64,000 bases of DNA from assembly GCF_036227405.1 (NCBI RefSeq), contig NZ_CP109473.1, positions 4,588,001 to 4,652,000 on the forward strand. Direction: 5' to 3'. Positions 1 through 64,000 of the stretch are shown here, piece by piece. How positions within the stretch are numbered: position 1 is the first letter of the stretch; every line of letters starts with the position of its first letter. The position numbers and the translations under genes were made by a program. The stretch is from Streptomyces sp. NBC_01460. Lineage in GTDB: Bacteria > Actinomycetota > Actinomycetes > Streptomycetales > Streptomycetaceae. Under the pieces are notes generated by a model. It saw only the letters and a list, made by a program, of their open reading frames with translations, did no database searches and was not told the origin of the DNA.

Positions 1-84
1 TTCGTGCACATGACGGCAGGAGTCGCCCTGCCGCTCACCGCCGCGGCTCCCGCCGTCTATCTGATCGGCCGTGCGATCGCCTGA
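1..84 (+). CDS. 3' end of an unidentified gene (partial)
   Basis: The frame open from the first base reads 27 residues and stops with TGA at 82-84. The tail is hydrophobic (alanine, leucine, valine, isoleucine), so it may be the last membrane segment of a membrane protein. Its start lies outside the window. I do not recognise it, and the reading frame is inferred only from the open frame and codon use. Confidence 0.4.
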   Translation, partial: FVHMTAGVALPLTAAAPAVYLIGRAIA

Positions 85-239
85 CGTTTTCGGACGTTTC
101 TGACGTTCCCTCACTCCTGCTCCCGCACAGGGGAACCGTGCGGGCCTTCCGCTCGTCGATCACTCCGGGCGCGCCGCGCGGCGGCAGTAGGCTCACGTGC
201 ACCAGGGGTCAGGCCGGTCCGAGTGGGGGAACAACAGGC

Positions 240-935
240 ATGCGCGCACTGCGAATACTGCTGATCATCGCCGTGGTCCTGGGCGGCGTGTTCGTCGCCG
301 TGGACCGGGCCGCCGTCCATTTCGCGGAGTCGGAGGCCGAGGAGCGGGTCTCCTTCGGCGGTGTCGAGACCGGTTCCACCGACGTCTCGATCAAGGGCTT
401 CCCCTTCCTGACCCAGGTGGCGGGGTCCGAGCTCGACCAGGTCGACGTCACGGTCGAGGACATCCGCGCCAGGGCCGCGGGGCGGGAGATACGGATCAGT
501 GAGATCCGGGCCCGGCTGCACCAGGTGACGCTCGGCGCCGGATACACCAGTGCGACCGCCTCCCGGGCCACCGGGACCGTCCTCGTCTCCTACGCGGCCC
601 TCACCGAGGCCGCCGACGACGGGGTCACCGTCGCCTACGGCGGCAACGGCAAGGTCAAGGTCACCGGCACGGTCCGGATCCCGCTGGTGGAGCGGACGGT
701 CACGCGCAGTGTGCTCTCCACGGTCACCCTGGTCGACGGCGACACCGTCAAGGTCCGCGCCGACGAGGTCCCGGGCGAGGGGATCCCCGGCATCGAGGAC
801 CTGGTCAGGAAGAAGACCGACTTCGAGCGCGGGATCGGCGGGCTGCCGGCGGGGCTGAAGCTGGAGAAGATCGAGGTCGCGCCGGGCGGCCTGGAGATAT
901 CGATGACCGGCTCCGACGTCGAACTGGCGGGCTGA
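240..935 (+). CDS. LmeA-like phospholipid-binding protein (DUF2993)
   Basis: A 231-residue protein starting at ATG 240, preceded by a GGGGGAA ribosome site. Residues about 4-22 are a hydrophobic signal or anchor segment, followed by an acidic stretch and the DUF2993 fold, including a GFPFLTQV motif typical of the family. Mycobacterial LmeA is a cell-envelope protein that binds phosphatidylinositol lipids and supports lipomannan maturation. Here an envelope lipid-binding role is an inference from the family. An upstream in-frame ATG at 138 is rejected because it lacks a ribosome site and would hide the signal segment. Confidence 0.75.
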   Translation: MRALRILLIIAVVLGGVFVAVDRAAVHFAESEAEERVSFGGVETGSTDVSIKGFPFLTQVAGSELDQVDVTVEDIRARAAGREIRISEIRARLHQVTLGAGYTSATASRATGTVLVSYAALTEAADDGVTVAYGGNGKVKVTGTVRIPLVERTVTRSVLSTVTLVDGDTVKVRADEVPGEGIPGIEDLVRKKTDFERGIGGLPAGLKLEKIEVAPGGLEISMTGSDVELAG

Positions 936-1148
936 CGGCACGACACGGGACGGCCGCGGGTAACCTCCGGCCGCCCTGGGTAGGGGCCCGACGGAGCGGG
1001 ACCGCCCGGCGATCCAGATAGTGAGACGGGCTCGTCCGCCCCGTAGATGACCGTCGGGTTCCGGGACCGGGATCCCGCGCCGCGACCGCCCTCCCCGCAT
1101 GATCCGTCTCGCATCGCGGACGATCGTGTCTCATCATCCGACACGGCG

Positions 1149-1178
1149 GTGACATCTCCGCCCGTACCTCCCTACGAT
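1149..1178 (+). promoter_or_regulatory. Promoter of the leader peptide and sulfurtransferase
   Basis: GTGACA (1149-1154, five of six matches to TTGACA) is separated by 18 bases from TACGAT (1173-1178), a TAnnnT -10 element. The -10 ends 7 bases before the ATG at 1186, so transcription would begin at or next to that ATG and the transcript would be leaderless. This is read directly from the sequence; the start site itself is not measured. Confidence 0.55.
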
Positions 1179-1185
1179 CGGACAC

Positions 1186-1266
1186 ATGAAGCGACAGGCG
1201 GACCTCACGAAGCGGCGGGCAGTAGACCTGTGCCGCGTCGCCGCCATGCTCTGTCGCACCTTCTGA
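1186..1266 (+). CDS. Cysteine-containing leader peptide (Ms5788A-type)
   Basis: A 26-residue peptide, ATG 1186 to TGA 1264-1266, with the core RRAVDLCRVAAMLCR. It resembles the short cysteine-containing leader peptides that precede sulfur-assimilation and sulfurtransferase genes in actinobacteria. In mycobacteria such leaderless reading frames attenuate the downstream operon according to cysteine supply. It has Cys16 and Cys23 rather than a run of cysteines. There is no ribosome site and the -10 lies 7 bases upstream, so translation is probably leaderless. The sulfurtransferase starts 150 bases downstream. Confidence 0.75.
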   Translation: MKRQADLTKRRAVDLCRVAAMLCRTF

Positions 1267-1416
1267 GCGGGACCCTCTCCCGTTTCCCCCGGCCCTTCGA
1301 CGATGTCAGGGCCGAACCCGTGCCTTCGTACGCGTTCCGCTCCCAGCACCTGCGCGTACACCTCGCACCCCGCACACCGCACCACCCCGCCGCAGACTGC
1401 CCCGGAGGAGAAACAC
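1267..1416 (+). promoter_or_regulatory. Untranslated spacer, possible attenuator
   Basis: The 150 bases between the leader peptide and the sulfurtransferase contain two modest stems: GGCCCT/AGGGCC around 1290-1312, and GTACGCG (1328-1334) pairing with CGCGTAC (1353-1359). A GGAGGAG ribosome site ends at 1410. These could form alternative structures coupled to leader translation. No U-run is visible, so a translation-linked or Rho-type mechanism fits better than classical attenuation. This is inference from layout. Confidence 0.35.
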
Positions 1417-2256
1417 ATGAGCCGCGCAGACGTTCTGGTCGACGCCGACTGGGTCGAGGCCCACATCGACGACCCGCAGGTCGCGATCGTCGAGGTCGAC
1501 GAGGACACCTCGGCGTACGAGAAGAACCACATCAAGAACGCGATCCGGATCGACTGGACCCAGGACCTCCAGGACCCGGTCCGCCGTGACTTCATCGACC
1601 AGGCCGGCTTCGAGAAGCTCCTGTCCGAGAAGGGCATCGGCAACGACACCACGGTCGTCCTCTACGGCGGCAACAACAACTGGTTCGCGTCCTACGCCTT
1701 CTGGTACTTCAAGCTCTACGGCCACCAGGACGTCCGCCTGCTCGACGGCGGCCGCAAGAAGTGGGAGCTCGACTCCCGCGACCTGACCGACGCCGTCCCG
1801 ACGCGCCCGGCCACCCAGTACACGGCCAAGGCCCAGGACGAGTCGATCCGCGCCTACCGCGACGACGTCGTGGCCGCCATCGGCAGCCAGAACCTCGTCG
1901 ACGTCCGTTCGCCCGACGAGTTCAGCGGCAAGCTGCTCGCCCCGGCGCACCTCCCGCAGGAGCAGTCGCAGCGCCCCGGCCACGTGCCGAGCGCCCGCAA
2001 CATCCCGTGGTCGAAGAACGCCAACGACGACGGCACGTTCAAGTCGGACGACGAGCTCAAGGCCCTCTACGAGGACGAGCAGGTGGACCTGTCCAAGGAC
2101 ACCATCGCGTACTGCCGCATCGGTGAGCGCTCCGCGCTCACCTGGTTCGTGCTGCACGAGCTGCTCGGCCAGGAGAACGTCAAGAACTACGACGGTTCGT
2201 GGACCGAGTACGGCTCCCTGGTGGGCGTGCCGATCGAGCTCGGCGCCAACAAGTAA
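1417..2256 (+). CDS. cysA: Thiosulfate/3-mercaptopyruvate sulfurtransferase
   Basis: A 279-residue protein with two rhodanese domains (about 5-125 and 150-275), of normal length. The active-site loop CRIGERS carries the catalytic cysteine at residue 233, in the second domain. It moves sulfane sulfur from thiosulfate or 3-mercaptopyruvate to an acceptor such as cyanide or a thiol. The start follows GGAGGAG (1404-1410). It lies behind the leader peptide and 48 bases before the DUF1416 gene. The same pair occurs in mycobacteria (cysA2-sseC2), which supports a linked sulfur-handling role. Confidence 0.92.
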   Translation: MSRADVLVDADWVEAHIDDPQVAIVEVDEDTSAYEKNHIKNAIRIDWTQDLQDPVRRDFIDQAGFEKLLSEKGIGNDTTVVLYGGNNNWFASYAFWYFKLYGHQDVRLLDGGRKKWELDSRDLTDAVPTRPATQYTAKAQDESIRAYRDDVVAAIGSQNLVDVRSPDEFSGKLLAPAHLPQEQSQRPGHVPSARNIPWSKNANDDGTFKSDDELKALYEDEQVDLSKDTIAYCRIGERSALTWFVLHELLGQENVKNYDGSWTEYGSLVGVPIELGANK

Positions 2257-2304
2257 TTCCGCAGGACCCGATCAGCAGGACCCCGACCAGAAGGACAGAA
2301 CACC

Positions 2305-2592
2305 ATGTGTGGAGCACAGGCCGGCGGCCCCGACGCTTCGACGATCAAGCCGGGCGAGACGACCATCCAGGGCAGCGTGACCCGCGACGGCGAGCCCGTC
2401 ACCGGCTACGTCCGTCTGCTGGACTCGACCGGTGAGTTCACCGCCGAGGTCCCGACCTCGGCGACCGGGCAGTTCCGCTTCTACGCGGCCGAGGGCACCT
2501 GGACGCTCCGCGCCCTGGTTCCGGGCGGCACCGCCGACCGTACGGTCGTGGCGCAGACCGGTGGCCTCGCCGAGGTCGCCATCGCGGTGTAG
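2305..2592 (+). CDS. DUF1416 protein, SseC-like
   Basis: A 95-residue protein with an N-terminal MCGAQAGG motif (Cys2) and a single small beta-rich domain resembling a carboxypeptidase-regulatory fold, as expected for DUF1416. It corresponds to mycobacterial SseC, which is always found beside a CysA-type sulfurtransferase. Its biochemical role is not established; a sulfur carrier or accessory role is inferred from the neighbour. A stem-loop follows the stop. Confidence 0.85.
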   Translation: MCGAQAGGPDASTIKPGETTIQGSVTRDGEPVTGYVRLLDSTGEFTAEVPTSATGQFRFYAAEGTWTLRALVPGGTADRTVVAQTGGLAEVAIAV

Positions 2593-2613
2593 TTCACGCG
2601 CACATACGGCCGG

Positions 2614-2663
2614 AGGGCCGCACCCCAGGGGGTTGGACGCCACCTGATCAGGGGTGCGGCCCT
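2614..2663 (+). terminator. Stem-loop terminator after DUF1416
   Basis: AGGGCCGCACCCC (2614-2626) pairs perfectly with GGGGTGCGGCCCT (2651-2663) across a 24-base loop, 22 bases after the stop codon. The stem is strong; there is no clear U-run, as is usual in Streptomyces. Confidence 0.65.
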
Positions 2664-2736
2664 TCGTGCCGTCCGCTGGTGCTTCCTCAGGTTCTTCCGC
2701 ATGTGCTTCCGCGCCGGAGAGCCCTACGCTGGAGAC

Positions 2737-3090
2737 ATGTACGCCCGGCGCAGGCGCGCCTATTTCCTGATGATGGGCGGGTGCCTCTTCCTCTTCGTCT
2801 CCGCCTGGGCCTTCGTGCGCCTGTGGTCGGTCCCGGCGGCGGTGGCGATGTGTGTGGTCGCCATGGTCATACCGCCCGTCGCGGCGATCGTCGCCAACCG
2901 GCGGGGTCCGGAGGACCGCTGGTGGGACGACCCCGCCCGGGACTCCCGGTCCGGGGACTCACCGCCCCGGCCCCCGAGCACGACACGGGACGCACGCCCG
3001 CGCCCGGCCGGGAAGGCCGGGAGGCAGCGGACGGGCGACCCCACGTCGGACGCGTGGTGGGACGAACTCGACGGCAGGAACCGCCGGTAG
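2737..3090 (+). CDS. DUF3099 membrane protein
   Basis: A 117-residue protein with two hydrophobic segments (about 9-28 and 33-52), then a charged cytoplasmic tail with two WWD motifs (EDRWWDD and DAWWDEL). The layout matches DUF3099 proteins of actinobacteria. ATG 2737 is preferred over the in-frame ATG at 2701 because it directly precedes the basic MYARRRR anchor and has a GGAGA site just upstream. Function unknown. Confidence 0.7.
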   Translation: MYARRRRAYFLMMGGCLFLFVSAWAFVRLWSVPAAVAMCVVAMVIPPVAAIVANRRGPEDRWWDDPARDSRSGDSPPRPPSTTRDARPRPAGKAGRQRTGDPTSDAWWDELDGRNRR

Positions 3091-3109
3091 CTCCTCCCGC
3101 GGAGCCGGG

Positions 3110-3472
3110 TCAGTAGACGAGTGCCTGGGTCCCGTCCGCCATGGCCTCCTGCACGAAGACCTGTGCACCGGCGATCCGCACGCCCTCCAGGACGTCCTTC
3201 TCGGTGATGTCCCGCCGTGCCGCGCACTGGGTGCAGAGGGTGATCCGGCCGCCCGCCAGGATCGAGTCGATCAGATCGGGCAGCGGCGCGGCGTGCGGCA
3301 GTTCGAATTCGGCGGCGCGCCCCGGCAGGGCGAACCAGGCGGACTCGCCGGTCAGCCACAGGGAGACCTCGACCCCGCTGGCGACGGCCACGGCCGCCAC
3401 GGTGAAGGCCTGCGAGCAGCGCTCGGCCCCATCGGCTCCGGCGGTCACCTTGATCACGAGCTTCTTCGGCAT
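3110..3472 (-). CDS. DsrE/DsrF-like sulfur relay family protein
   Basis: A 120-residue single-domain protein beginning with MPKKLVIKVTAGADG and containing the CTQCAARR segment (two cysteines) expected near the active-site loop of DsrE/F/H proteins. Family members bind or transfer sulfur as a persulfide. The nearby sulfurtransferase fits, although this gene is on the opposite strand and convergent with DUF3099. The ATG at 3472 is chosen because the frame upstream is low complexity. Confidence 0.75.
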   Translation of the reverse strand: MPKKLVIKVTAGADGAERCSQAFTVAAVAVASGVEVSLWLTGESAWFALPGRAAEFELPHAAPLPDLIDSILAGGRITLCTQCAARRDITEKDVLEGVRIAGAQVFVQEAMADGTQALVY

Positions 3473-3578
3473 GTACCGAACTGTAATCCTCGGCCGTGCA
3501 ACCTCCCCTGTGACCTGTGGGTCAGTTGTGTGCGCAGGTAATGGAACCTGCGCCTCAGGTCTCTTGGGGGGGACCCTT

Positions 3579-4415
3579 TTGGAACCGAACGACACCATTC
3601 CTGCCGTACCGGCCGAGCCGCTGTCCACGGCACCGGCCGAGCCGCCCGCCGCACCCGCCGAAGCGCCCGCCGCGCCCGTCCGCCCGCGTCCGCGTGGCCG
3701 TACGGCCCTGCTCATCGCCGCCGCGGCCCTGCTCGGCATCTCCGGCGGCACGGCGGTCGGCTACGGCATCCAGGCGCAGCGGCCTCCGTCGCAGCTGCCC
3801 GCGCTGTCGCAGACGGAGCTGGCCTACCCGGCGAAGGCGCTCCCCGCGGACAAGGTCCCGGCCCCGCTGCCCGCCTCGCAGGACCGGCAGGCCAAGACGG
3901 ACGGCGACCTGCGCAAGCTGCTCATCGACCGCCCGGCGGGCTGGAGCGAGGACAAGGACGCCGACTGGCTGGACGACGGCTGGATGAGCGTGGGGGACCT
4001 CGCACGCGACTACAGGGAGGAGGACTACATGTTCGAGTACTTCCTGGGGTCCGGCATACGCCGCATAGCCGGTGCCTCCTGGGTGAAGGGCGCGGACCGT
4101 GAGGCCGAGATCCGGCTCGTCCAGTTCTCCTCCGGGGTGAGCACGTCCGCCGCCAAGTTCGCCGACGGCCAGCGGGCGTACATGGGGGACCCGGAGAAGG
4201 GCGCGGGCAACGAGGGCGACCCGGTCGAGGCGAGCGGTGAGGGTCGCTACTACCTGTACGAGGTGGACCGGGAGCCCGGCTACGAGCCCTTGTACCAGGC
4301 CAGGGCACTCATGAACCGCGGCGACATCATGATCGAGATCAATCTGTACGACAGCCGGCCGATCAGCAAGAAGGACATCCGGACGCTGGCAGAGCAACAG
4401 CTGGAGCGCGTGTGA
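3579..4415 (+). CDS. Membrane-anchored paralogue 1 of 3
   Basis: A 278-residue protein with a Pro/Ala-rich cytoplasmic N-terminus, one transmembrane helix (about 41-62) and a large extracytoplasmic domain. The start is inferred as TTG 3579, six bases after a GGGGGG run; no ATG fits. A DLRKLLIDRPAGW motif and a later LVQFSSG segment match the third gene of the set (DLRRLLLPAPAG, LLQFNS), so the two are homologous. Its stop overlaps the next start. Function unknown; conserved in Streptomyces as far as I recall. Confidence 0.7.
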   Translation: MEPNDTIPAVPAEPLSTAPAEPPAAPAEAPAAPVRPRPRGRTALLIAAAALLGISGGTAVGYGIQAQRPPSQLPALSQTELAYPAKALPADKVPAPLPASQDRQAKTDGDLRKLLIDRPAGWSEDKDADWLDDGWMSVGDLARDYREEDYMFEYFLGSGIRRIAGASWVKGADREAEIRLVQFSSGVSTSAAKFADGQRAYMGDPEKGAGNEGDPVEASGEGRYYLYEVDREPGYEPLYQARALMNRGDIMIEINLYDSRPISKKDIRTLAEQQLERV

Positions 4416-5245
4416 ACGACATGAACCGGCCCGAGCCCTCCGGCGCGGCACCGCTCCCCGAACCGCTCGACGCCCCGGACGCCGCCGGGGCTCCTGCGCG
4501 ATCCGGCCGGGCCCGGCGGATCCTGCTCACGGCCCTTCCCTTCGTGCTGGTGCTCGGAGCGGTCGGCGGCGCGGCGGCGTACACGAAGATCACGGTCGAC
4601 GGCGCCGACCGCAGCGTGGAGACCACGGCCTGGAAGGTGTCCGAGCGCAAGCCCGGCAAGGATCCCGCGCGGGACACGAGCCGGGGCAGGGCCGACACCG
4701 CGCTGAGCAAGCTGATGCTGCCGGTGCCCGACGGTTACCGGCTCGGCCCGGACACCGGGGAGCAGGGCAACGACGACGAGGTGAACGGCGAGCAGGCCGT
4801 CGCAGCGATGAAGGAGTCCAATCGCGGGCTTGCGGGCAAGGAGCGCCGCGCGTACGACGAGCGGATCGACAAGCTCCGCGTGCAGGGCCTCGCCGTCCGT
4901 TCGTACATCACCCAGGAGGACGACCTGGAGGTGCACGCCGAGATGGTGCGGATGAAGGACAGGAAGGCCGTGCGGGACTTCCACACCTTCCAGACCGGGC
5001 TGTTCGACGTCCTCGGGATCTTCCGCGAGGGGCCGAAGATCAAGGGCCACACGCGGAACGCTGCCTGCTACCTGGAGCCCAAGGACAGCGACAGCGGCAT
5101 CGAGGACATGGTGTGCGTGGCCTACGACGGTGAGCTGAGCATCAGCTACTCGGCGTCCGGCATCAAGCCCGTCGACAAGGCGGCCGTCGCCGAGCTTCTG
5201 AAGGACCAGCTGGACCACATCACGTCCCCGGGGGAGTACGTATGA
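4412..5245 (+). CDS. Membrane-anchored paralogue 2 of 3
   Basis: A 277-residue protein with one transmembrane helix (about 37-57) after a Pro/Ala-rich N-terminus and a charged extracytoplasmic domain. It starts at GTG 4412, which overlaps the previous TGA, six bases after GGAG; ATG 4421 is the alternative. The SKLMLPVPDGY motif corresponds to the leucine-rich motif of its neighbours, but the central domain diverges. The coupled translation suggests the three products are made together, perhaps as a complex. Confidence 0.7.
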   Translation: MNDMNRPEPSGAAPLPEPLDAPDAAGAPARSGRARRILLTALPFVLVLGAVGGAAAYTKITVDGADRSVETTAWKVSERKPGKDPARDTSRGRADTALSKLMLPVPDGYRLGPDTGEQGNDDEVNGEQAVAAMKESNRGLAGKERRAYDERIDKLRVQGLAVRSYITQEDDLEVHAEMVRMKDRKAVRDFHTFQTGLFDVLGIFREGPKIKGHTRNAACYLEPKDSDSGIEDMVCVAYDGELSISYSASGIKPVDKAAVAELLKDQLDHITSPGEYV

Positions 5246-6135
5246 CCGAGCAGACGGCCGGACCAACCGACGTGGCGGCTCCCGCACCGGACCCCCTTCC
5301 CGAGGCAACCACGCCCCCGGTCCCGCAGGAAACGCCGCGGATCCCCGTGGAAGGTCCCGCGCCCGCCCCACCCCGCCCGCCGCGCCGCGTCCTGCGGGCG
5401 GCCCTCCGGTGGACGGCCGCCGTGCTGGTGCTCGGCGGACTCGGCACGGGCACGGCCGTCGGCATCACGGCGATGGAGCGCACCGACGTGCCGGGTCTCG
5501 CCACCCGGGACGACGGGCGCTGGGACTACCCGGCGCTGAGCCTTCCGGCCCTTCCGGCCGACGCGCCCCGGCCCTTCACCGACTTCAACACGGCGGAGGT
5601 CCACCACGCGGATCTGCGGCGTCTGCTGCTGCCCGCGCCGGCCGGTGCCACCGTGGACAAGAAGCTCGACGGCGGCTGGGTGGATATCGCCCGCTACGCC
5701 GCCGAGTACGCGGAGGACGACCGGGCGACCGTCACCCAGCGTCTGAAGAACTCCGCGCTGCGGCACATCGCCGCCCGTGGCTGGACCATGCCGGACGGCA
5801 CCTCGTCCCGGGTCTACCTGCTCCAGTTCAACTCGGTGGCCTACTCCACCGACTTCCAGGACGACCTCTTCGACAACGGCTCCCTGCCGCTTCCCCTCGC
5901 CGGGACGGCCGAGCCCGCCGCCGACGAGGACTGGAGCGCCACCGGCGGGGCGGAATTCACCACGGCGCACGTCTACTCCGAACCCGAGCCCCACGGCGCC
6001 GAGCAGGTCCGCCACGCCTACGTGCTGGCCGGGGACACCGTCGCCCTGGTCGTCCAGAGCCGCAAGGGCGAGGCCGGCACGGAGGCGGTTCCGTTCCACC
6101 AGACGCTGATCCTCCAGAACCAGCTCCTCGGCTGA
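5242..6135 (+). CDS. Membrane-anchored paralogue 3 of 3
   Basis: A 297-residue protein with a long proline-rich N-terminus (about 1-50), one transmembrane helix (about 56-75) and an extracytoplasmic domain clearly homologous to paralogue 1 (DLRRLLLPAPAG, then a LRHIAARGW / IRRIAGASW equivalent, then LLQFNS). ATG 5242 overlaps the preceding stop and follows GGGGGAG. It is the last gene of the three-gene unit and a strong stem-loop follows. Function unknown. Confidence 0.72.
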   Translation: MTEQTAGPTDVAAPAPDPLPEATTPPVPQETPRIPVEGPAPAPPRPPRRVLRAALRWTAAVLVLGGLGTGTAVGITAMERTDVPGLATRDDGRWDYPALSLPALPADAPRPFTDFNTAEVHHADLRRLLLPAPAGATVDKKLDGGWVDIARYAAEYAEDDRATVTQRLKNSALRHIAARGWTMPDGTSSRVYLLQFNSVAYSTDFQDDLFDNGSLPLPLAGTAEPAADEDWSATGGAEFTTAHVYSEPEPHGAEQVRHAYVLAGDTVALVVQSRKGEAGTEAVPFHQTLILQNQLLG

Positions 6136-6170
6136 GCCGACCGGGCCCGGGTGAAGCCCCGGACCGCCGC

Positions 6171-6204
6171 GCCGGGCCCCCACCCATTAGGCTGGGGGCC
6201 CGGC
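6171..6204 (+). terminator. Stem-loop terminator after the three-paralogue operon
   Basis: GCCGGGCCCCCA (6171-6182) pairs perfectly with TGGGGGCCCGGC (6193-6204) across a 10-base loop, 35 bases after the stop of the third paralogue. Confidence 0.65.
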
Positions 6205-6243
6205 CGCCTGCTGCCGTCATGTCGTTCGTTCCGAGGAGCTCCC

Positions 6244-6345
6244 GTGCTTGAGGCTTTCTTCTCCGCCCTGCTGGTCCTGGTCTGCGTCGGCGTGCTCGCC
6301 TTCGCCGCCGTGACCGTGAAGAAGCTGTACCAGGGCCAGCGCTGA
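6244..6345 (+). CDS. Small single-pass membrane protein (33 aa)
   Basis: GTG 6244 follows a clear GAGGAG ribosome site (6234-6239). The 33-residue product is one hydrophobic helix (residues about 4-24) ending in the basic tail KKLYQGQR. It lies 49 bases before the nitrobindin gene, in the same direction. The ribosome site and membrane-like composition make it a probable real small gene. Function unknown. Confidence 0.6.
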   Translation: MLEAFFSALLVLVCVGVLAFAAVTVKKLYQGQR

Positions 6346-6394
6346 CCCTCGCCGAACACCTCCCGTACACCCTCACAGATCGTCTGAGCCGCTC

Positions 6395-6967
6395 ATGATC
6401 GAGATTCCGTCCGACCTCCACCCGGACCTCGTGCCGCTGGCCTTCCTCCTGGGCAACTGGGCGGGTGCGGGCGTCTCCGACTTCCCCGGTGCCGAGAAGT
6501 GCAACTTCGGCCAGGAAGTGACCTTCAGCCACGACGGCCGCGACTTCCTCGAGTACGTCTCGCACTCCTGGGTGCTCGACGCTGAGGGCAACCAGGTCAA
6601 GCCGCTGGAGTCCGAGTCCGGCTACTGGCGCATCGACAAGGACCGCAAGGTCGAGATCGTCATGGTCCGCGACCAGGGCATCGTCGAGATCTGGTACGGC
6701 GAGCTGGCGAAGCAGAAGCCGCAGATCGACGTCGTGACCGACGCCGTGGCGCGCACCGCCGCCTCCGGCCCGTACAGCGGCGGCAAGCGGCTCTACGGCT
6801 ACGTGAACAGCGACCTGATGTGGGTCGGCGAGAAGGCCACCCCCGACGTGGAGCTGCGGCCGTACATGTCGGCGCACCTGAAGAAGGTCGTCTCCCCGGA
6901 GCAGGTCGCCGAGATGGCGCGGGGCCTCGGGGACCTGCCGGACGACGGCATCGCGTTCTTCAAGTAG
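6395..6967 (+). CDS. Nitrobindin family (FABP-like, DUF1794) heme protein
   Basis: A 190-residue beta-barrel protein of normal length for the family. The hallmark GNWAGAG (20-26) matches the GxWxGxG motif, and the conserved C-terminal region has His161 in PYMSAHLKK, the likely proximal heme ligand. Nitrobindins bind ferric heme and have been linked to nitric oxide or peroxynitrite handling; in actinobacteria they are often labelled FABP family. It lies directly upstream of nur with 44 bases between, so the two may share a transcript. Confidence 0.85.
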   Translation: MIEIPSDLHPDLVPLAFLLGNWAGAGVSDFPGAEKCNFGQEVTFSHDGRDFLEYVSHSWVLDAEGNQVKPLESESGYWRIDKDRKVEIVMVRDQGIVEIWYGELAKQKPQIDVVTDAVARTAASGPYSGGKRLYGYVNSDLMWVGEKATPDVELRPYMSAHLKKVVSPEQVAEMARGLGDLPDDGIAFFK

Positions 6968-7011
6968 GTCGGACCGACGGTCCGGTGCTCGCCCCGCCCT
7001 ACACTGGGCCT

Positions 7012-7470
7012 GTGGTGAGCACCGACTGGAAGACCGATCTTCGGCAGCGCGGCTATCGGCTGACGCCTCAGCGACAGCTCGTCCTGGAGGCCGTCGACGC
7101 CCTGGAGCACGCGACACCCGACGACATCCTCTGCGAGGTGCGCCGGACGGCGTCGGGTGTGAACATCTCCACCGTCTACCGGACCCTGGAGCTCCTCGAG
7201 GAGCTCGGGCTGGTCAGTCACGCCCATCTCGGGCACGGCGCCCCGACGTACCACCTGGCGGACCGGCACCACCACATCCACCTCGTCTGCCGGGACTGCA
7301 CCAACGTCATCGAGGCAGACGTCGACGTGGTCGCCGAGTTCACGGCGAAGCTGAGGGACACGTTCGGCTTCGAGACCGACATGAAGCACTTCGCGATCTT
7401 CGGGCGCTGTGCCGACTGCACGGCCAAGACCGTGGCGGCCGAGCCGGAGGGACCCGCCGACGAGCGGTAG
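7012..7470 (+). CDS. nur: Nickel-responsive Fur-family regulator Nur
   Basis: A 152-residue Fur-family repressor. The N-terminal winged helix (about 1-85) reads RQRGYRLTPQRQLVLEAV; the hinge and metal-binding region has HHHIH (86-90); structural zinc cysteines lie in CRDC (93-96) and CADC (133-136). The sequence closely matches S. coelicolor Nur as I remember it. Nur represses nickel uptake and sodF, and promotes sodN use, when nickel is sufficient. The start GTG 7012 (reading VVSTDWK) is followed by a second GTG at 7015; either could be used. Confidence 0.88.
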   Translation: MVSTDWKTDLRQRGYRLTPQRQLVLEAVDALEHATPDDILCEVRRTASGVNISTVYRTLELLEELGLVSHAHLGHGAPTYHLADRHHHIHLVCRDCTNVIEADVDVVAEFTAKLRDTFGFETDMKHFAIFGRCADCTAKTVAAEPEGPADER

Positions 7471-7500
7471 AACGGCCCGCCCGGGTCGTACGCTTGTCGC

Positions 7501-8466
7501 ATGAAGAGCCCCCTGCTGTCCCTGCCCGGCGCCGTCCCCGCCGAGGGGCGCGACGAAGGCGTCGCCGCGCACTACGGCGACCTGTTCCGTGAGCAACGCG
7601 CACTCGCCGACGGCAGTGGCCTCGTCGACCTCTCGCACCGCGCGGTCGTCACGGTCACCGGCGACGACCGGCTGGCCTGGCTGCACCTGCTGCTCACCCA
7701 GCACGTCAGCGACCTCGCGCCGAACACGGCGACGGAGGCGCTGATCCTCACCGCCAACGGGCACATCGAGCACGCCCTCTACCTCGTCGACGACGGCACG
7801 ACGGTGTGGATGCACGCCGAGCCGGAGAGCCAGGGCGAGCTGATCGCGTACCTGGAGTCGATGAAGTTCTTCTACCGGGTCGAGGTCGCCGACCGCACCG
7901 AGGACATCGCCGTCGTGCACCTGCCCGCCGGTTCCATCGCCGAGGTCCCGGACGGCGTCGCCGTGCGCGAGACCCCGCACGGCCGTGACCTCTTCCTGCC
8001 CCGGGCCGACCTGGAGGCGTACGCGGCCGCGCACGGCCCCGCCGCGGGCATCCTGGCCTACGAGGCGCTGCGTATCGAGGCGCACCGCCCGCGCCTGGGA
8101 TTCGAGACCGACCACCGCACCATCCCGCACGAGCTGGGCTGGATCGGCACCGCCGTGCACCTGCAGAAGGGCTGCTACCGGGGCCAGGAGACGGTCGCCC
8201 GTGTCCACAACCTGGGGAAGCCGCCGCGCCGCCTGGTCTTCCTGCACCTCGACGGCAGCGAGGTCCACCTGCCCGGCCACGGGACGCCCGTGCGGCTCGC
8301 CGCCGACGGCGTGGAGGGCCGCCAGCTCGGCTTCATCACCACCTCGGCCCGCCACCACGAGCTGGGCCCGATCGCCCTGGCACTGGTCAAGCGGAACGTG
8401 GCGGTGGACGCGGAGCTGATCGCGGGTGACACCGCGGCGGCCCAGGAGACGGTCGTCGAGCCGTAG
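7501..8466 (+). CDS. ygfZ: YgfZ/CAF17-like folate-binding protein
   Basis: A 321-residue protein of the GcvT-like tetrahydrofolate-binding fold. The diagnostic KGCYRGQE motif sits at residues 223-230 with Cys225. Relatives (YgfZ in E. coli, IBA57 in mitochondria) help maintain or assemble certain iron-sulfur proteins in a folate-dependent way. It starts 30 bases after nur in the same direction. Annotation as an aminomethyltransferase would be wrong because the YgfZ motif is intact. Confidence 0.88.
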   Translation: MKSPLLSLPGAVPAEGRDEGVAAHYGDLFREQRALADGSGLVDLSHRAVVTVTGDDRLAWLHLLLTQHVSDLAPNTATEALILTANGHIEHALYLVDDGTTVWMHAEPESQGELIAYLESMKFFYRVEVADRTEDIAVVHLPAGSIAEVPDGVAVRETPHGRDLFLPRADLEAYAAAHGPAAGILAYEALRIEAHRPRLGFETDHRTIPHELGWIGTAVHLQKGCYRGQETVARVHNLGKPPRRLVFLHLDGSEVHLPGHGTPVRLAADGVEGRQLGFITTSARHHELGPIALALVKRNVAVDAELIAGDTAAAQETVVEP

Positions 8467-8506
8467 AGCGCCTACGCGCGGCCGTCCAGCCGGGCCGGCC
8501 GCGTTG

Positions 8507-8956
8507 CTACACCTCGAGCAGTACGGTGAACGGGCCGTGGTTCGTGAGCGTGACCCGCATGTCCGCTCCGAACCGGCCCGTCTCCACCCGGGCTCCGAGC
8601 GTGCGCAGCTGCGCGACCACCTCGTCGACCAGCGGTTCGGCGACCTCGCCCGGCGCGGCGGCGTTCCAGGTGGGCCTCCGGCCCTTCCTGGCGTCCCCGT
8701 AGAGGGTGAACTGAGAAATGACCAAAAGCGGTGCATTCACGTCCGAGCAGGACTTCTCGCCCTCCAGGATCCGCACCGTCCACAGCTTGCGGGCGAGCTG
8801 GGCCGCCTTCTCCGCCGTGTCGCCGTGAGTGACCCCCACCAGCACACACAGTCCTTCGCCGACGATCTCGCCGACCGTTTTGCTGCCCGACGGATCGTCC
8901 GCGGAGCCCGCCACGGCGACGCTCGCGCCGTCCACCCTCTGTATCACTGCACGCAT
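8507..8956 (-). CDS. dtd: D-aminoacyl-tRNA deacylase
   Basis: A 149-residue protein beginning MRAVIQRV, as in the family. The two active-site motifs are present: [15 protein letters not shown] (81-95) and NHGPFT (139-144), the latter a variant of the usual N-x-GP(V/M)T. It removes D-amino acids mischarged onto tRNA, using the tRNA 2'-OH. A short insertion around residues 17-27 relative to E. coli Dtd is common in actinobacteria. It is convergent with ygfZ. Confidence 0.92.
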
Positions 8957-9071
8957 ACAGACCAACCTATCTTGGGCTGAACGGGTACAGAGCACCTGCG
9001 TGAACACCCTCCGTAGTGGCACGATGCACGATGTCGGTGTGCCGACGCACCGGTCGAGGGGACGGAACATC

Positions 9072-9737
9072 ATGACGACACAGGGAACCGGGCCATCACC
9101 CGGGGCCGTACCAGTGACACGTACCGCAGCCGGCCTGCGGCCGCCCGTGCAGCGGACCGTCGCTGTGCCCACCCCGCCACCCGTGCACCTGCCCGGAGCG
9201 GTGTCCGTGCCCGGGCAGACCGGGAGCGGTGCGATCGACGGACTGGCCTCCGTGCGCCCGCAGCCCGAATTCGGCCGGCTGCGGCTTCCGGATCTGCGCA
9301 CCCTCCGCCGTGACGCCCAGCGCGACGAGGCGGACCTCAGTTACGTACGCCGTCTGGTCCAGGGCCGGATCGACATCCTGCGGGCCGAGCTCGCCCGCCG
9401 GGTGGATCCCGAGTCGCCCGTGGTGGACCGGCTGTCGGAGATCCTCGCCGACACCCCGTCCGTCCATCGCTCCTCGGCGCGGCACGTCACCCTCACCACG
9501 CCGCGCAGCGACGAGTACCGGCAGCTGGCGGCGGACACGCTCGCCGAGGTCGAGCTCTCCGACCTCGACGCCCGGACGGACGAAGAGCTCCTGACCGCCA
9601 TGGGCCGGCTCGTCCGCTACGAGCGGCAGGTCTCCCGGCGCCGTCACCGACTCCAGCGCACCGTGGACGATTGCAGCGCGGAGATCGCCCGCAGGTACCG
9701 TGACGGGGAAGCACAAGTAGAGGACCTGCTCGCCTGA
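9072..9737 (+). CDS. rsiG: Anti-sigma factor RsiG (c-di-GMP-dependent, binds WhiG)
   Basis: A 221-residue protein from ATG 9072, preceded by GAGGGGA. It has a low-complexity N-terminus (1-65) and a helical domain carrying two copies of the c-di-GMP-binding signature E-x3-S-x2-R-x3-Q-x3-D: residues 86-101 ([16 protein letters not shown]) and 184-199 ([16 protein letters not shown]). Both are exact. In S. venezuelae, RsiG armed with c-di-GMP sequesters the sporulation sigma factor WhiG. The identification rests on these paired motifs. whiG itself is not in this window, so the partner acts in trans. Confidence 0.92.
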
Positions 9738-9789
9738 AGCGACCCTTCCGGGAGCGGGTCACGCCCGCCCCCGGAAGGCCACCCGCCGT

Positions 9790-10761
9790 ATGACGTCCTC
9801 CATATCCACCTCCGCGTCCCCCGTGCTGCCGGTCCTGGCCGAGGTCGTACGGTCCGGTTTCACCGAGGGCCACCACCGGGGGTCGCTGGTCGTCCTGGCA
9901 GCCGACGGGAGCGTGGAGCTCGCGCTCGGCGACCCGGCGGCGCCGGTCTTCCCGCGCTCCTCCAACAAGCCGATGCAGGCCGCCGCGATCCTGCGGGCCG
10001 GTCTCGACCTCTCGGGGGAGCGGCTGGCGCTGGCCGCCGCGAGCCACTCCGGTGAGGGCTTCCACCTCGAACTGGTCCGCACGATGCTCGCCGAGCACGG
10101 GCTGACCCCGGACGATCTGCGGACCCCGCCCGATCTGCCGCTGGACCCGGTCGAGGCGGAGGCGTACCTCGCCGCGGGGGGTGTGCGGGAACCGCTCACC
10201 ATGAACTGCTCCGGCAAGCACGCGGCGATGCTGGCCGTCTGTGTGCGCAACGGCTGGGACACCGCCACCTATCTCGACCCCGGCCACCCGCTCCAGCGGC
10301 TGGTCGGCGAGGTCGTCGCGGAGGCGGCGGGCGAACCCGTCGCCGCCCTCGGCACGGACGGTTGCGGGGCCCCGCTGATGGCGATCGGCCTGGTGGGCCT
10401 GGCCCGCGCGTTCCGCGCGTTCGTGCTGGCGGAGCCCGGCACGGCGGAGCGCCGGGTCGCGGACGCGATGCGGGCGCACCCGGAGTACGTCGCGGGCACC
10501 CGGCGGCCGGACACCTGGCTGATGCGGGAGGTGCCGGGCACGCTCTCCAAGATGGGCGCCGAGGCGGTCCAGGCGCTGGCGCTCCCGGACGGCAGGGCCC
10601 TGGCCTTCAAGATCGACGACGGCTCCGTCCGCGCTCTGGGCCCGGTGCTGGCGCGCTCCCTCGAACTGCTGGGCGTCGACGCCCCGGTGGTGTCCCGCAT
10701 CGGGCGCTCGCCGCTGCTGGGCGGCGCGGTGGAGGTGGGGGAGATCCGGGCGGCGTTCTGA
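9790..10761 (+). CDS. Asparaginase (asparaginase II family)
   Basis: A 323-residue protein matching the actinobacterial/rhizobial asparaginase family (pfam Asparaginase_II), with RSSNKPMQAAA near residue 60, ASHSGEGFHLE, NCSGKHAAMLA around 140 and a GTDGCGAPL segment around residue 195. It hydrolyses L-asparagine to aspartate and ammonia. It differs from the E. coli AnsA/AnsB type. It begins 52 bases after rsiG, in the same direction, with no obvious functional link. Confidence 0.82.
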   Translation: MTSSISTSASPVLPVLAEVVRSGFTEGHHRGSLVVLAADGSVELALGDPAAPVFPRSSNKPMQAAAILRAGLDLSGERLALAAASHSGEGFHLELVRTMLAEHGLTPDDLRTPPDLPLDPVEAEAYLAAGGVREPLTMNCSGKHAAMLAVCVRNGWDTATYLDPGHPLQRLVGEVVAEAAGEPVAALGTDGCGAPLMAIGLVGLARAFRAFVLAEPGTAERRVADAMRAHPEYVAGTRRPDTWLMREVPGTLSKMGAEAVQALALPDGRALAFKIDDGSVRALGPVLARSLELLGVDAPVVSRIGRSPLLGGAVEVGEIRAAF

Positions 10762-10836
10762 GCGGCGGGGGCCGGCACCGGGCGCGGCCCGAAATACGTG
10801 CGACATCCCGGACGCCCCCGGCTTAGCGTGGGCCGC

Positions 10837-12093
10837 ATGAACTGTGATCCACGCCCCGTCTCCGCAGCCGAGTTCCCCGACTGGCTGCACGCCGTCGGCA
10901 CCGGATTCCTCCGGGCGTCGGCGGCACCGGTGCCGGAGGAGGAGATCGCGGTGCGCCTGGCCCACACCGATCTCGACCGCGTCCAGGGCGTGTTCGACGC
11001 AGGGCGCTGCGTGGCCACCTACCGCTCGTTCGCCCAGGAGCTCACCGTGGTCGGCGGTGCGAAGGTCCCGGCCGACGCGATCACGGCCGTGACGGTGACC
11101 CCCACGCACCGGCGGCGCGGGCTGCTCAGCCGGATGATGGCGAAGGACCTGGCGGCGGCGAAGGAACGCGGTGACGTGGTCGCGTCGCTGATCGCCGCCG
11201 AGTACCCGATCTACGGGCGGTACGGATTCGGGCCGGCCGCCTGGACCACCGAGTGGGAGATCGACGTCCCCCGCGCGGGCCTGGACCCGCGTGGCCGGGT
11301 CCCCTCCGACGCGGACGGCGGCCGGATCGAGCTGGTGGACGGCGCGGACGTCCGCAAGCTGGGCCCCGAACTCCACGGCCGCCTCGCCGACCGGCAGCAC
11401 GGCGTGGTCTCCCGGGACGCGCGCTGGTGGCAGCGGAACACCGGCGTGGACGTCCCGGCGTTCGAGACCTGGCAGGAGCCGTTCTACGCGGTGTACCGGT
11501 CGGCCGACGGCGGGACGGACGGCCTGGTCGTCTACCGGGCGGACGCGCACTGGGGCGACCGTAAGCAGCCGCTCAACACGGCGACGGTGAGCGGCCTCAT
11601 CGCCGCGACCCCGGCGGCGGAGCGCGCGCTCTGGCAGTTCGTCTGCTCCATCGACTGGATCACCACGGTCCGTACGGGCTACCGCGCCCCCGACGACCTG
11701 CTCCCCCTCCTCCTCCCGGACCCCCGGGCCGCCCGGGTCGTGACCCAGGCGGACTGGCTGTGGCTGCGCGTCCTGGACGTCCCCCGCGCCCTGGAGGCGC
11801 GTACGTACGCGACGGAGTCGGCCCTGGTCCTGGACGTCCGGGACGGAGCGGGCCTGGCGGGCGGCCGGTTCCTGCTGGACGCCTCACCGTCCGGCGCGTC
11901 CTGCACCCCCACGACCCGGGACGCCGACCTGACGCTGGACGTGGCGGAGCTGGGCGCGCTCCTGCTGGGCGACGAGTCCCCGGTGCGGCTGGCCGCGCTG
12001 GGCCGGCTCGACGAGCACCGGGCGGGCGCGGCGGCCTCGGCCGACACGCTGTTCCGGGCGCCACGGCGGGCGTGGTGCCCGGATGTGTTCTGA
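10837..12093 (+). CDS. Eis-family GNAT N-acetyltransferase
   Basis: A 418-residue protein with an N-terminal GNAT domain ([20 protein letters not shown] around 80-100, the acetyl-CoA loop), a second degenerate GNAT domain, and a C-terminal SCP2-like domain (about 310-418). This three-domain plan and length are those of Eis proteins. Mycobacterial Eis acetylates aminoglycosides and protein lysines; the substrate here is unknown. The terminal carboxylate used in catalysis by Eis is provided here by the phenylalanine of the C-terminal DVF. It is convergent with the ABC exporter. Confidence 0.82.
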
Positions 12094-12158
12094 CGGGCGT
12101 CGGAGGGGTGCGCCGGAGCCCGCACCGCCGGACGGCGGGTGCGGTGCGGACTCCCACG

Positions 12159-12932
12159 TCACCGCGTCCGCCTCCTGAAGAGCGTCCCCGACAGGCCCAC
12201 CGCCAGCAGCAGGAGCCCGGCCGCCCAGGCGAGCGCGATCCAGGGGGCGTTGCCCACCGGCTGGTCCAGCAGGAGGCCGCGCAGCGACTCGATGGCCGGG
12301 GTGACCGGCTGGTGGTCGGCGAAGCCGTGGAGCCAGCCCGGCATGCTGTCGACCGGGACGAACGCGCTGCTCGGGTAGGGCAGGAACGACATGAAGAAGG
12401 TGAATCCGCCGGCCGCCTCGGGTGTGCGGGCGAGCAGGCCGATCGCCGCCGAGATCCAGGACAGGGCCACGATGTAGGCGAGCAGCACGGCGGCGACGGC
12501 GAGCCAGCCGGCGGGGGTGGCCGCGGGGCGGAAGCCGATGAGCAGGGCGACGGCGAACACCAGCGTGGTGGAGACCAGGTTGCGGACCGTGCTGGCCGCG
12601 ACGTGGCCGGTCAGGATGGGCAGCGCGCCGATGTCCAGGGAGCGGAAGCGGTCGATGATGCCGCCCTTCATGTCCTCGCTCACCGCGACGGCGGTGGTGG
12701 CCGAGCCGAAGCCGGCGCAGAGGAACAGGACGCCGGGGACGACGTACATGACGTACGAGTCGTAGGCGGTGCCGGTGTCGATCGCGCCCCCGAAGAAGTA
12801 GACGAAGATCAGCATCAGCATGATCGGCAGCATCATCGAGGTGATGACGGCGTCGATGTTGCGGCGGCTGATGAGCAGGCTGCGGCCGGTCATGACCGTG
12901 GCGTGGGTCAGCGCTCCGGGCGTGTCAGACAT
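12159..12932 (-). CDS. ABC-2 type exporter permease (DrrB-like)
   Basis: A 257-residue integral membrane protein with about six transmembrane helices and the ABC-2 signature region VSEDMKGGIIDRFRSL (about 85-100), the coupling-helix motif of daunorubicin-type permeases. It overlaps the ATPase gene by 8 bases, so the two are translationally coupled and form a heterotetrameric drug or lipid exporter. The substrate is not predictable. It is controlled by the divergent TetR gene, judging by layout. Confidence 0.85.
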   Translation of the reverse strand: MSDTPGALTHATVMTGRSLLISRRNIDAVITSMMLPIMLMLIFVYFFGGAIDTGTAYDSYVMYVVPGVLFLCAGFGSATTAVAVSEDMKGGIIDRFRSLDIGALPILTGHVAASTVRNLVSTTLVFAVALLIGFRPAATPAGWLAVAAVLLAYIVALSWISAAIGLLARTPEAAGGFTFFMSFLPYPSSAFVPVDSMPGWLHGFADHQPVTPAIESLRGLLLDQPVGNAPWIALAWAAGLLLLAVGLSGTLFRRRTR

Positions 12933-13884
12933 GGGCCGGTGCCTCCTTCTTCTCGGCGGTGAGGGCGAGGAACACGTCGTCGAGGGTCGCGCGGTGCAGC
13001 GAGAAGCGGTCGACGTCGGTGCGGTGCGGGTCGATCTCGTCGAGCAGGGAGCGGACGTGGGCGGCCGTGCCGTCCGTGGGGACGCCCAGGGTGAGGGTCT
13101 CGGGGGAGTGGTGGACGGCGCGGGTGGCGAGCCGGAGGTAGGCCTCGCGGCTGCCGAGGACGAGGTCCAGGCGGTGTCCCGACACGCGTGACTTCAGGGC
13201 CTCCGGGGTGCCTTCGGCGACGACACGCCCCTCGGTGAGGACGCTGACGCCGTCGGCGAGCTGGTCCGCCTCCTCCAGGTACTGGGTGGTGAGCAGCACG
13301 GCGGCGCCCCGGCCGGCGAGGTCGCGGACCACCTGCCAGAGCTCGCGGCGGCTGCGGGGGTCGAGGCCGGTGGTGGGTTCGTCGAGGAAGAGGACGCCGG
13401 GCTCGGGCGAGCCGACGAGGCCGGCCGCCAGGTCGAGGCGGCGCCGCATCCCCCCGGAGTACGTGTGCGCCTGGCGGCGGGCCGCGTCGGTGAGGCCGAA
13501 GCGTTCGAGGAGCTCCCCGGCGCGGGACCGGGCGCGGGCGCGGGGCAGGCCGGAGAGCCGGGCCATCATCCGCAGGTTCTCCTCGCCGGTCAGCGTCTCG
13601 TCGACGGCGGCGAACTGCCCGGTCAGGCTGATGACACGGCGCACCCGGCGCCGGTCGGCGACGACGTCGTACCCGGCGACGCGCGCGGTGCCGGAGTCGG
13701 CGGTGGTGAGGGTGGCGAGGATCCGCACGGTCGTGGTCTTGCCCGCGCCGTTGGGCCCGAGCAGTGCGTGGATCCCGGCGCGGGCCACACGGAGGCCGAC
13801 CCCGTCCAGGACCCGCGTGCCCCTTCCGTAGGACTTGGTCAGGCCGTGCGCCTCGATCATGACGTCGTTCGTGCCCGTACTCAT
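12925..13884 (-). CDS. ABC exporter ATP-binding protein (DrrA-like)
   Basis: A 319-residue ATPase with Walker A GPNGAGKTT (around 38-46), signature YSGGMRRRLDLA, and Walker B with the LDEPTTGLD loop. The C-terminal DUF4162-like extension fits DrrA-type resistance ATPases. The start ATG 13884 follows AAGGGGG. It energises the overlapping permease. A perfect 15-bp palindrome lies 15 bases upstream, between this gene and the divergent TetR regulator. Confidence 0.88.
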   Translation of the reverse strand: MSTGTNDVMIEAHGLTKSYGRGTRVLDGVGLRVARAGIHALLGPNGAGKTTTVRILATLTTADSGTARVAGYDVVADRRRVRRVISLTGQFAAVDETLTGEENLRMMARLSGLPRARARSRAGELLERFGLTDAARRQAHTYSGGMRRRLDLAAGLVGSPEPGVLFLDEPTTGLDPRSRRELWQVVRDLAGRGAAVLLTTQYLEEADQLADGVSVLTEGRVVAEGTPEALKSRVSGHRLDLVLGSREAYLRLATRAVHHSPETLTLGVPTDGTAAHVRSLLDEIDPHRTDVDRFSLHRATLDDVFLALTAEKKEAPAHV

Positions 13885-13899
13885 GACGATCCCCCTTCT

Positions 13900-13914
13900 G
13901 CGTATGTCATACGC
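13900..13914. promoter_or_regulatory. Palindromic operator between ABC exporter and TetR
   Basis: GCGTATG (13900-13906), one central base, then CATACGC (13908-13914) form a perfect inverted repeat in the 73-base divergent gap. A related half-site, TACGC/GCGTA, recurs at 13912-13934 (GCGTTAC...ATTACGC). This is where a TetR repressor would control both directions. Binding is inferred. Confidence 0.6.
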
Positions 13915-13957
13915 GTTACTGTGTAAGCATTACGCAAATCTAGGATGGTGGCAAGCC

Positions 13958-14755
13958 ATGAGCGGGGAAGGGCGGCTACGGGTGACGGAGAACAGCAGTG
14001 CGTCGGGCGGCACGGGGCTGCCGGCCAGCATCGAGGCCGCGTGGGGTCTGCGCGACCGTCCGGTCAAGGGCCCGAAACCCGGCCTGACACTGGACCGCAT
14101 CGTCGGGGCGGCCGTGTCGGTGGCCGCGGCGGAAGGGCTCTCGGCCGTCTCGATGGGGCGGGTCGCCAAGGAGCTGGGCGCCTCCACGATGTCGCTCTAC
14201 CGCTACGTCTCGGCCAAGGAGGAGCTGTACGTCCTCATGCAGGAGGCGGCCATGGGCACTCCGCCGCCCCTGTCCGAGGCGGAGGAGCAGGCGGGGTGGA
14301 GGGAGGGGCTGAGCCGGTGGGCCTGGTCCCAGCGCCGGATGTTCCAGCGGAACCTGTGGGCCCTGCGCATCCCGATCGGCGGTCCGCCCGCCAGCCCCCG
14401 CATGGTCCTGTGGTGGGAGCAGGGGCTCGAGGCGATGTCGGGCAGCGGCCTGTCCCCGGGCGACAAGATCTCGGTCATCCTCCTCGTCTCGGGTTACGTA
14501 CGGAACGAGGCGACGCTGATGAGTGACATCGCCGCCGCCGTCGAGGAGAAGGGCGTCTCCGCCGAGGAGTTCATGGCGCGGTGGGAGCGGACGGTGCGCA
14601 GGCTCGTCGACCCGGCACGGCATCCGGAGCTGGCGGCGCTGCTGGACACGGGGATCATGAGCGAACCGGACGAGCCCGACTACGAGTTCGTGTTCGGTCT
14701 CGAACGGATCCTCGACGGGGTCGAGGCGCTCATCCAGAAGGGATCACCGTCATGA
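13958..14755 (+). CDS. TetR/AcrR-family regulator of the ABC exporter
   Basis: A 265-residue TetR protein. The DNA-binding domain (about 50-95) contains LGASTMSLYRYVSAKEELYVLM, and the C-terminal domain resembles the TetR_C family found in regulators next to DrrAB exporters. ATG 13958 is used because the basic N-terminus precedes the domain by the usual distance; the ribosome site is weak. Divergent from the ATPase gene, with a palindrome between, so it is probably its repressor. It is coupled (ATGA) to a second TetR gene. Confidence 0.8.
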   Translation: MSGEGRLRVTENSSASGGTGLPASIEAAWGLRDRPVKGPKPGLTLDRIVGAAVSVAAAEGLSAVSMGRVAKELGASTMSLYRYVSAKEELYVLMQEAAMGTPPPLSEAEEQAGWREGLSRWAWSQRRMFQRNLWALRIPIGGPPASPRMVLWWEQGLEAMSGSGLSPGDKISVILLVSGYVRNEATLMSDIAAAVEEKGVSAEEFMARWERTVRRLVDPARHPELAALLDTGIMSEPDEPDYEFVFGLERILDGVEALIQKGSPS

Positions 14756-15393
14756 GCGACGGGACGACCGGCCTGCGTGAGCGCAAGAAGCAGCTGACCT
14801 ACCAGGCGGTCTCCGAGGCCGCGATCTCGATGTTCCTGGAACGGGGCTTCGACAAGGTCTCCGTGGCCGAGGTGGCGGCGGCGGCCGACATCTCCAAACC
14901 GACGCTGTTCCGGTACTTCCCGTCCAAGGAGGACCTGGTCCTGCACCGGTTCGCCGACCACGAGGACGAGTCCGCCCGCGTCGTCTCCGGCCGGCCGGAC
15001 GGCCTCTCCCCGCTGGAGGCGCTGCGCCACCACTTCCTGGACGGCCTGGACCGCCGCGACCCGGTGACCGGTCTGTGCGACAACCCGCAGGTCCTGGCCT
15101 TCCACCGGCTGCTCTACGGGACGCCGTCGCTCGTCGCCCGCCTGTACGCCTACCAGGGGCGCTCCGAGGCGGCGCTCGCCCGCGCCCTGGATCCCGGCAC
15201 CCCGGTGACGGCGCGGCTCGCCGCCGGTCAGATCATCGCCGTACTGCGGATCCTCGCCGAGGAGAACTGGCGGCGGATGGACGCGGGGGAGAGCGCCGAC
15301 CGGGTGCACGCGGACGCCGTGGCGGCGGCCGGCCTGGCTTTCGCCCAGCTGAAGGACGGCCTGGCCACCGCGGATTCCGCTGAAGCCCCTTGA
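14752..15393 (+). CDS. Second TetR-family regulator, translationally coupled
   Basis: A 213-residue TetR protein with a classic HTH (VAEVAAAADISKPTLFRYFPSKEDL, about 35-60) and a ligand domain that differs from the first regulator. ATG 14752 overlaps the upstream TGA by the ATGA arrangement. Two consecutive TetR regulators in one transcript is unusual. It may control a different target, or sense a different ligand for the same exporter. Confidence 0.8.
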   Translation: MSDGTTGLRERKKQLTYQAVSEAAISMFLERGFDKVSVAEVAAAADISKPTLFRYFPSKEDLVLHRFADHEDESARVVSGRPDGLSPLEALRHHFLDGLDRRDPVTGLCDNPQVLAFHRLLYGTPSLVARLYAYQGRSEAALARALDPGTPVTARLAAGQIIAVLRILAEENWRRMDAGESADRVHADAVAAAGLAFAQLKDGLATADSAEAP

Positions 15394-15451
15394 TGAGCGA
15401 GCGGGGGGCGCCGGGCAGGCCGCGCCCGGTGCCGGCCCCGGCTCTCCCCGT

Positions 15452-16075
15452 TCACGCCCCTTCCGGTCCGAGGCCGAACGGACCGGGCAGATCCGCCGGT
15501 TCGCGGAAATGCACGCCCGACATGCCGAGCGCGACCGCCGCGGCCACGTTCTCCCGGCTGTCATCCACGAAGAGGCACCTGTCCATCGGTACCCCGGCTC
15601 GCCCGGCGGCGATCCGGTAGAGGGCGGGGTCCGGCTTGGCGATCCCTTCGACCGCGCTGCTGACCACGTGGTCGGCCAGGTCCGTGAGGCCCAGGGCGGC
15701 GAGGTCCTCGTCCAGGCGCGGTGTGGCGTTGGTGATCAGGACCAGCGGTACGCGGGCCCGGACCCGCCGCAGCATCGCCACGACCGTGGCGTCCGCCCGG
15801 AAGGGGGCCTCCGCGAGGGCCCTGCCCAGCTCGCGCCCCTTCGCCGTGCCGACCCTGGGGGCGAGACCGAGCGCGACGGCCTCGACCCACTCCTCCAGGG
15901 TGATCCGGCCCAGGAGGAGCGGGAGGTCCACCTCGGGGGCGTAGGCGACGTCCTCCGTGGTGCCCTCGGGCAGGCCGGCCGCGCGCTCCAGCGCGGACAG
16001 GTGCGTCACGTCGTAGAAGCGGACGACGTTGTCCAGGTCGCAGAGCACGGCGTCGTAGGGCCCGTCGTGCCTCAT
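15452..16075 (-). CDS. HAD-family hydrolase (phosphatase)
   Basis: A 207-residue HAD protein: motif I DAVLCDLDNVVRFYD near residue 12 (Asp nucleophile then acid, DLDN), motif II around LVLITNAT, motif III lysine in GIAKPDPALYR, and motif IV FVDDSRENV. All catalytic motifs are present, so it is an active small-molecule phosphatase of unknown substrate. ATG 16075 begins just before motif I; an upstream in-frame start would run through the 34-bp repeat block and is rejected. Confidence 0.82.
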   Translation of the reverse strand: MRHDGPYDAVLCDLDNVVRFYDVTHLSALERAAGLPEGTTEDVAYAPEVDLPLLLGRITLEEWVEAVALGLAPRVGTAKGRELGRALAEAPFRADATVVAMLRRVRARVPLVLITNATPRLDEDLAALGLTDLADHVVSSAVEGIAKPDPALYRIAAGRAGVPMDRCLFVDDSRENVAAAVALGMSGVHFREPADLPGPFGLGPEGA

Positions 16076-16176
16076 GCGCCGGCCGCCGTCATGCGCGCGG
16101 CCGATGTCACGCGCGGCCGCCGTCGTGCGCGCGGCCGATGTCACGCGCGGCCGCCGTCATGCGCCGGCCGCCGTCA
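16073..16176. repeat. 34-bp tandem repeat with flanking 19-bp direct repeats
   Basis: Two adjoining 34-base copies (16088-16121 and 16122-16155) differ at one base. They are flanked by a 19-base direct repeat, CATGCGCCGGCCGCCGTCA, at 16073-16091 and 16158-16176. The block covers the gap between the HAD gene start and the PPOX gene end and encodes the last residues of the PPOX protein. Likely a slippage or recombination product. Confidence 0.7.
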
Positions 16177-16642
16177 CGTCCAGGGCCGCTCCGTAGAGCC
16201 TCGACACCCGGATCCGGATCACCACGCGGTGCTCCGCCACGGCCTGCTCCAGAAAGGCCCGCTCCTCGGTTGGGTCGTCGAAACCCGGTGTCAGGGAGAG
16301 GAGTTCACGGCCGACCACGTCGCCGGCCACGGAGGTCGGCTCCGAGACCTCCGCGGTGCCCTCCGCCACGGCGAAGGACCAGACGTCACCGCCGCCGACG
16401 TGCAGGGAGGCGTGCGGATTCGCCCGCAGGATGCGGGTCTTCAGACGGGCCGCGGTGGAGGAGACGCGAAGGACGCGTTCCTCGGCGTCCAGGCGGTACA
16501 GGACGGTCGACAGATGGGGGTGGCCGGTGGAGCGGACGGCCGCGAGCACTCCGAACTGCTGGTCCCGGAGGATCCGCACGAGTGCCTGGTCGGTGAGGGT
16601 GCGGGGCGCGGGCCCGCCCTTCGTCTCTTCGGTGGTGTCCAT
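16157..16642 (-). CDS. PPOX-class flavin/F420-dependent oxidase
   Basis: A 161-residue split-barrel protein of the pyridoxamine 5'-phosphate oxidase-like superfamily, of the length typical for actinobacterial F420-dependent TIGR03618-type enzymes. Visible segments are the FGVLAAVRSTGHPHLSTV strand pair near residue 30 and RVSSTAARLKTRILRANPHASLHV around 75. Substrate and cofactor (FMN, F420 or heme) cannot be decided from this. It lies 19 bases after the MFS gene, so it is probably in the same transcript. Its last codons lie in the repeat block. Confidence 0.75.
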   Translation of the reverse strand: MDTTEETKGGPAPRTLTDQALVRILRDQQFGVLAAVRSTGHPHLSTVLYRLDAEERVLRVSSTAARLKTRILRANPHASLHVGGGDVWSFAVAEGTAEVSEPTSVAGDVVGRELLSLTPGFDDPTEERAFLEQAVAEHRVVIRIRVSRLYGAALDVTAAGA

Positions 16643-16661
16643 GTGGCTTGCCTCTCGGGAT

Positions 16662-18137
16662 TCAGGAGCGGGGGGCGGAGGGGGTGGGGCGCAGGACGAG
16701 GAACGCCACCACGAAGGCGGCGGCGAGCAGGCCCGTCCCTACGGTGAACGCGAGTTGGTGGCCGCCGGTCAGTGCCTCGGCCCGGCGGCTGCCCTCCGCG
16801 AGCATGCTGTCGGTCCGGGCCGCCGCCAGAGTGGTCAGTACCGCGACGCCGAGGGCCATGCCGATCTGCTGAGTGGTGTTGAAGACGCCGGACGCCAGCC
16901 CGGCGTCGTTCCTGCCCGCACCGGACATCCCCAGGGCCGTCAGAGCGGGGAGCGCCAGTCCGAAGCCTGCCGCGAGGAGCATCGCGGGGAGGACGTCGGT
17001 GAGGTACCGGGCGTCCGCGGGGACCCGGCTGAGAAATCCGAGGGCGGCGATCAGCAGGACGATCCCGGTCAGGAGCACGGTCCGTTCACCGAACCGGGCG
17101 TTCAGCCGGGCCGAGACGCCCAGGGAGACGCCTCCGATGACGACGGCGGCCGGGAGCATGGCGAGACCGGTCTCCGCGGCGCCGTATCCGAGGACGTTCT
17201 GCAGGTGCAGCGCGACGATGATCTGGAACGAGAACAGGGCGGCGACCATGAGGACCTGGACCAGGTTGGCTCCGGCGACGCTGCGGGAGCGCAGGACGCG
17301 CAGAGGCATGAGCGGTGTCCGCGCGGTCGCCTGACGGACGGTGAAGGCCACGAGCAGGGCGAGGGCCACCGTGCCGAGCCCCAGCGTGTGCGCGGAGATC
17401 CAGCCGTGCGCCTCGACCTCGACCACGGTGTAGATCGCCAGCATCAGACCCGCCGTGACGAGCGCCGCACCGAGGACGTCCGCGCCGGAGGTGAGCCCCT
17501 CGCCACGGTCTGCGGGCAGGACCCGGCGGGCGATCAGGAGGATCGCCACGCCGATCGGGAGATTGATGAAGAAGATCCAGTGCCAGCCGAGCGCGTCGGT
17601 GAGGATCCCGCCGAGCACCTGCCCGAGGGACGCGCCCGCCGCCCCGGTGAAGGAGAACACGGCGATGGCGCGGGCCCGTTCGCGGGCCTCGCTGAACAGG
17701 GTGATCAGAATGCCGAGGCCGACGGCCGAGGCCATCGCGCTGCCGACCCCTTGGAGGAAGCGGGCGGCGATGAGCAGCGCAGGCGTCGTGGCCGCACCGG
17801 CCAGCAGGGAGGCGACGGTGAAGACGGCGGTGCCGGCGAGGAACACGCGGGTGCGGCCGATCAGGTCGCCGAGCCGGCCGGCGAGCAGGAGCAGGCTGCC
17901 GAAGGCGATCAGATAGGCGTTGACGACCCAGCTGAGGCCCGCCGGGGTGAAGCCGAGGTCGCGCTGGACGGTGGGCATCGCGACCGTCACGATCGAGCCG
18001 TCGAGGGTGACCGTCAGCATCCCGGCGGCGATCACCCCGAGGGCGAGTCCGCGGTGGCGGGCGGTCCCCCCGGGGCCGGAGGGCGCGTTCGTGGGTCGGG
18101 ATGTGGCGGAAGTGTCGCGCGGGGCATGGAGGGCCAT
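16662..18137 (-). CDS. MFS drug exporter, 14-helix DHA2 (EmrB/QacA) type
   Basis: A 491-residue transporter with about 14 hydrophobic segments, motif A LAGRLGDLIGRTRVFLAGT between helices 2 and 3, and the motif C region ASLGQVLGGILTDALGWHWIFFINLP, typical of drug:H+ antiporters of the QacA group. It lies downstream of a MarR gene on the same strand, which suggests MarR-controlled efflux. The substrate is unknown. Confidence 0.87.
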   Translation of the reverse strand: MALHAPRDTSATSRPTNAPSGPGGTARHRGLALGVIAAGMLTVTLDGSIVTVAMPTVQRDLGFTPAGLSWVVNAYLIAFGSLLLLAGRLGDLIGRTRVFLAGTAVFTVASLLAGAATTPALLIAARFLQGVGSAMASAVGLGILITLFSEARERARAIAVFSFTGAAGASLGQVLGGILTDALGWHWIFFINLPIGVAILLIARRVLPADRGEGLTSGADVLGAALVTAGLMLAIYTVVEVEAHGWISAHTLGLGTVALALLVAFTVRQATARTPLMPLRVLRSRSVAGANLVQVLMVAALFSFQIIVALHLQNVLGYGAAETGLAMLPAAVVIGGVSLGVSARLNARFGERTVLLTGIVLLIAALGFLSRVPADARYLTDVLPAMLLAAGFGLALPALTALGMSGAGRNDAGLASGVFNTTQQIGMALGVAVLTTLAAARTDSMLAEGSRRAEALTGGHQLAFTVGTGLLAAAFVVAFLVLRPTPSAPRS

Positions 18138-18238
18138 CGGTCTTCTCCTGTCGGAAGGGTCGACAAGAAGGACCGTAGCAGATGGGTTTGTTGCAGACTA
18201 TATTTAACGGTCCGGTCTTCGGCGGTTGCCTCTGCGGG

Positions 18239-18736
18239 CTACCGCTGCCCCTGGCGGGCCCTCCTGACCGGCCGGGGATTCTCGGCGGGTGTGGCCAGAT
18301 GGTCCGTGGCCAGCTGGTTCAGGGCGCGCACCAGCACCTCGCGGTCGCCGGCGGGCAGGGCCCCCAGGGCCTCCTGGTGCACCCGGTCGACGATCTCCTG
18401 GCTCCGCACGGCGATCCGGGCGCCCTCCTCGGTGACGGCGATGATCCGCGCCCGCCGGTCGTGGCTGGAGGGCTGTCGCTCGGCGAGTCCCGCCTTCTCC
18501 AGGGCGTCCACGGTCACGACCATCGTGGTCTTGTCCATGTCGCCGATCTCCGCCAGCTGGATCTGGGTGCGCTCCTCCTCCAGGGCGTGGACCAGCACGC
18601 AGTGCATGCGTGCGGTCAGCCCGATCTCGGCGAGTGCCGCCGCCATCCGGGTCCGCAGGACATGGCTGGTGTGGTCGAGGAGGAAGGACAGGTCGGGTTC
18701 GGTGCGCGCGGGGCTCAGGGCGGTCATGTCCGCCAC
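18239..18736 (-). CDS. MarR-family regulator of the MFS exporter
   Basis: A 165-residue MarR protein with the winged-helix signature IGDMDKTTMVVTVDALEKAGLAERQPSSHDRRARIIAVTEEG (wing DRRAR) around 60-105. The start is GTG 18736 or ATG 18727; neither has a strong ribosome site. The MFS gene begins 101 bases downstream. The upstream region carries a direct repeat ACTGT-10-ACTGT (18735-18755), and the gap before the MFS gene is unusually AT-rich (TATATTTAA near 18200); either could hold the operator. Confidence 0.8.
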   Translation of the reverse strand: MADMTALSPARTEPDLSFLLDHTSHVLRTRMAAALAEIGLTARMHCVLVHALEEERTQIQLAEIGDMDKTTMVVTVDALEKAGLAERQPSSHDRRARIIAVTEEGARIAVRSQEIVDRVHQEALGALPAGDREVLVRALNQLATDHLATPAENPRPVRRARQGQR

Positions 18737-18777
18737 TGTAACAATTCGTACTGTGGCAGATCATCCGCAAGGGGACG

Positions 18778-19113
18778 TTATCGCGGCAGCTCGCGCCTGA
18801 CCAGCGCCTTCGCGAGCGGTTCGCCGGTGCGCTCGGCGTACACCATCCGCTCCTTCACCTCCCGCAGTGTGCGCGGGCGGTAACCCGGCCCGCCGCAGCA
18901 GCTCTTGTGGAAGCGGACGCCTGCGTTCAGCAGTACGGAGAGGGCGCGCCACGCGGAGGCGTCCCGACGCCGAGGGGCGGCGAAGGCGGACCCGGCGTGG
19001 ATCAGCACCCCGGCGCACCGGGGGCAGACGCGGTCCTCCCACCCCATGCCGCGGGGCTGCTTGTACGAGGCGCGGCAGGGCAGGCAGACGTACGACGTGT
19101 TGGCGTGGGACAT
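18778..19113 (-). CDS. Small zinc-ribbon-like protein
   Basis: A 111-residue basic protein. CLPC (about 10-13) and CPRC (about 31-34) make a four-cysteine zinc-ribbon-like pair, and HKSCCGG appears later. The C-terminal part EVKERMVYAERTGEPLAKALVRRELPR is conserved-looking. Similar Streptomyces proteins have, as I recall, been mislabelled deoxyxylulose-5-phosphate synthase; nothing here supports that enzyme. Function unknown. Confidence 0.6.
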   Translation of the reverse strand: MSHANTSYVCLPCRASYKQPRGMGWEDRVCPRCAGVLIHAGSAFAAPRRRDASAWRALSVLLNAGVRFHKSCCGGPGYRPRTLREVKERMVYAERTGEPLAKALVRRELPR

Positions 19114-19154
19114 GCGGCCAGAGTAGAAAGCCCGCCCCCGTTGTTCGACCGGTT

Positions 19155-19481
19155 TTACGCGGCCCCGGCCCGACGCCCGCGCCACGGACGCCCGAAGCGC
19201 CCCCGCCGCCGCGGGCCCTCCCCTGACGGCCGGACGCCGCGGCCCGTCTCCCACGGACGGTCCGGCGACAGCAGCGGAGCCGTGCGCTCGGCCTGCGCCC
19301 GCATCTCGTGGTGGGCCTCGTGCGCGGTCACCCGGAACGCCTCGTCGTACGCCGCCAGGGCTGCGCCGATCGCGGCACCGGCGGTCCCGCGCCGCCGCAC
19401 GCGGGACGCCAGCCACCGGAAGAAGCCCATGACGACGGCGAGTGCGCCCGCGAGAGCGAGAAGGGGCAGGAGGTCGGTCAT
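19155..19481 (-). CDS. Hypothetical single-pass membrane protein
   Basis: A 108-residue protein with one N-terminal transmembrane helix (about 3-22), then a helical stretch with several histidines (FRVTAHEAHHEMRAQAERT) and an arginine/glycine-rich tail. There is no ribosome site at ATG 19481, so the start is uncertain. I do not recognise a family. Confidence 0.4.
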   Translation of the reverse strand: MTDLLPLLALAGALAVVMGFFRWLASRVRRRGTAGAAIGAALAAYDEAFRVTAHEAHHEMRAQAERTAPLLSPDRPWETGRGVRPSGEGPRRRGRFGRPWRGRRAGAA

Positions 19482-19575
19482 CGGACCGACGCTACGGGAC
19501 CGGAGGCGCCCTGTGGAGGGGCCGACGGCGCTCTTCCTGTCCCCGCGCACGGCACCACGGTGCGCTCGTCGCGAC

Positions 19576-19932
19576 TCACCGGGACCGTAGCTCCCGCAGC
19601 AGGCCGCCCTCCTCGTCGTACAGCTCCAGGGTGAAGCCCAGCCCGAACTCCGTGAGCAGCGAGGCGAGGGCGTCGAGCGCTTCCGGGACGATGACGCCGT
19701 TCAGCAGCGTGGCCCCCTGCTCGATCGGATCGAGCTCGACCTGGCACCAGCCGGTCTCCACCTCGTACCCGTGCCAGGAGGACGACCGGCACGTCCACCC
19801 CGCCCGCTCGAACCGCTCGGCCGCGGCGGCGGTGCGGAGAGGGCCGCGCAGCGTGGCGTACACGTTGTTCCCGGCATCCAGGGACCTGTGGTCGAGGACG
19901 GGGTGGTCGTCCCGGCCGTCGGCGTCAGGCAT
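19576..19932 (-). CDS. Hypothetical protein coupled to DinB
   Basis: A 118-residue acidic protein with no signal or membrane segment. ATG 19932 overlaps the end of the DinB gene by 8 bases, which supports the start and a shared transcript. Several tryptophans lie in the central part (GWTCRSSSWHGYEVETGWCQVEL). No family recognised. Confidence 0.55.
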   Translation of the reverse strand: MPDADGRDDHPVLDHRSLDAGNNVYATLRGPLRTAAAAERFERAGWTCRSSSWHGYEVETGWCQVELDPIEQGATLLNGVIVPEALDALASLLTEFGLGFTLELYDEEGGLLRELRSR

Positions 19933-20518
19933 CCCGGCCGGCCTCGCGGGCCGTGCTCTCCAGGCGGCTCCGGTGCTTCTCCCACCAGGCCGCGTCCCCG
20001 GGCGGGATGCTGCTGTTGCCCTTCTCCATCCCCACGGCGCCGTCGAGGAGTTCGCGGAGGATGTCGGCGTGCCCGGCGTGCCGCTGCGTGTCGGCGACCA
20101 CACGCACGACGGCGTGATGCAGGGTCACCCGGTCCTTGCCGCTCGGCCACCACGGCACCGTGCCGACGGTGTCCAGGGCCAGCGCGTCGATCGTCGCGTC
20201 CGCGTGGGCCCAGGCCCGGTGGTAGAGCCCCACGATCTGCTCGCGCGACTCGTCGGCGGTGGCCCACATGTCCGCGTTGGGCTCGGCGCCCTCCCCGACC
20301 CAGGGCAGCGGCGCGCCGGACGGCCGGGCGAAGGTGTCGCCGAGGTAGCCGAACTCGACGGTGGCGACGTGCTTGACCATGCCCAGGAGGTTGGTGCCCG
20401 TCGGTGTGAGGGGCCGCCGGGCGTCGTACTCGGAGAGCCCGTCGAGCTTCCAGAGCAGGGCGTCCCGGGCGGACTGCAGGTAGAAGAGGAGGTCGGCCTT
20501 GGCGTTCGGCGAGGTCAT
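19925..20518 (-). CDS. DinB/DUF664 family protein (mycothiol transferase-like)
   Basis: A 197-residue four-helix-bundle protein. Histidines in MVKHVATVEFGYLG (around 50) and in ADTQRHAGHADILRELLDG (around 150) fit the metal-binding triad of the DinB superfamily. In actinobacteria many of these are mycothiol-dependent S-transferases; mycothiol synthesis is encoded nearby (mshA), so that role is plausible. The start ATG 20518 precedes the first helix. Confidence 0.8.
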   Translation of the reverse strand: MTSPNAKADLLFYLQSARDALLWKLDGLSEYDARRPLTPTGTNLLGMVKHVATVEFGYLGDTFARPSGAPLPWVGEGAEPNADMWATADESREQIVGLYHRAWAHADATIDALALDTVGTVPWWPSGKDRVTLHHAVVRVVADTQRHAGHADILRELLDGAVGMEKGNSSIPPGDAAWWEKHRSRLESTAREAGRDA

Positions 20519-20570
20519 GGCGCCGAGTCTCTCGTTCGCTCGGCATCCGCCCAACCGATTTCTCGCCCGG

Positions 20571-20621
20571 CCGAGTGCGCCGACGGACAACCCCTGTCGC
20601 CGAGTGCGCCGACGGACAACC
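20571..20621. repeat. 22-bp direct repeat, 29-bp period
   Basis: CCGAGTGCGCCGACGGACAACC occurs at 20571-20592 and again at 20600-20621, identical, with 7 bases between. It lies in the gap upstream of the DinB gene and could be a regulatory duplication or a slippage scar. Confidence 0.7.
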
Positions 20622-20645
20622 TCCGTACGGGAGCACCGAGGACCG

Positions 20646-21254
20646 TCAGCGGGCCGCCGCTTCCCAGGTCAGTTCGCCGGCGTCGTCCACGCGTGCGACG
20701 CACGCCTTCTCGGTGCCGCCGAGGGCCGTGTGCCGGAGCAGGGCGGGCGTACCGGATTCGAGGGCCGTGGCGATGTCCTGGAGCATGGCGGCCACCGAAC
20801 TCCACAGCGGCACCCCGAGCACCCACGTCTCGTGGTCCCACAGGTACACCGCGCCGCGGGAGCCGCCGGGCCTCAGGTCGACGACGAGGCCGTCACCGCC
20901 GGGGCCGGCCGCGATCGGCAGGAACGAGGGCAGGAAGCGGGGCTCCGGTGTGCCGTTCGCGTCGAAGGCGGCGTCCTCCTGCTCCGCTACCTCCAGCCAG
21001 ATCTCCCTCGTCTCCAGCGCCTCCGCCAGATCCATCGGTGCGAACGGTCCCGGGAGCCAGAAGTCGGCGCCGACCCGCTCCAGGGCCCACCACGCGCGCA
21101 CGTCGGCGGGGATCGCCTCCCCGAGTTCCGTCTCGACCGCGCGGAGCAGGCCCGGGTCCGACACGGCCCTCACCGGCGTCCCGCGGAGGTGGCTCCCGCA
21201 CCAGGCGTCGATGCGGTCCCAGGACGTACGCACGTCGCCATCGTTCGAGGTCAT
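20646..21254 (-). CDS. SMI1/KNR4 (SUKH) family protein
   Basis: A 202-residue protein with the SUKH layout: an early ELGEAIPADVRAWWALERVGADFWLPG segment (around 40-66), a central FLPIAAGPGGDGLVVDLRPGG strand pair and a YLWDHETW motif near 140. SUKH proteins include immunity proteins to polymorphic toxins and stand-alone housekeeping members. No toxin gene lies beside it, so its partner, if any, is elsewhere. Confidence 0.72.
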   Translation of the reverse strand: MTSNDGDVRTSWDRIDAWCGSHLRGTPVRAVSDPGLLRAVETELGEAIPADVRAWWALERVGADFWLPGPFAPMDLAEALETREIWLEVAEQEDAAFDANGTPEPRFLPSFLPIAAGPGGDGLVVDLRPGGSRGAVYLWDHETWVLGVPLWSSVAAMLQDIATALESGTPALLRHTALGGTEKACVARVDDAGELTWEAAAR

Positions 21255-21315
21255 GGCCGGAAGTCTCCCAAGAGGCCCCGGCCGGCCCCGGGCGGGGTCC
21301 TGCCGGGGGAGTGGT

Positions 21316-22377
21316 TCAGGCCGGACCCGAGGCGCGGAAGGTGCGCCGGTACGCCGCCGGGGCGACCCCGGACTCCGCCGCGAGGTGCCGTCGCAGCGAG
21401 GTGGCGGTGGCGAAGCCGACCTCGTGGGCCACCCGGTCCACCGGCAGGTCGCTGGACTCCAGCAGGTGCCGTGCCCGCCGCAGCCGCTGCTGGGTCAGCC
21501 AGCGGCCGGGGCTCAGGCCGGTCTCCTCCCGGAAGCGCCGGGCGAAGGTGCGGGTGCTCATCGCCGCGTGCGCGGACAACTCGTCCAGCGACAGGGGCTG
21601 TGCCAGCCGGTGCAGCGCCCAGTCGCGGGTCGGGCCGGTGCCTGTCCCGCTCGCCGGCGGCAGCGGCCGCTCGATGTACTGCGCCTGCCCGCCGTCCCGG
21701 TACGGCGGCACGACGCAGCGCCGGGCGACCTGGTTGGCCACCTCGCTGCCGTGGTCCTGGCGCACCAGGTGCAGGCAGACGTCGACACCGCTCGCTGCCC
21801 CCGCGGAGGTCAGCACGTCACCCTGGTCGACGAAGAGCACCCCGGCGTCGAGCTCCACCTGGGGGAACAGCTCCTGGAAGTGCTCGGTGAGCGCCCAGTG
21901 GGTGGTGGCCCGCCGGCCGTCCAGGAGACCGGCGGCGGCCAGCAGGAAGGCGCCGGTGCAGATGGACACCAGGCGGGTCCCGGGGCGGATCAGGGAGAGG
22001 GCGGCGAGGGCCCCCGGGTCGGGGGTGGCGGCCGAGGCCCGGGTGATCGCGTACGGCGGGACGACCACGGTGTCCGCCTCGGCCAGCACGTCGGGACCGT
22101 GCGCGGGGGTGACGGTCAGGTCGGAGTCCGTACGCACGGGCCGCCCGTCCACGCTCGCCGACAGCACCTCGTAGCGGCCGTCGGCGGAACCCAGGACGCG
22201 GTGCGGGATGCCGAGTTCGAAGGGGTAGACGCCGTCCAGGGCGAGGACGACGACCTTGTGGGCGCCGGGCCGCGGGTCCGGGCGCATCTGGCGTTCCAGC
22301 TCGGCCGCGCGTGCGGCGCGGTCGCCGACCAGGGAGGGGCCGGCGGGGGCGGGGCGGCCGGTGGGTGCGGAAGGCAT
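21316..22377 (-). CDS. GlxA-type transcriptional regulator (DJ-1/PfpI plus AraC)
   Basis: A 353-residue protein. Residues about 38-200 form a DJ-1/PfpI-like domain with the nucleophile-elbow-like sequence RLVSICTGAFLLAAAGLLDG; residues about 250-350 are an AraC HTH domain (LDELSAHAAMSTRTFARRFREETGLSPGRW and VAHEVGFATATSLRRH). The cysteine is kept, though such regulators are not usually enzymes. ATG 22377 is the longest reasonable start; ATG 22287 is the alternative. Divergent from the oxidoreductase, its likely target. Confidence 0.83.
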   Translation of the reverse strand: MPSAPTGRPAPAGPSLVGDRAARAAELERQMRPDPRPGAHKVVVLALDGVYPFELGIPHRVLGSADGRYEVLSASVDGRPVRTDSDLTVTPAHGPDVLAEADTVVVPPYAITRASAATPDPGALAALSLIRPGTRLVSICTGAFLLAAAGLLDGRRATTHWALTEHFQELFPQVELDAGVLFVDQGDVLTSAGAASGVDVCLHLVRQDHGSEVANQVARRCVVPPYRDGGQAQYIERPLPPASGTGTGPTRDWALHRLAQPLSLDELSAHAAMSTRTFARRFREETGLSPGRWLTQQRLRRARHLLESSDLPVDRVAHEVGFATATSLRRHLAAESGVAPAAYRRTFRASGPA

Positions 22378-22447
22378 GGCATAAATGTATCGGAGGATGA
22401 CCTTCTTGCCATCGCCCCGGAGTGGACCGTGCGGCCAGGATCGAGAC

Positions 22448-23464
22448 ATGACCACGACGAACACCCCGGAACACCTCGGCTCCCCGGACCCGGCGGCCAC
22501 CACGGACCGCACCGGCCCGGACGGCACCCCTTCGATGCTCGCCCTGCACCAGACGGCCCTCGGCGGCCCGGAGGTCCTCCGGCTGACCGAGCTTCCGCGG
22601 CCGGCGCCCGGCCCGGGCGAGATCCTCGTCGCCGTGCACGCGGCCGGACTCAACCCCACGGACTTCAAGCACCGCGCCATGAGCCTCTTCCTCCCGCCCC
22701 CGCCGCTCACCCTCGGCTGGGACGTCTCCGGCACCGTGGTGGAGGCCGGTTACGGCGTCACCCTGTTCCGGCCCGGTGACGAGGTGTTCGGGATGCTGCC
22801 CTACCCGTACGGGGCCGGCTCCCACGCCGAGTACGTGACCGGCCCCACCCGCGCCTTCGCCGCCAAGCCCGCCGGGATCGGCCACACCGAGGCGGCCGCG
22901 CTGCCGCTGGCCGCGCTCACCGCCTGGCAGGCCCTGGTCGACACCGCGGACCTCCGGGCCGGGCAGCGGGTGCTGATCCACGCCGCGGCCGGCGGCGTCG
23001 GCCACCTCGCCGTACAGATCGCCAAGGAGCTCGGCGCGCATGTCACGGGGACGGCGAGCGCCCCCAAGCACGACTTCCTGCGCGAGCTCGGCGCGGACGC
23101 CTGCGTCGACTACCGCTCCGAGGACTTCACCGACACCGGCACGCGCTACGACGTCGTCCTCGACACCCTCGGCGGAGAGACCGCCACCCGTTCAGCGGGC
23201 GTGCTCCGCCCCGGTGGCGTCGTCGTCTCCCTGCTGCCGGGCGCCGAGGACACGCAGGCCGCAGCGGAGAAGGCGCAGGCCCGCGCGGTCACCCTGCTCG
23301 TCGAGCACGACCGGTCCGGGATGCTCGCGATCGCCGATCTCGTCGAGCGCGGCAGGCTCCGCGCCCACGTCTCCGGCACCTTCCCCCTCGCCGAAGGCGC
23401 CCGGGCCCACGCCCTGGGCGAGACGGGCCGCACCACGGGCAAGCTGGTCCTCACCGTGCGGTGA
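22448..23464 (+). CDS. NADP-dependent medium-chain oxidoreductase
   Basis: A 338-residue MDR protein of the quinone-oxidoreductase type. It has a GroES-like N-domain (PGEILVAVHAAGLNPTDFKHRAM around 55-80, DVSGTVVEAG) and a Rossmann domain with AAAGGVGHLAVQIAKELGAHV (around 180-200). The usual catalytic zinc cysteines are absent, so it is a zinc-free reductase for quinones or enones. It is divergent from the GlxA-type regulator with a 70-base gap. A very strong stem-loop follows. Confidence 0.83.
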   Translation: MTTTNTPEHLGSPDPAATTDRTGPDGTPSMLALHQTALGGPEVLRLTELPRPAPGPGEILVAVHAAGLNPTDFKHRAMSLFLPPPPLTLGWDVSGTVVEAGYGVTLFRPGDEVFGMLPYPYGAGSHAEYVTGPTRAFAAKPAGIGHTEAAALPLAALTAWQALVDTADLRAGQRVLIHAAAGGVGHLAVQIAKELGAHVTGTASAPKHDFLRELGADACVDYRSEDFTDTGTRYDVVLDTLGGETATRSAGVLRPGGVVVSLLPGAEDTQAAAEKAQARAVTLLVEHDRSGMLAIADLVERGRLRAHVSGTFPLAEGARAHALGETGRTTGKLVLTVR

Positions 23465-23485
23465 TCCCGTTGTTCACGGGTGTCG

Positions 23486-23536
23486 CCGCGGAGGGGCGGG
23501 CGGCGGCGTACCTGGCCGCCGCCCGCCCCTCCGCGG
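23486..23536. terminator. Bidirectional stem-loop terminator, 22-bp perfect stem
   Basis: CCGCGGAGGGGCGGGCGGCG plus GC (23486-23507) pairs without mismatch with 23515-23536 across a 7-base loop. It starts 22 bases after the oxidoreductase stop and faces the convergent SUKH-like gene. Confidence 0.8.
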
Positions 23537-23650
23537 GCCCGGACCGGACGCCCGACGGCCCCGGCCCGCCCCGGGCCGGACGCGGACCCGGTCGGCGGCC
23601 ATGGCGAAGCGGTCGTCGTTGACGGTGGACATCTGGTTCAAAGGCTCCGA

Positions 23651-24376
23651 CTACCCACGGACCCAGTGCCCGGGAAGAGTGGCGCAGAGCGACTCCAGGT
23701 CGGCCGGCGTGCGTCCCCGGGCGTGCAGCCAGCTGTGGTCACCCAGTCCGTCGAGCCGCAGGAGCTTCCCCGGCGCGGAGAACCAGCACACGGGTGACTC
23801 GTCCTTCCCCGTCCACATCGGGTATTCGGGGAACTCCACCGGCGCGAACCGGCTCGGCAGCTCGCGCATCAGGTCGGCGGGAAGTTCGCAGGCGTTGTAC
23901 AGCCGTCCTTCGCCGCCGTGCAGCGTCTCGCTGAGTACGAGCTCGACGCAGGCCAGGGAGACCCGTTCCAGGTGGCGGACCCAGCCGTCCTGTGACTGGA
24001 CGAACACCGGCGGATCGTCCTGACCGAGGTCCCGCAGCCGCACTCCCCAGAAAGCGCACCCCTGGTTCTCGCTGCGGAAGACGAGCACTCCACCGAACTC
24101 GTCGTGCACGAACAACTCGGAAGGGCGCAGCAGCGGGTCCTGGTTGCCGGTGAGGTCGTGACGCGTACCGAGGAGCGCGTACGCCTCGCGCAACGCGGTC
24201 GGCAGCGTGAGCCCCAGCGTCTCCTCGGCCTGCTCCAGCTCCTCCGCCCGGGTGCCCGCGCCGCCGGCGAGCGGCTCCGTCCACGCTGCGGCGAAGTCCC
24301 GGACGAAGGCCCAGGCCCGTGCCCTGTCGGGTATCCCACCGCGCAGAGCTCGAGCCACATCGAACGCGTCAGCCAT
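23651..24376 (-). CDS. SUKH-like (SMI1/KNR4) protein
   Basis: A 241-residue protein. Helix AEELEQAEETLGLTLPTALREAYALLG (around 40-65) is the SUKH entry motif, and LVFRSENQGCAFWGVRL (around 95-111) the central strand pair. SUKH proteins are often immunity proteins. ATG 24376 is chosen because upstream sequence is low complexity. It is a lone gene with no toxin beside it. It is the second SUKH-like gene within 3 kb but only distantly related to the first. Confidence 0.7.
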   Translation of the reverse strand: MADAFDVARALRGGIPDRARAWAFVRDFAAAWTEPLAGGAGTRAEELEQAEETLGLTLPTALREAYALLGTRHDLTGNQDPLLRPSELFVHDEFGGVLVFRSENQGCAFWGVRLRDLGQDDPPVFVQSQDGWVRHLERVSLACVELVLSETLHGGEGRLYNACELPADLMRELPSRFAPVEFPEYPMWTGKDESPVCWFSAPGKLLRLDGLGDHSWLHARGRTPADLESLCATLPGHWVRG

Positions 24377-24512
24377 GCGGTGGACCGTACAGGCCGGCCG
24401 GTCCCGCCGGGGCTCCGCCAGGTCGTCTGCCGGACCACCGGGACTCGCCGCATCCGAGGAGAACGGACATCGGAGGGCGGTGTCGCGGGCGCTCCTCCGG
24501 ATGACGTGGAAC

Positions 24513-24540
24513 ACTTTTGCAAGCAGGCGCTTGCAAAAGT
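24513..24540. promoter_or_regulatory. 28-bp perfect inverted repeat (operator)
   Basis: ACTTTTGCAAGC (24513-24524) and GCTTGCAAAAGT (24529-24540) are perfect inverted copies around AGGC, 25 bases before the XRE gene. It is AT-rich for this genome and placed over the likely promoter. It probably binds the XRE regulator itself or another repressor. Confidence 0.75.
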
Positions 24541-24565
24541 TAGCAACGCTGGGCAGTATCGAGGC

Positions 24566-25075
24566 ATGGCATCACTCAACGTCGGCAATCTCGGCGAGTA
24601 CCTGCGTGAGCAGCGCCGTACGGCGCAGCTCTCCCTGAGGCAGCTCGCCGACGCCGCCGGGGTGTCCAATCCGTATCTCAGCCAGATCGAGCGCGGTCTG
24701 CGCAAGCCGAGCGCCGAGGTGCTGCAGCAGGTCGCCAAGGCCCTGCGGATCTCGGCCGAGACGCTGTACGTGCGGGCCGGGATCCTCGATGAGCGGGAGC
24801 GGGAGGAGCTGGAGACGCGGGCGGTCATATTGGCCGATCCGTCGATCAACGAGCGGCAGAAGAACGTTCTGCTGCAGATCTACGACTCCTTCCGCCGGGA
24901 GAACGGTTTCGATGTCGCGCCCGACACCGGCGCCGGGTTCCACGGTGCCGCCGGTGCGGAGAGCAGAATCGATGCCGACGCGGAAAGCGGTGCCGATGAC
25001 GCCAACGGTGCCGGTCCGGATGCCCGCGGCCCCCGCACGGCCGGCGGCAGTGATGAAGACCCACCAGCGAACTGA
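24566..25075 (+). CDS. XRE-family regulator (Rv0474-like)
   Basis: A 169-residue protein with an N-terminal Cro/C1 helix-turn-helix (residues about 8-65: LGEYLREQRRTAQLSLRQLA, AAGVSNPYLSQIERGLRKPSAEVL) and an acidic low-complexity tail. Gene order XRE, HbhA-like, DUF2516 matches mycobacterial Rv0474, hbhA, Rv0476. Because a perfect inverted repeat precedes it, autoregulation and control of the following gene are likely. The next gene begins 28 bases downstream. Confidence 0.82.
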   Translation: MASLNVGNLGEYLREQRRTAQLSLRQLADAAGVSNPYLSQIERGLRKPSAEVLQQVAKALRISAETLYVRAGILDEREREELETRAVILADPSINERQKNVLLQIYDSFRRENGFDVAPDTGAGFHGAAGAESRIDADAESGADDANGAGPDARGPRTAGGSDEDPPAN

Positions 25076-25103
25076 CTTCTGATGATCCGGGAGGACCACA
25101 GTC

Positions 25104-25769
25104 ATGGCCATCACCGATGACCTGCGTAAGACCCTCACCGACCCGACCCCCCTCTACTTCGCCGCCGGCACGGCCGACCTCGCCGTGGAGCAGGCGCGCA
25201 AGGTCCCGGCTCTGATCGAGCAGCTCCGGGCCGAGGCGCCCGACCGCTTCGACGCCGTGCGCAACACCGACCCGAAGGCCGTGCAGGAGCGGGTCACCAC
25301 GCAGGCCAAGGAGGCCCAGGCCACCGTGCAGGCGAAGGTGACCGAGGTCTTCGGGGCGCTGGACACCGACCTGAAGAAGTGGGGCGAGACCGCCCAGGAC
25401 CTGGCGCTGCGGAGCGTCGGCGTGGCCGCCGAGTACGCGGTCCGCGCCCGGGAGACGTACGAGAAGGTCGCCGAGCGCGGTGAGCAGTCCGTACGGACCT
25501 GGCGCGGCGAGACGGCCGAGGAGATCGTCGAGATCGCCGCCGTCGTCGAGGCGGACCCGAAGTCCGTGCCGAAGCAGAAGTCCGAGGCCGCGGCGAAGCC
25601 GGTGGCTCCCGTCAAGCCGGTGACCTCGGCGAAGCCCGTCGCCCCCGCCGCGAAGAAGCCGGCGCCGAAGCCGGCCGAGTCCAAGGCGGCGCCCACCACC
25701 GCGGCGAAGAAGCCGGCGCCGGTGCGCAAGCCCGCCGCGAAGAAGACGACCCCGCCCTCCGCGAAGTAG
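25104..25769 (+). CDS. HbhA-like surface/heparin-binding protein
   Basis: A 221-residue protein with a long helical, probably coiled-coil domain (about 1-150) and a lysine/alanine/proline-rich tail (about 155-221) with repeated KPVAP and AAKKPAP units. This plan, and the gene order, match mycobacterial heparin-binding hemagglutinin, whose Lys-rich tail binds sulfated sugars; HbhA-type proteins have also been linked to lipid bodies and DNA. GGAGGACC precedes ATG 25104. No signal peptide is visible. Confidence 0.75.
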   Translation: MAITDDLRKTLTDPTPLYFAAGTADLAVEQARKVPALIEQLRAEAPDRFDAVRNTDPKAVQERVTTQAKEAQATVQAKVTEVFGALDTDLKKWGETAQDLALRSVGVAAEYAVRARETYEKVAERGEQSVRTWRGETAEEIVEIAAVVEADPKSVPKQKSEAAAKPVAPVKPVTSAKPVAPAAKKPAPKPAESKAAPTTAAKKPAPVRKPAAKKTTPPSAK

Positions 25770-25800
25770 GCGGAGGCGGTTCCGGGATTGCCGGGACGGT

Positions 25801-25830
25801 GACCCGGGCACCTTTGGGGGTGCCCGGGTC
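25801..25830. terminator. Stem-loop terminator after the HbhA-like gene
   Basis: GACCCGGGCACC (25801-25812) pairs perfectly with GGTGCCCGGGTC (25819-25830) across TTTGGG, 32 bases after the stop. It separates the XRE-HbhA unit from the DUF2516 gene. Confidence 0.7.
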
Positions 25831-25877
25831 GTTGTCCCGGTACCTTGGCCGCGAGGCGCTCATCCACTGACTAGGCG

Positions 25878-26222
25878 GTGCTCACCGTGTTGCTCGAAGC
25901 ATTCGGCTCGTTCCTCCAGCTGCTGTACCTGGCCATGCTCGTCCTGGCCGTGGTCGCGCTGATCTTCGCCGTGACGGCGCGCGAGGACGCCTACCGGGCC
26001 GCGGACAAGCAGAAGAAGTCCTTCTGGCTGATCATCCTCGGGGTCACCGTCTTCGTGAACCTCGTCATCCCGATCCTGTTCCTGCAGATCGCGGGTGTGA
26101 TCGCCTCCATCGTCTTCATGGTGGACGTGAAGCCCGCGCTCAAGGCGGTGTCGGGCGGCGGCGGCCGGCGCGGAGGCTCCAGCAGCGACGGACCGTACGG
26201 CCCCTACAACGGCGGGCGCTGA
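25878..26222 (+). CDS. DUF2516 membrane protein (Rv0476-like)
   Basis: A 114-residue protein with two or three transmembrane helices (about 12-33, 51-72, 76-92) and a glycine/serine-rich tail. It matches DUF2516, found beside hbhA in mycobacteria. The start may be GTG 25878 or GTG 25887 (MLLEAFGS); the second leaves a typical N-terminus. Its last 19 bases overlap the end of the convergent PP2C gene. Confidence 0.75.
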   Translation: MLTVLLEAFGSFLQLLYLAMLVLAVVALIFAVTAREDAYRAADKQKKSFWLIILGVTVFVNLVIPILFLQIAGVIASIVFMVDVKPALKAVSGGGGRRGGSSSDGPYGPYNGGR

Positions 26223-27553
26223 GCGCCCACGGCGGAGGCCGCACCGGGGCGGGAGCGCGGCGCGCTTCCGCCCCTTCGCCGTATCCGGGCCTCGTCGCGC
26301 TCCAGCAGCAGGACCGCCACGTCGTCGGTGAGCTCGCCGCCGTTCAGTTCCTGCACCTGGGTGACCGCGGCCTCCAGCAGCGCCTCGCCGCCGAGCCCCT
26401 GGTCCAGGCGTCCGTTGACCATCGCGACCATGCCGTCCTGGCCGAGCCGCTGGGTCCCCTCCTGTCCGACGCGGCCCTCGATCAGCCCGTCGGTGTACAT
26501 CATCAGGCTCCAGGAGCCGCCCAGCTCGACCTGGCGGCGCGGCCACCGGGCGTGCGGCAGCAGGCCGAGGGCCGGGCCGCCGTCCTCGTACGGGAGCAGG
26601 TGCGCCGCCCTGCCCTGGCGGGCGATCAGCGGCGCGGGGTGGCCCGCGATGCACAGGCCCGCGCGGCGGCCGTCGGGGGCGATGTCGACGGTGCAGAGCG
26701 TCGCGAAGATCTCCTCGCTCTGCCGCTCGTGCTCCAGGACCTGCTGCAGCGTGGAGAGCAGGGCGTCGCCGCAGAGCCCGGCAAGCGTGAGCGCCCGCCA
26801 GGCGATGCGCAGCTCGACGCCGAGCGCCGCCTCGTCCGGGCCGTGCCCGCAGACGTCGCCGATCATCGCGTGGACCGTGCCGTCGGGCGTGCGGACCGTG
26901 TCGTAGAAGTCCCCGCCGAGCAGGGCGCGGCTGCGGCCCGGGCGGTAGTGGGCGGCGAAGGCGAGGTCGGAGCCGTCGAGGAGCGGGGTGGGCAGCAGCC
27001 CGCGCTCCAGCCGGGCGTTCTCCTGGGCGCGCAGCCGGGACTCGGTCAACTGGTGCTGGGCGGTGTCCGCGCGCTTGCGCTCCACCGCGTACCGGATGGC
27101 GCGGCTGAGGAGCCGGCCGTCGAGCTCGTCGCGGAAGAGGTAGTCCTGGGCGCCGACCCGTACCGCCTCGGCAGCCCGCTCGGCGTCACCCTCGGCGGTG
27201 AGGGCGAGCACGGCGTGGCGCGGCGCGATGCGCAGGACGTGCTTGAGCGCGGCGAGCTCGTCCGGGCCGCCCGTCTCCTCGTCACGGACGTCGGAGCGCG
27301 CGCCGCCGGGCACGGGCGCCGCCGCCAGGTCGAGGTCGAGCAGGATGCAGTCGACGTCGTCGGTGAGCAGCCGGCCCGCCTCGGTGAGGTTGCGGGCGGT
27401 GCGGACGCGGACCCGTGCCCCGGCGGTGGACGACAGCTCGGGGACGGCGAAGGTGCCCGCAGGGTCGTCCTCGATCACCAGGAGTGTGAGGTCGGCGCCA
27501 TGAGTGGTCTCCGCAGCGGGAACGGCACGTTGCTGCGGTACGGGTACGGGCAT
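26204..27553 (-). CDS. Response-regulator-fused PP2C (SpoIIE-type) phosphatase
   Basis: A 449-residue protein. Residues about 20-165 are a receiver-like domain (LTLLVIEDDPAGTFAVPEL; CILLDLDLAAAP with the phospho-acceptor aspartate; ALTAEG; GAQDYLFRDEL). Residues about 205-430 are a PP2C/SpoIIE phosphatase with the metal-binding LLGGDFYDTV, MIGDVCGHGPDEAALG and LTDDVAVLLL. Such proteins dephosphorylate anti-anti-sigma factors in partner-switching pathways. No sensor kinase or anti-sigma gene is adjacent. Start ATG 27553 is preferred; an upstream GTG/ATG near 27667 would add a low-complexity arm. Confidence 0.85.
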   Translation of the reverse strand: MPVPVPQQRAVPAAETTHGADLTLLVIEDDPAGTFAVPELSSTAGARVRVRTARNLTEAGRLLTDDVDCILLDLDLAAAPVPGGARSDVRDEETGGPDELAALKHVLRIAPRHAVLALTAEGDAERAAEAVRVGAQDYLFRDELDGRLLSRAIRYAVERKRADTAQHQLTESRLRAQENARLERGLLPTPLLDGSDLAFAAHYRPGRSRALLGGDFYDTVRTPDGTVHAMIGDVCGHGPDEAALGVELRIAWRALTLAGLCGDALLSTLQQVLEHERQSEEIFATLCTVDIAPDGRRAGLCIAGHPAPLIARQGRAAHLLPYEDGGPALGLLPHARWPRRQVELGGSWSLMMYTDGLIEGRVGQEGTQRLGQDGMVAMVNGRLDQGLGGEALLEAAVTQVQELNGGELTDDVAVLLLERDEARIRRRGGSAPRSRPGAASAVGAQRPPL

Positions 27554-27988
27554 CGGTTCGGGTTTCCTTCCCTCCCCCCGAGGGCGCGGCGGATCGACGA
27601 ACGACGAACCGCCGACGGGGACGATAGCGGTCCGCAGCAGGGGAACGGAATGGCGCCCGGCGATCATCCTGTGTCATATGCGCGGCCATAAGCCGCGTCC
27701 CACCACGGATCCGGCGCGATCGGCGCGCATGAGACGGACATGGGGTCATGACAAACATCACGCGCCCGACACGTACCGCACACATTCGGTCGCCCGCGCC
27801 CGGGCGGGCGTTGCGGTGTGCGTCACGTGCGCCCGGTCACGCGTACTCCGCCAGATGCCCGGTGACGCGTGCCCCGGACGGACCGCCCGGCCCCTTCACC
27901 TGAGGGGCTGTTCACCCCTCGGTGCCGTGCGCCGGGCATGGTCCGTCACGTGCCCGGTCCGCGTCCCGACCGCCGTAACTCCCGGTGC
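27554..27988. other. Intergenic gap, 435 bases, no gene seen
   Basis: No reading frame here has both a plausible start and Streptomyces codon bias. It holds short direct repeats (CCCGGTCACGCGT near 27832 and CCCGGTGACGCGT near 27859) and a CCCCT/AGGGG stem near 27894-27912. The left part must contain the promoter of the PP2C gene, and the right part the 3' end of the NlpC/P60 transcript. Confidence 0.6.
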
Positions 27989-29056
27989 CTACTTGTCCGG
28001 CCGGACCACGCCCAGGATCTGCATCGTGCCCGCACCCGTCAGCGTGACGTGCCGTCCGGGCCGGGGGGCGTGCACGATCGAGCCGTCGCCGACGTACATC
28101 CCGACGTGGCTGGCGTCGCTGTGGTAGATGATCAGATCGCCGGGGCGCATGTCCTGGACGGGGATGTGCGGCAGCTGCCGCCACTGCTCCTGGGACGTCC
28201 GGGGGATCGGCCTCTTCGCCGCGGCCCAGGCCTGTGAGGTCAGCCCCGAGCAGTCGTACGAAGAGGGGCCTTCGGCTCCCCAGACGTACGGCTTGCCTAT
28301 CTGGGCGGTCGCGAAGGCCAGCGCCTTCTTCCCGGCGGGGCTCGCCTCGCGGTTGATGTCCTTGAGGGCGCCGGAGGAGAGCCAGGCGGCCTGCGCCGTG
28401 GACGCGGCGTCCTTCTCCAACTGGAGGAGCCTGGCCTGCTCCTCCTTCGCCAGCTGGGATTCGAGCTTCTCCGCCGCCTCGATCTGCGCGTCGATGCTCT
28501 TCTTCGCCTTGGCCTGCTTGACGCGAGTGGCCTCGATCTTCTCCCAGTTGAGGCTCGCGTCCTTGGTATACGTCTCCAAGTCCTCCTGTGCGCGCTCCAG
28601 TTCGGTCAGCATGCCCTTGGTGGCCTGCTGGCCCTGCCTGGCCTGGTTGACGCCGTCCAGGAAGAGGTTCGGGTCACCGCTCAGGACCAGCTGCGCGCCC
28701 GGAGGGAGCCCGCCGGTGCGGTACTGCTCGCGGGCCACGGCGCCGGCCTTGTCCTTCAGCTCCGCGATCCTCGCCTGGCCGTCGGCGATCGCCTTGGTCA
28801 GCCGGACGATCTCGCCGGACTGCTTCTCGGCCTGCTCCTCGGCGAGGTTGTACGCGTCGGTGGCCGCCCCGGCCTTGCGGTAGAGGGTGTCGATCTCGTC
28901 GCGCACCTCCTCCAGGCTCTTCCCGGTGGCGGCGGGCGCGGTGGCGGTCGGTGTGGGCTCGGGGATCGGGGCGGCCATGGCCTGGACCGGCGCGGTCAGC
29001 AGGGCCAGTGCGCAGACCAGAGTGATCGCGGCGCTGGCACAGTGGCGTCGGTTCAC
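27989..29056 (-). CDS. Secreted NlpC/P60 (C40) peptidoglycan hydrolase
   Basis: A 355-residue protein: signal peptide (1-29, cleavage after AMA), a long coiled-coil region (about 45-225), then an NlpC/P60 domain with Cys269 (YDCSGL), His317 (SHVGMYVG) and His329 (IVHAPRPG) as the catalytic triad. It cleaves D-Glu to diamino-acid bonds in cell-wall stem peptides, and resembles RipA-like enzymes whose coiled coil can keep the enzyme inactive. GTG 29056 follows GGAGGGGGA, a very strong ribosome site. Confidence 0.9.
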   Translation of the reverse strand: MNRRHCASAAITLVCALALLTAPVQAMAAPIPEPTPTATAPAATGKSLEEVRDEIDTLYRKAGAATDAYNLAEEQAEKQSGEIVRLTKAIADGQARIAELKDKAGAVAREQYRTGGLPPGAQLVLSGDPNLFLDGVNQARQGQQATKGMLTELERAQEDLETYTKDASLNWEKIEATRVKQAKAKKSIDAQIEAAEKLESQLAKEEQARLLQLEKDAASTAQAAWLSSGALKDINREASPAGKKALAFATAQIGKPYVWGAEGPSSYDCSGLTSQAWAAAKRPIPRTSQEQWRQLPHIPVQDMRPGDLIIYHSDASHVGMYVGDGSIVHAPRPGRHVTLTGAGTMQILGVVRPDK

Positions 29057-29324
29057 AAGCTCCCCCTCCGGGCGAAAGGCAACGAAAGCCATATCGCGTA
29101 CATCTGACTTACCGTCAGTAACGTTTGCGTGACGACGCGATCGTGCCATGTTGTCCCGTAAAGCAACAGAGGTTCGTGCCACCCTGCCCGTCACACAGGG
29201 GGACGAACGGTGAGGGGCGGGTGTTCCCGGGTCCGGTGGGGTTCACCGCCGGTTCCTCCGCGTGCGCCGCCTCTCACCCGCCCCTTCCCCGGGCCCCCGC
29301 CTCACACCGGCTGCGGGCCGCCCC

Positions 29325-30107
29325 TCACCCGCCCGGGCGCAGGGCCTCCCAGCGCACCGTGATCTCGCCCTGCCGCCACCGGCGTTCGCCGTCCGTCAGC
29401 GGCCAGTCGACGGAGACCGCACGGACCGCCGCGATCCAGCGCTGCCGCGCCCCCAGGGACGCGTACGGGGAGGCCGTGGCCCAGGCCCGGTCGAGGTCCC
29501 GCAGGAAGGCGTGGACCGGTTCGCCCGGCACGTTGCGGTGGATCAGGGCCTTGGGGAGGCGCTCGGCGAGGTCGGAGGGGCGTTCCAGTGAGCCGAGCCG
29601 GGTCGCGAAGGTCACCGTGCGCGGCCCCTCGGGGCCGAGCGCGACCCATACGTGCCTGCGGCCGATCTCGTCGCAGGTGCCCTCGACCAGCAGGCCGTCC
29701 GGGGCGAGCCGGGCGCACAGCCGCTGCCAGACCGCGGCGACCTCGCCCTCGTCGTACTGGCGCAGCACGTTCGCGGCCCGGATGAGGACCGGCCGGCCCG
29801 CCACGGGGATCTCGAAGCCGCCGTGCGCGAAGGTGAGGCCCTCGCGCTCGTACGGCTGTGCCGCCGCGACCCGGGCCGGGTCGATCTCGATGCCCACGAC
29901 GGCGGTGCGCGGCTCGGCGGTGCGCAGCCGCTCCAGCAGCTCGACGGCGGTCCACGGCGCGGCGCCGTAGCCGAGGTCGACCGCGACGGGGGCGTCGCTG
30001 CGGCGCAGGGCGGGGCCGTGCGTGGCGGCGATCCAGCGGTCCATGCGGCGCAGCCGGTTGGGGTTGGTGGTCCCGCGGGTCGCGGTGCCGATGGGGCGCT
30101 GGTGCAT
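29325..30107 (-). CDS. Class I SAM-dependent methyltransferase-like protein
   Basis: A 260-residue protein with a Rossmann-type motif I (VAVDLGYGAAPWTAVELLERL, around 40-60), acidic motif II (AVVGIEIDPARVAAA), and a NVLRQYDEGEVAAVW segment. It is a probable SAM-binding methyltransferase with unknown substrate. ATG 30107 has no clear ribosome site, so the start is uncertain. It is divergent from mshA with a 192-base gap. Confidence 0.7.
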   Translation of the reverse strand: MHQRPIGTATRGTTNPNRLRRMDRWIAATHGPALRRSDAPVAVDLGYGAAPWTAVELLERLRTAEPRTAVVGIEIDPARVAAAQPYEREGLTFAHGGFEIPVAGRPVLIRAANVLRQYDEGEVAAVWQRLCARLAPDGLLVEGTCDEIGRRHVWVALGPEGPRTVTFATRLGSLERPSDLAERLPKALIHRNVPGEPVHAFLRDLDRAWATASPYASLGARQRWIAAVRAVSVDWPLTDGERRWRQGEITVRWEALRPGG

Positions 30108-30299
30108 GAAAGGGAGCGTATGCGACGCGGAGGAGGGCACACGCGGAGCGGCGGGGCCCGCCGGACCTCGTCCGGCACGCCGGGCGGATCGCAATGATTT
30201 GGCAAAGCGGAAATGAAAGGCTGAGTTCCGCTGTTCTGGCCCTTCGAGGGGGCCTTGTGCCCCGTACGCGTCATGCCCTGAGCGAGGAGGAGCGGACCC

Positions 30300-31649
30300 G
30301 TGAGCCAGTACGTCTCCCGGCTCGGCAGCAGCCGTGCGGCACCCCGCATCCGCTTCCCGGGCGGCTTCGCCGGACACCGCAAGCCCCGCCGCGTCGCGAT
30401 GCTCTCCGTGCACACCTCCCCGCTGCACCAGCCCGGCACCGGCGACGCGGGCGGCATGAACGTCTACATCGTCGAGCTGGCCAAGCGCCTCGCCGCGATC
30501 GGCATCGAGGTCGAGATCTTCACCCGGGCCACCACCGGCGGACTGCCCCCGACGGTCGAGCTGGCGCCCGGGGTCCTGGTCCGCCACATCGACGCGGGGC
30601 CGTACGAGGGCCTGGCCAAGGAGGAGCTGCCCGCTCAGCTCTGTGCCTTCACCCACGGTGTGATGCAGGCCTGGGCGGGTCAGCGCCCCGGCTACTACGA
30701 CCTGGTCCACTCCCACTACTGGCTCTCCGGACAGGTCGGCTGGCTGGCCGCCCAGCGGTGGGGCGTGCCCCTCGTCCACGCCATGCACACCATGGCGAAG
30801 GTCAAGAACGCCGCGCTCGCCGAGGGCGACACCCCCGAGCCCGCCGCCCGCGTCATCGGTGAGACCCAGATCGTGCACGCCTCCGACCGGCTCATCGCGA
30901 ACACCGCGGGGGAGGCCGACGAGCTCATCCGCTTCTACGAGGCGGATCCGGCGTCGGTCGCCGTCGTACACCCCGGCGTCAATCTGGAACGCTTCCGCCC
31001 CGGAGACGGCCGCGCCGCCGCCCGGGCCCGTCTCGGCCTGCCGCAGGACGCGCTGATCCCGCTGTTCGCCGGCCGGATCCAGCCGCTCAAGGCTCCGGAC
31101 GTGCTGCTGCGCGCGGTCGCCGTGCTCATGGAGCGGGACCCCTCGCTGCGCTCGCGCATCGTCGTCCCCGTCGTCGGGGGCCCCAGCGGCAGCGGCCTCG
31201 CGAAGCCCGAGGGCCTCCAGAAGCTCGCCGCGCGCCTGGGCATCGCCGACGTCGTACGGTTCCACCCGCCGGTCGGGCAGGACCAGCTCGCCGACTGGTT
31301 CCGGGCGGCGTCCGTGCTGGTCATGCCCTCGTACAGCGAGTCCTTCGGGCTCGTCGCCATCGAGGCGCAGGCGGCCGGCACGCCCGTCGTCGCGGCGGAG
31401 GTGGGCGGTCTCCCCGTCGCGGTGAAGGACGGCGTCAGCGGCTTCCTGATCCCGGGCCACGAACCGGCGGCGTACGCACAGGCACTCGGCCGGTTCGCGG
31501 ACGACCCGGAGCTGGCCTCCCGGATGGGCGAGGCCGCCGCCGCGCACGCCCAGTCGTTCGGCTGGGACACGGCGGCGTCGGCCACCGCCGACGTCTACAC
31601 GGCGGCGATGCTCGACCACCGGCGCCGTGCCCGTGCGCACCACGGCTGA
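30300..31649 (+). CDS. mshA: D-inositol-3-phosphate glycosyltransferase MshA
   Basis: A 449-residue GT4 glycosyltransferase. It transfers N-acetylglucosamine from UDP-GlcNAc to 1D-myo-inositol 3-phosphate, the first committed step of mycothiol synthesis. Diagnostic segments: [20 protein letters not shown] (about 40-60, acceptor and donor site), HSHYWLSGQ, and the GT4 [19 protein letters not shown] donor-binding motif near the C-terminus. GTG 30300 follows GAGGAGGA. It is followed by the YbjN gene, as in other actinobacteria. Confidence 0.95.
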
Positions 31650-31714
31650 GGTCCCACGGCCCTCCGCCCCCCTCGCCGCGAGTCCGCGCGCACGCGTTGT
31701 CGTACGCTCGCACC

Positions 31715-32221
31715 ATGGCTGACGTATCCGACGAAGCAGCAGCGGCGCAGGTCATCGAGGCGACGCTGGACGACGCGGAGCTCGCATGGGAGAGCCCCGG
31801 CCCGGGCAGCTACGTCGTCACACTGCCCGGCACGCGCAAGCTGTCCACGACCTGCTCGCTGATCGTCGGGCAGCACTCCCTCTCCCTCAACGCGTTCGTC
31901 ATCCGCCACCCGGACGAGAACGACGCTGCCGTGCACCGCTGGCTCCTGGAGCACAACCTCCGCCTCTTCGGAGTGAGTTACGCCATCGACCAGCTCGGCG
32001 ACATCTACCTCGTCGGAAGGCTGCCGCTCTCGGTGGTCACGCCCGAGGAGCTCGACCGGTTGCTGGGGGCGGTCCTGGAGGCGGCGGACGGCGCGTTCAA
32101 CCCGCTGCTGGAGCTGGGGTTCGCGAGCGCGATCCGCAAGGAGTACGCCTGGCGGGTGGAGCGGGGCGAGTCCACCCGCAACCTGGACGCCTTCACCCAT
32201 CTGACGAAGCGGCCCTCCTGA
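31715..32221 (+). CDS. YbjN domain protein
   Basis: A 168-residue protein of the YbjN (bacterial sensory transduction regulator) family, with an FVIRHPDENDAAVHRWLLEHN segment around 68-88. It is conserved next to mshA in actinobacteria. The family has a type III secretion chaperone-like fold and no known enzyme activity; a role linked to mycothiol or envelope stress is only context. In M. tuberculosis the same order continues to gpm1; here accessory genes separate them. Confidence 0.78.
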   Translation: MADVSDEAAAAQVIEATLDDAELAWESPGPGSYVVTLPGTRKLSTTCSLIVGQHSLSLNAFVIRHPDENDAAVHRWLLEHNLRLFGVSYAIDQLGDIYLVGRLPLSVVTPEELDRLLGAVLEAADGAFNPLLELGFASAIRKEYAWRVERGESTRNLDAFTHLTKRPS

Positions 32222-32299
32222 GGTCCTTCCCGCGGCCGCCCGGCTCGTGCGGCGGTCCTTCCCGGCGTCCTTGCCGGGCTGCTTCCCGAGGTCCGGGCG

Positions 32300-33283
32300 T
32301 CATGCCGTCGCCAGCCCGTCCAGTGCCGTGACGAGCCGCGGTGCCACCTCCTTCCAGGTCCAGGCCAGCGCATCGGCCCCCGCGCCCCGGGGAACCGTCT
32401 CGGTGAGCATGATCAGGTAGAGGTAGCTCCGGTAGAGGTCGAGCCGGCGCCGCACGGACGGGGTGAACACCAGCGGGCGGCCCGTCGCGGACGCGTATCC
32501 GGCGAGGAATCCGAGGTCCGCCTCCGGGTCGCCGAACAGGTGCGCCGAGACCAGATCGGCCATCGGGTCCCCCCAGAACATCCGCTCGCCGTCGATGATC
32601 CCGCCGATCCGGCGGGCGCCCGGCTCCCCGGCCACCAGCAGGTTGCCCTCCCACAGGTCGAAGTGGACCAGCGCAGGCCGGACCACCTCGTCCAGCACGT
32701 CCGACGCCCCGGCGAGCACCTCGCGGATCCGGTCCACCGGGCGGGGCAGCCTCGCCCCGTACGTCTCGGCGTCGGCGAGCACGGCGTCCGTCATCGCGGT
32801 GAACGCCTCGCGCCAGGTGGGGGAGAGCGGCCCGAAGGGTTCGGCGGGGTATCCGAACCCCGCGGGACCCGTGACACCGTGCAGCCGCCCGACAATGTGC
32901 CCGAACTCGGTGCGCAGGGCGTGTCCCTCGTCGGCGGTCAGGTCACCGGCGAGGGTGCTCCAGGGCCGGCCGGGGCAGGCGGTCATGACCACGTACGCCC
33001 CGGCCGGCGCTCCCGGGTCGAGCTCGCTGTGCACGACCCGCGGGATCGCGGCGCCACCCGCCGCGGCGGCGGCGCCGTAGAAGGTGACCTCGTTGACGAG
33101 CAGGCGCAGTTCGTGGCTCAGCCCCGGGGAGTGCGCCGGAGGGACCTTCACCACCCAGTCGCCGCCGTCCTCGAACGTCACACGGGTGACGGTGTTGTAC
33201 GTGCCCCCGGTGAGCGCCTCACGGGAGGCGGGCGTGTGGGCACCGACGGCTTCCAGGACGGCTGTCGTCGCGTCGACGGGCAC
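32300..33283 (-). CDS. Phosphotransferase, APH-like kinase
   Basis: A 327-residue kinase of the aminoglycoside phosphotransferase/choline kinase superfamily. The catalytic loop is VHFDLWEGNLLV (His-x-Asp...Asn, around 213) and the metal site IIDGERMFWGDPMADL (around 240). Substrates in this family range from antibiotics to small metabolites, so no resistance claim is made. GTG 33283 with GGGAG 7 bases upstream is preferred over GTG 33325. Confidence 0.78.
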   Translation of the reverse strand: MPVDATTAVLEAVGAHTPASREALTGGTYNTVTRVTFEDGGDWVVKVPPAHSPGLSHELRLLVNEVTFYGAAAAAGGAAIPRVVHSELDPGAPAGAYVVMTACPGRPWSTLAGDLTADEGHALRTEFGHIVGRLHGVTGPAGFGYPAEPFGPLSPTWREAFTAMTDAVLADAETYGARLPRPVDRIREVLAGASDVLDEVVRPALVHFDLWEGNLLVAGEPGARRIGGIIDGERMFWGDPMADLVSAHLFGDPEADLGFLAGYASATGRPLVFTPSVRRRLDLYRSYLYLIMLTETVPRGAGADALAWTWKEVAPRLVTALDGLATA

Positions 33284-33388
33284 AGGCGGGCTCCCATGGC
33301 TGAGCTGCGGATTCGTCCGCCCCACAGGAGCTTCACAGAGTGATCACAGAGGAGTCACGATCACATCCCGTGACCATGCGGGGCGATC

Positions 33389-33406
33389 ATCGGACAGGTG
33401 TCCGAT
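33389..33406. promoter_or_regulatory. 18-bp palindrome upstream of the lipoprotein gene
   Basis: ATCGGACA (33389-33396), GG, TGTCCGAT (33399-33406) form a perfect inverted repeat about 100 bases before the lipoprotein start. It is a candidate repressor site. No adjacent regulator is evident. Confidence 0.45.
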
Positions 33407-33504
33407 CGTAGAGTGTGGCGCACTGCGACAGCTCTCCTCCGACAGCCCTGAATCACGCCTCGGCGGGCGGTTGTTGCTCCTTCGGACGGAGAGTTGAACG
33501 AACC

Positions 33505-34284
33505 ATGCGCGCCACCGCCGTACGCCGTACCGCCCTTGCCGCCGCCGTGGCGTCCCTGACGCTGCTCGCCACCGCCTGCGGCGGCTCGGACTCCGATGCC
33601 AAGGGTGACGGCGGCACCTCGGGGGCGAAGGACGACGCCTCCGCCAAGCCCGCCGCCGTCAAGGCGCTGTCCTCGGCCGAGCTGGAGAAGGCGTCGCTGG
33701 AGCAGGGCGACGTCGCCGGCCACAAGATCTCGAAGACCGGCCCCGAGGACATCGCGCAGCCCGGGGACGTCACCGTGGACAAGAAGGAGTGCGAGCCCAT
33801 CGGCTTCGCCTTCTACGGGGTGAAGCGGGGGACCCCGGTCGGGAACGCCGGGCGCAAGGTCGTCGAGGAGCCCAAGAAGGACGAGTCCGCCGACCCCGAG
33901 GACCTCCTCGCCGGCATGCTCGACATGACGTCGTCCCTGGTCACCCTGGCCTCGTACGACGGTGACGGCGCGGTCAAGAACATGGCGGAGCTCCGTGAAT
34001 CGGCGGCCAAGTGCGCGACCGGTGGCTTCACCCTGTCGATGAAGGGCTCGAAGCAGAAGGTCACCAAGCTCACCGAGGAGAAGGTGACCGGCGGCGAGGA
34101 GGCCCTCGCCTGGCGGGTCCAGATGGGCGAGGGCGACGAGGTCGCCCCCTTCAAGCTGGTGAGCGTGCGTCAGGGCGGCACCGTCGCCACGTTCTTCTCC
34201 TTCAACCTCGCCAAGACGGGTGCGGACGCCGACTTCGAGCGGCCGACGTCGGTCATCGACGCGCAGGTCGCGAAGCTCGGCTGA
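33505..34284 (+). CDS. Putative lipoprotein
   Basis: A 259-residue protein with a lipoprotein signal peptide (lipobox LLATAC, cysteine near residue 26), an acidic Ser/Asp/Gly linker, and a soluble domain rich in lysine and acidic residues. GGAGAG lies 11 bases before ATG 33505. The domain resembles LppX/sensor-like Streptomyces lipoproteins only in outline; no function assigned. Its last 32 bases overlap the end of the convergent EamA gene. Confidence 0.65.
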   Translation: MRATAVRRTALAAAVASLTLLATACGGSDSDAKGDGGTSGAKDDASAKPAAVKALSSAELEKASLEQGDVAGHKISKTGPEDIAQPGDVTVDKKECEPIGFAFYGVKRGTPVGNAGRKVVEEPKKDESADPEDLLAGMLDMTSSLVTLASYDGDGAVKNMAELRESAAKCATGGFTLSMKGSKQKVTKLTEEKVTGGEEALAWRVQMGEGDEVAPFKLVSVRQGGTVATFFSFNLAKTGADADFERPTSVIDAQVAKLG

Positions 34285-35197
34285 TACGGGTGCGGTGAGG
34301 GGGCGGGGGCGGGGGCGGGCAGGACGGCTCCCGCCCCTTCGCCGTCCGGGGCCGGACGAGCACCACGGCCGCGACCACCGCCAGCGCGCCGGCGAGCTGG
34401 ACGGGGGACAGGGTCTCGTCCAGGACGAGATAGCCCAGCACCATCGCGGCGAGCGGTGAGGCGAAGCCGAGCATGGACACGGTCAGCGCGGGCAGCCGCT
34501 CCACGCCGCGGAACCACACCGCGTAGGCGAGCAGGGCACCGATGAGCCCCAGGTAGGCGAAGCCCGCGAGGTTCCGGCCGTCGACCGCGTCGGGCAGGCC
34601 CTCGCCGAGGAGGGTGACGGGCAGCAGGATGATCCCGCCGAAGGTCAGCTGCCACCCCGTGAACGTCAGGACGCCCACCCCGGTGGGGCGCCCCCAGCGC
34701 TTGGTCAGCACGATGCCGGTTGCCATGCTCACCGCGCCCAGGAGCCCGGCGCCCACCCCCACCGCGTCCAGTCCCGCGCGGGGGGTCAGGGCGAGCAGTC
34801 CGACGCCCGTGATCCCCAGCGCGCAGGCCGCGGCGTGCGTCACCGTGATCCGCTCCTTCAGCACCACCGCCGACAGGGCCAGCACGACCGTCGGCTGTAC
34901 GGCCATCACCAGGGCGGCCACCCCGCCGGGCAGGTGGTAGGCGGCGACGAAGAGCAGGTAGAGGAAGGCGCCGATGTTCAGCGTGCCGAGCACGGCGGCG
35001 CGCCACCACCAGCTGCCGCGCGGCAGCGTCCGGCCGATCGCCAGGAGGATCAGGCCCGCCGGCAGGGCCCGGGCGGTGGCGGCCAGCAAGGGCCTGTCGG
35101 GCGGCAGGAACTCGGTGGTGACGAGATAGGTGGAGCCCCAGACGAGCGGGGCGAGGGCGGTGATCGCGGAGTCGGCCGCGGACCCGTTGGCCTTCAT
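34253..35197 (-). CDS. EamA/DMT-family transporter
   Basis: A 314-residue protein with ten hydrophobic segments in two EamA repeats; LAPLVWGSTYLVTTEFLPPDRP begins the first repeat, and the family PLAAMVLGYLVLDET motif ends the second. DMT transporters export metabolites such as amino acids or nucleosides. It starts two bases after the nitroreductase stop, so the pair is one transcript, probably under the MarR repressor further upstream. A proline- and arginine-rich tail follows the last helix. Confidence 0.85.
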   Translation of the reverse strand: MKANGSAADSAITALAPLVWGSTYLVTTEFLPPDRPLLAATARALPAGLILLAIGRTLPRGSWWWRAAVLGTLNIGAFLYLLFVAAYHLPGGVAALVMAVQPTVVLALSAVVLKERITVTHAAACALGITGVGLLALTPRAGLDAVGVGAGLLGAVSMATGIVLTKRWGRPTGVGVLTFTGWQLTFGGIILLPVTLLGEGLPDAVDGRNLAGFAYLGLIGALLAYAVWFRGVERLPALTVSMLGFASPLAAMVLGYLVLDETLSPVQLAGALAVVAAVVLVRPRTAKGREPSCPPPPPPPHRTRISRASRPARR

Positions 35198-35199
35198 CG

Positions 35200-35934
35200 T
35201 CACCGGATACCGCCTGCGTCGTGTGCGTCGTGTGTGTTGTGTGGTTCGTGGACCTTGTGGCCCTCGTGCCTCTCGTGCCTCTCGTGGCCGAAGCGGCCGG
35301 TGAACGCCTGTCGGGACCGTGGTCGTCGGCCCGGGTGGGCGCGCGTCTCCGCGGGCATGCCCACCGGCACCAGCATGGCGATGTGCAGGTCGTCCCGGTC
35401 CTCGACGCCGATGACCCGCTTCACCTGCTGCTCGTCCCAGCCGTTCATCGGGGACGTGGCCAGGCCCATGGAGGTCGCGGCGAGCATCGCGTAGGTCGCG
35501 GCGATCACCGCGTCCTTGACGGCGTACTCCCGCAGCAGCCCCCGCTGTTCGAGGTCCCGCTGGAAGTCCTGGGTGGCCTGGGAGAACCCGCTGACGAACC
35601 GCTCGTTCCACGCGCCGTCGCGCAGGGCCCGCTCGTAGACGTCGCTCAGGTCCTCGCGCCAGGTCTGGCTCCCGGCCACGAACACCAAGGTGAGCGGGGC
35701 CTCCTGGGGGTGCGGCTGGCCCCCGGTGGCCCGGGTGAGGGCGGCCCGTCCCTCGTCGTCCGAGACGACCACGACGAAGCGCGCCTGCACGTTCCAGCTG
35801 GAGGGGGCCTCCATCGCCAGGTCCAGGAGTTCGGTCAGGAGCCGGTCGGGGACCGGGTCGGGCAGGTAGTGGCGGATGCTGCGGCGCGCACGGATCGCCT
35901 GCGGCACGGTCAGAGGGTCTAAGTCCCGAGTCAT
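35200..35934 (-). CDS. Nitroreductase-family flavoprotein with His-rich tail
   Basis: A 244-residue nitroreductase: RARRSIRHYLPDPVP (FMN phosphate site, about 14-28), EAPSSWNVQARFVVV, and the C-terminal TSMGLATSPMNGWDEQQVKRVIG dimer region. It reduces nitro or enone compounds with NAD(P)H. The last about 30 residues are a histidine-rich degenerate repeat (GHERHERHEGHKVHEPH, then THDAHD), which is unusual. A MarR gene is divergent, with a perfect 18-bp palindrome between. Confidence 0.82.
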   Translation of the reverse strand: MTRDLDPLTVPQAIRARRSIRHYLPDPVPDRLLTELLDLAMEAPSSWNVQARFVVVVSDDEGRAALTRATGGQPHPQEAPLTLVFVAGSQTWREDLSDVYERALRDGAWNERFVSGFSQATQDFQRDLEQRGLLREYAVKDAVIAATYAMLAATSMGLATSPMNGWDEQQVKRVIGVEDRDDLHIAMLVPVGMPAETRAHPGRRPRSRQAFTGRFGHERHERHEGHKVHEPHNTHDAHDAGGIR

Positions 35935-35952
35935 GGCTGGACCGTAGCGTTT

Positions 35953-35970
35953 TTGCTTAGCGCTAAGCAA
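35953..35970. promoter_or_regulatory. 18-bp perfect palindrome, MarR operator
   Basis: TTGCTTAGCGCTAAGCAA is a perfect palindrome in the 64-base divergent gap between the nitroreductase and the MarR gene. Size and position are those of a MarR-family operator controlling both directions. Confidence 0.75.
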
Positions 35971-35998
35971 GTAGGTATCTCAACTCTAAGGTAAAGCT

Positions 35999-36523
35999 AT
36001 GCTGTCCCCCATGAGCGACCATGTGGACCGCGTACTGGCGCAGTGGGCGGAGCAGCGCCCCGGACTGGACACCTCGTCGATGGGCCTGGTCGGGCGCATC
36101 AAACGACTGTCCCGGATCGTCGAGGCGGAACAGCGGGCCGTCTTCGGGGCGCACGATCTCGACCCCGCCGCGTTCGACGTCCTGGCCACCCTGCGGCGCA
36201 GTCCGGCCCCGCACCGGCTGACCCCCGCGGAGCTGATGCGGTCCGCCATGGTCACGTCGGGCGCGATCACCCAGAGGCTCGACCGCCTGGAGGAGCGGGA
36301 GCTCGTCGTACGCAGCCGGCGTCCGGAGGACGGCCGCAGCGTGCACGTCTCGCTCACGGCGGCGGGCAGGGAACTGATCGACCGGGCGCTCGTGGACCAC
36401 GTGGAGAACCAGAACCGCCTGCTGTCCGGCCTCACCGAGGAGAAGCGCGAGCGCATCGCGGGCGACCTGCGGGACCTGCTGGAATCCCTCGGCGACACGG
36501 ACCGCAAGGTCAGGCTGGGGTGA
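35999..36523 (+). CDS. MarR-family regulator
   Basis: A 174-residue MarR protein with winged-helix elements MVTSGAITQRLDRLEERELVVRSRRPEDGRSVHVSLTAAG (about 80-120). The start is ATG 35999 or ATG 36011; the second has cleaner spacing from the family domain. Because the palindrome lies between it and the nitroreductase, it probably represses itself and the nitroreductase-EamA transcript, responding to a toxic aromatic or electrophile. Confidence 0.82.
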   Translation: MLSPMSDHVDRVLAQWAEQRPGLDTSSMGLVGRIKRLSRIVEAEQRAVFGAHDLDPAAFDVLATLRRSPAPHRLTPAELMRSAMVTSGAITQRLDRLEERELVVRSRRPEDGRSVHVSLTAAGRELIDRALVDHVENQNRLLSGLTEEKRERIAGDLRDLLESLGDTDRKVRLG

Positions 36524-36553
36524 GGCCCCCCGGGCCGGGGGTGAGGCCGAGCC

Positions 36554-36796
36554 TCACGGCAGCGGTACGAGCCTCACGACGGTGACCGTCAGCACGGTTC
36601 CGGAGACGTAGTAGAGGACGATGGCGCCGGACACCGTCGCCTCGCGCCGGTCGCGTTCGCGCTTCACGGCGGTCGAGGCGTGTCCGTACGGGTCGAGGCC
36701 CAGGGTGCGCGCCATCTCGTCCCGGAACGAGTCACCGTCGCGCATCTTGGCCAGGGTGTCGTCGGCGGGCGGGGCGAAGGAGATGCGGAAGCTCAA
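36554..36796 (-). CDS. Possible RelE/ParE-like toxin
   Basis: An 80-residue protein beginning MSFRISFAPPADDTLAKM and ending in strands AIVLYYVSGTVLTVTVVRLVPL. The short helix-helix-strand layout resembles RelE/ParE toxins, but the catalytic residues are not clear. It overlaps the upstream small gene by the ATGA arrangement, as is usual for antitoxin-toxin pairs. The toxin call is inference. Confidence 0.45.
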   Translation of the reverse strand: MSFRISFAPPADDTLAKMRDGDSFRDEMARTLGLDPYGHASTAVKRERDRREATVSGAIVLYYVSGTVLTVTVVRLVPLP

Positions 36797-37041
36797 GCGA
36801 CCTTCCGCCTCTCGGCCTCGTCCTGCGCCAGCCGGACCAGGATGCGCTCGGCCTCGGGATCGGGCACGGACTCGAGCATCCAGTGGCGCATCACGGCCTG
36901 GATCTCGTGCACCCCGGCGTCGTTGATGGCCTGGTCGAACTCCTCGCGTCTCCCTTCAGGGAGCGCGGCACGGATCGCTGGAATGCTGTTGGGCACCTCG
37001 ACCTCGGTGCCGCCGACGAAGGTCTTCAGAGACTCGCCCAT
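36793..37041 (-). CDS. Small antitoxin-like partner gene
   Basis: An 82-residue acidic protein (IRAALPEGRREEFDQAINDAG; AVMRHWMLES) similar, from memory, to DUF6247-type Streptomyces proteins that accompany RelE-like genes. ATG 37041 and an ATGA overlap with the following gene support coupled expression. No DNA-binding motif is obvious. Confidence 0.5.
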   Translation of the reverse strand: MGESLKTFVGGTEVEVPNSIPAIRAALPEGRREEFDQAINDAGVHEIQAVMRHWMLESVPDPEAERILVRLAQDEAERRKVA

Positions 37042-37130
37042 GATCGCTCTCCCCGATCTCCTTGCTCTCCGCGCCCTGCCCGGCCTGTACCTCCGGGGGC
37101 CTGCACCTGGGTAACGGGCGGACGTGGGGG

Positions 37131-37482
37131 TCAGGTTAGCGGGTGCCACCCTGGACGGGACGGCTGCTTCCGGTGCAGCAGGTCCAGGAACGCGTCGAGT
37201 CGAGCTGCGCGCCGGGGGAGTGGGTACCCGTGAGTCACCCAACGGACGGCGAAAGGCGTCCCGTTGTACTTTAAGTCGAGCTCGAGGCTCGTCTCTCTGG
37301 TGAACAGGGGTCCGTACTTACGCTGTTGCTCAGGTAGCAGGACGAACTCCGCGTAACCGACGAACCGCAGGGCCCTCGTCCGGAACCTGGTCGCACTCCT
37401 CGAACAGCTCGCGTACCAGGGAGGAACCCGCCTCACGCCAGAAGACAGTCGGGGCTACGGGCGCCGGGGTGTCTCGGGGATG
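37131..37482 (-). pseudogene. Frameshifted gene remnant
   Basis: Reading leftward on the minus strand, one frame encodes a good segment (FWREAGSSLVRELFEECDQVPDE) and then degenerates near 37370, whereas another frame picks up RFVGYAEFVLLPEQQRKYGPLF and runs to a stop at 37131. The join looks like a one- or two-base shift. No start, ribosome site or recognised family is visible, so this is probably a broken gene. A sequencing error cannot be excluded. Confidence 0.4.
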
Positions 37483-37591
37483 CGCCCTCGCGAGAGTGCC
37501 ACTGCTCTCGACGGCGAGCGGCTCCCCCGCAGAAGCAGGCGTGTCCGCCTGCCGCGCCCTCCTCGCAACGGCCGTACGCGCCCCCGTACCC

Positions 37592-38020
37592 CTACGCGAC
37601 GGGCTGGCCGATGCCCAGCATGTTGCCCTCGCTGTCGCGGAACCAGGCGCCGCGCTCGCCCCGGGCGCCCTTGCTCGGGTAGTTGCCCTCGATCTCGGCG
37701 ATGCCGCCCCGCGTGCGCAACCCCGGCAGGTCGACCTCCTCGAACACCACGCCTCGACTCACCAGTCCCGCCACCACCGCCTCGATGTCGTCGACGGCCC
37801 ATCCCATCTGGGTGAAGGTGCCGGGGGAGGCCCCCACCGACTCGAACAGGGCGAACTCCGACTGTCCGCACCGGTACAGCAACCCGCCTGGCCGCTCGTC
37901 GACGGGCTCCAGACCAAGCTTCTCGGAGTAGAACCGCCGAGCCCGCTCCAGATCCTGGGCCGGCAGCCGAGTGGCGGCGCCGCGAGCCCCGGCCAGCGTC
38001 TTCCTATCGTCTGCGTCCAT
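37592..38020 (-). CDS. VOC-family (glyoxalase/bleomycin resistance-like) protein
   Basis: A 142-residue VOC protein made of two beta-alpha-beta-beta-beta modules: ATRLPAQDLERARRFYSEKLGLEPV (around 15-40) and the closing AWFRDSEGNMLGIGQPVA. The family includes dioxygenases, glyoxalases and sequestering proteins; no substrate can be named. ATG 38020 is the only reasonable start. It lies in a short accessory interval. Confidence 0.75.
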   Translation of the reverse strand: MDADDRKTLAGARGAATRLPAQDLERARRFYSEKLGLEPVDERPGGLLYRCGQSEFALFESVGASPGTFTQMGWAVDDIEAVVAGLVSRGVVFEEVDLPGLRTRGGIAEIEGNYPSKGARGERGAWFRDSEGNMLGIGQPVA

Positions 38021-38245
38021 GCGCCCACTGTGCCGTGCACGGCGGGCGATGCCGGGGAGGATGCGCGGGTGATTCCCGGGCGGGCCTTTCAGCCTGCGCG
38101 AGGTTCGACCGGGCCGGCCGCCTACAGCCACTTGTGCCCCCACGGCGGCATCCATCCCGCCGGTATCGGCACCGGCCAGGGCTGTCCGTGCCGGACACAG
38201 AGGGACGGGCGTCCTGCTGTCATCGGGGTCGGTTAGGTTGCGCGG

Positions 38246-38524
38246 ATGACAGACAGAGATCCGCTGGTGCCAGCTCTTGTGGCATTGATCGTCGACGTGG
38301 CTCGGTTCCTCGACACCTGCGAGGACGACGAAGTCGATCCGGATACCGCAGTGGAGATGATGGAAGGCATGGGCGGGCAACTGCTGAGCCTGCCCGCAGC
38401 CCAGCGCGACAGCCTCCTGCGGGTGCTTGCCGACCTGGGCGACGCGGAGCCGGATACCGCGCGACGGGAGTTCCTGGAGTCGTTTCCCCGCGACTTCGGC
38501 CTGGTCGACGAAGAGGAGAACTGA
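38246..38524 (+). CDS. Hypothetical acidic protein (92 aa)
   Basis: A 92-residue, strongly acidic, mostly helical protein (RFLDTCEDDEVDPDTAVEMM; SFPRDFGLVDEEEN). Good Streptomyces codon bias supports coding. Family not recognised. It is convergent with gpmA. Confidence 0.6.
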   Translation: MTDRDPLVPALVALIVDVARFLDTCEDDEVDPDTAVEMMEGMGGQLLSLPAAQRDSLLRVLADLGDAEPDTARREFLESFPRDFGLVDEEEN

Positions 38525-38640
38525 GCCGGGGGCCAGCGGGGCACCCACGGCCCTGCACGGTTGCGCGACATCCCAGCGCTGCTCGGCTTCGCCGAGCTCG
38601 GACGCGACGGGCCCGGACAGGGCCCTCGAGCGCAGAGAAG

Positions 38641-38677
38641 AGCCCCCTCCTGACGGGAAGTCCGCAGGCAGGGGGCT
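38641..38677. terminator. Stem-loop terminator after gpmA
   Basis: AGCCCCCT plus CCTG (38641-38652) pairs with CAGG-C-AGGGGGCT (38665-38677), one bulged base, beginning 13 bases beyond the gpmA stop on the minus strand. Confidence 0.65.
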
Positions 38678-38690
38678 GCTTCAGCGCTGA

Positions 38691-39452
38691 CTACTTCTTC
38701 TTGCCCTGGTTCTTCACAGCCTCGATCGCGGCCTTCGCCGCGTCCGGGTCGAGGTAGGTGCCGCCTGGCTTGAGGGGGCGGAAGTCGGCGTCCAGCTCGT
38801 AGGCGAGCGGGATGCCGGTCGGGATGTTGAGGCCCGAGATGGCGTCGTCGGAGATGCCGTCCAGGTGCTTCACCAGGCCGCGGAGGCTGTTGCCGTGGGC
38901 GGCGACCAGGACGGTCTTGCCGTCGAGGAGGTCCGGGACGATGCCGTCGTACCAGTACGGCAGCATGCGCTCGACGACGTCCTTGAGGCACTCCGTGCGC
39001 GGGCGGAGCTCCGGGGGGATCGTCGCGTAGCGCGGGTCGGCGCTCTGCGAGAACTCGGTGCCGTCCTCGAGCGCGGGCGGCGGGGTGTCGTACGAGCGGC
39101 GCCAGAGCATGAACTGCTCCTCGCCGAACTCGGCGAGCGTCTGGGCCTTGTCCTTGCCCTGGAGGGCGCCGTAGTGGCGCTCGTTCAGGCGCCAGGAGCG
39201 GTGCACGGGGATCCAGTGGCGGTCCGCGGCCTCCAGCCCGAGCTGGGCGGTGCGGATCGCGCGCTTCTGGAGGGAGGTGTGCACGACGTCGGGGAGCAGG
39301 CCGGCGTCCTTGAGCAGCTCACCGCCGCGGACCGCCTCCTTCTCGCCCTTGTCGGTGAGGTCTACGTCCACCCATCCGGTGAACAGGTTCTTCGCGTTCC
39401 ATTCGCTCTCGCCGTGGCGGAGGAGGATCAGCTTGTACGGTGCGTCGGCCAT
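38691..39452 (-). CDS. gpmA: 2,3-bisphosphoglycerate-dependent phosphoglycerate mutase
   Basis: A 253-residue enzyme that interconverts 3- and 2-phosphoglycerate in glycolysis. Motif [18 protein letters not shown] holds the phospho-histidine (His13); [13 protein letters not shown] and [12 protein letters not shown] carry the other catalytic residues. Length and motifs are those of the dPGM family. Conserved in this position with mshA and the PhoR-PhoP genes in actinobacteria. Confidence 0.96.
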
Positions 39453-39672
39453 GGGTCCGAGCGTAATCGAACCCGTGCGGCCTCTGCGCGCTCGGTCACA
39501 GGGCGGACAGGGGGCGGGGCGGGGTGGGGCGGCGGGCCGACGATTGACGGGCGGCGTCAATTGAGTGGCGGTCGGGGAATCCGCCTTCGTAATGTTCGGA
39601 CAGTGGTCGGACCGCTTACACAGGTCCGGCCCGCATCCGTTCCGCACGCGTACGTCCCCGGGGGGAAGCCCT

Positions 39673-40950
39673 ATGTCTGTCGCCGGTCTCAGAAAGGCGG
39701 CACACGAGACGGTCGCCGGCCTCCCCAGGGAGTTCTGGTGGCTGTGGACCAGCACGCTGGTCAACCGCCTCGGGGCCTTCGTCGCCACCTTCATGGCGCT
39801 CTACCTGACTCTGGACCGGGGCTACTCGGCCTCGTACGCCGGCCTCGTCGCCTCGCTCCACGGGCTCGGCGGGGTCGTGTCGTCGCTGGGTGCCGGGGTG
39901 ATGACGGACCGGCTCGGCCGTCGCCCGACGATGCTGATCGCCCAGCTCTCCACGGCGGTGTCCGTGGCCGTGCTCGGCTTCATGGTCCATCCGGTGGCGA
40001 TCGCGGGCGTGGCCTTCGTCGTGGGCATGGCCAGCAACGCGTCGCGGCCGGCCGTGCAGGCGATGATGGCCGACATCGTCCGGCCCGAGGACCGTGTCCG
40101 GGCCTTCTCGCTCAACTACTGGGCCATCAACCTGGGTTTCGCCGTCTCGTCGGCCGGAGCGGGGTTCATCGCCGAGTACAGCTACCTGGCCGGCTTCATG
40201 GGCGAGGCCGCTCTGACGTTGCTCTGCGCCGTCGTCGTCTTCCTCAGGGTGCCGGAGTCGCGGCCGAAGGAGGCGCCCCGGGCCGCCGGTGCCCCGGCGC
40301 CGGACGACGTGCGGCTGAGCACCGTCCTGCGCGACGGGCGCTACATGGGCGTCGTCGGGCTGTCGTTCCTGGTCGCGCTGATCTTCCAGCAGGGGTACGT
40401 GGGTCTGCCCGTGGCCATGGGGACGGACGGGCTGTCCAGCTCCGAGTTCGGTACGGCCATCGCCGTCAACGGCGTGCTGATCGTGGCCCTGCAGATCCCT
40501 ATCACCCGGTTCATCCAGCACCGCGACCCGCGACGGCTGCTGATCCTCTCGTCACTGGTCGCGGGGTACGGCTTCGGGCTGACCGCCTTCGCGGGTTCGG
40601 TCGGGGTGTACGCCCTGACGATCTGCGTCTGGACCCTTGCCGAGATCGTCAACGCGCCCACGCAGACGGGCATCGTCGTGCAGCTGTCCCCGGCGCACGG
40701 GCGGGGCCGCTACCAGGGCATGTACACGATGTCCTGGTCGGTGGCGGCGCTCGTCGCTCCGCTGATGTCCGGCTTCGTGATCGACCGCTACGGCGCCGCC
40801 TGGCTGTGGGGGACCTGTGCGGTCCTGGGCACGGTGACGGCGTTCGGCTACTGGCTGCTGATGCGGAACCTGGAGCTGCCCCAGCCGGAGCCGGCTCCGC
40901 TCGTCGCCCCGGCGCCGGTGGACGGCACGGTGGCCGAGCCCGCGCTCTGA
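39673..40950 (+). CDS. MFS transporter
   Basis: A 425-residue transporter with 12 helices. It begins with [25 protein letters not shown], and motif A ([10 protein letters not shown]) follows helix 2. It looks like a multidrug-exporter type MFS of the MDR-like DHA1 group. GGGGGGAA precedes ATG 39673. The substrate cannot be inferred. A strong perfect stem-loop follows and separates it from mtpA. Confidence 0.8.
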
Positions 40951-40957
40951 GCAGGAC

Positions 40958-41006
40958 GCCTCGGGGGGTGCCTCACGACGGACAGTCGTGAGGCACCCCC
41001 CGAGGC
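40958..41006. terminator. 22-bp perfect stem-loop terminator
   Basis: Bases 40958-40979 (GCCTCGGGGGGTGCCTCACG then AC) pair with 40985-41006 without mismatch, with a 5-base loop, directly after the MFS stop. It also faces the end of the convergent mtpA gene, so it serves both. Confidence 0.85.
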
Positions 41007-41021
41007 GGCAGTCGGCCTGGT

Positions 41022-41162
41022 TCAGCCACCGCACTGGCAGGGCGCACCGGACTGACAGCCGCACCCGCAGCCCGAGCCGCAGCCGCAGGCCCCCAGCACG
41101 GTCAGATGCACCACTTCGGTCGGGGTCTCCTGCTGGGGTTCGGTCACGGGGGAATCGGCCAT
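41022..41162 (-). CDS. mtpA: Metallothionein-like Cys-rich peptide MtpA
   Basis: A 46-residue peptide with seven cysteines clustered at its C-terminal end (residues 26, 28, 32, 34, 36, 42, 44; CGCGSGCGCGC). ATG 41162 is preceded by a strong GAGGAGGGA site. In S. lividans/coelicolor, mtpA, a putative metallothionein gene, lies beside phoU and is studied with the pho genes; position and composition here match. It presumably binds metals such as zinc or copper. Confidence 0.8.
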   Translation of the reverse strand: MADSPVTEPQQETPTEVVHLTVLGACGCGSGCGCGCQSGAPCQCGG

Positions 41163-41319
41163 GGTCCCTCCTCAGGGGGTACGACACGACGGCGTACGGC
41201 ACATGCGTGGAGCGCGTGGCCGACGGCGGGGGCGTACGGGCATGACGTGTCGCCCCCGCACCCATTGCATGCCCAGCGAAGAGGGCGCATCAACGGCGCA
41301 CTAGTGCGGGAACAGACGT

Positions 41320-41340
41320 GCGACCGCTGTAGGCGGTCGC
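41320..41340. terminator. Stem-loop between phoU and mtpA
   Basis: GCGACCGC (41320-41327) pairs with GCGGTCGC (41333-41340) across TGTAG, 50 bases beyond the phoU stop on the minus strand. It may be a partial terminator that uncouples mtpA from phoU. Confidence 0.5.
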
Positions 41341-41389
41341 GCCCTTGCGCCCCTCCCCCCGATGCCCCTTCCCCCTACGCACCTCCCAC

Positions 41390-42067
41390 CTACGCTCCTT
41401 CTACCGACGCCGCCGCCTGGATCTCGTCCGCGTGCTCACCCGTGACCAGGTAGACGACGCGCTTGGCGACCGACACGGCGTGGTCGGCGAAGCGCTCGTA
41501 GTAGCGGCCGAGCAGGGTGACGTCGACGGCGGTCTCGATGCCGTGCTTCCAGCGGTCGTCCATCAGGTGCTGGAACAGCGTGCGGTGCAGCAGGTCCATC
41601 TCGTCGTCGTCCTGCTCCAGCTGGAGCGCCAGGTCGACGTCCTTCGTGATGATGACTTCCGCGGCCTTCGCCATGAGCCGCTGGGCGAGCTGCCCCATCT
41701 CCAGGATGGTGGCGTGCAGGTCGTGAGGCACCGCCGACTGGGGGAAGCGCAGCCGCGCCAGCTTGGCGACGTGCTGGGCGAGGTCGCCCGAGCGCTCCAG
41801 GTCGGCGCTCATCCGGAGCGAGGTGACCACGATCCGCAGATCGGTGGCGACCGGCTGCTGGCGGGCGAGCAGCGCGATGGCGCGCGCCTCCAGGTCGTGC
41901 TGGAGGTCGTCGACCTTCTGGTCCGCGGCGATCACGCTCTCGGCGAGCTTGAGATCGGCGTCGAGCATGGAGGTCGTGGCCCGGCCGATCGCCGAGCCGA
42001 CCAGCCTGGCCATCTCGACCAGGCCTTCGCCGATCGAGTCGAGTTCCTCGTGATAAGCGTCGCGCAT
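41390..42067 (-). CDS. phoU: Phosphate-signalling regulator PhoU
   Basis: A 225-residue all-helical protein with two PhoU repeats (MRDAYHEELDSIGEGLVEMARLVG; then MGQLAQRLMAKAAEVIITKDV). Conserved ExxxDxxxD-type metal segments are visible (ERSGDLAQHVAKLAR; ERFADHAVSVAKRVV). It modulates the PhoR-PhoP response and phosphate uptake. Divergent from phoR with a Pho box between them, as in S. coelicolor. Confidence 0.94.
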   Translation of the reverse strand: MRDAYHEELDSIGEGLVEMARLVGSAIGRATTSMLDADLKLAESVIAADQKVDDLQHDLEARAIALLARQQPVATDLRIVVTSLRMSADLERSGDLAQHVAKLARLRFPQSAVPHDLHATILEMGQLAQRLMAKAAEVIITKDVDLALQLEQDDDEMDLLHRTLFQHLMDDRWKHGIETAVDVTLLGRYYERFADHAVSVAKRVVYLVTGEHADEIQAAASVEGA

Positions 42068-42159
42068 GGAAGTCCCTCTCCAGATCCTTACTGAGGCCGG
42101 GGTCCGGTGCCGACCCCCACGCTTCCACGGTGCGGTCCCAACGCGTCGGGATCCGTCCC

Positions 42160-42192
42160 CCTAAGTGAACCGGCACTATCCCCTTGGTGAAC
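42160..42192 (-). promoter_or_regulatory. PHO box (PhoP-binding) in the phoU-phoR gap
   Basis: On the minus strand three consecutive 11-base units read GTTCACCAAGG (42182-42192), GGATAGTGCCG (42171-42181) and GTTCACTTAGG (42160-42170). Two outer units match the GTTCAC core of Streptomyces PHO boxes, the middle one is degenerate. Placement in the divergent gap means PhoP can control both phoU and phoRP, including its own gene. Confidence 0.8.
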
Positions 42193-42265
42193 TCTGGGCG
42201 ACGAGTGTTCGAGATGGCACCCGGATGGCTGGGAGAGTGTCGGCGCGCCCGCATAACCTTGAGGC

Positions 42266-43534
42266 ATGGACGTGAACGCGGCGGTCGCCGCAGCTGCAGC
42301 GATCGCCGGGTTGTGCACCGGTGTGATCGCCATGCTGGCGTTCCGCTGGAGCGAACGCGAGCAGAAGCGCCCCACGCGTACGTCCCTGCGGCCCGACGGC
42401 AACGCCGCGCTGCCCCCGGGGGTGGACACGGTCCTCTCCGTGCTCAGCTCGTCCGCCGTCGTGCTCGACGAGAGCGACAGCGTGGTCAAGGCCAGCTCCG
42501 CGGCTTACGCGCTGGGCCTGGTCAGGGGCGGCCGGCTGTCGGTCGAGCCGATGCTCCACATGGCCAGGGACACCCGGCGCGACGGGGAGATACGGCAGGT
42601 CGAGCTGGACCTCCCGCGGCGTGGCACGGGCCGGGGGGAGGCGCTGGCCGTCTCCGCCCGGGTCGCCCCACTGGGGTCGCGCCTGGTCCTGCTGCTCGTC
42701 GAGGACCTCACGGAGGCCCGCCGCATAGAGGCGGTCCGCCGCGACTTCGTCGCCAACGTCAGCCATGAGCTCAAGACCCCGGTCGGCGCGCTCTCCCTGC
42801 TCTCCGAGGCCGTCATGGACGCGTCCGACGACCCGGAGGCGGTGCAGCGGTTCGCCGGGCGCATGGAGATCGAGGCGACCCGGCTGACCAACCTCGTCCA
42901 GGAGCTCATCGACCTCTCCCGGGTGCAGAACGACGACCCGCTCGAGGACGCCGAGCCCGTCCGGGTCGAGGAGCTGGTCGCCGAGGCCATCGACCGCTGC
43001 CGCCAGCAGGCCGGCTCCAAGCAGATCACCATGGCATCGGGCGGCGCGGCGGACCTCTTCGTCTGGGGGAACCGCAGCCAGCTCGCGGCCGCCCTCGGCA
43101 ACCTCGTGGAGAATGCCGTCAACTACAGCCCCGCCCGGACCCGCGTCGGCATCGCCGCCCGGAAGATGGCCGCGCCCGGCGGGGACCTCATCGAGATAGC
43201 CGTGACCGACCAGGGCCTCGGCATCTCCGAGAAGGACCGCGAGCGCGTCTTCGAGCGGTTCTACCGCGTCGACCCGGCCCGCTCGCGGGCCACCGGTGGC
43301 ACCGGCCTCGGCCTCGCCATCGTCAAGCATGTGGCCGCCTCGCACGGCGGGGAGGTCACCGTATGGAGCTCGGAGGGACAGGGCTCCACGTTCACCCTGC
43401 GACTGCCCGAGTCGGGCGTCGTACGGGGTCGTACCACCGGCGGACCTCTCGTCGTCAACGGAGCCGTTGACGACGACGGGCCCTACGGGACCGATTCTTA
43501 TGAACCATTTCCTGCCCCGGAGGCCCTTCCGTGA
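42266..43534 (+). CDS. phoR: Phosphate-sensing histidine kinase PhoR (SenX3-like)
   Basis: A 422-residue kinase with an N-terminal membrane helix (about 7-26), a PAS-like region (about 55-150), a HisKA domain with phospho-acceptor His167 in FVANVSHELKTP, and a HATPase domain (NLVENAVNYS, DQGLGI, TGGTGLGLAIVKHV). It phosphorylates PhoP under phosphate limitation. GTG of phoP overlaps its TGA, so the two are translationally coupled. Confidence 0.94.
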   Translation: MDVNAAVAAAAAIAGLCTGVIAMLAFRWSEREQKRPTRTSLRPDGNAALPPGVDTVLSVLSSSAVVLDESDSVVKASSAAYALGLVRGGRLSVEPMLHMARDTRRDGEIRQVELDLPRRGTGRGEALAVSARVAPLGSRLVLLLVEDLTEARRIEAVRRDFVANVSHELKTPVGALSLLSEAVMDASDDPEAVQRFAGRMEIEATRLTNLVQELIDLSRVQNDDPLEDAEPVRVEELVAEAIDRCRQQAGSKQITMASGGAADLFVWGNRSQLAAALGNLVENAVNYSPARTRVGIAARKMAAPGGDLIEIAVTDQGLGISEKDRERVFERFYRVDPARSRATGGTGLGLAIVKHVAASHGGEVTVWSSEGQGSTFTLRLPESGVVRGRTTGGPLVVNGAVDDDGPYGTDSYEPFPAPEALP

Positions 43535-44211
43535 CCCGAGTGCTTGTCGTCGAGGATGAGGAATCCTTCAGCGACGCCCTGTCCTACATGCTCCGCAAGG
43601 AAGGCTTCGAGGTGGCCATCGCGGCCACCGGCCCGGACGGCCTGGACGAGTTCGAGCGCAACGGCGCCGACCTCGTGCTGCTCGACCTGATGCTCCCGGG
43701 ACTGCCCGGTACGGAGGTCTGCCGTCAGCTGCGCGTCCGGTCCAACGTCCCGGTGATCATGGTCACCGCCAAGGACAGCGAGATCGACAAGGTCGTGGGT
43801 CTGGAAATAGGAGCCGACGACTACGTGACCAAGCCCTTTTCCTCGCGGGAGCTGGTGGCCCGTATCCGCGCGGTGCTGCGCCGCCGCGGCGAGCCGGAGG
43901 AGGTCACGCCGGCGGCCCTGGAGGCCGGTCCGGTGCGGATGGACGTGGACCGCCACGTCGTCACGGTCTCGGGCGGCAAGGTCGACCTCCCGCTGAAGGA
44001 GTTCGACCTCCTCGAGATGCTCCTGCGCAACGCGGGGCGCGTACTGACGCGCATGCAGCTGATCGACCGGGTCTGGGGCGCGGACTACGTCGGCGACACC
44101 AAGACCCTGGACGTCCACGTCAAGCGGCTCCGGGCCAAGATCGAGCCCGACCCGGGGGCACCGCGCTACCTGGTGACGGTGCGGGGCCTGGGGTACAAGT
44201 TCGAGCCGTAA
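43531..44211 (+). CDS. phoP: Phosphate response regulator PhoP (RegX3-like)
   Basis: A 226-residue OmpR-type regulator. The receiver has acidic pocket Glu8-Asp9, phospho-acceptor Asp52 (LVLLDLMLPG), and lysine in DYVTKPFSS; the winged-helix domain (about 130-226) ends VTVRGLGYKFEP. It activates phosphate-starvation genes and restrains nitrogen and secondary-metabolite genes. GTG 43531 overlaps phoR by four bases. Confidence 0.96.
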   Translation: MTRVLVVEDEESFSDALSYMLRKEGFEVAIAATGPDGLDEFERNGADLVLLDLMLPGLPGTEVCRQLRVRSNVPVIMVTAKDSEIDKVVGLEIGADDYVTKPFSSRELVARIRAVLRRRGEPEEVTPAALEAGPVRMDVDRHVVTVSGGKVDLPLKEFDLLEMLLRNAGRVLTRMQLIDRVWGADYVGDTKTLDVHVKRLRAKIEPDPGAPRYLVTVRGLGYKFEP

Positions 44212-44230
44212 ACCGAGGGCTGCGGGCTAC

Positions 44231-44263
44231 GTGGGGGGTGTCTCCGCCGGAGACACCCCCCAC
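44231..44263. terminator. Bidirectional stem-loop terminator after phoP
   Basis: GTGGGGGGTGTCTCC (44231-44245) pairs perfectly with GGAGACACCCCCCAC (44249-44263) across GCC. It lies 19 bases after phoP and 7 bases after the convergent lipoprotein stop. Confidence 0.8.
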
Positions 44264-44269
44264 GCGCGC

Positions 44270-44926
44270 TCAGTGCTCGGCGGCCTCGTCGTCCGGCGTG
44301 GCCGAGTCGCTCGGCGTGCCCGAGGGGCTCGACGACTGCTCGCCCGGCGTCTCGGAGGCCGACCCCGGCGTCCCGGACGCGGAGGCCGAGGGCGTGGGCT
44401 TCGCCGACGGCAGGGCGCTCGGACCGAAGTCCTTGAAGAAGCTGGTCGCCGGGACGATGGCGGCGCCGAGCTCGATGTCGCCCGTCTCGCTGAACGTGAA
44501 GGCCACGGTCTGCACGTTGCCGTTGCGTCCCGCCTCCCGGCCGTTCTCGATCACGGCCGAGGCGTTGTTCTTCCCGCCGATGACGACCCGTCCGCCGGCC
44601 GGGACCACGAGCGGTCCCTTGCCCTTGGCGGCCTGCAGCTTCACGGTCGTGGAGGTGCCCGGCAGGGTGACCTTCTCCACGATCTCGCGCTTCGTGCCGT
44701 CGTTGAACAGGGTGGCGGCGATGACCGCCGGACCCTCGGCGTCCGCTTCGGGCTGGGTGATGATGTTCAGGTTCTGGATCTTGATGGAGTCGACAGCGGT
44801 GGCTGCGTTGTCCGGCCTGACCTGAAGCGTCTGCGCGTCGTTGCCGGCGCTGCACGCGGACAGAGCGGCGATCGAGAACACGAGGGCAGTGGCGGCGAGG
44901 GCGCCGTGTCGAAGGCTGCGGCTCAC
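44270..44926 (-). CDS. Lipoprotein
   Basis: A 218-residue lipoprotein with signal peptide, lipobox ALSAC (lipidated Cys25), a beta-rich domain (about 35-160: SIKIQNLNIITQ, AVIAATLFNDGT) and a Ser/Pro/Thr-rich tail (about 170-218). The domain resembles small copper-chaperone-like (DUF461/PCuAC-type) lipoproteins, but Met/His ligands are not evident. It is conserved downstream of phoP in Streptomyces, as I recall. Role unknown. Confidence 0.72.
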   Translation of the reverse strand: MSRSLRHGALAATALVFSIAALSACSAGNDAQTLQVRPDNAATAVDSIKIQNLNIITQPEADAEGPAVIAATLFNDGTKREIVEKVTLPGTSTTVKLQAAKGKGPLVVPAGGRVVIGGKNNASAVIENGREAGRNGNVQTVAFTFSETGDIELGAAIVPATSFFKDFGPSALPSAKPTPSASASGTPGSASETPGEQSSSPSGTPSDSATPDDEAAEH

Positions 44927-45603
44927 GGCGGCGGCAACTCCTTGAACGATCGGACTGCGGACTTCGGACTCTGCGGACAGGAAGGCCCGAGCGGCCGTAA
45001 AGCCGCCCTAAGTGTGTGTCAGCGGCCTCAGGTTACCGAGCCGTCGTCCCGGGCCCGCACCCGACCCGCCCCTTGGGCCGACCGACCTGTGAGCCCGGCC
45101 GCGGGTCGACAGTTCCCGTCGGGGCGCCTGATGTCCTCAGGCCGCGTCCTGGGCGTCTCCACACCCCTCACGATTCGCACGGTGTTCACAAAACAGGGGG
45201 TGAGCTGCGTCGTTGATCGGCCGATGATCGATTTCCGGGCGGCGGCGCATTTCCCGCGCATAATCCACCCGGTCCCGGGCCGTTGATCAATTTCAATGAC
45301 CACGGACACTAAGAGCCGTACGGGTGATCGAGGTCCGAACGGAGTACGGAAAGTTCACCATCCGGAAACCGGCAAAACGGGACGTTCGGCCCCTTCTGGA
45401 GGGCTTCCGGCATGTGTGACGCACGTGTTTCGGCTCGGCCGTACGCCCGCTCCGACCTGCGAATATCGCCTTCCGGAAGGCTCGCGCAGCACGTTCGTGT
45501 TGCAGTTGTCAAGCCCCGAGATATGCCCTGACCTGCGAAAACGCCATTCAGGAGATGCCGTTCTCGTGTTACTCTGGATAGCCACGGAAGGGGTACCTGT
45601 CAC
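44927..45603. other. Intergenic gap, 677 bases, promoter region
   Basis: No convincing gene is visible. The left part holds the lipoprotein promoter (minus), the right part the carD promoter with a TACTCT or TAGCCA -10 candidate near 45573-45587 and a GAAGGGG ribosome site. Base composition is lower in GC than coding sequence (for example TTGATCAATTTCAATGA near 45283). Long upstream regions before carD suggest multiple promoters or a long leader. Confidence 0.55.
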
Positions 45604-46086
45604 ATGACGTTCAAGGTTGGCGACACCGTGGTCTATCCCCATCACGGGGCCGCGCTGATCGAGGCTATCGAAACTCGCCAGATCAAAGGCGTGGACAAGA
45701 CCTACTTGGTGCTCAAGGTCGCCCAGGGCGACTTGACGGTTCGTGTGCCGGCGGACAATGCGGAGTTCGTCGGTGTGCGTGACGTAGTCGGGCAGGAAGG
45801 GCTGGACCGGGTCTTCGAGGTGCTGCGCGCGCCGTACGCCGAAGAGCCGACGAACTGGTCCCGACGCTACAAGGCAAATCTCGAGAAGCTCGCCTCCGGC
45901 GATGTCATCAAGGTCGCCGAAGTGGTGCGTGACCTGTGGCGTCGCGAGCGCGAGCGTGGACTCTCCGCAGGTGAGAAGCGCATGCTCGCCAAGGCCCGCC
46001 AGATCCTGGTGAGCGAGCTCGCTCTCGCGGAGAACACGAACGAGGACAAGGCCGAGGCCCTGCTCGACGAGGTTCTCGCGTCCTGA
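45604..46086 (+). CDS. carD: CarD-family RNA polymerase-binding regulator
   Basis: A 160-residue protein with an N-terminal RNAP-interaction (Tudor-like) domain ([20 protein letters not shown]) and a C-terminal helical DNA-binding domain ([33 protein letters not shown]). CarD binds the polymerase beta subunit and stabilises open promoter complexes, supporting rRNA transcription. Start of the conserved carD-ispD-ispF-cysS-rlmB block. Confidence 0.94.
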
Positions 46087-46482
46087 AACCGGATCACACC
46101 GGTTGACCGGATGACGCCGGCGAACTGAATCCGGTCGTACGACATATGCCGCGGTGCCCGCTGACCAGCCGTCTTGACGGCGAGTCGTCGGGCGCTGCGG
46201 CATGTTCGGATCCGCGCATGACGTTGTCCGGATCCGGACGAGGGTCTGCCCGAAAGTCCGGGACATGGACCTGCCCGGGAGACGATCCGACGCCCCCCTG
46301 TGCCGTCTCCTTCGACGACCCTCCACCGAGCCCTGCGGCTTGGCCGACCAGGGGTCACGGAAGGGGTCCCGGTCAGGTCAAGGCGTCGCGCCCGGCTCCC
46401 CCAACCTACGGTCGGGGGCACGCCCAGGCCATACCCACGTCCGCCGTGGAAACAAACCTGCCGAAGCTTCGGAGTGCTACGG
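46087..46482. other. Intergenic gap, 396 bases, with a Streptomyces hairpin element
   Basis: No gene is visible. A GGCTCCCCCAACCTACGGTC-type hairpin with five C (46398-46402) against five G (46414-46418), then CACGCCC, resembles the small CTCCCCC/GGGGG intergenic repeats common in Streptomyces. A TCCGGATCCGGA palindrome lies near 46228-46239. The end holds the ispD ribosome site. Confidence 0.5.
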
Positions 46483-47247
46483 ATGTCATCGATGTCACCG
46501 ACGCCTGCTGAACCGAGCCCCTCCCGCACCGCAGCGGTGATCCCCGCAGCGGGTCGCGGTGTCCGGCTCGGCCCGGGTGCCCCGAAGGCGCTGCGTGCGC
46601 TCGGCGGTACCCCCATGCTGATCCACGCCGTACGGGCGATGGCCGCGTCCCGCGCCGTCTCGCTCGTCGTCGTGGTGGCGCCCCCGGACGGCGCGCCCGA
46701 GGTCAAGAACCTCATCGACGGGCACGCGCTGCCGGAGCGCACCGACTACGTCGTCGTCGCCGGTGGTGCGACACGCCAGGAGTCCGTGAGCCTCGGCCTC
46801 GACGCCCTGCCGGACGACGTCTCCGTCGTGCTCGTCCACGACGCGGCGCGTCCCCTCGTGCCGGTCGACACCGTGGACGCCGTCATCGAAGCCGTACGGG
46901 ACGGGGCTCCCGCCGTCGTTCCCGCGCTTCCTCTCGCCGACACCGTCAAGGAGGTCGAGCCGGGAGAGCCTGGGGCGCCGGAGCCCGTCCTCTCGACCCC
47001 CGTGCGGGCACGGCTGCGCGCGGTCCAGACCCCGCAGGGCTTCGACCGGGCCACGCTCGTGCGGGCGCACGGGAGCGTCGCCGTCGACGGTGAGGGGGCG
47101 ACCGACGACGCGGGCATGGTCGAACGGCTGGGCTCGCCGGTCGTCGTCGTGCCCGGGCACGAGGAGGCGTTCAAGGTGACCCGGCCCCTGGACCTGGTCC
47201 TGGCCGAGGCCGTTCTCGCACGCCGGAGGGCGAACGATGGATTCTGA
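46483..47247 (+). CDS. ispD: 2-C-methyl-D-erythritol 4-phosphate cytidylyltransferase
   Basis: A 254-residue enzyme of the non-mevalonate isoprenoid pathway: CTP plus MEP gives CDP-ME. The N-terminal nucleotide-binding loop [14 protein letters not shown], the [11 protein letters not shown] segment and QTPQGF near the C-terminal half are intact. GGAG lies 8 bases before ATG 46483; a second ATG is at 46492. It overlaps ispF by 11 bases. Confidence 0.94.
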
Positions 47248-47752
47248 GGCAGTGAAGCGGCAGCCGGCCCCCGTGATTCCGCTCGTCGGCATCGGGACCG
47301 ACATCCACGCCTTCGAGGAGGGCCGGGAGCTCTGGTGCGCCGGGCTGCTGTGGGAGGGCGAGGGCCCCGGTCTGGCCGGGCACTCCGACGCGGACGTCGT
47401 GGCGCACGCCGCCTGCAACGCGCTGTTCTCGGCCGCCGGGCTCGGTGACCTGGGGCAGCACTTCGGTACCGGCCGCCCTGAGTGGTCGGGGGCCGCCGGT
47501 GTGACCCTGCTGACCGAGGCCGCCCGGATCGTACGGGCCGAGGGCTTCGCCATCGGCAACGTGGCGGTCCAGGTCGTCGGTCTCCGGCCGAAGATCGGCA
47601 AGCGGCGCGACGAGGCCCAGAAGGTGCTGTCCGACGCGGTCGGCGCGCCGGTCTCGCTCTCCGCCGCCACCTCGGACGGCCTCGGGTTCACCGGCCGGGG
47701 CGAGGGCATCGCGGGCATCGCGACCGCACTGGTCTACCGCGCCGAAGGCTGA
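47237..47752 (+). CDS. ispF: 2-C-methyl-D-erythritol 2,4-cyclodiphosphate synthase
   Basis: A 171-residue enzyme that cyclises CDP-ME 2-phosphate to MEcPP. The metal ligands are present in GTDIHAF and [11 protein letters not shown], and [13 protein letters not shown] closes the active site. It overlaps ispD, so the two are coupled. In most actinobacteria it is followed by cysS; here about 5.3 kb of other genes intervene. Confidence 0.95.
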
Positions 47753-47765
47753 CCGGCGGGTCCGC

Positions 47766-47795
47766 CCGCCGGGGACGGCGCTCCGTCCCCGGCGG
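47766..47795 (+). terminator. Stem-loop terminator after ispF
   Basis: CCGCCGGGGACGG (47766-47778) pairs perfectly with CCGTCCCCGGCGG (47783-47795) across CGCT, 14 bases after the ispF stop. Confidence 0.75.
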
Positions 47796-47825
47796 AGAGC
47801 GGTGCGGAACCCCCGCCGCCTTATT

Positions 47826-47866
47826 GCACATCACTCGCACGTACGCTGGTGCGGCAAGTGATGTGC
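47826..47866. repeat. Inverted repeat before the acetyltransferase gene
   Basis: GCACATCACT-CGCAC (47826-47840) pairs with GTGCG-GCA-AGTGATGTGC (47849-47866), a 15-bp stem with a three-base bulge and 8-base loop. It lies 25 bases before the GNAT gene, at the left boundary of the block inserted between ispF and cysS. It could be an operator, an mRNA structure or a boundary scar. Confidence 0.6.
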
Positions 47867-47890
47867 CGTAGGGGCTGAGGGCGAGGGTGA

Positions 47891-48520
47891 GTGTCCGTGG
47901 TGAGCGCGACCGTCGGGGCGACGACGATGCAGGACGCGCCGACCGGTGTCGACGGGTACGTCGTGCGGACCGCCACCGTCCAGGACGTCGGCGGCGCCCG
48001 GGCCGTCATGCTGGACACCGTCTACCGCGACCTGCGCTCGGGCTATGTGCCCCGCTGGCACGCCGACATCATCGACATCGAGGGCGCCTACCTGCGCCCC
48101 GCGCGCTGCACCCTCCTGGTCGTCGTGCGGGGCGACGAGGTCGTGGCGACGGGTGCGGTACGGGACCGGGGCCCGCAGGCGCCGCCCAATCCGCAGTGGG
48201 TCGCGGACCGTTTCCCCTCCGGCTCGACGGCCCAGCTGTGCCGCATCTACGTACGCCCCGAGCATCGCCGGCACGGTCTGGCCCGTCGGCTGGTGCGCGA
48301 GCTCGGGGACTTCGCCGCGCGGGCGGGCGGCTACACCTCGCTCTACCTGCACACCGATCCGGCCGTGCCGGGCGCCGAGCCGTTCTGGCGGTCGCTCTCC
48401 CACGAGGTCTGCGACGAACGCGCGCTGCCGGGCGGCGGTCAGGGCATCGTCCACTTCGAGCTGCCGATGCCGGCTGTCCCGGTGTCCGCCCCGGGCTCCG
48501 TCACCCCGAATATCAGATGA
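47891..48520 (+). CDS. GNAT-family N-acetyltransferase
   Basis: A 209-residue GNAT protein with the acetyl-CoA loop CRIYVRPEHRRHGLARRLVRELGDFA (around 120-145). Start choices are GTG 47891, 47897 or 47900; the GAGGG at 47883-47887 favours one of the latter two. Its stop codon overlaps the Zur-like operator of the next gene. Its substrate is unknown; given the neighbours, metallophore or opine acetylation is possible but speculative. Confidence 0.75.
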   Translation: MSVVSATVGATTMQDAPTGVDGYVVRTATVQDVGGARAVMLDTVYRDLRSGYVPRWHADIIDIEGAYLRPARCTLLVVVRGDEVVATGAVRDRGPQAPPNPQWVADRFPSGSTAQLCRIYVRPEHRRHGLARRLVRELGDFAARAGGYTSLYLHTDPAVPGAEPFWRSLSHEVCDERALPGGGQGIVHFELPMPAVPVSAPGSVTPNIR

Positions 48521-48532
48521 TAATCGTTTTCA
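48518..48532 (+). promoter_or_regulatory. Zur/Fur-type operator upstream of the ABC importer
   Basis: TGATAATCGTTTTCA is an AT-rich near-palindrome (TGA-T-AA / TT-T-TCA) matching 12 of 15 positions of TGAAAATGATTTTCA, the Streptomyces Zur box as I recall it. It lies 15 bases before the ABC importer gene, overlaps the GNAT stop and is followed by TATAGGGT, so it sits over the promoter. Zur (zinc) is most likely; other Fur-family members are possible. Confidence 0.65.
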
Positions 48533-48547
48533 TATAGGGTCTTCGTC

Positions 48548-50065
48548 ATGCCTACGTCCCGAAGCCGCCGCTCCCCGCTGCCGGCCGTCGCCGCCGCTGC
48601 CGCCCTGCTCTTCCCGCTCGCCGCCTGTTCCTCGTCGAGCGGCTCCGGAGCGTCCGGCGACGCGCAGCGGCTCCGGGTCGTCATGGCCTTCCCGCCCGCC
48701 CAGGCCATGTCCCCGTACGGGGACGACGCCGTCACCCTGAGCAGGCTCGCCGTCGTCGAGGGCCTCACCACGCTCGACCGGAACGGTGCCGCCCGGCCCG
48801 CGCTCGCCGCGTCCTGGAAGCAGGAGAACCCCACCACCTGGACGTTCACCCTCCGCGACGCCCTGTTCCAGGACGGCGCGAAGGTCGACGCCGGCGCGGT
48901 CGTGCGGTCCCTCACCGCCGCGGGCAAGGCGTCCCCGCTGCCCAGGGTCCTGTCCGACACCACTCTCAAGGCCACGGCCACAGGCGGGAACACCGTACGG
49001 ATCGTCACCGGCAAGGCGGACCCGCTGCTCCCGCAGCGGCTCGCCAACCCGTCGCTCACGATCCTGTCCGCCGGTGCCTACGAGAACGGCAAGGTGAACC
49101 CCGCCGGGCACGCCACCGGCCCGTTCACCCTGACCGACGTCAAGGGCGCGGTGGCCGCCACCCTGGAGCGCAACGACGGCTACTGGGGTGGCAAGGCGAA
49201 GGCCCCGGGCGTCGACGTCACGTTCGCCGCGGACGGCACCGCCCGCGCCAACGCGCTGCGCACGAAGGCCGTCGACGTCGCCGAGTACGTACCGATATCC
49301 CAGGCCTCGCTCCTCGGCGACTCGTACGTCCACGCATTCCCGTCCGCCCGGACCAACGGCCTCTCCCTCAACACCCGGCACGGCGTCTTCGCCGACCCGG
49401 CCATGCGTGCCGCCGCCCGCGAAGCCATCGACTCGAAGGCCCTGGTCGACGGGGTGTACGAGGGACGCGCCGACACCGCGCGAGGGCTCCTCGGCCCCGG
49501 CGTCCCCTGGGCCGCCGACAAGCGGACCGCACCCACCGGCCGGGCCCGGGCGGCGAGCCGCGCGGAGGTCGAGGGGACGAAGGAGATCGTCCTCGCCACC
49601 TACACCAACCGCCCTGAGCTCCCCGAGGCCGCGACCCTCGTCCAGCAGCAGCTGGAGAAGCGCGGCTTCACCGTCAGGCAGGTCGTCCGCGACTACGCGC
49701 AGATGGAGGCCGACGCGCTCGCCGGCACGTACGACGCGTTCATCCAGGCCCGCAACACCCTGCTCGACACCGCCGACCCCCTCTCCTACCTCGCCTCCGA
49801 CTTCACCTGCGACGGCAGCTTCAACATCTCCCAGCTGTGCGACGAGCGGGTCGACGCCGCGGTGGACAAGGCCGGCTCGCTGACCGGCACCGACGCCCGC
49901 CACGCGGCCGAGATGACCGCCGAAGCCGCCGTCCTCGGCGCCGACGCCCTCGTGCCGCTCGTCCACGAGCGCTTCGTCCAGGGGTACGACGACGCCCGCG
50001 TCGAAGGCGTCGCGCTCGACCCGATGGAACGCACCCTCATCACCGCCGACACGCGCGTCGGGTGA
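48548..50065 (+). CDS. Class C (SBP_bac_5) metal/peptide-type binding lipoprotein
   Basis: A 505-residue lipoprotein with lipobox LAACSSSSG (Cys near residue 27) and an SBP_bac_5 domain of the NikA/DppA/CntA type, with a YGDDAVTLSRLAVVEGLTTL entry motif and a GPFTLTDVKG segment. Such receptors bind nickel-chelates, peptides or metal-opine complexes. ATG 48548 follows AGGG with 8-base spacing. Zur-box control suggests a zinc-chelate or metallophore. Confidence 0.82.
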   Translation: MPTSRSRRSPLPAVAAAAALLFPLAACSSSSGSGASGDAQRLRVVMAFPPAQAMSPYGDDAVTLSRLAVVEGLTTLDRNGAARPALAASWKQENPTTWTFTLRDALFQDGAKVDAGAVVRSLTAAGKASPLPRVLSDTTLKATATGGNTVRIVTGKADPLLPQRLANPSLTILSAGAYENGKVNPAGHATGPFTLTDVKGAVAATLERNDGYWGGKAKAPGVDVTFAADGTARANALRTKAVDVAEYVPISQASLLGDSYVHAFPSARTNGLSLNTRHGVFADPAMRAAAREAIDSKALVDGVYEGRADTARGLLGPGVPWAADKRTAPTGRARAASRAEVEGTKEIVLATYTNRPELPEAATLVQQQLEKRGFTVRQVVRDYAQMEADALAGTYDAFIQARNTLLDTADPLSYLASDFTCDGSFNISQLCDERVDAAVDKAGSLTGTDARHAAEMTAEAAVLGADALVPLVHERFVQGYDDARVEGVALDPMERTLITADTRVG

Positions 50066-50069
50066 CCGC

Positions 50070-51782
50070 GTGACGTACGTGGCCGGACGGCTCGGCGCGC
50101 TCCTGGCCGTCGTCGCCGTCATCGGCCTGCTGCCCTGGCTCACCCGTACCGACCCGGCCCTGACGGTCCTGCACGCCCGCTACGCCGACCGTCCGCCCAC
50201 ACCGGCCGTCCTCGACGCGATCCGCGCCGAGACCGGGCTCGACGGCGGGCCGCCGCACGTCCTCGGCGCCTGGGCCTCCGGGCTGCTCCACGGCGACCTG
50301 GGGGAGTCCTGGGTCTCCGGACAGCCGGTCGGCCCCGACGTGACCTCGGCGCTCGGGGTCTCCCTCACCCTCATGGGCGCCTCGCTCGCCGTCGCCGTCC
50401 TCCTGGCGCTCGCGCTCGCCGCCGGAACACTCCGACGGGGTGCCCGACGGCGGCTCGTCACCACCCGGGCGGGCGTCGGCGCCGCCATGCTCGCCGCGCT
50501 GCCGGAATTCCTCCTCGCCGCGGTCCTGGCCACCGTCCTCTCCGTGCAGCTGGGCTGGTTCCCCGCACTCGGCTGGGGGGAGGCGGGTCAGGCCGTCCTG
50601 CCCGCGCTCGCCATGGGCCTCCCCGCCGGTGCGCTGCTCGGACGGCTGCTGGACGACGCGCTGCCCGCCGCGTTCGCCGAACCCTGGGCGCGCGCCGCCA
50701 CCGCCCACGGGATGCCCGCCCGCCGGATCGCGGCCCACGCCCTGCGCCGCGCCCTGCCCACACTGCTGCCCCAGCTCGGGCTCGTGGTCGTCGGGCTGAC
50801 CGGCGGCGCGGTCGCCGTCGAGACGCTCTACGCCGTCCCCGGACTCGGCGGTACCGCCCTGGCCGCCGCCCTGGCCCAGGACCTGCCCGTACTCCAGGCC
50901 TGCGTGCTGCTCCTGCTCCTCCTCGGCGTCGCCGCCGGACTCGCGGCCCGGCTCGCCTCCAGGGCCCTGCTCGGCCCCGCCCGCACCGACGGCGCCCTTC
51001 CCCCGCTCGTCGCGCCTTCCCTTCCCGTCCGGCGCGCGGTGTCCGTCGCCGCGGTGCTCCTGGCGGCGCTCCTCCTCGCCGTCGCCGTCGCGGGGCTGCT
51101 GCGCGACCCGCTGCACGCCGACACCGCCGCCCGCCTCGCGTCACCCTCGGCGGCCCATCCGCTGGGCACCGACTCGCTGGGCCGCGACATCCTCGCCCGG
51201 CTCGGCCACGGGGCGGCGACCACCGTGATCACGGCGGTCGGCGTCGGCGCCGTCACCCTGCTCCTCGGGCTGCTCGCCGGAGCGGTGCGCGCCGGAGCGC
51301 TCACCGAGACGGCCAACGCACTGCCCGCCGTCCTGGCCGGCCTCGTCGTCGCGGGCGTCGTGGGCCCCGGCCCCTGGGGCGCGGCGGCGGCCGTCGCCGC
51401 CGTCGCCTGGGCCCCGCTCGCCGCCCACACCTCCGCGCTGTTCGCCCTGGAACGCGCCGCCCCGCACGTCGCCGTCGCCCGCGCCCTGGGCGCCGGGCCC
51501 TGGCACCGGCTGCGCCGCCACGTCCTGCCGGGCGTCGTACCGCCGGTCGTGCGCCATGCCGTCCTGCGCGTCCCGGCCATCGCCCTGGCACTCGCGTCCC
51601 TCGGCTTCCTCGGCCTCGGGACCCCCGCCCCCGCACCGGAGTGGGGCCGCATGCTCTCGGAGAACATGCCGTACGCCGAGCGCGCCCCCTGGGCCGTCCT
51701 CGCCCCCGCCGCCGCCCTCGCGGTGCTCGGCGCCCTCGCGGTGCTCACCTCGGCGGCCGTACGCGGCAGGGGGCGCGGGTGA
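50070..51782 (+). CDS. ABC importer permease, DppB-DppC-like fusion
   Basis: A 570-residue protein combining two type-1 permease units, each normally a separate gene. The first (about 5-290) ends with an EAA-like loop (EPWARAATAHGMPARRIAAHALRRALPTL) and the VETLYAVPGLGGTAL DppB signature; the second (about 310-565) has RALGAGPWHRLRRHVLPGVVPPVV and LASLGFLGLG of the DppC type. GTG 50070 lies 4 bases after the receptor stop. No ATP-binding gene follows; the next gene is an MFS exporter. Confidence 0.85.
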   Translation: MTYVAGRLGALLAVVAVIGLLPWLTRTDPALTVLHARYADRPPTPAVLDAIRAETGLDGGPPHVLGAWASGLLHGDLGESWVSGQPVGPDVTSALGVSLTLMGASLAVAVLLALALAAGTLRRGARRRLVTTRAGVGAAMLAALPEFLLAAVLATVLSVQLGWFPALGWGEAGQAVLPALAMGLPAGALLGRLLDDALPAAFAEPWARAATAHGMPARRIAAHALRRALPTLLPQLGLVVVGLTGGAVAVETLYAVPGLGGTALAAALAQDLPVLQACVLLLLLLGVAAGLAARLASRALLGPARTDGALPPLVAPSLPVRRAVSVAAVLLAALLLAVAVAGLLRDPLHADTAARLASPSAAHPLGTDSLGRDILARLGHGAATTVITAVGVGAVTLLLGLLAGAVRAGALTETANALPAVLAGLVVAGVVGPGPWGAAAAVAAVAWAPLAAHTSALFALERAAPHVAVARALGAGPWHRLRRHVLPGVVPPVVRHAVLRVPAIALALASLGFLGLGTPAPAPEWGRMLSENMPYAERAPWAVLAPAAALAVLGALAVLTSAAVRGRGRG

Positions 51783-53035
51783 CGACGGCCCCGGCGGGCA
51801 TCCGGTCCGGCGCCCAGCCGGACCTCACGCCCTACCTCCGCCTCCTGACCGCCACCCAGTTCGCCTTCAACACCGGCTTCTACGCGGTCCTGCCCTACCT
51901 CGCGGTCCACCTCGGCGACGGACTCGGCATGGCGGGGTGGCTCGTCGGGCTCGTGCTCGGCCTGCGCACCTTCAGCCAGCAGGGCCTCTTCGTCGTCGGC
52001 GGCGCCCTCACCGACCGCTACGGTCCCCGGCCGGTCGTCCTCGCCGGCTGCGTGCTGCGCATCGCAGGCTTCTGCTGGCTCGCCGGGGCGGGCTCCACCG
52101 CCACCGTCATCGGCGCCGTGCTCCTCATCGGCTTCGCCGCCGCCCTCTTCTCACCCGCCGTCGAATCCGAGACCGCCAGGACCGCCGTCGCCCACGAGCG
52201 CGCGACGGGGACGCCGCGTGCCCAGGTACTCGCCGTGTTCTCCGCGGCCGGCCAGGCCGGTGCCTTCCTCGGACCCCTGCTCGGCAGCCTGCTGCTGTTC
52301 CTGGGCGGCGGGTTCCGGACGGCGTGCCTCGCCGGGGCGGTGGTCTTCGTCGGCGTACTCGCCGGACACGCCCGGCTCATGCCCCGCCGGCCGCGCCGGG
52401 TCCGCACCGCCGGAGAGGGCGCCGCCGCGGCTCGGCACGTCCTCACCGACGGGCGCTTCCTCGTGCTCTGCCTCGTCTTCAGCACCTACCTCGTCTCCTA
52501 CAACCAGCTCTATCTCGCCCTTCCCGAGGAGGTGGAGCGGGCCACCGGCTCGCAGGGCGCGCTCGGAGGGCTCTTCGCGCTCTCCTCCTTGCTCGTCGTC
52601 GTCGCCCAGCTGCCGCTGACCCGCTGGTCCGCCCGCCGCATCGCGCCCCGGACCGCCGTCGTCGCGGGTCTCGCCGTCGTCTCCGCCGGATTCGCCGCGG
52701 TGCCCCTCGCGCCGGACGGGCCCGCCGGGCTGCTCCCGGCGGCGTCGCTCGTCGTCCTGCTCACGCTCGGCCAGATGCTGCTGGTCCCGGCCGTCCGGGG
52801 GCTCGTGCCTGACCTGGTGGACGACGACCGGCTCGGGCTCGCCACCGGTGCCCTGTCCTCGGTCTCCGGTCTCGCCGTCCTCGGGGGCAGCGCCGCCACC
52901 GGAACCCTCCTCGGCACGCCCGGTCCGGTCCTGTGGGCGGTGCTCGCCGCCGTCCCTCTCACGGGCGCGGCGCTCGCCCTCACCCTGGCCGTCGGACGGC
53001 GCGCGCCGGAGCCCGCTACCACCGTCACCGATTAG
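51779..53035 (+). CDS. MFS exporter coupled to the ABC importer
   Basis: A 418-residue, 12-helix MFS protein (motif A TDRYGPRPVVL; FNTGFYAVLPYLAVHLG at helix 1). GTG 51779 overlaps the permease TGA. Position after a class C metal-type importer recalls the staphylopine system, in which the CntE MFS exports the opine metallophore that CntA-CntB-CntC import. No opine synthase is present nearby, so the analogy is a hypothesis. Confidence 0.8.
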   Translation: MTTAPAGIRSGAQPDLTPYLRLLTATQFAFNTGFYAVLPYLAVHLGDGLGMAGWLVGLVLGLRTFSQQGLFVVGGALTDRYGPRPVVLAGCVLRIAGFCWLAGAGSTATVIGAVLLIGFAAALFSPAVESETARTAVAHERATGTPRAQVLAVFSAAGQAGAFLGPLLGSLLLFLGGGFRTACLAGAVVFVGVLAGHARLMPRRPRRVRTAGEGAAAARHVLTDGRFLVLCLVFSTYLVSYNQLYLALPEEVERATGSQGALGGLFALSSLLVVVAQLPLTRWSARRIAPRTAVVAGLAVVSAGFAAVPLAPDGPAGLLPAASLVVLLTLGQMLLVPAVRGLVPDLVDDDRLGLATGALSSVSGLAVLGGSAATGTLLGTPGPVLWAVLAAVPLTGAALALTLAVGRRAPEPATTVTD

Positions 53036-53095
53036 TTGTGACACGTTTTCCACAGGGGGCGCTGGGCACTGGTGCGGGCCCACTACCCTTGAGGG

Positions 53096-54496
53096 GTGAC
53101 TATTCGCCTGTACGACACCGACGCCCGGCAGATCCGTGACTTCGTCCCGCTCACAGCGGGTTGTGTCTCGATCTACCTCTGTGGCGCGACTGTCCAGGCC
53201 GCCCCGCACATCGGGCACATCAGGTCCGGGCTGAACTTCGACATCATGCGCCGCTGGTTCGACTACCGCGGCTACGACGTGACGTTCATCCGGAATGTCA
53301 CCGACATCGACGACAAGATCATCAGGAAGTCCGCCGAGCAGGGCCGCCCCTGGTGGGCCATCGGCTACGAGAACGAGCGCGCGTTCAACGCGGGCTACGA
53401 CGCCCTGGGATGCCTCCCGCCCACGTACGAACCGCGGGCCACCGGCCACATCACCGAGATGATCGAGATGATGCGCGGCCTCATCGAGCGCGGCCACGCC
53501 TACGAGGCCGACGGCAACGTCTACTTCGACGTGCGCTCGTACGAGGGATACCTGGAGCTCTCCAACCAGGACCTCGACGACCTGCGGCAGCCCTCCGGCG
53601 ACAACGAGACGGGCAAGCGCGACAAGCGCGACTTCGCCATGTGGAAGTCGGCGAAGCCCGGTGAGCCCAGCTGGGAGACCCCGTGGGGCCGCGGCCGTCC
53701 CGGCTGGCACCTGGAGTGCTCCGCGATGGCGCACAAGTACCTCGGCACCGCCTTCGACATCCACGGCGGCGGCATCGACCTGATCTTCCCGCACCACGAG
53801 AACGAGATCGCCCAGGCCAAGGCCTTCGGCGACGAGTTCGCGAAGTACTGGGTGCACAACGGCTGGGTCACCATGTCCGGCGAGAAGATGTCGAAGTCCC
53901 TCGGCAACTCCGTGCTGGTCAGCGAGATGGTCAAGGCCTGGCGCCCGATCGTCCTGCGCTACTACCTGGGCACCCCGCACTACCGGTCCATGATCGAGTA
54001 CAGCGAGGAATCGCTGCGGGATGCCGAGTCCGCCTTCGCGCGGATCGAGGGATTCGTCCAGCGCGTCGTGGAGAAGACCGGGGGACCGGTCGAGGCAGCC
54101 GCCGAGGTGCCGCCCGCGTTCGCCGAGGCCATGGACGACGACCTCGGCGTCCCGCAGGCGCTGGCGATCATCCACACCACCGTCCGGCAGGGCAATTCCG
54201 CCCTCGCCGCCGACGACAAGGAAGCCGCCGTCGCCCGCCTCGCCGAGGTCCGCGCGATGCTCGGCGTCCTCGGCCTGGACCCGCTCGACCCGCACTGGGC
54301 GGGCGAGAGCGACCGCGGCGAGGATCTCCACGGCGTCGTCGACACCCTCGTACGGCTCGTGCTCGACCAGCGTCAGTCGGCCCGGGCGCGCAAGGACTGG
54401 CCCGCAGCCGACGCGATCCGCGACCAGCTCAACCAGTCCGGCCTCGTCATCGAGGACAGCCCCAGCGGACCGCGGTGGACGCTCGGACCGCGCTGA
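53096..54496 (+). CDS. cysS: Cysteinyl-tRNA synthetase
   Basis: A 466-residue class I synthetase of normal length. HIGH (38-41), zinc ligand Cys29 plus the ECSAMAHKYLG and HHENEIAQAKA segments, and KMSKS (264-268) are intact. It charges tRNA-Cys. GTG 53096 has GAGGGG directly before it, so the start could be leaderless or use a weak site. In mycobacteria it follows ispF directly. Confidence 0.96.
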   Translation: MTIRLYDTDARQIRDFVPLTAGCVSIYLCGATVQAAPHIGHIRSGLNFDIMRRWFDYRGYDVTFIRNVTDIDDKIIRKSAEQGRPWWAIGYENERAFNAGYDALGCLPPTYEPRATGHITEMIEMMRGLIERGHAYEADGNVYFDVRSYEGYLELSNQDLDDLRQPSGDNETGKRDKRDFAMWKSAKPGEPSWETPWGRGRPGWHLECSAMAHKYLGTAFDIHGGGIDLIFPHHENEIAQAKAFGDEFAKYWVHNGWVTMSGEKMSKSLGNSVLVSEMVKAWRPIVLRYYLGTPHYRSMIEYSEESLRDAESAFARIEGFVQRVVEKTGGPVEAAAEVPPAFAEAMDDDLGVPQALAIIHTTVRQGNSALAADDKEAAVARLAEVRAMLGVLGLDPLDPHWAGESDRGEDLHGVVDTLVRLVLDQRQSARARKDWPAADAIRDQLNQSGLVIEDSPSGPRWTLGPR

Positions 54497-54528
54497 GCGG
54501 ACCTCGCGCCCTGCGTGAGCAGCGCAAA

Positions 54529-54556
54529 TGTGCCGCCCGGCCTTCCGGGCGGCACA
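54529..54556. terminator. Stem-loop terminator after cysS
   Basis: TGTGCCGCCCGG (54529-54540) pairs with CCGGGCGGCACA (54545-54556) across CCTT, 32 bases after the stop, followed by CTTTC. It is a partial terminator before rlmB. Confidence 0.75.
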
Positions 54557-54601
54557 CTTTCACTTGACGACGTTTTTCTGAAGCAACGAAACAGGTAGGT
54601 C

Positions 54602-55558
54602 ATGGCCGGGAACAGCCAGCGCAGGAACCGCCGCACGTCCAACAAGAAGGGCATGCAGGTCGGCAGCGGCGGTAACCGACGCCGTGCTCTCGAAGGCAAG
54701 GGACCGACGCCGCCCGCCTCCGCCCGTAAGGGACACAAGAAGAACAGGGTGGCGAACGCCGCGGCCAAGCAGGCCGCGGCACGCCGTCCCGCCCCGCGCC
54801 GTGGCGGCGCCAAGGGCACGTCGGAGATGGTCGTCGGCCGTAACCCGGTCTTCGAGGCGCTGCGTGACGGCGTGCCCGCGACCACCCTCTACGTCCAGCA
54901 GTACATCGACAACGACGAGCGGGTCCGCGAGGCCCTCCAGCTCGCCGGCGAGCGCGGCAACATCCACCTCATGGAGGCGCCGCGCCCCGAGCTCGACCGG
55001 ATGACGAACGGCCTGAACCACCAGGGCCTCGTCCTCCAGGTCCCGCCGTACGAGTACGCGCACCCGGAGGACCTCACCGCCGCCGCGTACGACAACAACG
55101 AGGACCCGCTGATCGTCGCCCTCGACGGCGTCACGGACCCCCGCAACCTCGGCGCGATCGTCCGCTCCGTCTCCGCCTTCGGCGGCCACGGCGTCGTCGT
55201 CCCCGAGCGCCGTGCGGCCGGTATGACCGCCGGAGCCTGGAAGTCCTCGGCGGGCACCGCCGCCCGTACGCCCGTCTCCCGTGTCACCAACCTGACCCGG
55301 GCCCTGGAGGGCTACCAGAAGGCCGGCCTCACCGTGGTCGGCCTCGCCGCCGACGGCGAGCACACCGTCGAGGACCTGCAGGCCCTGGAGGGCCCCGTCG
55401 TCATCGTCATCGGCAGCGAGGGCAAGGGGCTGGGCCGTCTCGTCGGCGAGACCTGCGACTACCGGGTCCGGATCTCCATGCCGGGCGGCGCCGAGTCCCT
55501 GAACGCCGGTGTCGCCGCGGGCATCGTCCTCTACGAGGTGGCCCGCCGCAGGGCCTGA
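54602..55558 (+). CDS. rlmB: 23S rRNA 2'-O-methyltransferase RlmB (TrmH/SpoU family)
   Basis: A 318-residue SPOUT methyltransferase with an extra N-terminal basic arm (about 1-75), then the substrate-binding domain and SPOUT motifs DPRNLGAIVRS, IVIGSEGKGLGRLV and SMPGGAESLNAGVAAGI. It methylates the ribose of G2251 (E. coli numbering) in 23S rRNA. Conserved after cysS. ATG 54602 directly precedes the basic arm. Confidence 0.9.
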   Translation: MAGNSQRRNRRTSNKKGMQVGSGGNRRRALEGKGPTPPASARKGHKKNRVANAAAKQAAARRPAPRRGGAKGTSEMVVGRNPVFEALRDGVPATTLYVQQYIDNDERVREALQLAGERGNIHLMEAPRPELDRMTNGLNHQGLVLQVPPYEYAHPEDLTAAAYDNNEDPLIVALDGVTDPRNLGAIVRSVSAFGGHGVVVPERRAAGMTAGAWKSSAGTAARTPVSRVTNLTRALEGYQKAGLTVVGLAADGEHTVEDLQALEGPVVIVIGSEGKGLGRLVGETCDYRVRISMPGGAESLNAGVAAGIVLYEVARRRA

Positions 55559-55640
55559 GCCCTGTGAGGGGCCGCAGGGACCCGGGGCCCGTGCGGCGCA
55601 GCAGTGCCTGAGCCCCGTGAAGTGCCGCAGGGACCCGGGG
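55553..55640. repeat. 35-bp direct repeat at the rlmB 3' end
   Basis: Bases 55553-55587 and 55606-55640 are near-identical (GCCTGAGCCC...GCAGGGACCCGGGG, three differences). The first copy begins inside the last codons of rlmB, the second 53 bases on. The right copy overlaps the terminator stem. Confidence 0.7.
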
Positions 55641-55663
55641 CTGGAGCCCCGGGCCCCTGCGGC
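55624..55663. terminator. Long terminator hairpin after rlmB
   Basis: GCCGCAGGG (55624-55632) pairs with CCCTGCGGC (55655-55663), and CCCGGGGCT (55634-55642) with AGCCCCGGG (55645-55653), forming one 18-bp stem with a single A-C mismatch and a 2-base apical loop. Confidence 0.75.
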
Positions 55664-55700
55664 GTTCCGCCGGAGCGCCCGGTCCCGCGCTTTCCTCGCC

Positions 55701-55838
55701 CGGCGCGGTTCGCCGCAGGGAAGCGGACCCCGGCGCGGTTCGCCGCAGGCAAGCGGACCCCGGCGGCGGACCGGGCTGCTCCGAAGCGCACCCGGGCGTG
55801 GGTCGGCGCTCCGAAGCGCACCCAGCCGTGGGCCGGCG
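55701..55838. repeat. Four degenerate tandem repeats, 30-bp period
   Basis: Two adjacent 30-base copies (55701-55730, 55731-55760; one difference) are followed, 18 bases later, by two more 30-base copies (55779-55808, 55809-55838; three differences). All share an AAGCG(G/C)ACCC core. The 30-base period is a multiple of three, so it could encode 10-residue repeats, but no surrounding reading frame is convincing. Confidence 0.7.
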
Positions 55839-56195
55839 CCCGGAACGCACGCTGCCGGTTCGTACCCGCCGTTCGTACCAGCCCTGGGCGCGCCCGCCGG
55901 ATCGCCACCGCCGCCGGGCGGCCTACGCCACCTGTCCGCAGGCGCCGGACGCCATGCGGCACCCGGCCTCCGCAGACACCCGCTCCCGGAGGGGACGCCG
56001 GGCGGCGCGGGAGCGGACCGCGGACCCGGATCTCGGCCGGCCCGCAGGCGCCCCCGCCCCACGACTTCCCCGGCCCGAAGAGCTCGCGACCCGGAGGCCC
56101 GGCGCGCGCGGATCCGCCCGGTGCACAGGGGTGTTGACGGGTCTCGGACACAGGACGCGTCAAGGCAGTGTCCTAATCACACATCACTCGGTTAG

Positions 56196-57839
56196 ATGAG
56201 TGTGGACACCAGAACGCCTCGGTTCGACGACCAACCCGCCCTGAGCATGACGAAGGTGGACAGCGACCCCGCGCAGGTCATCGTCAGCCACGCCAGCTTC
56301 CGGGTGCAGCTCGCCCCGGGTCAGCGCACCCGTCTGCGCCCCCTGGGCTCCGCCGGGCCGGTCAGGATCCCCGCCATGGGCGGGGCGGGGGGCCGCAGGC
56401 GGGCTCCCGTCGTCTGGAGCGGCAGGTCCGAGCCGGGCGATCCCGGAGCGACCGGACTCCTGCAGGCCGTACGGAACTCCACCGCCGGCCACCTCGACAC
56501 CCGTGCGGGCGGCGGCTTCGGAGCGGGCTACGACGACGGGGGCGGCGGCACCCAGGTCATCCCGCGCCTCGACGAGACCCAGCCCAACCCCGTGCTCCCC
56601 GCACCCCATCAGCCGGGAGGCGGGCGCTCCGGGCCGCTGCTGCCGCCCATGCGGCAGGCCGTCGGCGCGTACGACACCGCCGATTCGCAGGCCCGCGAGG
56701 CGTACGACCTCACCTACGACGACGAACCCGGTACCGAGGGACCGGACGGCAGCTCCGCCGGGGAGCGACGCCACGCCAACGACACCGTCCGGCACGCCTA
56801 TTACCCGGGCCGCCGGATGAACCTCGGCGTCGTACTGCTCCCGCTGCGGGTCATCCTCGGCTTCCTCTCCATCTACGCCGGCATGGGCAAGCTCTGCGAC
56901 CCCGCCTACTTCGACGGCGGCGACCGCGGCTCCATGGTCAAGTGGCTGACCTCGCTGCACCCCTGGGCCGCGGCCGAACCCCTGCGTGACTTCGCGCTCT
57001 CCCACCCCGTCGCCGCCGGGCTCTCCGTCGCGTTCCTCCAGATCGTGATCGGTGTCCTCACCGTCCTCGGCCTGTGGCAGCGGGTCGCCGCGGCCTTCGG
57101 CGTCCTGCTCTCCGCCGCCATCCTGGTGACGGTCAGCTGGCGCACCGCCGCCGCCTACGACACCCCGGACATCATCCTGCTGGCGGCCTGGAGCCCCCTC
57201 GTCATCGCGGGCGCACCCGTCTACTCCCTCGACGGACGCCTCGCGGGTGAGGCCTGGCGCACCCTCGGGCCGCGCTCCGACATCTGGGACCTCCGCCGCC
57301 GGGTGCTGCGCCGCGGCACCGTGGTCGCCACCGTCGTCGTCGGTCTCACCCTGCTGGTCGGCTCGATGCTCGGCGGGGCCGTCCGCTCCACCGAGGTCGT
57401 CACCGTGCCGGGCCCCGACAGCTACCCGACCAACCAGCTGCCCGGCTCCCCGCTCCCCGGCGAGAGCAAGGGCAAGAAGCGCAAGCCCTCCATGACCCCG
57501 GAGAACCGCACGCCCGAGACGTCGTCCTCCAGCGCGCCCGGTACCCCGTCGGCCGAGGAGTCCACACCGGGCTCCGAGTCCTCACGTGACTCCGGTCCGA
57601 CGGCCGGAGCGAGCACGGGCGAGCCCAGTCAGAGCCAGGGCACCGGCCAGGCACCCCCGCAGGAGCCGGCCCCGCAGGAGCCCCCGACCGGGGACGCGGG
57701 TCCCAGCTCGTCCGGATCCGCCGGCTCGGGCGGCCCCACCGGCGGTTCCGACGGCGGCGGTTCCACCGGCGGCTCCGACGGGGGCTCCACCTCCGGCGGA
57801 GGAGCCGGCCAGAACCCCATCGGCGGCCTGCTGGGCTGA
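56196..57839 (+). CDS. DoxX-family membrane protein with low-complexity ends
   Basis: A 547-residue protein: an unstructured N-terminal region (about 1-205, including a Gly-rich GGGFGAGYDDGGGG), a DoxX four-helix membrane domain (about 208-340: NLGVVLLPLRVILGFLSIYAGMGKL and LSVAFLQIVIGVLTVLGLW), a further transmembrane segment (about 383-402) and a Ser/Gly/Pro/Thr tail (about 420-547) facing the outside. DoxX proteins act near thiol-redox or quinone reactions. The terminal regions are unusual for the family. Confidence 0.75.
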   Translation: MSVDTRTPRFDDQPALSMTKVDSDPAQVIVSHASFRVQLAPGQRTRLRPLGSAGPVRIPAMGGAGGRRRAPVVWSGRSEPGDPGATGLLQAVRNSTAGHLDTRAGGGFGAGYDDGGGGTQVIPRLDETQPNPVLPAPHQPGGGRSGPLLPPMRQAVGAYDTADSQAREAYDLTYDDEPGTEGPDGSSAGERRHANDTVRHAYYPGRRMNLGVVLLPLRVILGFLSIYAGMGKLCDPAYFDGGDRGSMVKWLTSLHPWAAAEPLRDFALSHPVAAGLSVAFLQIVIGVLTVLGLWQRVAAAFGVLLSAAILVTVSWRTAAAYDTPDIILLAAWSPLVIAGAPVYSLDGRLAGEAWRTLGPRSDIWDLRRRVLRRGTVVATVVVGLTLLVGSMLGGAVRSTEVVTVPGPDSYPTNQLPGSPLPGESKGKKRKPSMTPENRTPETSSSSAPGTPSAEESTPGSESSRDSGPTAGASTGEPSQSQGTGQAPPQEPAPQEPPTGDAGPSSSGSAGSGGPTGGSDGGGSTGGSDGGSTSGGGAGQNPIGGLLG

Positions 57840-57857
57840 CCCCGCCACCGCACACCA

Positions 57858-57893
57858 CGAGGGCGGCCACCGGACATCCGGTGGCCGCCCTCG
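57858..57893. terminator. 17-bp perfect stem terminator
   Basis: CGAGGGCGGCCACCGGA (57858-57874) pairs with TCCGGTGGCCGCCCTCG (57877-57893) across CA, 18 bases after the DoxX stop, before a convergent gene. Confidence 0.8.
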
Positions 57894-57967
57894 CGTACGT
57901 GCGTGGAGCGTGGGGGAGTGGGTGCGCCTGCCACACGCGCGGGTCAGCCGTACGTGCACGGACGGGC

Positions 57968-58696
57968 TCAGCCGCCCGCGTGGGCGCCCAGCTCCTTCGC
58001 CGCCTCGGTGAGGTCCTTCGCGGTGTCGATGGCCCGCCAGTACGCCCCGTGCGGCAGCGGGAACCCCGCGAGCCGGCGCTCGCGGGCCAGCCGGGGGAAC
58101 GTGGTCCGCTCGTGGTCGCCGCGGTCCGGCAGCATCGCGGTGAACGCGGGCGCGAAGACGTACACGCCGGCGTTGATCAGGTAGGGCGACGGCGGCGACT
58201 CGATGAAGTCGGTGATGTGGCCGAAGGCGTCCGTCTCCACCGCCCCCCACGGGATCCGCGGGCGGGCGAGGGCGAGCGTCGCGGTCGCGTCCCGCTCGGC
58301 GTGGAAGGCCGCCATCTCCCGCAGGGAGAAGCGGGTCCAGATGTCGCCGTTGGTCGCGTACCAGGGCTCCGACGGGTCCGGCAGGCGCGCCGCGGCATGC
58401 TTGAGACCGCCGCCCCGGCCCAGTGGCTCGTTCTCGACGACGGTCGTGACGCGCAACGGAAGATCGGCCGAGTCCAGCCACTCCCGCAGCACATCGGCAA
58501 GATGGCCGCACGAGATCACGGCGTCGGTGACGCCCTCGGCGGCCAGCCAGGACAGCTGATGGCCGATGATCGGGGTCCCGGTCCCCGGGATCTCGACCAT
58601 CGGCTTGGGGCGGTCATCGGTGTACGGGCGCAGCCGCGAGCCCTGACCACCCGCCAGGATCACGGCTTGCGTCGGATACGTATGCATGCCAGGCAC
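57968..58696 (-). CDS. NDP-sugar pyrophosphorylase-type nucleotidyltransferase
   Basis: A 242-residue nucleotidyltransferase of the glucose-1-phosphate thymidylyl/mannose-1-phosphate guanylyltransferase class. The N-terminal QAVILAGGQGSRLRPYTDDRPKPM (nucleotide loop) and FIESPPSPYLINAGVYVFAP strand are diagnostic. It activates a sugar phosphate with a nucleoside triphosphate; which sugar is unknown. The start is GTG 58696 or ATG 58687, with no ribosome site. Confidence 0.82.
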   Translation of the reverse strand: MPGMHTYPTQAVILAGGQGSRLRPYTDDRPKPMVEIPGTGTPIIGHQLSWLAAEGVTDAVISCGHLADVLREWLDSADLPLRVTTVVENEPLGRGGGLKHAAARLPDPSEPWYATNGDIWTRFSLREMAAFHAERDATATLALARPRIPWGAVETDAFGHITDFIESPPSPYLINAGVYVFAPAFTAMLPDRGDHERTTFPRLARERRLAGFPLPHGAYWRAIDTAKDLTEAAKELGAHAGG

Positions 58697-58733
58697 GATA
58701 TGCCGTGCCCGGACGTGGCCGGACGTGCCCGGC

Positions 58734-59147
58734 TCAGCTGAACTGTGCGACGCCCGAGGCGAAGGAGGTGTCGCAGACCGGCCGGGAGAAGCGGTGGGCG
58801 CGGGTCGGGCCGTACTGGTCGACGGCGGCCTTGCCGAGCGCCCTGGCGATCGACATGCAGTGCTTCGCCAGCGAGGGGCGTCCTTCGACGGTGCGCTGGA
58901 GGCTGGTCAGCGCGGAACCCGGGTCCTTCTCGCGGAGCTCCAGCAGGAGCTTGTCCCGCAGGATGTCCTGGGGGGCCCGGGCCTTCGCCTGCTTGGAGAC
59001 GGTCTCCGAGGCGGCGGTCAGCAACTGGGTCTCGGTGTCCTGCCCCGACCACTGCACACGGGTGACCGCGAGGGTCCCGGACAGCACCATGACGACGGGC
59101 AGTACGAGGGCGAGGGTTCGGCCGATACGGCGCGCGGTGTGGGTCAC
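58734..59147 (-). CDS. Secreted or membrane-anchored hypothetical protein
   Basis: A 137-residue protein with an N-terminal hydrophobic segment (about 9-28) that may be a signal peptide or anchor, then a helical, charged domain (DILRDKLLLELREKDPGSAL) and two cysteines (Cys near 101 and 128) that could form a disulfide outside the cell. It starts at GTG 59147. It is on the same strand as the nucleotidyltransferase. Family not recognised. Confidence 0.55.
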   Translation of the reverse strand: MTHTARRIGRTLALVLPVVMVLSGTLAVTRVQWSGQDTETQLLTAASETVSKQAKARAPQDILRDKLLLELREKDPGSALTSLQRTVEGRPSLAKHCMSIARALGKAAVDQYGPTRAHRFSRPVCDTSFASGVAQFS

Positions 59148-59318
59148 GCAGGCGAGCGTAGCGGGCAGTGATGGTTCGGCGACATTTCGTCACCCCTGCG
59201 GGGGATGGTTCGAGTGGCCTTTTCGAATCGAGCGTTGACGCACCGGGGCGAATTGACCGGAGTGCCAGGGTATTTGGCGCCCGCAGGATCCGAAACCCGA
59301 TCCTGCCCGCGACACGCG

Positions 59319-59351
59319 AACGGCCCCACGTCCGGGGGACGCGGGGCCGTT
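59319..59351. terminator. Stem-loop terminator after msiK
   Basis: AACGGCCCC-A-CGTCC (59319-59333) pairs with GGACG-C-GGGGCCGTT (59337-59351), one mismatch and a 3-base loop, starting 37 bases beyond the msiK stop on the minus strand. Confidence 0.75.
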
Positions 59352-59388
59352 GCGGCTGGATCAGGTGGATCCGACGGGGGTGGTCGGA

Positions 59389-60525
59389 TCAGCCGGTCAG
59401 GCGCTCACCGGTCGACGTGGCGAAGACGTGCAGCTCGTCCGGGCGCGGCACGACGTGCAGCTCGGTGCCCTTCTCCGGGACGGCGCGGCCGCCGACGCGG
59501 ACGACCAGGTCCTTGTGCTCGCCACCGACCTGCGCGGCGCCGTAGACGAAGCCGTCGGCGCCGAGCTCCTCGACGACGTTGACGGAGACGGCCAGGCCGG
59601 CCGGGGCGTCGGACGAGGCCTTGGAGAGGCCGGTCGCGGCGGCGCCACCGTGCTCGACGATGTCGAAGTGCTCCGGGCGGATGCCGACCGTGACGGTGGT
59701 GTCACCACGGTTCGCGGCGGCGGTGAGCGCCTCGCGGGAGACCGGGACGACGCTGTTGCCGAACTTCACGCCACCGTCGGTGATCGGGACCTCGACGAGG
59801 TTCATCGCCGGGGAACCGATGAAGCCGGCGACGAAGAGGTTCGCCGGGCGGTCGTACATGTTGCGCGGCGAGTCGACCTGCTGGAGCAGACCGTCCTTGA
59901 GGACCGCGACGCGGTCACCCATGGTGAGGGCCTCGACCTGGTCGTGGGTGACGTACACGGTGGTGATGCCGAGGCGGCGCTGCAGCGAGGCGATCTGCGT
60001 ACGCGTCGACACACGGAGCTTGGCGTCGAGGTTCGACAGCGGCTCGTCCATGAGGAAGACCTGCGGCTCACGCACGATGGCGCGGCCCATAGCCACACGC
60101 TGGCGCTGACCACCGGAGAGCGCCTTCGGCTTGCGGTCCAGGTAGTCGGTGAGGTCCAGCATCTTGGCGGCCTCTTCGACCTTCGCCCGGATCTCGGTCT
60201 TGTTCACGCCGGCGATCTTGAGGGCGAAGCCCATGTTGTCCGCGACGGACATGTGCGGGTAGAGCGCGTAGTTCTGGAACACCATGGCGATGTCCCGGTC
60301 CTTCGGGGGCAGGTGCGTGACGTCGCGGTCACCGATGCGGATGGCCCCGCCGTTGACGTCCTCGAGACCCGCGAGCATGCGCAGGGAGGTCGACTTGCCA
60401 CAACCGGAAGGACCGACGAGGACGAGGAACTCGCCGTCCTCGATGTCGATCTCGAGCTGGTCCACAGCCGGCTTGGTGGAGCCGGGGTAGACGCGGGACG
60501 CCTTGTCGAACGTGACACTGGCCAT
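59389..60525 (-). CDS. msiK: Shared sugar ABC-importer ATPase MsiK
   Basis: A 378-residue ATPase of the MalK/UgpC (CUT1) type. Walker A GPSGCGKST (38-46), signature LSGGQRQ (136-142), Walker B FLMDEP (157-162) and a C-terminal MOP-type regulatory domain (about 240-378). In Streptomyces MsiK energises several sugar importers (for example for cellobiose, maltose, chitobiose) whose own operons lack an ATPase. It is a lone gene, starting at ATG 60525 after GGAGGAGAAG. Confidence 0.94.
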   Translation of the reverse strand: MASVTFDKASRVYPGSTKPAVDQLEIDIEDGEFLVLVGPSGCGKSTSLRMLAGLEDVNGGAIRIGDRDVTHLPPKDRDIAMVFQNYALYPHMSVADNMGFALKIAGVNKTEIRAKVEEAAKMLDLTDYLDRKPKALSGGQRQRVAMGRAIVREPQVFLMDEPLSNLDAKLRVSTRTQIASLQRRLGITTVYVTHDQVEALTMGDRVAVLKDGLLQQVDSPRNMYDRPANLFVAGFIGSPAMNLVEVPITDGGVKFGNSVVPVSREALTAAANRGDTTVTVGIRPEHFDIVEHGGAAATGLSKASSDAPAGLAVSVNVVEELGADGFVYGAAQVGGEHKDLVVRVGGRAVPEKGTELHVVPRPDELHVFATSTGERLTG

Positions 60526-60702
60526 GGCGATTCTTCTCCTCCACCGGCAGGAACGTGCCGGACGATCCGAGTAAGGGAGTGGTGTGGTCCACTGGAGTGA
60601 ACCTGAGGTGACGCTACCTGGCGTTTTCGGATCTGTCAGCAGTCCGAGGTCCCGAATATCGAGCAGGTTCCGCTCCCCACGTTGGTTACACTGCTCCCGC
60701 AC

Positions 60703-60777
60703 GCCTCCTTAGCTCAGTCCGGCCAGAGCAACGCACTTGTAATGCGTAGGTCGTCGGTTCGAATCCGACAGGGGGCT
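60703..60777 (+). tRNA. tRNA-Thr (anticodon TGT)
   Basis: Cloverleaf: acceptor GCCTCCT/AGGGGGC, D-arm GCTC/GAGC (60712-60729), anticodon stem ACGCA/TGCGT (60731-60735, 60743-60747) with loop CTTGTAA and anticodon TGT at 60738-60740, T-stem GTCGG/CCGAC with TTCGAAT loop. No CCA is encoded. A TACACT -10 lies at 60687-60692, ten bases upstream. Confidence 0.93.
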
Positions 60778-60782
60778 CCGAG

Positions 60783-60817
60783 AAACCCCAGGTCACATAG
60801 CCCGTGACCTGGGGTTT
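60783..60817 (+). terminator. Terminator after tRNA-Thr
   Basis: AAACCCCAGGTCAC (60783-60796) pairs perfectly with GTGACCTGGGGTTT (60804-60817) across a 7-base loop, followed by TCT; a factor-independent terminator with a T-rich end. Confidence 0.85.
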
Positions 60818-60930
60818 TCTGTTGGGCGCGGTACGGCAGGTCGCACGGCCGGGTTGCCGTGACGTTGCCTGCGTGAGCGGAGCCGTGCTGACCGGGGCCG
60901 GACGACCGGCTCATCGTGAAGGAGTAGGCA

Positions 60931-61452
60931 ATGCCGGATCCCATGAGCCAAGAGACGGACGGTGCAGCCGAAGCGGTCCCGGACGAGTCGCAGCGGGGAA
61001 GCTTCCGGTTGGCGGCCTATGCCGTGTGCATCGAGGACGGGCGGGTGCTGCTCGCCCATCACGCGTCGGACAACTGGACTCTTCCGGGCGGTAGGGTCGA
61101 GCACGCGGAGGATCCGTTCGACGCGGTGATCCGGGAGGTTGCTGAGGAGACCGGCTGCTCCGCGGTGGTCGAGCGCCTGATGGGCGTGGACTCCAGGGTG
61201 ATCCCCGCGGCCGTGACGCGTGCGGGCATCGAGCATCAGAATGTCGGCATCTTCTACCAAGTCCGGATCACTGGCGGCCGGCTCCGGCCTGAGCCGAACG
61301 GCGAGACCATTGAGTCGGTCTGGACTCCGATCCCCGAGGTTGCCCGCCTCCGCCGATCATCGCTGGTCGACATCGGCCTCGCCCTGGCGCAGACGGTTCC
61401 GGCAACCGGCCACGTCGCTCCTGTCCCGATTCGCGGCCTGATCCAGCACTGA
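60931..61452 (+). CDS. NUDIX hydrolase
   Basis: A 173-residue protein with a complete Nudix box, GGRVEHAEDPFDAVIREVAEE then TG (about residues 49-71), matching GX5EX7REUXEEXGU. It hydrolyses a nucleoside-diphosphate-linked substrate not identifiable here. ATG 60931 follows AAGGAG; a second ATG is at 60943. The C-terminal part has no other domain. Confidence 0.82.
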   Translation: MPDPMSQETDGAAEAVPDESQRGSFRLAAYAVCIEDGRVLLAHHASDNWTLPGGRVEHAEDPFDAVIREVAEETGCSAVVERLMGVDSRVIPAAVTRAGIEHQNVGIFYQVRITGGRLRPEPNGETIESVWTPIPEVARLRRSSLVDIGLALAQTVPATGHVAPVPIRGLIQH

Positions 61453-61593
61453 GGTGTCGCGGGCCAAGCCCGTGCGGCGGTCCGCCCGGTAGTGCGTGAC
61501 CGTGTCCAGGCCGAGGCCGACGACCAGGCCCAGGGCGGTGACGGGCACGTGGAGCACGCTCACGACCACGGCCGCCATCTTGGTCACGGTCAT
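61453..61593 (-). pseudogene. Possible membrane-protein fragment near the tRNA
   Basis: On the minus strand from ATG 61593 a stretch of about 45 residues reads VVVSVLHVPVTALGLVVGLGL then DTVTHYRADRR, resembling one helix of small actinobacterial membrane proteins of the DUF3307 kind. The frame then runs into the NUDIX gene on the opposite strand, with no natural end. It may be a truncated remnant of a mobile or transfer region next to the tRNA. The remaining gap (61594-61888) shows only the FG-GAP ribosome site. Confidence 0.25.
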
Positions 61594-61888
61594 GGCCAGG
61601 ACACGTCGGCCGCACACGAGGCGTGGCCCAGCCGGGCTCACCCTTCACGCCGGACCAAGGGCGCAGGTGACGGGATCGGCCACTCACGGGCAGCACCCAA
61701 CCCCCGTTGCTTCGGGACGAAGAGGTCCAGGGCGAACGTGTCTCGCTTCAACACCTTCGACCGCTGCTTCAATCGTCTCAAAAGGCTTCTGCCGTATCCC
61801 CGCCCGGCCACAGCGCCCCGCACGCCTTTACACTCCGTCGCGTTGTTCGGGTGCACGGGAGGTGTGCCCGGGGCGGAGGGGGCTCAAC

Positions 61889-63346
61889 TTGAGAACGAAC
61901 AGTGTTCTGACCGGGCGCAGGTGGAGAGCCGCTGCCCTTCTGGTCGCCGGTCTGATCGGCGGCACGTTGCTGCCGGCCACTCCCGCGGCCGCCGTGCACG
62001 GGGCGGTACCCGGTGACTTCAACGGCGACGGCTACCGTGACGCCGTCCTGCCCGCCCCCGGCGCCGATGTGGCGGGCAAGGAGGCGGCCGGTGCGGTCGT
62101 CGTGATGTACGGGGCGCAGTCGGGACTGTCGACGACCCAGCGGAAGATCATTACGCAGAACACCGCAGGCGTGCCGGGCACCGCCGAGGCGTACGACCGG
62201 TTCGGTGCCGCCACCGCCACGGCGGACCTGAACCGCGACGGGTACGCGGACCTGATCGTCTCGTCGCCCTACGAGGGCACGGACCAGGGGATCGATGCCG
62301 GGGCGGTGACGGTGCTGTGGGGGAGCAGCGCCGGTCTCACCACAGGCACCAACCTCCCGACACCGGAGAGCGATCCGCTCTACTACGGCCTGGACCTGGC
62401 TGCTGTCAGCGCCGGCCCGGGAGTGAGGACCGAAGTCCTGGCGGGTGGCTGGCACGGGACCGTCCGCTTCAGCGGCCCCTTCAGTCGCACCGGATCGTTC
62501 GGCAACGCGGCCATGCCGGCGGACATGTCCTGGGGCGAGTCGGTGGCGCTCGGCGACTTCAACGGGGACGGAGCCCAGGACCATGTGAACGTCACCTACC
62601 GCTACGGTGGTCTCTCCGGTGGCCTGGTCTTCGTGAATCCCGAGAACCACGTCCACAAGCCTGGTGTGTCACCCGGTCTCCAGAAGGGCAACGGCCTCAT
62701 CTCCGCGACCGGCGACCTCAACGGCGATGGATTCGCCGATCTCGTGGTCGGCGACCCGGACGAACCCGAAGTCGCCGGGGTCGACGGCACGCTGGGCGGT
62801 CGCATCCTGGTCTGGTACGGCTCGGCGCTCGGCATCGCGGCCGACGCGGCACCCGTGCAGGTCACGCAGGACACCGCCGGTGTCCCCGGCGGGAGTGAGA
62901 AGTACGACGCCTTCGGCGGCGCTCTGGCGGTTGCCGACCTCAACCGTGACGGGCTCGCCGACATCGTGGTCGGGGCGCCGTACGAAGCCATCGGCACGGT
63001 CGGCCGGGCCGGGCAGGTGACCGTCGTCCCCGGACGGCGCACGGGTGCCCTCGGCACCGGGGCGTACGCCTTCACTCAGGACACAGCAGGTGTCCCCGGC
63101 GGCTCGGAGGTCGACGACTTCTTCGGTACGACGGTCGCCGCAGGTGACGTGAACAAGGACGGCAAAGCCGAGTTGTTCGTCGGAGCGGCCAGCGAGAACA
63201 ACTCCACGGGCGCCGTCTGGGTCCTCCCCGGCGGCACCTCCGGACCGACAGCCGCGGGCAGTCGCATGTTCACCGCGTCCTCCGTCGGCCTCACCCAGCA
63301 GAACGGCACCCTCCTGGGCGGCAACGGGCTGCTCTGGGTGATCTGA
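61889..63346 (+). CDS. Secreted FG-GAP/VCBS repeat protein
   Basis: A 485-residue secreted protein. TTG 61889 follows GGAGGGGG with 6-base spacing; residues about 1-37 are a signal peptide ending AAAVHG. It carries six FG-GAP-type calcium-binding units: D-x-N-G/R-D-G motifs (DFNGDGYRD, DLNRDGYAD, DFNGDGAQD, DLNGDGFAD, DLNRDGLAD, DVNKDGKAE) that form an integrin-like beta-propeller. Role in adhesion or carbohydrate binding is inference. Confidence 0.85.
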   Translation: MRTNSVLTGRRWRAAALLVAGLIGGTLLPATPAAAVHGAVPGDFNGDGYRDAVLPAPGADVAGKEAAGAVVVMYGAQSGLSTTQRKIITQNTAGVPGTAEAYDRFGAATATADLNRDGYADLIVSSPYEGTDQGIDAGAVTVLWGSSAGLTTGTNLPTPESDPLYYGLDLAAVSAGPGVRTEVLAGGWHGTVRFSGPFSRTGSFGNAAMPADMSWGESVALGDFNGDGAQDHVNVTYRYGGLSGGLVFVNPENHVHKPGVSPGLQKGNGLISATGDLNGDGFADLVVGDPDEPEVAGVDGTLGGRILVWYGSALGIAADAAPVQVTQDTAGVPGGSEKYDAFGGALAVADLNRDGLADIVVGAPYEAIGTVGRAGQVTVVPGRRTGALGTGAYAFTQDTAGVPGGSEVDDFFGTTVAAGDVNKDGKAELFVGAASENNSTGAVWVLPGGTSGPTAAGSRMFTASSVGLTQQNGTLLGGNGLLWVI

Positions 63347-63445
63347 CACGCCATACGGGTGGCAGTCCCCCGGTGCCGTACCGCCCGTAGGTGCCCGGAC
63401 GACGCCACAGGTCAGGTACACGGCGCTACCGCGCACCGCGGGCGG

Positions 63446-64000
63446 TCAGGCCGGCAGTGCCGGCTGCCGGTCCGCCTGGGCCACCTTCCCCGCCACCTCG
63501 CGGGTCGCCCCGGCGAAGGCCTCCAGTGCTCCTGTGCCGTCGCCGGACCGCCACACCAGGCCGTAGCCGACCGGTTCGGCGTCGACGAAGGGGAGGTACA
63601 CGATGCCCGGGCGCGTGTAGTACGTCGTCGTGTGCGCGGCCGTGAGCAGGGCGCCCCTGCCGCCCGCGACCAGCGTCAACGCCTCCTGCATCTGGGTCAC
63701 GGCCGGGCCGCGTCCGATCGGCCGTCCTCCTGGTGTGTGCGTGGGGACGTGGTGTTCCAGCCAGTAGTCCGGCAGCTCGCCCTCGATCGTGAGCAGCGGT
63801 ACGCCGGCGAGGTCCTCCATGGACACCGACTCCCGCGCGGCGAGCGGGTGCGCCGAGGAGACGGCGAGGACGCGCGCCTCGGCGATGAGCGCAGGACCGC
63901 CTGAGAGGTCGTCCTCGCGCACCGGGTACTCCTGGAGCTGGACGTCGAACGCGCCGCTGCGCAGCTGTCCGAACGGATCGGACATCGGGACCTCGCAGAT
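63446..64000 (-). CDS. LysR-family regulator, C-terminal part (partial)
   Basis: The frame runs leftward from the window edge to a stop at 63446 and contains a LysR effector-binding domain (DDLSGGPALIAEARVLAVSSAHPLAARESVSMEDLAGVPLLTIEGELPDYWLEHHVP). The N-terminal helix-turn-helix lies outside the window. Internal ATGs such as 63985 are not real starts because the frame continues upstream. Confidence 0.75.
   Translation of the reverse strand: MCEVPMSDPFGQLRSGAFDVQLQEYPVREDDLSGGPALIAEARVLAVSSAHPLAARESVSMEDLAGVPLLTIEGELPDYWLEHHVPTHTPGGRPIGRGPAVTQMQEALTLVAGGRGALLTAAHTTTYYTRPGIVYLPFVDAEPVGYGLVWRSGDGTGALEAFAGATREVAGKVAQADRQPALPA

Follow-up and report, generated by a model that had tools for sequence, protein, structure and literature searches.

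Between ispF and cysS, Streptomyces sp. NBC_01460 carries a four-gene block encoding a GNAT acetyltransferase, an SBP_bac_5 receptor, a fused NikB-NikC permease and an MFS transporter. We favour, with moderate confidence, the reading that this block as a whole is a Zur-repressed zinc-starvation import cassette that is driven by a shared ATPase and carries a zinc chelate.

The cassette and its protein families

The block lies in a window of 64,000 nucleotides, the whole stretch of DNA analysed, where 5343 bp lie between the end of ispF (47752) and the start of cysS (53096). Four bp separate the SBP stop codon from the permease start, and the MFS gene overlaps the permease gene by 4 bp (Table 1). 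The genes named by the original prediction (acetyltransferase, NikA-type receptor, fused permease, MFS) were present as described and were confirmed by Pfam. The proposed insertion into the ispF-cysS junction likewise held: the two genes adjoin in 16 of 16 examined Streptomyces without the block at this junction, and the junction-inserted cassettes form one clade of 39 in the permease tree. Neither an RNA family search of 47700-48700 nor a promoter/terminator scan gave a match. A dyad was seen upstream of the GNAT gene.

Table 1. Features of the block (window coordinates)
Feature	Position	Strand	Evidence
GNAT acetyltransferase	47891..48520	+	Pfam PF00583, 54 bits
Putative Zur box TGATAATCGTTTTCA, 7-1-7 near-palindrome	48518..48532	+	motif fit, conservation
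-10-like TAGGGT	48535..48540	+	directly 3' of box
SBP_bac_5 lipoprotein receptor, NikA/Opp5A-like	48548..50065	+	PF00496, 204 bits
Fused NikB-NikC permease, 570 aa, both EAA loops	50070..51782	+	two PF00528 (BPD_transp_1) stretches
MFS transporter, MdtH-like	51779..53035	+	PF07690 (MFS_1), 126 bits

Of 262 relatives ordered by their similarity to the NBC_01460 permease, the best 80 made up the main locus set; in 68 of these, the locus extends 3 kb or more to either side of the permease. The GNAT gene adjoins the SBP gene in 76 of the 80, three of the four exceptions being contigs that begin at the SBP. The MFS gene is present in 68 and missing from four cassettes (L008, L012, L026 and L039), so that the predicted coupling to an MFS exporter stood as a frequent association and not as an obligatory one. 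Among 25 ATPase-bearing relatives, no GNAT of the block's kind was found beside the SBP (L168 has a weak match ∼7 kb away, and L159 is covered over a short stretch only).

The ligands of SBP_bac_5 receptors also include peptides, nickel chelates and opines. The receptor scored 190 bits against the NCBIfam Opp5A_nikA model (cut-off 600) and 84 bits against the nickel_nikA model (cut-off 393). The best PDB matches of its AlphaFold model (pLDDT 89.4) were 3t66, 3rqt and 4xkr, which are of the NikA type, and peptide receptors ranked only slightly lower. The permease halves matched the Opp2B and Opp2C models, both below cut-off, and the MFS transporter reached 130 bits against the MdtH model (cut-off 469). 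In receptor family, fold and NikB/NikC-like halves the block thus resembles the NikA/Opp5A nickel-chelate importers (S. aureus NikA, B. halodurans 3t66); it differs from them in its fused B and C parts, the lack of D/E ATPases, the putative Zur-type operator, the attached MFS and GNAT genes and its sub-cut-off scores. With a receptor under the NikA equivalog cut-off and no dedicated ATPases between ispF and cysS or in the 80 loci, it was not assigned to NikABCDE.

Staphylopine (Cnt) and bacillopaline systems share with the block an oligopeptide-type ABC importer, an MFS transporter and a link to zinc. By analogy, an opine metallophore made elsewhere in the cell would be exported by the block MFS and re-imported by the block. 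The combination of oligopeptide-type ABC and MFS, mapped in some opine systems (PMC7438024), and the candidate Zur box agree with this idea, which we nevertheless regard as very improbable. The CntA model scored 44 of 800 bits and the CntC model 73 of 440 bits, the block has no synthase and no ATPase, and the four cassettes mentioned above dispense with the MFS. A search of the genome for opine dehydrogenase (Staph_opine_DH, PF10100) gave no match, and the control genomes were equally silent. The staphylopine/pseudopaline reading of the original prediction was therefore not borne out.

A candidate Zur box before the receptor gene

The first three bases of TGATAATCGTTTTCA form the GNAT stop codon. 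The box differs at one position from the 15-bp Zur motif of S. coelicolor, tGaNNatSatNNtCa (PMC5472717); of a 21-bp actinobacterial motif quoted in the same source, it matches the core exactly, whereas four of the five specified flanking bases differ. The Zur regulon of S. coelicolor, with znuABC, coelibactin and zitB, has this 15-bp motif in common with the block (PMC5472717), and no SBP_bac_5 system is among its targets considered. Within the window, TGATAATCGTTTTCA is the sole site with at most three mismatches from TGAWAATSATTWTCA (0.07 expected). Across the 8.8-Mb genome, no second exact match to TGANAANNNTTNTCA exists, and the reversed control pattern likewise matches once; with one mismatch allowed, 13 sites were found versus 7 for the control. 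Because these genome counts lie near the reversed-control level, a single genome is not decisive and conservation is. An initial motif, TGAWAAYSNTTWTCA, matched nothing but the block's own site, and TGANNATSATNNTCA was too loose (124 sites versus 32 in the control) and did reveal one znuA box. The znuA gene of NBC_01460 has two similar boxes, the second of which overlaps with its end the ATG that follows. A Fur-family gene ∼2.7 kb beyond these boxes scores below all model cut-offs.

A box precedes the receptor or GNAT gene in 64 of the 80 closest loci, which are related by descent, so that the 64 matches are not independent. These matches fall in 47 kb of pre-SBP/pre-GNAT sequence, in windows defined after the box sites had been seen, compared with 4 matches in 1.25 Mb elsewhere in the same loci. 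The reversed motif gave 0 matches inside and 0 outside; 30 symmetric scrambled motifs averaged 0.5 inside, the largest value being 14 for a scramble with a GATNATC core, which perhaps reads the same element. Sixteen loci have no box at one mismatch, just three of them starting at the SBP; L014 is an example of a junction cassette that has the box. At the sequence level, these counts bear out the Zur-type operator that had been predicted over the block. A box at the promoter, with one mismatch and recurring in 64 of 80 loci, is what a Zur-regulon member would carry; the flanks of the 21-bp motif do not agree.

TANNNT occurs 0–4 bp 3' of the box in 47 of the 64 loci, versus 54 of 26,000 random places; a generic sigma-70 scan of the box region called no promoter. 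Transcription is predicted to start at or beside the receptor ATG and would yield a leaderless message. With ample zinc, Zur would occupy 48518-48532, immediately 5' of the -10 region and abutting it, and would thereby prevent transcription; zinc scarcity would allow receptor, permease and MFS transporter to be made.

Exact boxes also lie 5' of the SBP in the other-genus loci L166-L170 and in the ATPase-bearing Streptomyces copies L183, L185, L251 and L253-L256, and boxes with one mismatch in L184 and L250. In the other-genus set of 16 loci, no match was obtained for L171, L176 and L181, and only distant ones for L177 and L178. A six-member ATPase-less Streptomyces group (L245-L249, L252) lacks box, GNAT and MFS, and the permease family is therefore not bound to zinc everywhere.

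ATPase genes and their probable loss

Open reading frames and Pfam matches showed the ispF-cysS interval of the window to be free of ATPase genes. A tblastn search with D and F as queries gave no Opp-type match of 40% identity or more across 120 aa in any of the 80 loci; a missed adjacent ATPase was rejected on this basis, and the original description of a metal-type SBP_bac_5 importer without one was upheld. In distant relatives, D and F ATPases lie inside the operon in the order SBP-BC-D-F-MFS or D-F-MFS-SBP-BC. In 15 of the 16 other-genus loci (L166-L181, each with a fused permease at E < 1e-100), D and F adjoin the SBP-permease unit; L174 is the exception. An ATPase 5' of the SBP in Lentzea was rejected as D or F, being of amino-acid type by eye and at 34% to both queries. 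Apart from L174, the ATPase-less permeases form one clade of the permease tree (103 of 129 tips, moderate support of 0.82; 0.40 on a smaller sequence set), and D and F were therefore probably lost once.

Receptor, permease and MFS genes are under purifying selection (dN/dS 0.15–0.29; 0.02–0.19 and thus lower for ispF and cysS). The ATPase-docking (EAA) loops near permease residues 204-235 and 464-495 are retained: they are 59% identical between ATPase-less pairs versus 61% for the rest of the protein, and 42% versus 58% between ATPase-bearing pairs, a contrast visible mainly in one divergence bin. That the block is a decaying importer remnant is extremely improbable in view of these dN/dS values, the kept operator and long-lived clades across many species, even though D and F are gone and the MFS has been lost in four lineages. 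We likewise consider it improbable that receptor and permease serve as a sensor or in support of the MFS, with no ATP-driven transport. The absence of a dedicated ATPase from all 80 loci would fit such a role, and dN/dS above the ispF/cysS level allows a function without transport; the docking loops, however, were kept after ATPase loss, relatives have ordinary D-F ATPases and shared ATPases have precedent.

The MsiK-dependent sugar importers of Streptomyces are shared-ATPase importers, with receptor and permease in an operon without its own ATPase gene, like the block. The same holds for the isd heme-uptake operon of S. aureus, which is powered by the housekeeping FhuC (PMC10147376). The block has both the ATPase-less operon and the retained docking loops of such importers; it differs from these cases in its oligopeptide/nickel-type permease, whose relatives still carry ATPases, and in that its partner ATPase is a predicted one. 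All 23 oligopeptide-type (oligo_HPY) ATPase matches of the genome lie within 11 regions holding NikB/NikC-like permeases. No orphan DppD/DppF-type ATPase was thus found, and sharing appears likelier than an orphan. The ATPase borrowing originally proposed gains indirect support from the D and F of outer branches, lost here, and from the kept loops and selection; a comparison of docking loops with the genome's other permeases did not discriminate and singled out no donor.

In line with the loss, a search of 16 genomes with the F protein of genome G278 as query gave close orthologues (67–100%), among the matches listed, only beside permeases, in four genomes, and nothing listed exceeded 55% in 11; G213 had unlinked matches of 60% and 57% among those listed. 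The fused DF of the L130 operon was rejected as a general partner, being present in just three of the 16 genomes: G000 and G050, which belong to the 12 without an ATPase-bearing copy among the matches listed, and G278, which has such a copy.

Proposed function and cargo

In the favoured import cassette, the lipoprotein receptor would capture a metal chelate, most likely zinc bound to a small amino-carboxylate or peptidic ligand that the cell itself or neighbouring cells produce. Import would run through the fused permease, driven by an oligopeptide-type ATPase pair from a different cellular system. The MFS transporter would probably re-export the ligand in apo or acetylated form, with the GNAT as its possible modifying enzyme. 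A Zur-controlled importer of other cargo, either nickel or cobalt chelates or peptides taken up as a source of bound zinc or of cysteine, is unlikely but deserves weight, since the nearest models and structures are of NikA/Opp type and an ATPase-less group without the Zur box exists. Against it, the candidate operator is of the zinc type common to znuA, and metal-transport genes are found nearby in relatives: the Lentzea SBP-permease pair adjoins AztD, AztB and AztA, zinc-transport proteins all above cut-off, and L177 adjoins a heavy-metal P-type ATPase and a transporter-associated anchored surface protein.

As a tentative extension of the zinc-chelate reading, the importer may have lost its ATPases once in a Streptomyces-lineage ancestor, become locked to a housekeeping oligopeptide ATPase as its docking loops froze, and gained the GNAT for ligand unloading and the MFS for recycling; in NBC_01460 it may act beside a ten-gene operon at 7721.1-7732.9 kb. 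The cassette would add a widespread candidate to Streptomyces zinc acquisition: of 247 sampled genomes, 108 have a fused permease of its family in one form or another. It also allows a natural comparison of an importer family before and after the shift from dedicated to shared ATPases, with testable docking loops. In addition, it points to the ten-gene operon, which may encode a new zincophore. That operon, Zur-boxed and undescribed, includes an SbnA-like gene and seems equipped for the synthesis, export and re-import of a zincophore of the diaminopropionate type.

The cassette at the ispF-cysS junction

Four plus-strand genes, encoding a GNAT protein, an SBP_bac_5 receptor (SBP), a fused permease (BC) and an MFS protein, separate ispF from cysS, with content and coordinates as in the original prediction. 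The permease is a single protein of 570 amino acids with NikB-like and NikC-like halves, and no ATPase gene lies between ispF and cysS in the window.

Features of the cassette and of the companion operon (window coordinates unless stated otherwise)
Feature	Position	Locus coordinates	Remark
ispF	47237-47752		5' neighbour of the cassette
GNAT	47891-48520		
Zur-type box	48518-48532		
SBP_bac_5 receptor	48548-50065		
Fused permease	50070-51782		
MFS	51779-53035		
cysS	53096-54496		3' neighbour of the cassette
Companion operon	own genome, 7721.1-7732.9 kb	L135:5141-11857 and L130:2901-7868	tight ten-gene run

The proposal that the cassette is an insertion also held: ispF adjoins cysS in 16 of 16 Streptomyces genomes picked for lacking the block there (12 with the permease elsewhere, 4 without a match at 1e-40), with ∼66 to 810 bp and no cassette genes between the two matches. 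The junction copies are the window and 38 loci showing ispF and/or cysS; in the permease tree these 39 make up exactly one clade (support 0.978), so the insertion probably happened once. Pairwise dN/dS between the window and ten junction loci (eight for the MFS) was 0.19-0.29 for the receptor, 0.15-0.25 for the permease, 0.15-0.29 for the MFS and 0.10-0.26 for GNAT; the flanking genes gave 0.02-0.12 (ispF) and 0.08-0.19 (cysS).

Four junction cassettes (L008, L012, L026 and L039) have lost the MFS gene and kept GNAT, box, receptor and permease. Upstream of GNAT, at 47819-47873, a TTGCACATCRCTTGCACGTACGCT-like stretch is retained in many junction relatives, and an inverted arm downstream of it varies in step in some (e.g. 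L006 and L033). This element may be an operator or a hairpin and is not Zur-like.

The Zur-type box

The exact sequence TGANAANNNTTNTCA matches once in its own genome, as does the reversed control; such exact counts from a single genome are weak evidence. At one mismatch there are 13 matches versus 7 for the reversed control. Two of the 13 (genome positions 2751549 and 2751571) precede znuA, whose ZnuA domain starts at 2751708, and another, at 7721140, precedes a metallophore-like operon. Among the best 80 of 262 relatives, ranked by permease similarity, the motif lies upstream of SBP or GNAT in 64 loci, with four matches in the remaining 1.25 Mb. The reversed motif had no match in these 80 loci, and 30 scrambled motifs gave a mean of 0.5 matches inside the pre-SBP/pre-GNAT windows, which were defined after a first look at the sites. 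Of 37 junction loci, 32 have the box in the GNAT-SBP gap; of the 43 other loci, which here include junction locus L029, 16 have it there and 16 have it 5' of GNAT. Three of the 16 loci lacking a box start at SBP.

A TANNNT sequence follows 0-4 bp after the box in 47 of the 64 loci, versus a background of 0.2%; the order in the window is box, TA, TAGGGT, seven bases, ATG. From this layout, the box would sit where a repressor blocks polymerase, and a leaderless message is predicted for the receptor gene. PMC5472717 places the box of S. coelicolor zitB, which Zur activates, upstream of the -35 element; by this comparison, repression would be expected at the window box. We consider Zur control of the cassette likely. 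The Zur targets named in the available parts of PMC5472717 and PMC6103462 do not include an SBP_bac_5 system.

Relatives with ATPase genes and a probable partner ATPase

The complete form of the family is SBP-BC-D-F-MFS or D-F-MFS-SBP-BC, where D and F are the two oligopeptide-type ATPases and the MFS is sometimes not nearby. In a class-wide sample of 393 genomes, plus fetched neighbourhoods, 16 genomes of other genera carry the fused permease at E < 1e-100; all their neighbourhoods were fetched, and D and F adjoin the permease in 15, L174 being the single exception. Ten Streptomyces loci also have D and F (L159, L183-L185, L250, L251 and L253-L256). Within the genus sample, the permease is found at E up to 1e-100 in 108 of 247 genomes, many with two or three copies. 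In the tree of 129 permeases, all copies lacking D and F except L174 fall together in a single clade of 103 (support 0.82), whose sister is a clade of 15 ATPase-bearing copies (support 1.0); some of the loci span ∼1.5 kb per side, which shows a directly following D gene, not a distant one.

Scanned at up to one mismatch, the other-genus loci have the exact box 5' of SBP in L166-L170 and a match near the operon's first gene in L172-L175, L179 (perhaps inside the gene) and L180; matches in L177 and L178 lie only far away, and none was found in L171, L176 or L181. These last three are D-F-SBP-BC operons, with the MFS included in L171 and L181. A six-member Streptomyces group without D and F (L245-L249 and L252), drawn from 15 fetched regions of >150 listed matches, consists of SBP-BC alone, without GNAT, MFS or box, and the Lentzea copy L055 clusters with it. 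By eye, the neighbours in L245 and L247 resemble genes for oxidases, dehydrogenases and ABC transporters, a setting that would suit a nutrient as ligand.

The original prediction suggested that the importer may borrow an ATPase. The genome has 23 oligo_HPY matches, every one of them inside one of 11 regions in which NikB/NikC-like permeases are also encoded; ATPases with this domain thus include no orphan pair. An F protein from genome G278 gave nothing >55% among the matches listed for 11 genomes with the ATPase-less form; in the window's own genome it gave at least 13 matches, all listed ones inside the same 11 regions. One of the ordinary oligopeptide-type ATPase pairs is thus the likely partner, and sharing of an ATPase is, in our judgement, likely. 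A precedent is the isd operon of S. aureus, described in PMC10147376 as lacking an ATPase and using FhuC; in S. coelicolor, a sugar importer is powered by MsiK (PMC6167110).

In the 55-65% bin, the two docking loops of ATPase-bearing permeases diverge faster than the rest (0.42 vs 0.58; 81 pairs), whereas those of ATPase-less permeases are about equally conserved (0.59 vs 0.61; 2224 pairs). The contrast is small or absent in the other bins (45-55%, both 0.40; 65-75%, 0.67 and 0.61; 75-85%, 0.77 and 0.78; >85%, 0.85 and 0.91, with four pairs in the latter). Because the pairs are not independent, loop retention in ATPase-less permeases is suggestive only; such conservation could arise if a permease has to match an ATPase that is shared and evolves slowly.

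Cargo and a companion operon

By sequence and, from a predicted model, by structure, the receptor best matches chelate receptors of the NikA type; peptide receptors come close after. Going by the titles of the structures listed, a NikA has Fe-EDTA bound, and an S. aureus NikA has a nickel-histidine-thiazolidine chelate. In Lentzea (L055:6391-14503), the SBP-permease pair adjoins the zinc-import genes AztD, AztB (fused to an AztD-like part) and AztA, and L177 has metal-transport genes as neighbours. Together with the zinc-type operator, these neighbours make a zinc chelate the likeliest cargo, an assignment that we regard as moderately likely. One candidate ligand may be EDDS, which is isomeric with EDTA and, according to PMC9252823, is produced under Zur control in Amycolatopsis.

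The ten genes of the companion operon specify an ATP-grasp ligase, a DUF364 protein (25.8 bits versus a cut-off of 23; putative heavy-metal chelation), an SbnA-like enzyme (244 bits, where the cut-off is 350), a member of the enolase superfamily, an MFS protein 38% identical to that of the window, a methyltransferase, an SBP_bac_5 receptor, two permeases and a fused DF ATPase. Searches of open-licence PMC papers, judged by titles and abstract starts, brought up no description of it or of the cassette. A search for DF in 16 genomes showed the operon in 3, which rules out its ATPase as a general partner. A one-mismatch box lies ∼107 bp 5' of where its first gene probably starts; two other genomes keep the whole set of ten genes, again with a one-mismatch box at the equivalent place. 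Judged by its gene content, it is a candidate operon for making, exporting and importing a zincophore.
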